From positions 1 to 20,071 of IMG/VR virus record IMGVR_UViG_3300021957_000423: a stretch of DNA of 20,071 bases; one strand, written 5' to 3'. The notes under the pieces are model-generated. The model was not told the DNA's origin and made no database searches. It worked only from the letters and a program-made list of their open reading frames with translations. Below are positions 1-20,071 of the stretch, piece by piece. A program made the position numbers and the translations under genes. Each line of letters opens with the position of its first letter. Position 1 is the stretch's first letter. The stretch comes from a virus.

Positions 1-1988
1 GGTGTATTTTTTTGTATTTTAACATTACCTGCAAAAGTTGCGTTTGTAGCGTGAACATTTACATTATCCCATCTTTTATCTGATGAACCTATGTATAAAG
101 TTTTACCTGTATCAGTAGTTGGTCTTATATATGAATTGTCTCTTGACATATACAAACCATACCCATGCATCCTAGTGTATGTTGAATCACTAAATGTTGC
201 TGATATGTAATTATCATTACTATTATCACCGGTAGTTATTGTTCCTGCAAAAGTTGCATTGGCACCTGTTAAACTTAAAGGTGTTTTATCTAAAGAACTA
301 ACTGTTGATGTTCTGAAGTTTATTGATTGACCCACTGTGTTGTGGTCTATATAAGCTGCTCCTGCACTTTTAAATCTTAAATTATTTTCTGCAAATATTG
401 AGTTATTATTTCCTACTAAAAAAGTTGAAGAAGCGACAGCATCTCCTGTCACATATATACCACCACTTGTAGTTCTCATTTTTTGAAGTGCATTATGGTA
501 TAAGTAGTTACCGTCTGCATCAGCTAAATAGTTTAAATCTCCTCCAATGGAAATTCTAAATTCGTTAGCTCCTTCGAACCCGAACTTACTATCAGCATCT
601 CCTGTATGTATTATATAGTCTGGGATATATGTTGTTGTGAAAATTTCAGCATAACTAGGAGCTAATGCTAGTCTTGTTGATCCTCCGGTGTATATTTTTA
701 CTGTATCTGTTGCTGTTTCAGCTATATAAGTGTTACTACCTCCGTCCAGATATATTTTTTTAGTAGCCGGTATATTAACGTTTCCCGTAGTATTTACGTT
801 TCCATCTAGATTTAGTGAACCTGTGAAATTATGAATATCATCTGATGTGTCTCCAAAGTTAGTAGAGCCTGATTGGTATATTACAGATGCGCTAACGTAT
901 TCAGTATGAAACTCTTGAGCTGTTATTGTGCCTGTTACAGTTAAATCTCCTGTTAATGTATCTGTCGTGTTTAAAAGATACGATGATGTAGACGCATTAA
1001 GTGACGTTATGTTACTAGTATTTGAATCTACTTTAGTATTAGTAGCATTACTAGCTGATGTAAAAGAGCCCGATATATCAGATGCTATTTGAGCTGAGGA
1101 TGATATTATGTTGTTAGGTATATTATCTAGTTCAGTATAATCTGTTGTGAGTCCTTCAAACCTCGTAGCTACCGAAGCTGAAAAAGCTGTATTAGAACCC
1201 GATATATCAGATGCTATTTGAGCTGAGGATGATATTATTGTTTTTCCTGTAAGTGTTGAAATTCTGGAGTCTAAAGAGGAAGACATTGACTGTAGGTCAA
1301 TTCCGTCTACTGTTCCTGAGACTTCTATAGAACCTGTTACACCTAAACTATCACCAAATTGTATAATAGTTCCTGCACTATCTATAAGTTTTTTACCTGA
1401 TAGTATTTCTACAGTACCTTTGAGTTCTATATTACCAGTATCTGTTTGTATTGTAATATCATCTGCTCCAGTTTCAAGTAATTTTAAACTTTGTCCTGTA
1501 TCGGTTGTTACTGTTAATACATTAGAAGTAGAAGATATAACCTGTGTTCCGTCTATATATAGTGAACCTGAGGATAGATACAGATCTCTCCATTGTGCTG
1601 TTGGAGAACCTAAATCGTAAATATCATGACCATGAGGCATTATATGTCCTGCCATTTGGGTAACAACATCACCGGAGTTATCGACTATCATCGATTTCCC
1701 GTTCTCTACTTTAAGTGTTTTTTGATTATCACCAGAACCAATTAAGATTTCTTCTACTATTATCTTTTTTCTATTATTAGAAGCATCTTTAAATTCTATA
1801 TTACCGCTAGAATCTTTGGTCAATTTAGTTCCACCTAGATCAATAGTAGACCCGGCAAGGTAGATATCATTCCACCTATTGCTAGCAGTCCCAAGATCAA
1901 AAGTTTCATTTGTAGTAGGAATAATACTACCAGATACTTGACTTTGGATTTCTATACTACCGGTTAATTTAGGATCAAATATTTTCAT
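1..1988 (-). CDS. Tail fibre / adhesin-like virion protein, 3' end outside window
   Basis: The reading frame is open from an ATG at 1988-1986 to the left edge, giving 662 visible residues without a stop; the C-terminus is missing. Only one base separates the start from the TAG of the upstream fibre gene, so the two are probably co-transcribed. The protein is low in cysteine and rich in Ser, Thr, Gly, Asn and Asp, as in beta-structured trimeric fibres. It has loose repeats of the form D-L-G-x3-x-x-W-x-D-x-Y-L (residues about 34-45 and 117-128) and a related copy near the visible end. The segment IISSSAQIASDISGS occurs twice and NATFAG occurs twice near the C-terminal side. No enzymatic domain is recognisable. 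I infer a distal receptor-binding or structural fibre; the family is not identified precisely. Confidence 0.8.
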   Translation of the reverse strand, partial: MKIFDPKLTGSIEIQSQVSGSIIPTTNETFDLGTASNRWNDIYLAGSTIDLGGTKLTKDSSGNIEFKDASNNRKKIIVEEILIGSGDNQKTLKVENGKSMIVDNSGDVVTQMAGHIMPHGHDIYDLGSPTAQWRDLYLSSGSLYIDGTQVISSTSNVLTVTTDTGQSLKLLETGADDITIQTDTGNIELKGTVEILSGKKLIDSAGTIIQFGDSLGVTGSIEVSGTVDGIDLQSMSSSLDSRISTLTGKTIISSSAQIASDISGSNTAFSASVATRFEGLTTDYTELDNIPNNIISSSAQIASDISGSFTSASNATNTKVDSNTSNITSLNASTSSYLLNTTDTLTGDLTVTGTITAQEFHTEYVSASVIYQSGSTNFGDTSDDIHNFTGSLNLDGNVNTTGNVNIPATKKIYLDGGSNTYIAETATDTVKIYTGGSTRLALAPSYAEIFTTTYIPDYIIHTGDADSKFGFEGANEFRISIGGDLNYLADADGNYLYHNALQKMRTTSGGIYVTGDAVASSTFLVGNNNSIFAENNLRFKSAGAAYIDHNTVGQSINFRTSTVSSLDKTPLSLTGANATFAGTITTGDNSNDNYISATFSDSTYTRMHGYGLYMSRDNSYIRPTTDTGKTLYIGSSDKRWDNVNVHATNATFAGNVKIQKNT
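1069..1238 (-). repeat. Two copies of a 41-bp direct repeat inside the fibre gene
   Basis: The copies lie at 1069-1109 and 1198-1238, are identical by eye over 41 bases, and start 129 bases (43 codons) apart, so both are read in the same frame. They encode the Ser-rich segment IISSSAQIASDISGS. This is an internal protein repeat of a fibre shaft, not a CRISPR or mobile repeat. Confidence 0.8.
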
Positions 1989-1989
1989 T

Positions 1990-2760
1990 CTATAATGCTC
2001 TTACTAAAGTTTTTATTATCCAATTATCACTTGTTACTGTTGCTTGTAATCTCATATTTGCCCCAGAAGTATCGACGCTGAAGGTTACTCCGCTTGTACT
2101 ACCTATATCACTTGTTGAGTTATCTGTATATTCTACTGATCCTCCGTTATAAATAGCCATTACTGTTCCTGCTCTAGCGTTAGAACCACTGATGCAAGTG
2201 TAGTCAAAGAAAGCTCCAGAATAGGAGCCTGTATTAACTGTTGCAATAGTTTCTGTTGACGTTGAATCTACGTCTATATTTTCTTGAAAGCTTAAAAGTG
2301 AATTTTGTATTGTGAAATCTTCAGCATATGAAGATGTTAAAGCAATACCCCCAATGTTAACTGCTGCTGTACCTGCAGTTGCTGTATCGAAGTAAACTTT
2401 TAAGTTATCTTCGTCTACCATTTCAACTCGTCCAGGGATTATTTGATTATCGTTAGTATCAAATACCTGAATGGTTGGATATTGGTCTCCGATATTATGA
2501 GCTAAGGACCAAGTGGTTGCTGCTGTTGATTGAACCAGTCTGATAGACTCTCCATATCCTGCTGACCCTGTTTCTATACCTGTTAATAGTGAACCATCGC
2601 CAATAAATGAACCTGAAATTGTCCCTACTACTTCTAAGTCATAATTAGGAGCAGTGGTACCTATACCTACAGGGCCTCCGAATGAGCCTGTTGCGGTTAC
2701 GGTAAGAGAATTTAAGTTAGCATCTGACCCGCTAACTATTAGTTTTTTCCAGTTCGGCAT
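1990..2760 (-). CDS. Fibre / virion structural protein with NWKK-IVSGSDA N-terminus (256 aa)
   Basis: This 256-residue protein begins MPNWKKLIVSGSDANL, nearly the same N-terminus as the 329-residue protein encoded just upstream. It also shares a G-S-F-x-G-D-G-S-x-L-T-G segment (about residues 50-61), a motif I associate with phage fibre and baseplate-appended proteins. The rest is Ser/Thr/Gly/Asp-rich and likely beta-structured; no catalytic motif is visible. The shared N-terminus may be a common attachment module, with the divergent remainder forming different distal domains; that is inference. Its leader is the longest in the fibre block and contains an AT-rich element and GC-rich hairpins. 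The ATG is preceded by GAAAAT with no Shine-Dalgarno motif. The next gene starts one base after its TAG. Confidence 0.75.
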   Translation of the reverse strand: MPNWKKLIVSGSDANLNSLTVTATGSFGGPVGIGTTAPNYDLEVVGTISGSFIGDGSLLTGIETGSAGYGESIRLVQSTAATTWSLAHNIGDQYPTIQVFDTNDNQIIPGRVEMVDEDNLKVYFDTATAGTAAVNIGGIALTSSYAEDFTIQNSLLSFQENIDVDSTSTETIATVNTGSYSGAFFDYTCISGSNARAGTVMAIYNGGSVEYTDNSTSDIGSTSGVTFSVDTSGANMRLQATVTSDNWIIKTLVRAL

Positions 2761-2783
2761 ATTTTCACTATTATGGTTGGTTA

Positions 2784-2813
2784 CAGGTTTGCCTGCCCAC
2801 TTCCCTTACGGGC
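2784..2813 (-). promoter_or_regulatory. GC-rich double hairpin in the leader of the 256-aa fibre gene
   Basis: Two adjacent small stems can form: 2784-2787 with 2792-2795 (CAGG/CCTG, 4-base loop), and 2795-2798 with 2810-2813 (GCCC/GGGC, 11-base loop). They share base 2795, so they may be alternative structures. About two thirds of the bases in this patch are G or C, against a strongly AT-rich background. It lies 23 or more bases upstream of the ATG at 2760. A role in mRNA stability or translation control is conjecture. Confidence 0.4.
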
Positions 2814-2825
2814 CAATAATACACT

Positions 2826-2833
2826 TATAAATA
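2826..2833 (-). promoter_or_regulatory. TATTTATA element upstream of the 256-aa fibre gene
   Basis: The minus strand reads GCTATTTATAAG here, 65 bases before the ATG at 2760 and directly after the hairpin that follows the 57-residue gene. It is one of five exact TATTTATA sites, all in intergenic gaps. A promoter role is inferred from position and recurrence only. Confidence 0.4.
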
Positions 2834-2835
2834 GC

Positions 2836-2855
2836 AAAAGAGCCCATAAGGCTCT
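2836..2855 (-). terminator. Possible rho-independent terminator after the 57-aa gene
   Basis: A 6-bp perfect stem (AGAGCC/GGCTCT, 2839-2844 with 2850-2855) has a 5-base loop. On the minus strand it is followed by TTTTGCTATTT. It starts immediately after the TAG at 2858-2856. The T-tract is short, so termination may be partial. Confidence 0.5.
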
Positions 2856-3029
2856 CTACTTTTTATCTTTTTGTTCTTTGAGTTTATCTGAGAGCTTTAC
2901 CCAAACTGTGTAAAAGCTTTCAAATTCATCACCTGTATAAGGAGCTTGTCTTAATTTACGCAATACAAACTCTATATCTTGACTGTTAAGGAAGTTCTCC
3001 TTCTCTTTCTGTTTACTTAAAATACCCAT
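2856..3029 (-). CDS. Small hypothetical protein (57 aa)
   Basis: An ATG at 3029-3027 opens a 57-codon frame ending in TAG at 2858-2856. It begins MGILSKQKEKENFLNSQDIE and ends with the charged tail KLSDKLKEQKDKK. The composition is helical, hydrophilic and Lys/Glu-rich, with an aromatic patch (FESFYTVWV) in the second half. It has no signal peptide or membrane segment. It fills most of the gap between two fibre genes on the same strand, 19 bases after the upstream TAA, and is followed at once by a hairpin terminator, which supports a real gene. No Shine-Dalgarno is visible. The function is unknown; a small virion or chaperone-like accessory to fibre assembly is only a guess from context. Confidence 0.65.
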   Translation of the reverse strand: MGILSKQKEKENFLNSQDIEFVLRKLRQAPYTGDEFESFYTVWVKLSDKLKEQKDKK

Positions 3030-3048
3030 ATAACTAATTTACGAACTC

Positions 3049-4038
3049 TTATGAATAGATCCAAATATCTCCACCGGTATCTACCTTAATATTTCCGTTT
3101 TTTTGGTATTCACTATTGTCTGCATGATTGCTATTACTTAAATCTACAACTGCAGAAGCATAAGCTGTTGTATTTGCTGTAGTTGCTGTACTATTTACTG
3201 ATTCATTGAAACCCCATCTAGTTATACCAGCATCTGCTTCATATATAAGAGCGTGCCCTGTTCCTGAGCCTTCATCTATTACAAGTCCTCCTTCATCTGG
3301 ATTGGCTGATCCAGAATTTAAAAGAATAAATCTATCTTCTACTAATAAATTTTGAGTATTTAATGTTGTAGTAGTACCATTAACGACTAAATCTCCACCT
3401 ACTGTTAAGTTATTGGAAACTGATACGTCATTTGGTAATCCAACAGTTACTGCTCCACCACCACCTACGGTTGTAAAAGTATTTGTTGATAATTCGATTT
3501 CTCCAGCTGTTCCTAAGAAAGTTACACCAGTATTACCTTCTGCTGCTGTTCCTGCTGTTGATCCATAATCTACTGATAATACGGTTCCGCCACCACCGGA
3601 TAAACCTGTACCTGCTACTGAAGTGTTTAGCTGTGTTTCGGTAATTCCACCGTCTATAACTGCTACTGTTACTGTATTTCCTGCTGCTGCAGTAGAAATT
3701 GAATTTCCTGATGCAACTGTTAGGTCTTCTGTTAGTAAGTCTATAGTGATATTACCAGTTGAACCTGTTAAGTTTAATTCTGTTACAAGTCCAGTTAAGT
3801 TACTACCATCCCCTTGAAAAGAACCGCTAAAAGATCCAGATAAGATTGAAGCAGCACCTGTCGAAGTTATAATTGAAGTACCTAACCCTAATGTTGATCC
3901 ATTATAAGTAATACCTGAGCTTTCAACTGCGCCTCCAGTTCCTGCTACCAGTATGTTATCGTTAGTAAGTACGGATGAGGTAATCGATGCTAAATGAGCA
4001 TCCGATCCGCTTACTATTATCTTTTTCCAATTTGCCAT
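3049..4038 (-). CDS. Fibre / virion structural protein with NWKK-IVSGSDA N-terminus (329 aa)
   Basis: This 329-residue protein begins MANWKKIIVSGSDAHL, paralogous at the N-terminus to the 256-residue protein downstream. A GSFSGSFQGDGSNLTGL segment (about residues 68-84) matches the fibre motif in that paralogue. The middle is very rich in Gly, Thr and Ser with repeated short beta-type strands. Near residues 220-245 lies VVNGTTTTLNTQNLLVEDR, a segment I recall from many uncultured phage fibre proteins. No enzymatic residues are evident. It probably forms a tail fibre or capsid decoration with a common attachment module. It has its own 34-base leader carrying a TATTTATA element, so it may start a transcription unit. 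Confidence 0.75.
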   Translation of the reverse strand: MANWKKIIVSGSDAHLASITSSVLTNDNILVAGTGGAVESSGITYNGSTLGLGTSIITSTGAASILSGSFSGSFQGDGSNLTGLVTELNLTGSTGNITIDLLTEDLTVASGNSISTAAAGNTVTVAVIDGGITETQLNTSVAGTGLSGGGGTVLSVDYGSTAGTAAEGNTGVTFLGTAGEIELSTNTFTTVGGGGAVTVGLPNDVSVSNNLTVGGDLVVNGTTTTLNTQNLLVEDRFILLNSGSANPDEGGLVIDEGSGTGHALIYEADAGITRWGFNESVNSTATTANTTAYASAVVDLSNSNHADNSEYQKNGNIKVDTGGDIWIYS

Positions 4039-4061
4039 GTTATAGTGGGTGTTTTATATAT

Positions 4062-4069
4062 TATAAATA
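4062..4069 (-). promoter_or_regulatory. TATTTATA element upstream of the 329-aa fibre gene
   Basis: The minus strand reads GATATTTATAATATATAAAAC here, 23 bases before the ATG at 4038 and just after the stop of the 125-residue gene. Its flanks closely resemble the element before the portal gene (TATTTATAATATATA in both), one of the best-matching pairs in the set. Confidence 0.45.
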
Positions 4070-4072
4070 TCG

Positions 4073-4450
4073 TTAATTATTAAATCCAAGAAAGAATTCA
4101 TTTGAGCCACTATAAAACATTCCACCACTTACAGCAGTAGGTGTAGTATTTTGCGATTTCATTTCTAATACCCCTTCTTTGTTTACTTTTATTTGTTCTT
4201 CTCCGTTAATTGATATAGCAAAATAATCTTCTACTCCGTCTAATTGTAGATCAAATGATCCTGATACTTTTATATCATTAGTTGTGGAATAATATGACCC
4301 AGTTTGTACAAATATACCATTAATAAAATCTTCTCCTTGAACTGTGAAAGGTCCATCTAAATCTAACGCACCAGATACAGCTAATGACCCGGTTAACTCT
4401 TTTGAGCCGGATAAGTAGGAGTCAATCTGTTTCCATTGTATTAATGCCAT
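4073..4450 (-). CDS. Small fibre-like virion protein (125 aa)
   Basis: This 125-residue protein begins MALIQWKQIDSYLSGSKELTG. That is a degenerate version of the WKK-x-VSGS start of its neighbours, followed by SGS/TGS-rich strands (TGSLAVSGALDLDG, KVSGSFDLQL). The end, GGMFYSGSNEFFLGFNN, resembles C-termini I have seen on short fibre or tail-tip proteins of uncultured phages. Its size suggests a single beta domain, either a short fibre or an adaptor between the neck/tail-completion genes and the larger fibres. It starts six bases after the gp15-like gene stops and has no leader element, so it is probably the last gene of the neck operon. The exact role is unknown. Confidence 0.65.
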   Translation of the reverse strand: MALIQWKQIDSYLSGSKELTGSLAVSGALDLDGPFTVQGEDFINGIFVQTGSYYSTTNDIKVSGSFDLQLDGVEDYFAISINGEEQIKVNKEGVLEMKSQNTTPTAVSGGMFYSGSNEFFLGFNN

Positions 4451-4456
4451 CTTATT

Positions 4457-5671
4457 CTATCGTATTTTGCCGCTTAATACTACTTCATCTCCAGAATCTA
4501 ATGTATACTCAGTTTGTCCTGTCTGCACTACTGCTGTAACATCTGCTCCTGCTTGAGAAACTGTATAGTATATAGCAGGTATTAGTTGTCCGTTAATATA
4601 TAACTGGAATCTTTCATCTCCTGAGGTAAATCCTGCTGGTATTGTTTCTATGTTCTTATTATTAAATAAAGCTGTATTTGTTGTAACAAAATCTGCTATA
4701 AATGTGTTATGTAAAGATACATAGTTAATTTGTTCTGTGGTCATACCAAATCTCTGTACTCCTAAAGCTCCTTGATCAAAGAATCTGTAATCTTGTGCTT
4801 TTTCTGGTGTTGAAGATCTAGCTTGTAGTTCTTCTATATCTCCTGCTAACTCCATACCGAATGTTACTGAAGACTTAGAGTAATATTTGTTCATTCCTGC
4901 TATAGAAGCATTTATACTGTCAGGTACTATATGTCCATTAAGTATTAAAGTAAAAGTTGTCTTTGCTGCTCTATCTTGACCTTGAGATAATTCAGTAGCT
5001 GTAGTATAGCTATCTATTTTAGCTCTAAAACTAAATTTTTCAGGATCTCCCCAATACCCATCAGATGCGTAGTTAATACTTTCTACTATTTTATTCATCT
5101 GCTCTATGTAATCAGTAAATATTACACAAGAGTAACTTAAAGTAACATATTCAGGTACAATTATACCGTAATACTCTTCTACAGGTATTCTATTTGTAAC
5201 AACACTAAATCTATCATATACATTTTTCTTAGAGAACTGTTTTTTATAAATTCCTGCTGTTAAAGGGTTGTTAGGATCTACCTTATTACCTAAAGATCTA
5301 TTCTTTTCTACAGAATCCCTTTTAAACATAATTAAAGGAGCTTGTTTTTTGCCGTTTTTATCTCTATAAAATCCATCTTTTTGTACAGACTTCCATCTCT
5401 CTGGAGATCCGTATAGGATAGGTACGTTTATTTTAGCTCCGTTCTGTTGTACTGAGGGTTTAATTACTTCTTTAAAGTAATATATAATAGTTTCATCTAT
5501 ATCACGTAATCCTACAGTAAATCTTTTTACCGTATCGTTTTTTACTGTTCTCTGGTTTTCTCTTTTCTGTCTATTAGGTACCGGTGGTTTTCCTGTAGGG
5601 AGTTTCGTAGTAATTTGCTTTTGCAATAACTCTGATTGTTTTTTAGGTATTGGTTTCTTTCTTCTAGCCAT
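4457..5671 (-). CDS. gp15: gp15-like proximal tail sheath stabilisation protein, with extra terminal domains
   Basis: T4 gp15 caps the tail tube and sheath so that the tail can join the head. Residues about 55-250 follow that family's pattern as I recall it: an INVPILYGSPERW strand (81-93, compare the family's VPITYAS), a core around residues 153-175, YSCVIFTDYIEQMNKIVESI (180-199), and the closing TTFTLILNGHIVPDS (238-252). The protein is 404 residues, against about 272 in T4. The first 45 residues are a basic Lys/Arg/Gln tail. The last 90 or so (315-404) form an added domain with FQLYINGQ and LDSGDEVVLSGK, which looks like a repeat used in other phage appendage proteins. It lies two bases after the gp14-like gene, matching T4 gene order 13-14-15. 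Assignment is by remembered family features, not alignment. Confidence 0.7.
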   Translation of the reverse strand: MARRKKPIPKKQSELLQKQITTKLPTGKPPVPNRQKRENQRTVKNDTVKRFTVGLRDIDETIIYYFKEVIKPSVQQNGAKINVPILYGSPERWKSVQKDGFYRDKNGKKQAPLIMFKRDSVEKNRSLGNKVDPNNPLTAGIYKKQFSKKNVYDRFSVVTNRIPVEEYYGIIVPEYVTLSYSCVIFTDYIEQMNKIVESINYASDGYWGDPEKFSFRAKIDSYTTATELSQGQDRAAKTTFTLILNGHIVPDSINASIAGMNKYYSKSSVTFGMELAGDIEELQARSSTPEKAQDYRFFDQGALGVQRFGMTTEQINYVSLHNTFIADFVTTNTALFNNKNIETIPAGFTSGDERFQLYINGQLIPAIYYTVSQAGADVTAVVQTGQTEYTLDSGDEVVLSGKIR

Positions 5672-5673
5672 AA

Positions 5674-6159
5674 TTATAATCTTTGTCTAGTAATTCCTAC
5701 TTTATCTGCTCTGCTTAAGTGACAATCTAACACTAAAGATATAGAATCTCCGTAACCAGCAGTTCTTTCTATATTATAATCCCCATCTCTTCCGTAGAAT
5801 AGTTGATTTTCTTTAATAGCATCTACTTCATAGAAGTCCTCATGCCACATTACTATGTCTCCTACCTCTGCAACAGTGTTTATATCTCTTAAATCCTGTT
5901 TAAGTATAGCAAAAGATGCTTCTCTACCTAAATCTACTCCGAATTCATCTACATCGTATACCTGATCACCTCTGGTTATTAAGCAATTTAGTTTAATTGG
6001 TTGTAAATAAGTCTTTTCTAGTGCTTCCCCGTATAGATTAGTTGATGTATCAACAATACTTAACTTATAAAGGAGTATTTCTTGTTCGATTACGTCCTTA
6101 AGTAACTCTCTGTTGATGTTGACCAGTAAATTAAAGTCTCTATTACTTCCAAATATCAT
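5674..6159 (-). CDS. gp14: gp14-like neck protein
   Basis: In T4, gp13 and gp14 form the neck that seals the filled head and docks the tail. This 161-residue protein has the segments I recall for gp14: LYGEALEKTYLQPIKLNCLI (42-61), a DLGREASFAILKQDL strand-turn (76-90), EVGDIVMWHEDFYEVD (98-113) and a final SLVLDCHLSR strand (141-150). It is shorter than T4 gp14 (about 256 residues) and seems to lack the N-terminal part. Its ATG overlaps the stop of the 99-residue gene as TAATG, implying translational coupling. It is followed two bases later by the gp15-like gene. Position and motifs agree, but the similarity is distant. Confidence 0.65.
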   Translation of the reverse strand: MIFGSNRDFNLLVNINRELLKDVIEQEILLYKLSIVDTSTNLYGEALEKTYLQPIKLNCLITRGDQVYDVDEFGVDLGREASFAILKQDLRDINTVAEVGDIVMWHEDFYEVDAIKENQLFYGRDGDYNIERTAGYGDSISLVLDCHLSRADKVGITRQRL

Positions 6160-6458
6160 TACTTCTCCTCTATAGTTTCGTTTGCAATTTCTATCTTTAT
6201 TATATTAGGGTATTTCTGTGTAGCATTGGTTTTAAATGCTTCAAATGCCTCTTCTCCTTGTTTTTGTGTTATAAGTTTTACCTTAAACGTCATAGCACCC
6301 ATTTCGCTAGATGATCCAGCATTAGTAACTGTGGTAATCCCCGGTAATGCACGTAAAAGCTCCGCTATATTCTCGCTTTCACCTTCTTTATACATTATAC
6401 GTACCATACCTTCATAGGTATTAAATACTATTTGTTCTATTATGCTAAATAACTTCAT
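6159..6458 (-). CDS. Hypothetical protein between the neck genes (99 aa)
   Basis: The 99-residue product has an N-terminal hydrophobic/helical start, then an ELLRALPGITTV strand (33-44), a MTFKVKLIT strand, a helix EEAFEAFKTNATQKYP and a final IIKIEIAN strand. That beta-alpha-beta alternation suggests a small ferredoxin-like or ACT-like fold, an inference from the pattern alone. Similar small proteins with an LRA-x-PGIT segment appear, from memory, near neck genes of cyanophage-like myoviruses. It is joined to both neighbours by TAATG overlaps (stop and start sharing an A), so it is translated as part of a gp13-x-gp14 chain. This suggests a neck or assembly accessory; no function is established. 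Confidence 0.7.
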   Translation of the reverse strand: MKLFSIIEQIVFNTYEGMVRIMYKEGESENIAELLRALPGITTVTNAGSSSEMGAMTFKVKLITQKQGEEAFEAFKTNATQKYPNIIKIEIANETIEEK

Positions 6459-7600
6459 TATCCTACGTGTATAGTCATTGGTACCTGGGAAAGAGTAGAT
6501 CTTAGGAAGTCAGCCTCTTGTGATTGTGCTTCCATTTGTGCTCCTCTTGATGTTTCACCTAACATCTCTCTCAAATTAGTTATTAATGCTTCTTTTTCTG
6601 TTCTTGCATCAGTTAATAAGTCAGCTTGATTAAGAGTAGCTTCTGCTCCTGGTACTGGTACTGTTTGGTATTTACCTCTTATGTATGCTAGTAATTCTTT
6701 TGCTAAAGCTAATGAATATTTGTATATCCACTGTCTACCTACACTATTAATATGTGAGTATGTCGGGTTATTATAGGGCACTTCTGCTACATTAGTAATA
6801 GTATTGGAAGCGTTATTAAAATTTATTGCTGATTTATCATTTGATTTATAGTATTCAAATATTAAAGTACCGTCTACGTTAGGAACTGGGAATAATTTTA
6901 ATTTATTATTTACTAGTTCAAAAGTAAATGTAGATTTTCTAATCTGATCATTAAACTCTATTGCTTGAGTCTTTAATATATCATAAGAAGCAGGCATTAA
7001 CATAAAATTAACACCGGGACTCATATTACCAAACCCAAATTGATCCATTAATGAGTGAGTACCTGTACCAGTACCTGCATAAGGGTCAAAATACCTTTGA
7101 ATAGCAGGTGGTGCTTCATAAAAAACTCTTCTTATTTCTATTCCTCCGTCTATTCCTTTATCAGATGCCCATGAATCTAAATCATAGTTCTGTATAGAGC
7201 CAGTTATATCTAGTGAACCTGAGTATTTAGTGACATTACCTCCTACTCCTGCTTCTGTACCATAATTCTTAGCTATCTGTACAAATCTATTGATATTTGA
7301 TTCTATTAATTGATTATTTACTGAGCTTCCTGTTGGAGCACCTTCTAAGTTAAGGTAATTCTCTCTAATCTTATATTGGAAGATTTCATTACCGTAAGTT
7401 GTAATAGCTTCTTCAAAACAGGCATAAAAAGATCCTGATTGTAGCTCTACATCCATTAACGGGTACCCTAAACGAGTAGCACAAAAGCTTGCAACTTTAT
7501 CTGCATCAGTAGCGAAGTTTGTATCGCTGTCATAAAACCCAAAAGGAGTCTGTCCTGAAGAGAAAGAGCTTGTTCCGTTCCAAATACTTGTATTAGCCAT
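6458..7600 (-). CDS. gp13: gp13-like neck protein
   Basis: This 380-residue protein resembles T4 gp13, which sits at the head-tail junction after packaging, but is longer than T4 gp13 (about 309). The N-terminal part (30-75) carries a helix around RLGYPLMDVEL and FEEAITTYGNEI. The best marker is the C-terminal helix-turn: WIYKYSLALAKELLAYIRGKY then TVPVPGAEATLNQADLL and a charged helix EKEALITNLREML (about 285-345). I recall this combination from gp13 homologues of marine T4-like phages. Another feature is KLKLFPVPNVDGTLIFEYY around 230-250. It opens a four-gene run with 99-aa, gp14-like and gp15-like genes. The start has an AT-rich element 15 bases upstream and no Shine-Dalgarno. Confidence 0.75.
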   Translation of the reverse strand: MANTSIWNGTSSFSSGQTPFGFYDSDTNFATDADKVASFCATRLGYPLMDVELQSGSFYACFEEAITTYGNEIFQYKIRENYLNLEGAPTGSSVNNQLIESNINRFVQIAKNYGTEAGVGGNVTKYSGSLDITGSIQNYDLDSWASDKGIDGGIEIRRVFYEAPPAIQRYFDPYAGTGTGTHSLMDQFGFGNMSPGVNFMLMPASYDILKTQAIEFNDQIRKSTFTFELVNNKLKLFPVPNVDGTLIFEYYKSNDKSAINFNNASNTITNVAEVPYNNPTYSHINSVGRQWIYKYSLALAKELLAYIRGKYQTVPVPGAEATLNQADLLTDARTEKEALITNLREMLGETSRGAQMEAQSQEADFLRSTLSQVPMTIHVG

Positions 7601-7615
7601 CGAATATAGTTTTAT

Positions 7616-7623
7616 AATAAATA
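7616..7623 (-). promoter_or_regulatory. TATTTATT element upstream of the gp13-like gene
   Basis: The minus strand reads ACTATTTATTATAAAAC here, 15 bases before the ATG at 7600. It differs from the main element only in its last base. It would be the promoter or leader signal for the neck operon if the series is genuine. Confidence 0.4.
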
Positions 7624-7656
7624 GTAAGGTATTGTAATAAGGTTAATGTAAAATAA

Positions 7657-8343
7657 TTAATCCCTAAATGTTTTATATACCTTTAAAATTGGTGAGACTA
7701 TTTCATGTCTGTGATTCATTAGAAGAGTATGTGTTTTAAACCCTTCTACTTGCTCTTCTATACGAGCTAAAAAAGAAAATCCAGTTTCTCTTTTGTCTTT
7801 TAGGTCAATTTGAGCTAAATCTCCACATATTACCATTTTAGATCTTTTGCCTAATCTTCCTATCACTGTTTCCATTTGAGTATGAGTAACGTTTTGTGCT
7901 TCATCTACTATTACAAATGAATTTAAAAAGGTTCTACCTCTCATAAAAGCAAAAGGTACTATTTCAATATTACCGTTTTCTAATTCTTTATCTACCTTCT
8001 CTTTCTTATACAGCATATATAAGTTATGATAGATAGGTGCTAACCAAGGATCCATCTTTTCTCTAATATCTCCTGGTAGAAAACCTATATCTTCTTTAGC
8101 AACAGTAGGGCGTGTAATGATTATCTTATCTATTTTCTTTTGAAATAGTAAATCTAATCCAACTTGAGTAGCTATTAAGGTTTTCCCGCTACCGGCCATA
8201 CCTTTTAGTACTGTTATTGGTGCTTCTAAAATTAATGCTTTTGCTAACTTTTGTTCGTCGTTTAGTTGAACGTTAAACTTAATAGGACCTTTTGGTCTTC
8301 TTTTAGAGACGAAGACCTCGTCTGTATGGTGCTTTTGTGCCAT
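7657..8343 (-). CDS. phoH: PhoH-family P-loop ATPase
   Basis: The 228-residue protein has a complete PhoH core: Walker A GMAGSGKT (48-55), an ITRPTV segment (76-81), GFLPGDIREKMDPWLAPIY (87-105), Walker B VIVDEAQN (144-151), GDLAQIDL and a late RHEIV segment. PhoH proteins are ATP-binding; in bacteria phoH belongs to the phosphate-starvation regulon. Its role in phages, where it is widespread in marine genomes, is unsettled. It is unusual here in lying between the major capsid gene and the neck genes, with a strong terminator 60 bases upstream and its own leader element. It may therefore be expressed separately from the capsid operon. The start is the first ATG in frame; no Shine-Dalgarno is visible. 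Identification is secure, function in this phage is not. Confidence 0.96.
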   Translation of the reverse strand: MAQKHHTDEVFVSKRRPKGPIKFNVQLNDEQKLAKALILEAPITVLKGMAGSGKTLIATQVGLDLLFQKKIDKIIITRPTVAKEDIGFLPGDIREKMDPWLAPIYHNLYMLYKKEKVDKELENGNIEIVPFAFMRGRTFLNSFVIVDEAQNVTHTQMETVIGRLGKRSKMVICGDLAQIDLKDKRETGFSFLARIEEQVEGFKTHTLLMNHRHEIVSPILKVYKTFRD

Positions 8344-8368
8344 ATATCAATAACATTATTATTATATT

Positions 8369-8376
8369 AATAAATA
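8369..8376 (-). promoter_or_regulatory. TATTTATT element upstream of phoH
   Basis: The minus strand reads ACTATTTATTAATATAATAATAATG here, 25 bases before the phoH ATG at 8343 and downstream of the capsid terminator. A promoter at this point would explain how phoH is expressed after the terminator. Confidence 0.42.
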
Positions 8377-8389
8377 GTTATTCGATAGT

Positions 8390-8422
8390 AAATAAAAAAA
8401 GAAAGGGGCTAAAAAAGCCCCT
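8390..8422 (-). terminator. Strong rho-independent terminator after the major capsid gene
   Basis: A perfect 7-bp stem (AGGGGCT/AGCCCCT, 8404-8410 with 8416-8422) has a 5-base loop. On the minus strand it is followed by TTCTTTTTTTATT. It lies about 30 bases past the capsid stop at 8453. This is the clearest terminator in the window and would close the capsid transcription unit. Confidence 0.9.
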
Positions 8423-8452
8423 CTCAAATATAATCCAATAAAATATAGTACT

Positions 8453-10018
8453 CTAGATCGTCGCTAAGTCAGAAATAAAGATTTTACCATAAAATTCTGG
8501 TCTAATCATTTTCTTCGCGTAACGAGTCATGATACCTTTTCTTGGAGTGAAGGTAGCAGGATCGTATACTAGAGGAGTCATGATTAATGGTACATATGGA
8601 GCATATACAGCACCACTTTCTAAGAACTGTCCACCTCTAAATCCACATAGGATAGTGTTTTCAGTCATATAAGGGTTTTTGTATACTTTATATCTACCGT
8701 TAAGTTGTCCAACTTTTTGAACACCCATTGCAAATTCAGCCTGATCTCCGTCAGTTTGTGCAGCATATCCTGGAATTGATTCTAAGATAGTAGCTACAGA
8801 AGGAGAACATACTAGGAAGTTTGCTCCACCTCTTAAAGTTTTCTGGTGAATTTTGTTAGATACTTTTTGGATTTTAGTTCCTAAAGTTTGGAACCATTGT
8901 CCTTGAGTATTGTAAAAATCTGAAGTTGAAACATCCCATGCATTTCCGTTCCAGATCTTATTATTTTCAGCTGACCACTTTTCAGTAGTTCTAGCACCAC
9001 CGATTAACATATCAAGAATTTCAAGATCGATTTCCATTGAAATGTACTCACTCAATAAAGAAGTAAGTTCAGCTTCAGCGTCAATACTATGGTAAGCATT
9101 AAGATCTTGTGCAAATTCTGGAGTCCATTGTGCTTTTAACTTTCTAGTCTTAGCAACAACTGATTCAGATTTCAACTCTACGTTGATTTCTGGAATGCTA
9201 ATTGATCCAGCAGGAGCATCTTCAAAGTCTCCTCTTGTGTTGTCAGCAGGTTGTACGTGATACTTCATAGTACCTGTAATTGCTACTGCAGCAGTTTCTG
9301 TTTTCTTCACTACGAAGTTAACGTTACCTCCACCTAAGAATGTTAATTCAGGGTTAGAAGTAATATCTGTTGAACCAGATACTAATCTAAATGCTCTTAC
9401 ACCTTCTGCGTCAGCTCCAGATGGTAAACCAACTGCTACTGTAAAGTAGTCAGCAGGATCTACATCATTGTCAAATGCAATAGAAGAAGATACAGCAGAT
9501 CCAGTAGCAGCAGCTGATACAGCAACGCTTTCTGGATTGATTGAATATCCGAATTGACCAGCTCCGTAAAGTCCACCGTTTGGATCTACATCCACTCCGA
9601 TTTTGTCTACACCTGATGCATTTCCGTACATGCTTGAGTCAGCAGCTCTTCCGTTTACTCCTGATCCATATTTAAAGTCTAAGTAAAATACTAGACCTGA
9701 AGGTAAGTTCATTGGTTGAACTGAGACGAAATCTTTAGATGAGATTTGAGCGAATACCTTTCTTACTAAAGGTAAAGCAACTCCTGCCCATTGTTCAGAT
9801 CCACCACCGGCTGCACCGATTGCACTTCCTCCTGTAGATGATTGCTCAGCTACGATTTGTTTTGCTTGATTTTCTAACATGATAGCCATGTTGTTAGATG
9901 TTTTAGCATCTAATCCTTCAAGCAATCCTGATGCTCCCCACTTGTCTGCAAGTTTCGCAGCATCATTTTGCAAGGCTTTGTAGCCATTTGCGCTTTCTAA
10001 TAGAGAATTAATTTCCAT
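8453..10018 (-). CDS. gp23: Major capsid protein (gp23-like)
   Basis: This 521-residue protein, the same length as T4 gp23, forms the hexamers of the head shell. T4-type hallmarks include VQPMNLPSG (100-108), a long helix region KLKAQWTPEFAQDLNAYHSI followed by DAEAELTSLLS (about 300-330), a C-terminal YAPYVPLIMTPLVYDPATF stretch, and GIMTRYAKKMI near the end. T4 gp23 is cut by gp21 after a Leu/Ile-x-Glu site near residue 65. Here candidate sites are LLE34-G and IMLE49-N, with IVAE58 close by; which is used is unknown. The leader is A-rich with a run of nine A and no Shine-Dalgarno. Scaffold precedes it by 34 bases and a strong terminator follows, as expected for a highly expressed gene. Confidence 0.97.
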   Translation of the reverse strand: MEINSLLESANGYKALQNDAAKLADKWGASGLLEGLDAKTSNNMAIMLENQAKQIVAEQSSTGGSAIGAAGGGSEQWAGVALPLVRKVFAQISSKDFVSVQPMNLPSGLVFYLDFKYGSGVNGRAADSSMYGNASGVDKIGVDVDPNGGLYGAGQFGYSINPESVAVSAAATGSAVSSSIAFDNDVDPADYFTVAVGLPSGADAEGVRAFRLVSGSTDITSNPELTFLGGGNVNFVVKKTETAAVAITGTMKYHVQPADNTRGDFEDAPAGSISIPEINVELKSESVVAKTRKLKAQWTPEFAQDLNAYHSIDAEAELTSLLSEYISMEIDLEILDMLIGGARTTEKWSAENNKIWNGNAWDVSTSDFYNTQGQWFQTLGTKIQKVSNKIHQKTLRGGANFLVCSPSVATILESIPGYAAQTDGDQAEFAMGVQKVGQLNGRYKVYKNPYMTENTILCGFRGGQFLESGAVYAPYVPLIMTPLVYDPATFTPRKGIMTRYAKKMIRPEFYGKIFISDLATI

Positions 10019-10030
10019 GATTAAAGTTTG

Positions 10031-10038
10031 TTTAATAG
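10031..10038 (-). promoter_or_regulatory. Degenerate leader element upstream of the major capsid gene
   Basis: The minus strand reads AAACTATTAAACAAAC here, 12 bases before the ATG at 10018. It matches only the CTATT half of the recurring CTATTTATA element. It is listed because it sits in the equivalent position; it could be coincidence in AT-rich DNA. Confidence 0.2.
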
Positions 10039-10052
10039 TTTTTTTTTGGTTT

Positions 10053-11081
10053 TTAAATAATACCAGCTAGTTTTTGCATTCTTTTTACTGCATCACTTAC
10101 TTCTGAAATTACTTCTGGTTTAGCAGCAGTAGTTCCTGTAGCTTTAGATGCCATTCCTAATTTGCTCTCGTTAACTTTTACAACTTTTTTAGTTATAAAG
10201 TTATCAGAAACAGTTTCGAATACTAATTTTACTTCTTTAACTGTTTCAGCTTTGTCAAATGCAGCAATGATGTTAACTTTTTGTGATTCGTTTAAGTTGT
10301 TAGACTTAAATACCTTATTAACATATAATAATTTTGCATTAAGAAGATTAACTTCAGATAATTGATTCTGTAGAGTTTCGATAGTATTTAAAGCTTCGTT
10401 TAATTCAGAATTATCTTCTTTAACTTCTTCTTTTTTAACTTCTTTCTCTTCTTCTTCTTTTACGTCTTCTGTTACTTCTTCTTCTACTTCCTCGTTAGTA
10501 GCTGATTCTAACTCGGCTAATAGTTCGTCTAGGTCAATTTCTTCATCTTCTGCTCCAACTTCCATATCACCTTCAGGTTCTACTTCTGCTCCAGCATCCA
10601 TGTCGTCCATGCCTAATTCTTCTTCACCACCATCGCCCATTTCTTGTGCGATAATGTCACGAATAAGATCTTTAAGGTCGTCCACTTCCATGTCCTTTAC
10701 CTCTACTTCTTCTTCGTCTTCTGTTTCTTCTTCACCAGCGTCTTCAGCTTCGTCTTCAGATTCTTCTGAATCATCCTCTGCTTCTTCCATTGCTTCTTCG
10801 TCCTCCATAGATCCTTCCTCTACTTCTTCTTCCATTTTATCTTCGTCAGAGTGTTCTCCTTCTTCTACTGTTTCTTCAACAGCTTCTTCTACATCTTCAG
10901 TTTCGTTTACTACTTCTTCTTCAACAGATGAATCATCCATTTCTTGAAGTTTAGCAGCTAACATATCCTTAAGGTGTGGAGTTAACGACTCTTCTAAAGC
11001 TTCCTTGGCGTTAGCGATAGCGGCTTCTCTAATAGATTTTGCTTCAGCAATAGCTTGCTTGAATAAATCTTTGTTTGCCAT
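10053..11081 (-). CDS. gp22: Prohead core scaffolding protein (gp22-like)
   Basis: This 342-residue protein is very acidic: roughly residues 50-225 are dominated by Glu and Asp, with almost no aromatics. The N-terminus (1-50) is an amphipathic helix, and 225-300 forms a coiled-coil-like segment (LNEALNTIETLQNQLSEVN) followed by a folded C-terminal piece ending RMQKLAGII. The helical, acidic organisation, the C-terminal KLAG-type end and the position between protease and major capsid protein match T4 gp22, the main internal scaffold that is degraded by gp21 during maturation. It is longer than T4 gp22 (about 269 residues), mostly through the acidic tract. Several Leu-x-Glu sequences could be protease sites. 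The identification rests on position and composition more than on sequence identity. Confidence 0.85.
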   Translation of the reverse strand: MANKDLFKQAIAEAKSIREAAIANAKEALEESLTPHLKDMLAAKLQEMDDSSVEEEVVNETEDVEEAVEETVEEGEHSDEDKMEEEVEEGSMEDEEAMEEAEDDSEESEDEAEDAGEEETEDEEEVEVKDMEVDDLKDLIRDIIAQEMGDGGEEELGMDDMDAGAEVEPEGDMEVGAEDEEIDLDELLAELESATNEEVEEEVTEDVKEEEEKEVKKEEVKEDNSELNEALNTIETLQNQLSEVNLLNAKLLYVNKVFKSNNLNESQKVNIIAAFDKAETVKEVKLVFETVSDNFITKKVVKVNESKLGMASKATGTTAAKPEVISEVSDAVKRMQKLAGII

Positions 11082-11103
11082 TTTAATAATTTTGTTTGAT
11101 TTC

Positions 11104-11122
11104 TACGATTATTGTAATCGTA
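11104..11122 (-). promoter_or_regulatory. Perfect 8-bp inverted repeat in the scaffold gene leader
   Basis: TACGATTA-TTG-TAATCGTA forms an 8-bp stem (11104-11111 with 11115-11122) and a 3-base loop, centred 31 bases upstream of the gp22 start. No T-tract follows on the minus strand, so it is unlikely to be a terminator. It could be an operator or an mRNA structure near the translation start. Confidence 0.4.
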
Positions 11123-11145
11123 ATAGGAAAGTTTATACAAATTAA

Positions 11146-11166
11146 ATACAGTATAGATCACTGTAT
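11146..11166 (-). promoter_or_regulatory. Second inverted repeat in the scaffold gene leader
   Basis: ATACAGT (11146-11152) pairs with ACTGTAT (11160-11166) around a 7-base loop. It lies between the TATTTATA element and the 8-bp inverted repeat. The leader of gp22 (136 bases) is the longest gap in the window, so two stems in it may matter, although short AT-rich palindromes also arise by chance. Confidence 0.33.
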
Positions 11167-11173
11167 ATTCTTA

Positions 11174-11181
11174 TATAAATA
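11174..11181 (-). promoter_or_regulatory. TATTTATA element upstream of the scaffold gene
   Basis: The minus strand reads TATATATTTATATAAG here, 92 bases before the gp22 ATG. It lies just downstream of the weak hairpin after the 173-residue gene, so a transcript starting here would carry both inverted repeats in its leader. Confidence 0.38.
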
Positions 11182-11193
11182 TATACATTTTCT

Positions 11194-11215
11194 AAAAAAC
11201 TAAATAAAACTTAGT
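11194..11215 (-). terminator. Weak hairpin with T-tract after the 173-aa gene
   Basis: ACTAA (11199-11203) pairs with TTAGT (11211-11215) over a 7-base loop, with TTTTT next on the minus strand. It directly follows the TAA of the 173-residue gene. The stem has only one G-C pair, so it is at most a weak terminator. Confidence 0.25.
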
Positions 11216-11217
11216 AA

Positions 11218-11739
11218 TTATGCAGATGCTGCAACTGCGCCTGCAATTTCTGCTCCTACTACAGCAATGTCTCTACCTTTTAAAGCGGCTTTGACTGCTG
11301 AGATTGTAGCTGTTGCTACGTTTGCTCCTCGTAGAGCATTTAGAGCACCTATTCCTGCTTTTACACCCAATCCTGCTAACATAGCAATAAATAATCCTTT
11401 AGCAACTAAGTCTCTCTTTTTTTGGTCTCTTATAAATGGTTTCATAAAGCCACTAATCGCTCTTACTATATTAACTTCATTATTATGAGCCCATTTATGT
11501 ATTGCGTCTGCTTTATTTGCTGCTTTTTCTAAACCAAGCTTTTTAAAACCTTTTGCAGCATATTTACCGAGTATATCTAGAACTGTATTAGAGGCTAGTG
11601 CCCATGATAACACTCCAACTGTTGTAATAACTTCATTGACGTCTCCTTCTTCTCCAAATTCTCCTTCTATTGCTTTGGCTAATTCAGCTCCTAATTGAGT
11701 TTCGTCACTTTCTAAAATAAGTTCAGATAATGTTATCAT
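11218..11739 (-). CDS. Hydrophobic protein between protease and scaffold, possible prohead component (173 aa)
   Basis: The 173-residue protein starts MITLSELILESDET, which contains LILE-S, a good match to the Leu-x-Glu cleavage rule of T4-type prohead proteases. The second half is Ala/Gly-rich and hydrophobic (LFIAMLAGLGVKAGIGALNALRG, about 115-140, and the last 35 residues), with a basic patch FIRDQKKRD before it. T4 places small prohead core proteins near gp21, so this may be a core or internal head protein analogous in position to them, though without recognisable similarity. An alternative is a membrane protein, since the apolar segments could span a bilayer. Its start overlaps the protease stop (TAATG), suggesting coupling to gp21. 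Function unconfirmed. Confidence 0.7.
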   Translation of the reverse strand: MITLSELILESDETQLGAELAKAIEGEFGEEGDVNEVITTVGVLSWALASNTVLDILGKYAAKGFKKLGLEKAANKADAIHKWAHNNEVNIVRAISGFMKPFIRDQKKRDLVAKGLFIAMLAGLGVKAGIGALNALRGANVATATISAVKAALKGRDIAVVGAEIAGAVAASA

Positions 11740-12317
11740 TATGCTCTTAATATATCGTTAATAATAGAATCTAGATTATTGTATTTAGAAACAATCGTTT
11801 TTCCTTCTTGCAAAGATATAGGATTCATAAATGCTCCATGAGTAGACGGATTAGATACAAAGTCCCAACATACTAATTCAAAGTCTGGTTGTACCTCTAA
11901 AGTGCCCTCATTAGTTTGGTTAACTGATCCTGTACCTCTGGATGAAATACCTATTGTATGTCCTGCTTTTATTATTTCCTTTACTATATTTCCTGCTGGT
12001 GTGTTTAGTAGTTCTACACGTCCCATAAGGTCGTTTCCTTTCCACCATAACTCTTTTACTATATGAGAGGCGTTCTTTAAGGAGACAATGGGAGATTCAG
12101 GGTGATCCAGTTCTCCGAATGCATTGCCGTTCTTGACAAACTCGTCCATGTATTTTTTAGATTCTCTTTCTAATATAGCCTTACTATAGGTTCTACCATT
12201 TTGGTTTTTTGATACTGCTCTTTGCATAATACCTTCAACCTCATATACTCCCGGTTTCTCTTTTGATTCCCTTAGTATAGAGTTAAATGGTGTTACTTCT
12301 ATTAATAGTTGTGCCAT
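11739..12317 (-). CDS. gp21: Prohead core protein protease (gp21-like)
   Basis: This serine protease degrades the scaffold and trims head proteins during maturation. The expected catalytic residues are present: His72 in GELDHPES, Ser125 or Ser126 in GISSRGTG, and Asp152 in CWDFVSNPS. The N-terminal half has the family segment RTYSKAILERE (42-52). At 192 residues it is close to T4 gp21 (about 212). LRE17-S and LQE-G near the C-terminus resemble its own substrate motif and could be self-processing sites, as happens in T4. The gene starts one base after the 722-residue gene stops and overlaps the 173-residue gene, so it is embedded in the prohead operon. No Shine-Dalgarno precedes the ATG. Confidence 0.95.
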   Translation of the reverse strand: MAQLLIEVTPFNSILRESKEKPGVYEVEGIMQRAVSKNQNGRTYSKAILERESKKYMDEFVKNGNAFGELDHPESPIVSLKNASHIVKELWWKGNDLMGRVELLNTPAGNIVKEIIKAGHTIGISSRGTGSVNQTNEGTLEVQPDFELVCWDFVSNPSTHGAFMNPISLQEGKTIVSKYNNLDSIINDILRA

Positions 12318-12318
12318 G

Positions 12319-14487
12319 TTATTTGGTTTTACTTTCTCTTAATGTTCCATTTAAGGGTGCAGAAAATACAGTTTCCTTAGCTGGTTCTGCTTCTCCTAAA
12401 GGTGTTTCACCTGAGTTATGCCTGTCTATATCTCTTTGAGATATTACTTTAACTTTTGGTTGATCCAAACCTTTTGTAAACCCTACTTTAGTAACCGGTC
12501 TTAAGTCTTTATTGAAAGCTGATTCAATAGAAGGAGCTAAAAATCCTCCTACTTTTAATCCTTCTTCGTTTCTTATGTCTCCTAAAGTGTTATATACTCT
12601 TTGGATTTTAGTTCTAGTTTTATCGTAATAAGCTTCTATATCTGTAACTACATCCTGTAGTTGTATAATAGCTGCTTTCATACCTTCAAATCCACCATAC
12701 TGTTCAGCAAACTTTGCTAATTCATTTGTGGCAGCTTCGTTGATTACTTGCTCTTCTAATACTTTAGATATAATTGCTTTAATATTCTCTTTTACGATCT
12801 CATCTTTGCCCATTGATTTCTTAATAGCTGCGTCTTTTGCTGCCATATAATCATCTCCGTCTACATCTCCGTCTCCGTCATGATCTTTCCCTTTCTTTTC
12901 ATCTACCTTTGGTACTCCATCATCATGTCTATCCAATTCTGGACCATGCATAATATCAACTCCTAAATTATAATGCTCTCCTATAGCATATATTACTTCT
13001 TCTGCTTCTTCTGCTCCTGTAGTATCGTTATTTTCAGCTCTATCTTCTATAAGAGCTATAAATTCTTGTAAACTACCTACTCTTTCATTTACTACTACTT
13101 CAGCTTCTTCTAATTGTTTTCTACTTGGATCAGCTCCTTCATTAAAGCTAACTAAAGTTTTCTTTATAGCTTTTTTAAAGTTTCTTAAATGATCTAACGC
13201 TTCTGCTTTATCTTTTTCTTGTATTGCATCTATAGCATAAGATAAGTGACTTCCTTCTGAATGGTAATTTACGTCTTCAAATGAATCAAATAGTGCTTGT
13301 AATGTCTGTAACGGAGTATTAAGTCTTACTTTTAAACCATATTCTAACATTCCTTCATAATCAAACTCTTTTGAAAACATATCTCCAGGTTTGAAAGCTT
13401 TTACAACCTTATCTTCTTGTCCATATTTTTCTATATCTTTCATCTGTTGATCAGACATAGCTTCTTGCTTTACATCTCTAGCTGCTGCTTTATATTTAAC
13501 AGCATCACTTCCTCCAGTTTCTGGTTGTTTATTACCTTTTCTATCAACTCCCATTACTTCGGGTATATCAGTATTGATAGTTTCATACTCATCGTAGTTA
13601 CTCCATACGTCGTTAATATCATTAAAATCTATATCACCGCTAAAGATATCATCTTTATGAGTTTTAAGGAAATCAATTGCTTCTTGATTACCTACTTTAT
13701 AGCCTGAATCTGGATGACCTACAATGGTTAAAAAGTCTATAATTTTTCTCATAGCCATTTTTCTATCGTGGTTAGAAGCTCTTTCTCCTGGAACGCCTGG
13801 TTCAGTAGGAATAGGGTCTGCTTCTTTAATACCGTGAAGGTTTTTATACCAAGCTTTATATTCTGGGTCTCTATCTAAGTTAGCTAATAACTCTGGAGCT
13901 AATGAATCTAATCCGTGATCGTCTACTTGCTGTACAGCTTTTTCTGCATCGTCTGGATCTTCTACATATTTTAAAATAATATCACGTAAAGCATCGAAAC
14001 TCTCATCATCAAATGCTGTTGGTACTCCAGCTTCTTCTTTAAGTTCAGCTTTTTTCATACCATTAAAAGTATCTACCTCATTTCCTTTTTTTACTTCCAC
14101 TGGTTTGTCATGCTTATCTACTTTAGAAGATTCTCCGGAAAGTAAGTTTAAGTAGTGTAATGGGTCTTTTAATAGATTACTAACAGCCTTTTCTTTTGCT
14201 TTTACTTGGTCTTCTTCTGATACTTTATCTTGAGACATACGTCCCATAGCTTCAAGTTCAAAATCTGTTCCTCTTCTTATTGCTTCATCAGAAAGGTTGT
14301 GTGGCTTTTCTTCAGCTTTTTTAGCATCAGAAATCATACCTTTTGTTTTTAAGATTGATACAGTATCTTCAAATCCATTGAATTGAGATATTAAATTTGG
14401 CCATGCCATGCGAGCATCTCTAACGAATTGTGTCTTGTTGAACGTTTCGTTTAGTACTCCTCTATATTTTTCAGTTAACGTTTTCAT
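12319..14487 (-). CDS. Large prohead-region protein with EF-hand-like loop (722 aa)
   Basis: I do not recognise this 722-residue protein. It is charged, mainly helical and without signal peptide or membrane segments. Residues 535-546 form a textbook EF-hand or dockerin-type calcium loop: Asp at positions 1, 3, 5, 7 and 9, Gly at 6, Val at 8 and Asp at 12, followed by a helix YMAAKDAAIKKSM. Leu-x-Glu motifs (LNE14-T, LGE-A near 699) could be gp21 cleavage sites. It sits directly upstream of the protease with one base between them, and its ATG overlaps the 73-residue gene by 17 bases. From context I infer a prohead core or internal head protein, possibly ejected or processed. Large proteins with this loop at this locus occur, from memory, in uncultured marine myoviruses. 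Confidence 0.8.
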   Translation of the reverse strand: MKTLTEKYRGVLNETFNKTQFVRDARMAWPNLISQFNGFEDTVSILKTKGMISDAKKAEEKPHNLSDEAIRRGTDFELEAMGRMSQDKVSEEDQVKAKEKAVSNLLKDPLHYLNLLSGESSKVDKHDKPVEVKKGNEVDTFNGMKKAELKEEAGVPTAFDDESFDALRDIILKYVEDPDDAEKAVQQVDDHGLDSLAPELLANLDRDPEYKAWYKNLHGIKEADPIPTEPGVPGERASNHDRKMAMRKIIDFLTIVGHPDSGYKVGNQEAIDFLKTHKDDIFSGDIDFNDINDVWSNYDEYETINTDIPEVMGVDRKGNKQPETGGSDAVKYKAAARDVKQEAMSDQQMKDIEKYGQEDKVVKAFKPGDMFSKEFDYEGMLEYGLKVRLNTPLQTLQALFDSFEDVNYHSEGSHLSYAIDAIQEKDKAEALDHLRNFKKAIKKTLVSFNEGADPSRKQLEEAEVVVNERVGSLQEFIALIEDRAENNDTTGAEEAEEVIYAIGEHYNLGVDIMHGPELDRHDDGVPKVDEKKGKDHDGDGDVDGDDYMAAKDAAIKKSMGKDEIVKENIKAIISKVLEEQVINEAATNELAKFAEQYGGFEGMKAAIIQLQDVVTDIEAYYDKTRTKIQRVYNTLGDIRNEEGLKVGGFLAPSIESAFNKDLRPVTKVGFTKGLDQPKVKVISQRDIDRHNSGETPLGEAEPAKETVFSAPLNGTLRESKTK

Positions 14488-14692
14488 CTAGATAATCAAA
14501 CATTTTAGTGTTATGTGGTCTTTTTTTTGTTTTTACAGTCTTATAACCTAACTTCTCAGCCTGCTTTGTAGCTCTATTTTTCTTATTCCCTTTGCTAAAA
14601 GCAAACGGAGTTTGGTATCCTGCTACTCCAGAGGTGGAGCTAAGTTCTTCAATAACTTCCTTTATAGCCTTTACAATCACGCTACGTTTCAT
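14471..14692 (-). CDS. Small basic protein in prohead cluster (73 aa)
   Basis: This 73-residue protein has an N-terminal amphipathic helix (VIVKAIKEVIEELSS), then GVAGYQTPFAFSKGNKKNRA and a Lys-rich stretch (KLGYKTVKTKKRP). T4 has small prohead core genes (67, 68) between portal and protease, and this gene occupies the same place, though I see no direct sequence match. It is chained to both neighbours by ATGA (4-base) and 17-base overlaps, which favours a real, co-translated gene. It may be a head-assembly or DNA-binding internal protein. Function unknown. Confidence 0.7.
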   Translation of the reverse strand: MKRSVIVKAIKEVIEELSSTSGVAGYQTPFAFSKGNKKNRATKQAEKLGYKTVKTKKRPHNTKMFDYLDENVN

Positions 14693-15543
14693 AGTTTTCG
14701 CATTTCGCTTACTAGATCGTAATATTGCATTAAGTTAATAAGGTGGTTATCGCTAATTTTTTCAGTCTTTTTAATTTCTTTTATACCTTTAAGTACTTCT
14801 TGTAGTTTAATCTTAACTACATCGTCCTTAACTTTTTCTGATAGGTTTTTAATTTCAGTTTTAATCTTAACTACTTCTTCATTAACTAAATTTCTTAGTC
14901 GAGTAGTAGAATTAACTGAAGTTATAAATTCTTTTAGAATATTTTTTTGTTCTGGTAGAAGAGTCTTGTAGTTACTATTGAATTTTTCAAGTAGAATCTT
15001 ATACGTTAGTAACCTTAGGTCTTTATCGTACTTAGAATACTCTTCTATTAAGGTATCTTTAACTGCTTCTTTGTTTACTTCTGATGAAGTTAAATGCTCC
15101 AATACTGTTAATTTATTATTAACTAAAAACTCAGGGTTTACTAAAGTATTATTGTTTTGAGCTTCTAATAAACAATATAATGCTGCTAAAGGTTTATAAT
15201 CTCTTACTTGTATAGCAAAAAAGTCTTCTATGTTGTATTTATCTTTCAATTCAGAAATTAATCTGTACTTAGACTCTTTTAAAGTCTTTTGATTTAATTT
15301 CCTAGAAATTTCTGTTATGGAAGAGACTACAGTTTCAGCTTTAGCTTCACTTAAGTTATTATTTTTTAAAATATACTCGTATAATTTTAATTCTTTTCCT
15401 AGTACAGTATTTCCGCCGAAGTACTTCTTTAATATACCAACTGCTGCTGATTCATTCTTTGACAGAGTATCAGCTGCTATTTGTTTAACTAACAGTTCGT
15501 AGATTAAACCAGTATTTTTAAACTTTGAATGTTTTATCTTCAT
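14689..15543 (-). CDS. Helical protein between portal and prohead protease (284 aa)
   Basis: This 284-residue, Lys/Glu/Leu/Asn-rich protein appears almost wholly alpha-helical. It begins MKIKHSKFKNTGLIYELLVKQ, a start I recall in proteins of uncultured T4-like marine phages, and ends in helices around VVKIKLQEVLKGIKEIKK. No catalytic motif, membrane segment or signal peptide is seen. Adjacent to the portal gene and first in a run leading to the protease, it is probably involved in prohead initiation or core assembly; this is inferred from location only. It has a 29-base leader with a TATTTATA element and no Shine-Dalgarno. Its TGA overlaps the next ATG (ATGA). Confidence 0.75.
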   Translation of the reverse strand: MKIKHSKFKNTGLIYELLVKQIAADTLSKNESAAVGILKKYFGGNTVLGKELKLYEYILKNNNLSEAKAETVVSSITEISRKLNQKTLKESKYRLISELKDKYNIEDFFAIQVRDYKPLAALYCLLEAQNNNTLVNPEFLVNNKLTVLEHLTSSEVNKEAVKDTLIEEYSKYDKDLRLLTYKILLEKFNSNYKTLLPEQKNILKEFITSVNSTTRLRNLVNEEVVKIKTEIKNLSEKVKDDVVKIKLQEVLKGIKEIKKTEKISDNHLINLMQYYDLVSEMRKL

Positions 15544-15560
15544 AATATACGGTTACTATA

Positions 15561-15568
15561 TATAAATA
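15561..15568 (-). promoter_or_regulatory. TATTTATA element upstream of the 284-aa gene
   Basis: The minus strand reads CATATTTATATATAGTAACC here, 17 bases before the ATG at 15543 and 4 bases after the portal stop codon. It may start a prohead-core transcription unit. Confidence 0.42.
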
Positions 15569-15572
15569 TGGG

Positions 15573-17462
15573 TTAGTCCTCTAAATCTTTAAGTTGATTT
15601 TCATCTAATAGCTTAGAAGGTGTTTCTTTATTGTCTTCAAATATCATTTTCTTCTTATCTACAAAAGAATCTTTCATTTGATGGTACATAGTCTGAGCTT
15701 TTGTTGTGTTGGTTTCTGCTACATTTTCATTATCAGAATCAAAGCCTCCATGCATGCCGTGAACTCCTAATCTATCTCTTCCACCCATAGGGTCTGCATT
15801 AGTTCCGTAAATTGATGCTTTTTCTTTCGGTCTCCCGCCTTCTGGTCCAATTTCGTTATATCCTGGTGGTACAGATCCTGGTCCTCCTCCTTTTTCAGTA
15901 GAAGTAGCTCTTCTTCCGTACATAGATGCTAAGTCGTGTGGTGTACCGTAAGATCTACCTGATTTAGCTGGGTCATTGCCCTCTGCTTCGACTTGAGCTA
16001 TTCTAAATGCTCTTTTAGCATCTTCTCTAACCAAGTCTCTCATTTCATTATACTGATCTTCAGATAAATTAAAGATATGATCATAAATGTAATCTGTGGA
16101 GAACATTTTAGAGTCCTTCATTTGATTTGCTAAATCTATTTTCTCTTTAAGTAGTGCTACTTTTTCTTGTTCGTATACTACAGATGGGTTAGTTAACTTC
16201 AACTCAAAGTTAGTTAGACTTTCTCCTGTAAATCCTTGTGTATATAAATGTACAAGTGCTATTTTAGTTAACTCTGATTCTACTATCTTCTGTATTCTCT
16301 CAACAGTCCTAGCAAATCTTATATCTTCTGCTGCTAATGTAGCTTTTCCGCTTAAATCCCCTTCATACCCGAAGTATGCTTTAGGTATCTTTAACGCAGC
16401 AAACATTTTAGACTGTAAATACTGTATATCGTTAGTTCCGTCGTAATCTAAACCTTTAGTCGTTTCAATCCTAGTAGAAGCATCTCCCCCTCTTACAGGT
16501 ACGTAGAAATCCTCCATCATATTTTGCATATTAAACTTTAAGTTGTACTGTCCTGTTTTAGGATCAACATAAGGAGTCTTTTTCATTGTGTTAATCGTTT
16601 TCTGCATGAACTGATCAACTTCTGCTGGTGGTATTGAACCTACATTTACAAAGAATGTTCTTTTCTCTGGTGCTCTCATTATACGGTGTATCAACATCGC
16701 ATCTTCCATAAGAGTGAGCTGTTTAAATATCTTTCTAGCTGGTTCAATAAAGGATCTACCGTAAGGTAAGTATGCATGATCCGATATTAACCTAAAATGT
16801 GCTACTTCGTAATTGTCTAATACTACAGCTTTTGAATCTCTTTTAGGTATGTATGTAGGATCTTGTGATGATGCTAAACCATCAGGGTCTATAGTAAACT
16901 GTACTTCAGCAGGTTTTTCAGGATTAGCTCCTTCATGTCTACTCATATTATATACAGTATAAGGTAGTACGTTATATACACCAAACTTTTCTGCTATTTC
17001 TAACTTTAAGAAGTAATCTCCATGTTTACACATTCCTCTTACCCAAGACCATAAATTAAACTCTATATTTAATACATCGTAAAATAAATTATAAAGTACT
17101 CTTTGTAAATTCTCGTCTGAAGATTTAACTGAAAGTACTTCTCCCATATCGTTCTTAAGAGTTGCTTCGTCTGCTAGTATATCTAAAGCTGATGCTATGA
17201 TTGGATCAGTATCCATTGCTTCATAGTCAGAGTATAGTTGAATACGTAGTGATTGGTAGTTAAGGTTGGGGTTAAATAAATTTTTATTATTATATATGTG
17301 CAATCTAGAGAACCTATCAACTAAAGAGTTAGTTTCAAAGTTTCCTGTGGTTTGTATTTTATTAATATCAGCTACCTTTAAATCGGTACCGCCAACATTT
17401 CTAATTATGACATCTGAAGAGAAGAGTCTCTGTAGTCTTGGAAATAGTGATTTATCTGCCAT
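15573..17462 (-). CDS. gp20: Portal protein (gp20-like)
   Basis: The dodecameric portal sits at one head vertex, nucleates prohead assembly and is the channel for DNA packaging. Strong T4-type blocks are SALDILADEATLKND near 86-100, RLISDHAYLPYGRSFIEPAR in the middle, LTLMEDAMLIHRIMRAPEKR, and the gp20 signature KIPKAYFGYEGDLSGKATLAAEDIRFARTVERIQ in the C-terminal half. At 629 residues it is about 100 longer than T4 gp20 (524). The excess is a C-terminal tail rich in Gly, Pro, Arg and later Asp/Glu (GGGPGSVPPG, a GVHGMHGGFDS segment). The gene starts 42 bases after the terminase stop and has a TATTTATA element in that gap. The start ATG lacks a nearby Shine-Dalgarno; an AGGAG lies about 38 bases upstream, too far for that role. 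Confidence 0.96.
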   Translation of the reverse strand: MADKSLFPRLQRLFSSDVIIRNVGGTDLKVADINKIQTTGNFETNSLVDRFSRLHIYNNKNLFNPNLNYQSLRIQLYSDYEAMDTDPIIASALDILADEATLKNDMGEVLSVKSSDENLQRVLYNLFYDVLNIEFNLWSWVRGMCKHGDYFLKLEIAEKFGVYNVLPYTVYNMSRHEGANPEKPAEVQFTIDPDGLASSQDPTYIPKRDSKAVVLDNYEVAHFRLISDHAYLPYGRSFIEPARKIFKQLTLMEDAMLIHRIMRAPEKRTFFVNVGSIPPAEVDQFMQKTINTMKKTPYVDPKTGQYNLKFNMQNMMEDFYVPVRGGDASTRIETTKGLDYDGTNDIQYLQSKMFAALKIPKAYFGYEGDLSGKATLAAEDIRFARTVERIQKIVESELTKIALVHLYTQGFTGESLTNFELKLTNPSVVYEQEKVALLKEKIDLANQMKDSKMFSTDYIYDHIFNLSEDQYNEMRDLVREDAKRAFRIAQVEAEGNDPAKSGRSYGTPHDLASMYGRRATSTEKGGGPGSVPPGYNEIGPEGGRPKEKASIYGTNADPMGGRDRLGVHGMHGGFDSDNENVAETNTTKAQTMYHQMKDSFVDKKKMIFEDNKETPSKLLDENQLKDLED

Positions 17463-17490
17463 TCAATGAATATTTTAATTCAGTATATAT

Positions 17491-17498
17491 TATAAATA
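17491..17498 (-). promoter_or_regulatory. TATTTATA element upstream of the portal gene
   Basis: The minus strand reads GAGCTATTTATAATATATACTG here, 28 bases before the ATG at 17462, beginning 6 bases after the terminase TAA. The flanking sequence TATTTATAATATATA is shared with the site at 4062. Confidence 0.45.
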
Positions 17499-17504
17499 GC
17501 TCCT

Positions 17505-19079
17505 TTATAATAACCAAGATATATCTTCTGGTTCACCGGTGCCATAATCTATAAGATAAGGATTATTTTGTTGGGAACCAACTGATCTCATGATTCCTTT
17601 GTTTTGAGCGTTTAAGTTCTGAAATGAGGATAGTTGAGCTCTAGCTAAGTCCATTCCTTGTTGTCTGAGTCTTAGTGCTGTATCTCTTACATATAATGCT
17701 GTAGCGCAGGATATTAGTAAATCATCATTGTAGTTAATTTGTGCTTGAGGTTTTCCATTTTTCCAAACAAATACTCTCATTTCACCGATAAGTCTTTTGG
17801 ATTGTATAGTTACTCCTCTTTCTCTTATATACTCTATCATTTTAGCAATTACTAAAGGTCTTGTTCTAACCGACATAGTAAAACCAGGTACTAATTTATC
17901 TCTCTCATACTTAGTCATATAAGACTCTACTGTTTCCATTTGAGAGGTTGAACTATAGTACAGGTTGCTATACTGTCTTTCCATTATCTGTTCGATAGTA
18001 GCCCATCCAATATTAGCATTTTCAACTACTAATAATGCTTGATTATATTCTGTTGCTATTCCTACTAGTACATTACCGTAATCTTTAGGAGATAACTTAC
18101 CTTTGTATTCTCCTACTTGAGTACAAGTCTCAATATCAAATATATGAAATGCAGAATAATCTGCTGAGTCTCCTCTAGCAACATCTGCTACTACCATATA
18201 TGATTTAGTATAATCTACACCTTCCCAAATCCATAAATTAGTATCTACTCCTCTTTTTTCTAAAGGTTCTTTTAAATATGTCTGTTCGTAGAACATCATA
18301 TCATCTGGTTCGAATACTGTGTCACCGGATGCTAAAAAATCACAATCACACTCTTGTCCTGCCATTCGAGGTCCTAAATCTTGATCTTGTTGATCTCTCC
18401 ATTCCTGGTTTCTTTCAGGATGTACTGTCCAGGGTAACTTAATAGGTAGAAAACTATTTTCACCTGATTCTGCTTTATCCCAAGTTTGGTGAAACCAGTT
18501 ACCTATACCGTTGGGGGTTGATAAAGCCATACATTGCCCACCTGTTGCTAATGTTTGTTGTGCTGCTGTAAACGTTTCTTGAATGTTATCAATAAAGGCT
18601 GCCTCATCGATAAGAAGTAGTGATACTGCCTCTGACCTTGCAGCGTCGGCGTTAGAAGATTTTGCTGTAATTTTAGACCCATTTTTTAACCTTAAAGATA
18701 GTTTATTTTTTTCTACTGCAGGTAATCTCAACCACTTAGGTAGTTGGTCATACATAAACATAGTTTTAGATACTAAGTTTCTCGCAGTAGCTTGAGTTGT
18801 TGCTAAAGCAAGTACGTTCTTATCTTTATGAAATAACATAAGCCACAGAGAGTAACCTGCAGCTAAAGTAGATATACCTAACTGTCTTGACTTAAGAGTA
18901 ATTAAATATTGATGATCTCTAAATAAATGTAATACTTTATCCTGAAATGGATATAAATTAAACAGTATACGACCTCTTGTAGGATGCTGTATATAACAGT
19001 ACTTCCTCATGAAGTATGCTGGATCTTTAGCACACTTGATGTACTCTTGTGCTATTATCTTTTTAATATCTTTTGCCAT
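17505..19079 (-). CDS. terL: Terminase large subunit (gp17-like)
   Basis: This 524-residue packaging motor couples ATP hydrolysis to DNA translocation and cuts the concatemer. ATPase domain: a Walker A-like KSRQLGIST (63-71), Walker B LLLIDEA (154-160) with Glu159 as probable catalytic base, and the coupling motif ALSTPNG (185-191). Nuclease domain (RNase H-like): Asp299 in ADVARGDSADYS, Glu353 in VVENAN, and an Asp at 452 or 453 in YNDDLLISCA, matching the Asp-Glu-Asp triad of T4 gp17. It is somewhat shorter than T4 gp17 (610 residues). The Walker A lacks the usual Gly-Lys-Ser/Thr lysine, having Ile instead, with a Lys at the start of the motif. It starts two bases after the preceding gene; no small terminase is seen in the window. 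Confidence 0.97.
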   Translation of the reverse strand: MAKDIKKIIAQEYIKCAKDPAYFMRKYCYIQHPTRGRILFNLYPFQDKVLHLFRDHQYLITLKSRQLGISTLAAGYSLWLMLFHKDKNVLALATTQATARNLVSKTMFMYDQLPKWLRLPAVEKNKLSLRLKNGSKITAKSSNADAARSEAVSLLLIDEAAFIDNIQETFTAAQQTLATGGQCMALSTPNGIGNWFHQTWDKAESGENSFLPIKLPWTVHPERNQEWRDQQDQDLGPRMAGQECDCDFLASGDTVFEPDDMMFYEQTYLKEPLEKRGVDTNLWIWEGVDYTKSYMVVADVARGDSADYSAFHIFDIETCTQVGEYKGKLSPKDYGNVLVGIATEYNQALLVVENANIGWATIEQIMERQYSNLYYSSTSQMETVESYMTKYERDKLVPGFTMSVRTRPLVIAKMIEYIRERGVTIQSKRLIGEMRVFVWKNGKPQAQINYNDDLLISCATALYVRDTALRLRQQGMDLARAQLSSFQNLNAQNKGIMRSVGSQQNNPYLIDYGTGEPEDISWLL

Positions 19080-19081
19080 AA

Positions 19082-20071
19082 CTACTTTGCTTTGTAATCA
19101 CACATTATATGTGATGGGTACAATTTGCCTTGTTTGTTTCTGATATTGATTTTAAACCTATACTTTTCAGATTCAAAAACAATGTCTATTCTTTTACCAG
19201 TACCTGTTTTACCGCCGTATTGTATCTCTATACCAGATATAGGTTCCGATGCTTGTTTATTATATTCATCACCAACGAAGAAAAATTCAGTCTTCTTACC
19301 TCCTTTTAGCATAAAGTACCCTGTACCTATACCGCTTTCAACTAAATTAAATAGTTTTTCTTTATCGTAATCATTGGTGGCTTTGTGGTATTCTGTAAAG
19401 TTGGTACCTGTCTTATCTTCTCTATATTCGTTGAAAACTCTACAGAATAATTCATTATCAATTCCAAAGGTCTCCAGTAGTGCTACTCCATCAGGTGTAT
19501 CTATTTTTCCGTCTAGAAAATCATCTTTTGGGAAAACACTGACTGCTACACCTGCATTAAAAAATGTTAGAGTTCCACCGTACTTTAAAGAAAGGTATAT
19601 TTTCTCTGCCCCTTTAATTATAGTTAAATCTGTTAACGTAGCAGCTATATTCTCTCCTGTGAATCCTACTATTGGACCTTTCTCTGTAAATGTTAAAGGT
19701 CTTCTTTTATTCTCGCCGCCTTCATTTTTAACATTAAAGTTAGTAGAGGTTAAAGAAAATTCTTCTATAATAGATTTAGTTAATTCTGAATGTATATAAT
19801 CTTCTATGCCATCTTTGAATTTATTTAAATCTTGAGCAATTTCTTCTTCAAATTTTAATCCTTTACTATTTGCTCCTCTACCTCCTCTTGAACCTTCTCC
19901 AAAACTTATAGAAAGACCATTCCATTTAATGAATTCATTAACATCTTCTATTTCAATACCTAATCCTTTTTCTAAGTGTGCTATAAACTCTCTATTGGTT
20001 TTTAAACTCCTTGTTATTTTAGGGCTATTTTTCTTATTAGGATCTAATGCTATTGGTTCATTTATTTTTAA
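19082..20071 (-). CDS. Unidentified protein, possible PD-(D/E)XK-like nuclease, 5' end outside window
   Basis: The frame is open from the right edge to a TAA at 19084-19082, giving 329 visible residues; the N-terminus is missing. An internal ATG at 19312 is not the start, because the same frame continues upstream with normal coding character. Features: a Gly/Arg-rich loop SFGEGSRGGRGANSKG (56-71), then a charged helix FEEEIAQDL (74-82), TLTDLTI (145-151), KIYLSLKYGGTLTFFN (157-172), and a C-terminal IRNKQGKLYPSHIMCDYK. A Glu helix followed by Asp148 and a strand with S-L-K163 resembles the layout of PD-(D/E)XK restriction-type nucleases, with Ser in place of the usual acidic residue. That is a tentative reading. 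It is packed two bases upstream of the large terminase, where T4 has the small terminase gp16, but it does not look like gp16. Confidence 0.75.
   Translation of the reverse strand, partial: LKINEPIALDPNKKNSPKITRSLKTNREFIAHLEKGLGIEIEDVNEFIKWNGLSISFGEGSRGGRGANSKGLKFEEEIAQDLNKFKDGIEDYIHSELTKSIIEEFSLTSTNFNVKNEGGENKRRPLTFTEKGPIVGFTGENIAATLTDLTIIKGAEKIYLSLKYGGTLTFFNAGVAVSVFPKDDFLDGKIDTPDGVALLETFGIDNELFCRVFNEYREDKTGTNFTEYHKATNDYDKEKLFNLVESGIGTGYFMLKGGKKTEFFFVGDEYNKQASEPISGIEIQYGGKTGTGKRIDIVFESEKYRFKINIRNKQGKLYPSHIMCDYKAK

Follow-up and report, generated by a model that had tools for sequence, protein, structure and literature searches.

A candidate head-packaged nuclease encoded next to the large terminase gene of uncultured T4-like phages

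What is the function of a gene that stands in the small-terminase position of an uncultured phage and encodes a protein of a different kind? We addressed this question for a stretch of viral DNA of 20,071 nucleotides (IMG/VR record IMGVR_UViG_3300021957_000423), referred to here as the window. In the window terL, which encodes a gp17-like large terminase recognized by family matches (17505..19079, minus strand), starts two bases past the stop codon of a gene that we call X (19082..20071, minus strand). The X reading frame is open to the window edge and gives 329 amino acids without a start codon. A sequence-only reading of the same DNA had described a gene of at least 329 residues two bases upstream of terL, which the ORF coordinates bear out, and had proposed a restriction-type or DNA-processing nuclease, possibly coupled to packaging, or else a defense or anti-competitor gene, and had noted that the gene was not like gp16. 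The last point is supported as well: X matches no small-terminase family, and a small terminase was rejected, the only matches being phrog_8438 and two sub-threshold Pfam rows.

Conservation of X

X matches phrog_8438, a family with no assigned function, with an E-value of 1e-67 over profile positions 95-419 of 419. Homologs of X were found in 24 phage records and 22 close IMG/VR loci, and a profile scan with X returned 192 relatives, 80 of which were kept for analysis. We conclude from these matches that X is a conserved protein and not a chance frame. In relatives that are 96-97% identical over the shared part the full-length protein has 399 amino acids, therefore the window copy lacks the first 70 residues and covers residues 71-399 of 399, with its 5' end beyond the window. 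The missing 5' part was thus recovered as the full length seen in relatives, while the leader of the window's own copy lies outside the window; two loci that are 100% identical (L006 and L007) are likewise truncated there. In a search for cellular relatives 28 stretches were matched in genome_contigs and none was confirmed.

Predicted fold and invariant residues

We examined an AlphaFold2 model of an X relative (L025; mean pLDDT 87.1, pTM 0.64). The best VIA-align match of this model is HinP1I (2fkc_A; Z 9.2, rmsd 5.0, 206 aligned residues), followed by 1ynm (Z 8.3) and MspI (1sa3_A; Z 7.7, 182 aligned residues), and since Z-scores of 7-8 can arise by chance according to the tool's own warning, the nuclease claim rests on the fold matches, the motif and the secondary structure together. 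Every one of the VIA-align rows 1-31 is an established PD-(D/E)XK enzyme, and the structural matches include Hjc and RecU. The structural search was positive with VIA-align, which places these enzymes on top, and negative with Foldseek alone, which gave no match in the PDB at E <= 0.001 (the best was Hjc, E 0.095). In a viral library the model is closest to a homolog from phage S-CAM1 (E 7.2e-26), with the remote relative A0A218MMS7 next (19% identity, E 6.7e-13). PDB searches by sequence, with X or with the profile of a payload cluster described below (C0), found no solved nuclease, and PADLOC gave no defense match for X.

The sequence-only reading had pointed to a Glu-helix, D148 and S-L-K163, all of which are present. 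The corresponding full-length residues E145, D218, S231 and K233 are invariant in alignments of 10 and of 36 X homologs, and 29 members of the larger alignment are only 32-41% identical; the conservation of D148 and K163, on which that reading depended, therefore holds throughout. E145 (E75 in the window, 19847..19849, minus strand) lies inside model helix 140-156, D218 (D148, 19628..19630, minus strand) lies immediately N-terminal of model strand 219-223, and S231-L-K233 (S161-L-K163, 19583..19591, minus strand) belongs to model strand 226-234. This order, read off the DSSP secondary structure, of a helix with E145 and a strand pair with D218 and S231-K233 is as in PD-(D/E)XK enzymes. X carries Ser where the last motif of these enzymes usually has Glu or Asp, and other variants of this motif exist, such as Gln for Glu in BtgZI (PMC4081073, in excerpt). 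A HinP1I/MspI-type active-site variant was considered as a parallel and dropped, as the excerpt of PMC4081073 describes MspI otherwise.

At the C-terminal stretch RNKQGKLYPSHIMCDYK (window residues 311-327, 19091..19141, minus strand), which had looked conserved from the letters alone, the residues N379, R381 and P389 (full-length numbering) are invariant. The Gly/Arg loop GSRGGRG (window residues 60-66, 19874..19894, minus strand) is a low-confidence loop within the least confident block of the model; in the 36-homolog alignment it is kept in one X branch and replaced in the cyanophage-type branch. The invariant residues and the PD-(D/E)XK matches of the model support the proposal of a restriction-type nuclease. 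Judging from sequence and model, X is most likely a PD-(D/E)XK-type nuclease; we consider the nuclease fold very likely and catalytic activity likely.

Genomic neighborhoods of X

We examined the loci around X homologs. All 22 close loci have TerL after X: in 13 it comes directly, and in nine about 600-630 bases separate the two. In one of the nine (L019) this gap holds a 191-amino acid ORF (7011-7586) with a hydrophobic N-terminus and no family match, and a gap of similar size is found in eight more close loci. Among isolates the window TerL is best matched by that of the Flavobacterium phage immuto group, at 76% identity, which suggests a Bacteroidetes host.

Distant X loci are organized differently. 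In three annotated cyanophages the X homolog lies between uvsX/gp41/mazG genes and gp61/nrdA. Across the 57 distant loci L038-L094 no TerL or portal gene was found in the DNA examined around X; gp41 lies upstream on the same strand in 32, a DUF6267 gene (PF19782) lies downstream in 44, and a cytidylyltransferase-like gene is present in 38. It is in one clade only that X stands near terL. The suggestion that X acts as a terminase partner coupled to packaging is not supported, given the distant loci without TerL and, near terL, the conservation of the leader and exchange of the nuclease (see below). Both the cyanophage surroundings and the upstream gp41 genes would suit an intracellular DNA-processing nuclease, involved in junction resolution, recombination or host DNA breakdown, with a leader serving, for example, in docking to a phage protein; the presence of Hjc and RecU among the structural matches points in the same direction.

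A leader shared by unrelated payloads

In relatives from the window clade the nuclease is preceded by a leader of about 41 amino acids that ends in LxE/A (the slash marks the junction). Immuto gp193, encoded two genes before terL, resembles X only over the first ~35-54 residues. A scan with gp193 returned 21 loci, and in six of these (L112-L117) the match is confined to residues 1-41 to 1-49, at 78-90% identity. In immuto-like Flavobacterium phages a related leader, encoded a few genes before terL, is found on five other payload clusters. We kept 80 of the 214 relatives from a leader-alignment scan and left one truncated sequence (L188) out of clustering; the 79 usable payloads form five single-linkage clusters of 40, 20, 10, 6 and 3 members, with X as the sixth. 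TerL lies downstream in 63 of the 79 clustered loci and is absent from the DNA examined of the other 16.

A G-E, D, E-x-K pattern is found in payloads of clusters C0, C2 and C3, C1 payloads have E, D and S-L-K as in X, and C4 payloads have a less certain D and S-I-K; four of the five clusters carry PD-(D/E)XK motifs, and one is less clear. An alignment of 27 C0 payloads, with a mean column identity of 27%, has only G120, E123, G145, D146, E155, K157 and P297 as fully invariant residues. A C1 model built from 11 sequences (pLDDT 75.6) was matched by VIA-align to 3ndh (Z 9.1), SfiI (Z 8.6) and BglI (Z 8.5), and the best 50 rows listed are all PD-(D/E)XK enzymes. Foldseek alone found nothing for the C1 model in the PDB at E <= 0.001 and did not rank restriction enzymes first. 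The leader in this model consists of two low-confidence helices (mean pLDDT about 50-58), after which residues 37-40 and 42-51 have a pLDDT under 50; the leader region of the X model has a pLDDT of 72-84.

Common descent of X with C0 or with C1 is unsupported by hhalign (Prob 0.8 and Prob 0.5, respectively). C0 pairs with C2 (Prob 81.5) and C3 (Prob 88.9), and C1 scores only Prob 2.1 with C0 and Prob 0.4 with C4. Nine payload proteins searched against Pfam and PHROGs gave no named family, the strongest row being phrog_25124 (function not assigned; E 0.00048, residues 3-68 of L128). PADLOC returned a single weak row for the payload of L118 (CARF, E 0.0082).

Payload exchange between closely related phages

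In order to compare payloads between close phages we considered pairs of loci whose TerL proteins could be compared over at least 300 amino acids. Different payload clusters are found in 375 of 597 pairs with TerL identity of at least 95% and in 32 of 106 pairs with at least 99%, and within C0 identical residues cover less than 30% of the payload in 63 of 88 pairs at the 95% level; the pairs are related, so these counts overstate independence. The DNA of L125 and L176 is 95.6% identical up to about codon 30, has no detectable similarity in the payload, and becomes 96.3% identical again from the last codons onward for 2.5 kb. The same pattern is seen for L143 and L175, with 88.7% identity in the first stretch past the gene. 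Unrelated payloads are swapped cleanly between the leader and the stop codon. The most similar TerL proteins of an X locus and a non-X locus are 87% identical (L021 and L177), therefore the exchange involving X is older and not recent.

Candidate capsid-targeting signals

The T4 genes ipII and ipIII, read from NC_000866, both encode proteins that start MKTYQEFIAEA. The first 10 residues of IPIII suffice as a capsid-targeting sequence (CTS), residues 4 and 7 being important in targeting and residues 8 and 10 in processing, and T4 CTS fusions have packaged EcoRI and staphylococcal nuclease (PMC9026906, in excerpt); T4 Alt is cleaved after ITE (PMC5694885, in excerpt). Some distant X homologs start MLSFSEYLSE/AYD, MLKFKEFLSE/AYD (after MGS) or MQTFKQHLNE/AT, and the 10-residue T4 pattern (aromatic residues at 4 and 7, Ile/Leu at 8, Glu at 10) is clear, for example, in L056, L057, L060, L070 and L083. 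The window-clade leader is longer than the T4 CTS and does not have this pattern. We counted the motif [FY]xx[FYHLW][LIVMF]xE in 401 non-redundant ORFs near distant X genes. With its start within residues 2-7 it is found in 42 of 2406 positions versus 53 of 85,789 elsewhere, a 28-fold enrichment that is real in direction, with a p-value (2e-45) that is too good because the motif was picked post hoc and many of the ORFs are homologous.

In the X proteins of relatives all 24 distinct E-type junctions have a hydrophobic residue two positions before E (P3); the junction search asked for E or M followed by A or S and left the hydrophobic residue free. Ten leaderless homologs have Met exactly before the same Ala, four of them with an in-frame non-ATG start a few codons upstream, and the S-RSM4 homolog starts at the same junction. 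Ten X N-termini are without a junction: eight of the cyanophage type, one misread ORF (L076) and one truncated sequence (L094). Packaging is therefore not general for the X family, given the leaderless homologs and the cyanophage-type branch. In the other leader family [LIVMF]xE occurs within residues 39-54 of 53 of the 54 distinct leaders, whereas 1000 shuffles averaged 33.6 and reached 45 at most. The presumed processing enzyme, a gp21-type prohead protease, is encoded in the window itself (11739..12317, minus strand; phrog_207, E 4e-54; PF03420, E 1.1e-35).

Other genes at these loci have similar starts, and the enriched motif itself is found on the DUF6267 and cytidylyltransferase-like genes beside X. 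The DUF6267 gene after distant X genes often starts CTS-like (MKRFKQYIAE, MIGFKEFIVE), and such genes lie at L061:7095-8330, L049:7080-8321, L071:7381-8610 and L002:13029-14228; its KxDG motif looks like a nucleotidyltransferase/ligase motif, and its product may also be packaged in the head. Genes similar to cytidylyltransferase/NMNAT near distant X genes (L049:8823-11609, L040:8778-10166, L065:6882-8108) have the CTS-like starts MRRFLELIE, KNFSQYLSE and MKSFFQFLGE, which suggests a head-internal NAD-related enzyme. A series of small genes that precedes terL and surrounds the protease gene (ORFs 64697-68300 of G001, a 99-kb contig that includes L203-L207, and immuto gp184-gp204) encodes helical N-termini ending in LxE or EVLAE (for example MTRERLTEIIKEVLAE, MKKSQIVKAVQEVLEE), and the products may form an entire group of prohead-core or internal proteins. 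In the window, two ORFs beside head genes (14471-14692 and 11218-11739, both minus strand) have the leader-like starts MKRSVIVKAIKEVIEEL and MITLSELILESD. Two further window ORFs (1990-2760 and 3049-4038, minus strand) have a common N-terminal module (MPNWKKLIVSGSDANLNSL, MANWKKIIVSGSDAHLASI), which recurs in structural genes of G001 and immuto (MATWKKLVVSGSD, MPSWKKVILSGSN) as a constant front with a variable back.

Proposed mechanism and alternative explanations

We propose that X is probably an allele of a polymorphic nuclease cassette that is packaged in the head, delivered with the genome and exchanged by recombination. The leader, of about 41 amino acids in the window clade and of the 10-residue T4 type in some distant relatives, would direct the protein into the prohead core, and the prohead protease would cleave it after the hydrophobic-x-E site. 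The mature PD-(D/E)XK nuclease would be packaged with the genome, enter the next host with it, and cut non-self DNA there, be it the chromosome of the host or a rival phage or plasmid. One nuclease would be exchanged for another by recombination between the leader and the DNA past the stop codon, both of which are conserved. We infer the targeting and cleavage steps from the T4 precedent together with the sequence evidence, and delivery, catalytic activity and the target of X likewise stand as predictions of this scheme. There is good reason to expect that X is packaged through its leader; that it cuts host or competitor DNA after delivery is a tentative proposal, as is the conflict role that we prefer for X where a defense or anti-competitor gene had been suggested. 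By extension, T4-like phages of aquatic bacteria may each carry in the head, and deliver with the genome, a restriction-type nuclease drawn from a large recombining repertoire, which would destroy unprotected DNA in the cell.

The intracellular DNA-processing role raised above by the neighborhoods of distant homologs, and favored too by the ten homologs without a leader, is unlikely for X: the leader is common to unrelated payloads and the payload is swapped between close phages, unlike a housekeeping enzyme, and the leader terminates in a site of the prohead-protease type. For the leaderless homologs such a role may well be right.

It is improbable that the leader-nucleases are head-completion or packaging nucleases with the role of gp4 in T4. 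A T4 gp4 homolog has an REase fold and a DNase activity needed for packaging (PMC7824862, in excerpt), T4 gp4 is unmatched in immuto, in five immuto-like contigs and in the window-clade contig G001, and the leader-nuclease gene is near terL in the immuto-like group. Against this, the X and T4 gp4 profiles are dissimilar (hhalign Prob 0.1) and S-RSM4 carries both X and a gp4 homolog (48% identity), on which grounds X was rejected as a gp4 ortholog, and an essential assembly part would hardly be swapped among unrelated families at 99% identical TerL. Still less probable are non-catalytic nuclease-fold decoys or inhibitors of host defenses, which the Ser that X has at a normally acidic position would allow, and which would be injected like T4 Ip1-3, inhibitors of Type IV restriction enzymes with only the leader in common (PMC12373910, in excerpt), as catalytic-type residues are invariant in the 36 X homologs and, with two Gly and a Pro, are the only invariant ones in the 27 diverged C0 payloads.

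Self-protection

Under the preferred reading of X as an injected nuclease we looked for DNA modification genes. In immuto (L198:18607-37015) QueC, QueD, QueE, QueF, FolE and DpdA are annotated, a set for 7-deazaguanine DNA modification. Relatives of DpdA are present in 5 of 18 related records, two of the five being only 29% identical, and absent from three window-clade contigs, which are fragments; on these counts 7-deazaguanine was rejected as a general means of self-protection. Methylases of PF01555 and PF00145 were found in none of 16 records each, mostly fragments, and these two families do not cover all methylases, since S-RSM4, searched whole, gave none and yet has an annotated cytosine methyltransferase. 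A Mom-REase fusion predicted in jumbo phages is an example of a phage nuclease with modification-based self-protection (PMC7824862, in excerpt).

Implications

Nucleases were fused to a targeting leader by hand in T4, and the phages described here appear to load nucleases into the head in nature, with one nuclease replacing another like an allele. If this is true, they have a viral equivalent of polymorphic toxins, with closely related phages injecting different DNA-cutting weapons, and a leader followed by a swapped payload is a genomic signature from which injected effectors can be read. New specificities for cutting DNA would also come from the cassettes, and conflict at entry, between phages or between phage and host, would have a model that can be tested. 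From the N-terminal motif one can derive a rule by which head-internal proteins of uncultured T4-like phages are predicted.

Comparison with known systems

X shares its predicted fold with the Type II restriction endonucleases HinP1I and MspI. Unlike them, it is predicted to be carried by a phage and has an extra N-terminal region; it has no detectable sequence similarity to them, and no partner methylase was found. T4 gp4 is, as predicted for X, a virion-related nuclease with an REase fold (PMC7824862, in excerpt), but its profile is unrelated to that of X and both genes coexist in S-RSM4. Immuto gp183 (L095:2106-4829, 907 amino acids, annotated as an NMN adenylyltransferase) looks from its sequence like several fused enzyme domains, in the manner of polyvalent proteins. 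The polyvalent proteins of phages and conjugative elements are also predicted to be injected with the invading DNA and to act in conflict (PMC5512222, in excerpt); they are multidomain, whereas X and the payloads are single nucleases behind a leader. Polymorphic toxin systems likewise acquire diverse C-terminal effectors via recombination (PMC3482391, in excerpt), but they are bacterial and have their own trafficking, unlike the phage leader-nucleases. In the excerpts of the open-access literature consulted we recognized no report of a natural set of capsid-targeted nucleases.

The closest known system is that of the T-even ip loci, which encode IPI, IPII and IPIII in T4. The T4 internal proteins are injected with the DNA (PMC12373910, PMC3012670, PMC9026906), and Ip1-3 each block a distinct GmrSD enzyme (PMC12373910), according to excerpts of these papers. 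In both systems, as far as the same excerpts describe the T4 loci, a short N-terminal leader is common to proteins that are unrelated beyond it and differ from one related phage to the next, and in both the leader ends at a hydrophobic-x-E site. The T4 payloads are small blockers of restriction enzymes, whereas the payloads described here resemble restriction-type nucleases, and the window-clade leader differs in length (about 41 amino acids) and sequence. Packaging has been shown for the T4 proteins and is predicted for X and the other payloads. The leader-nucleases may themselves be members of the internal proteins; that their cassettes work like internal-protein loci is well supported.
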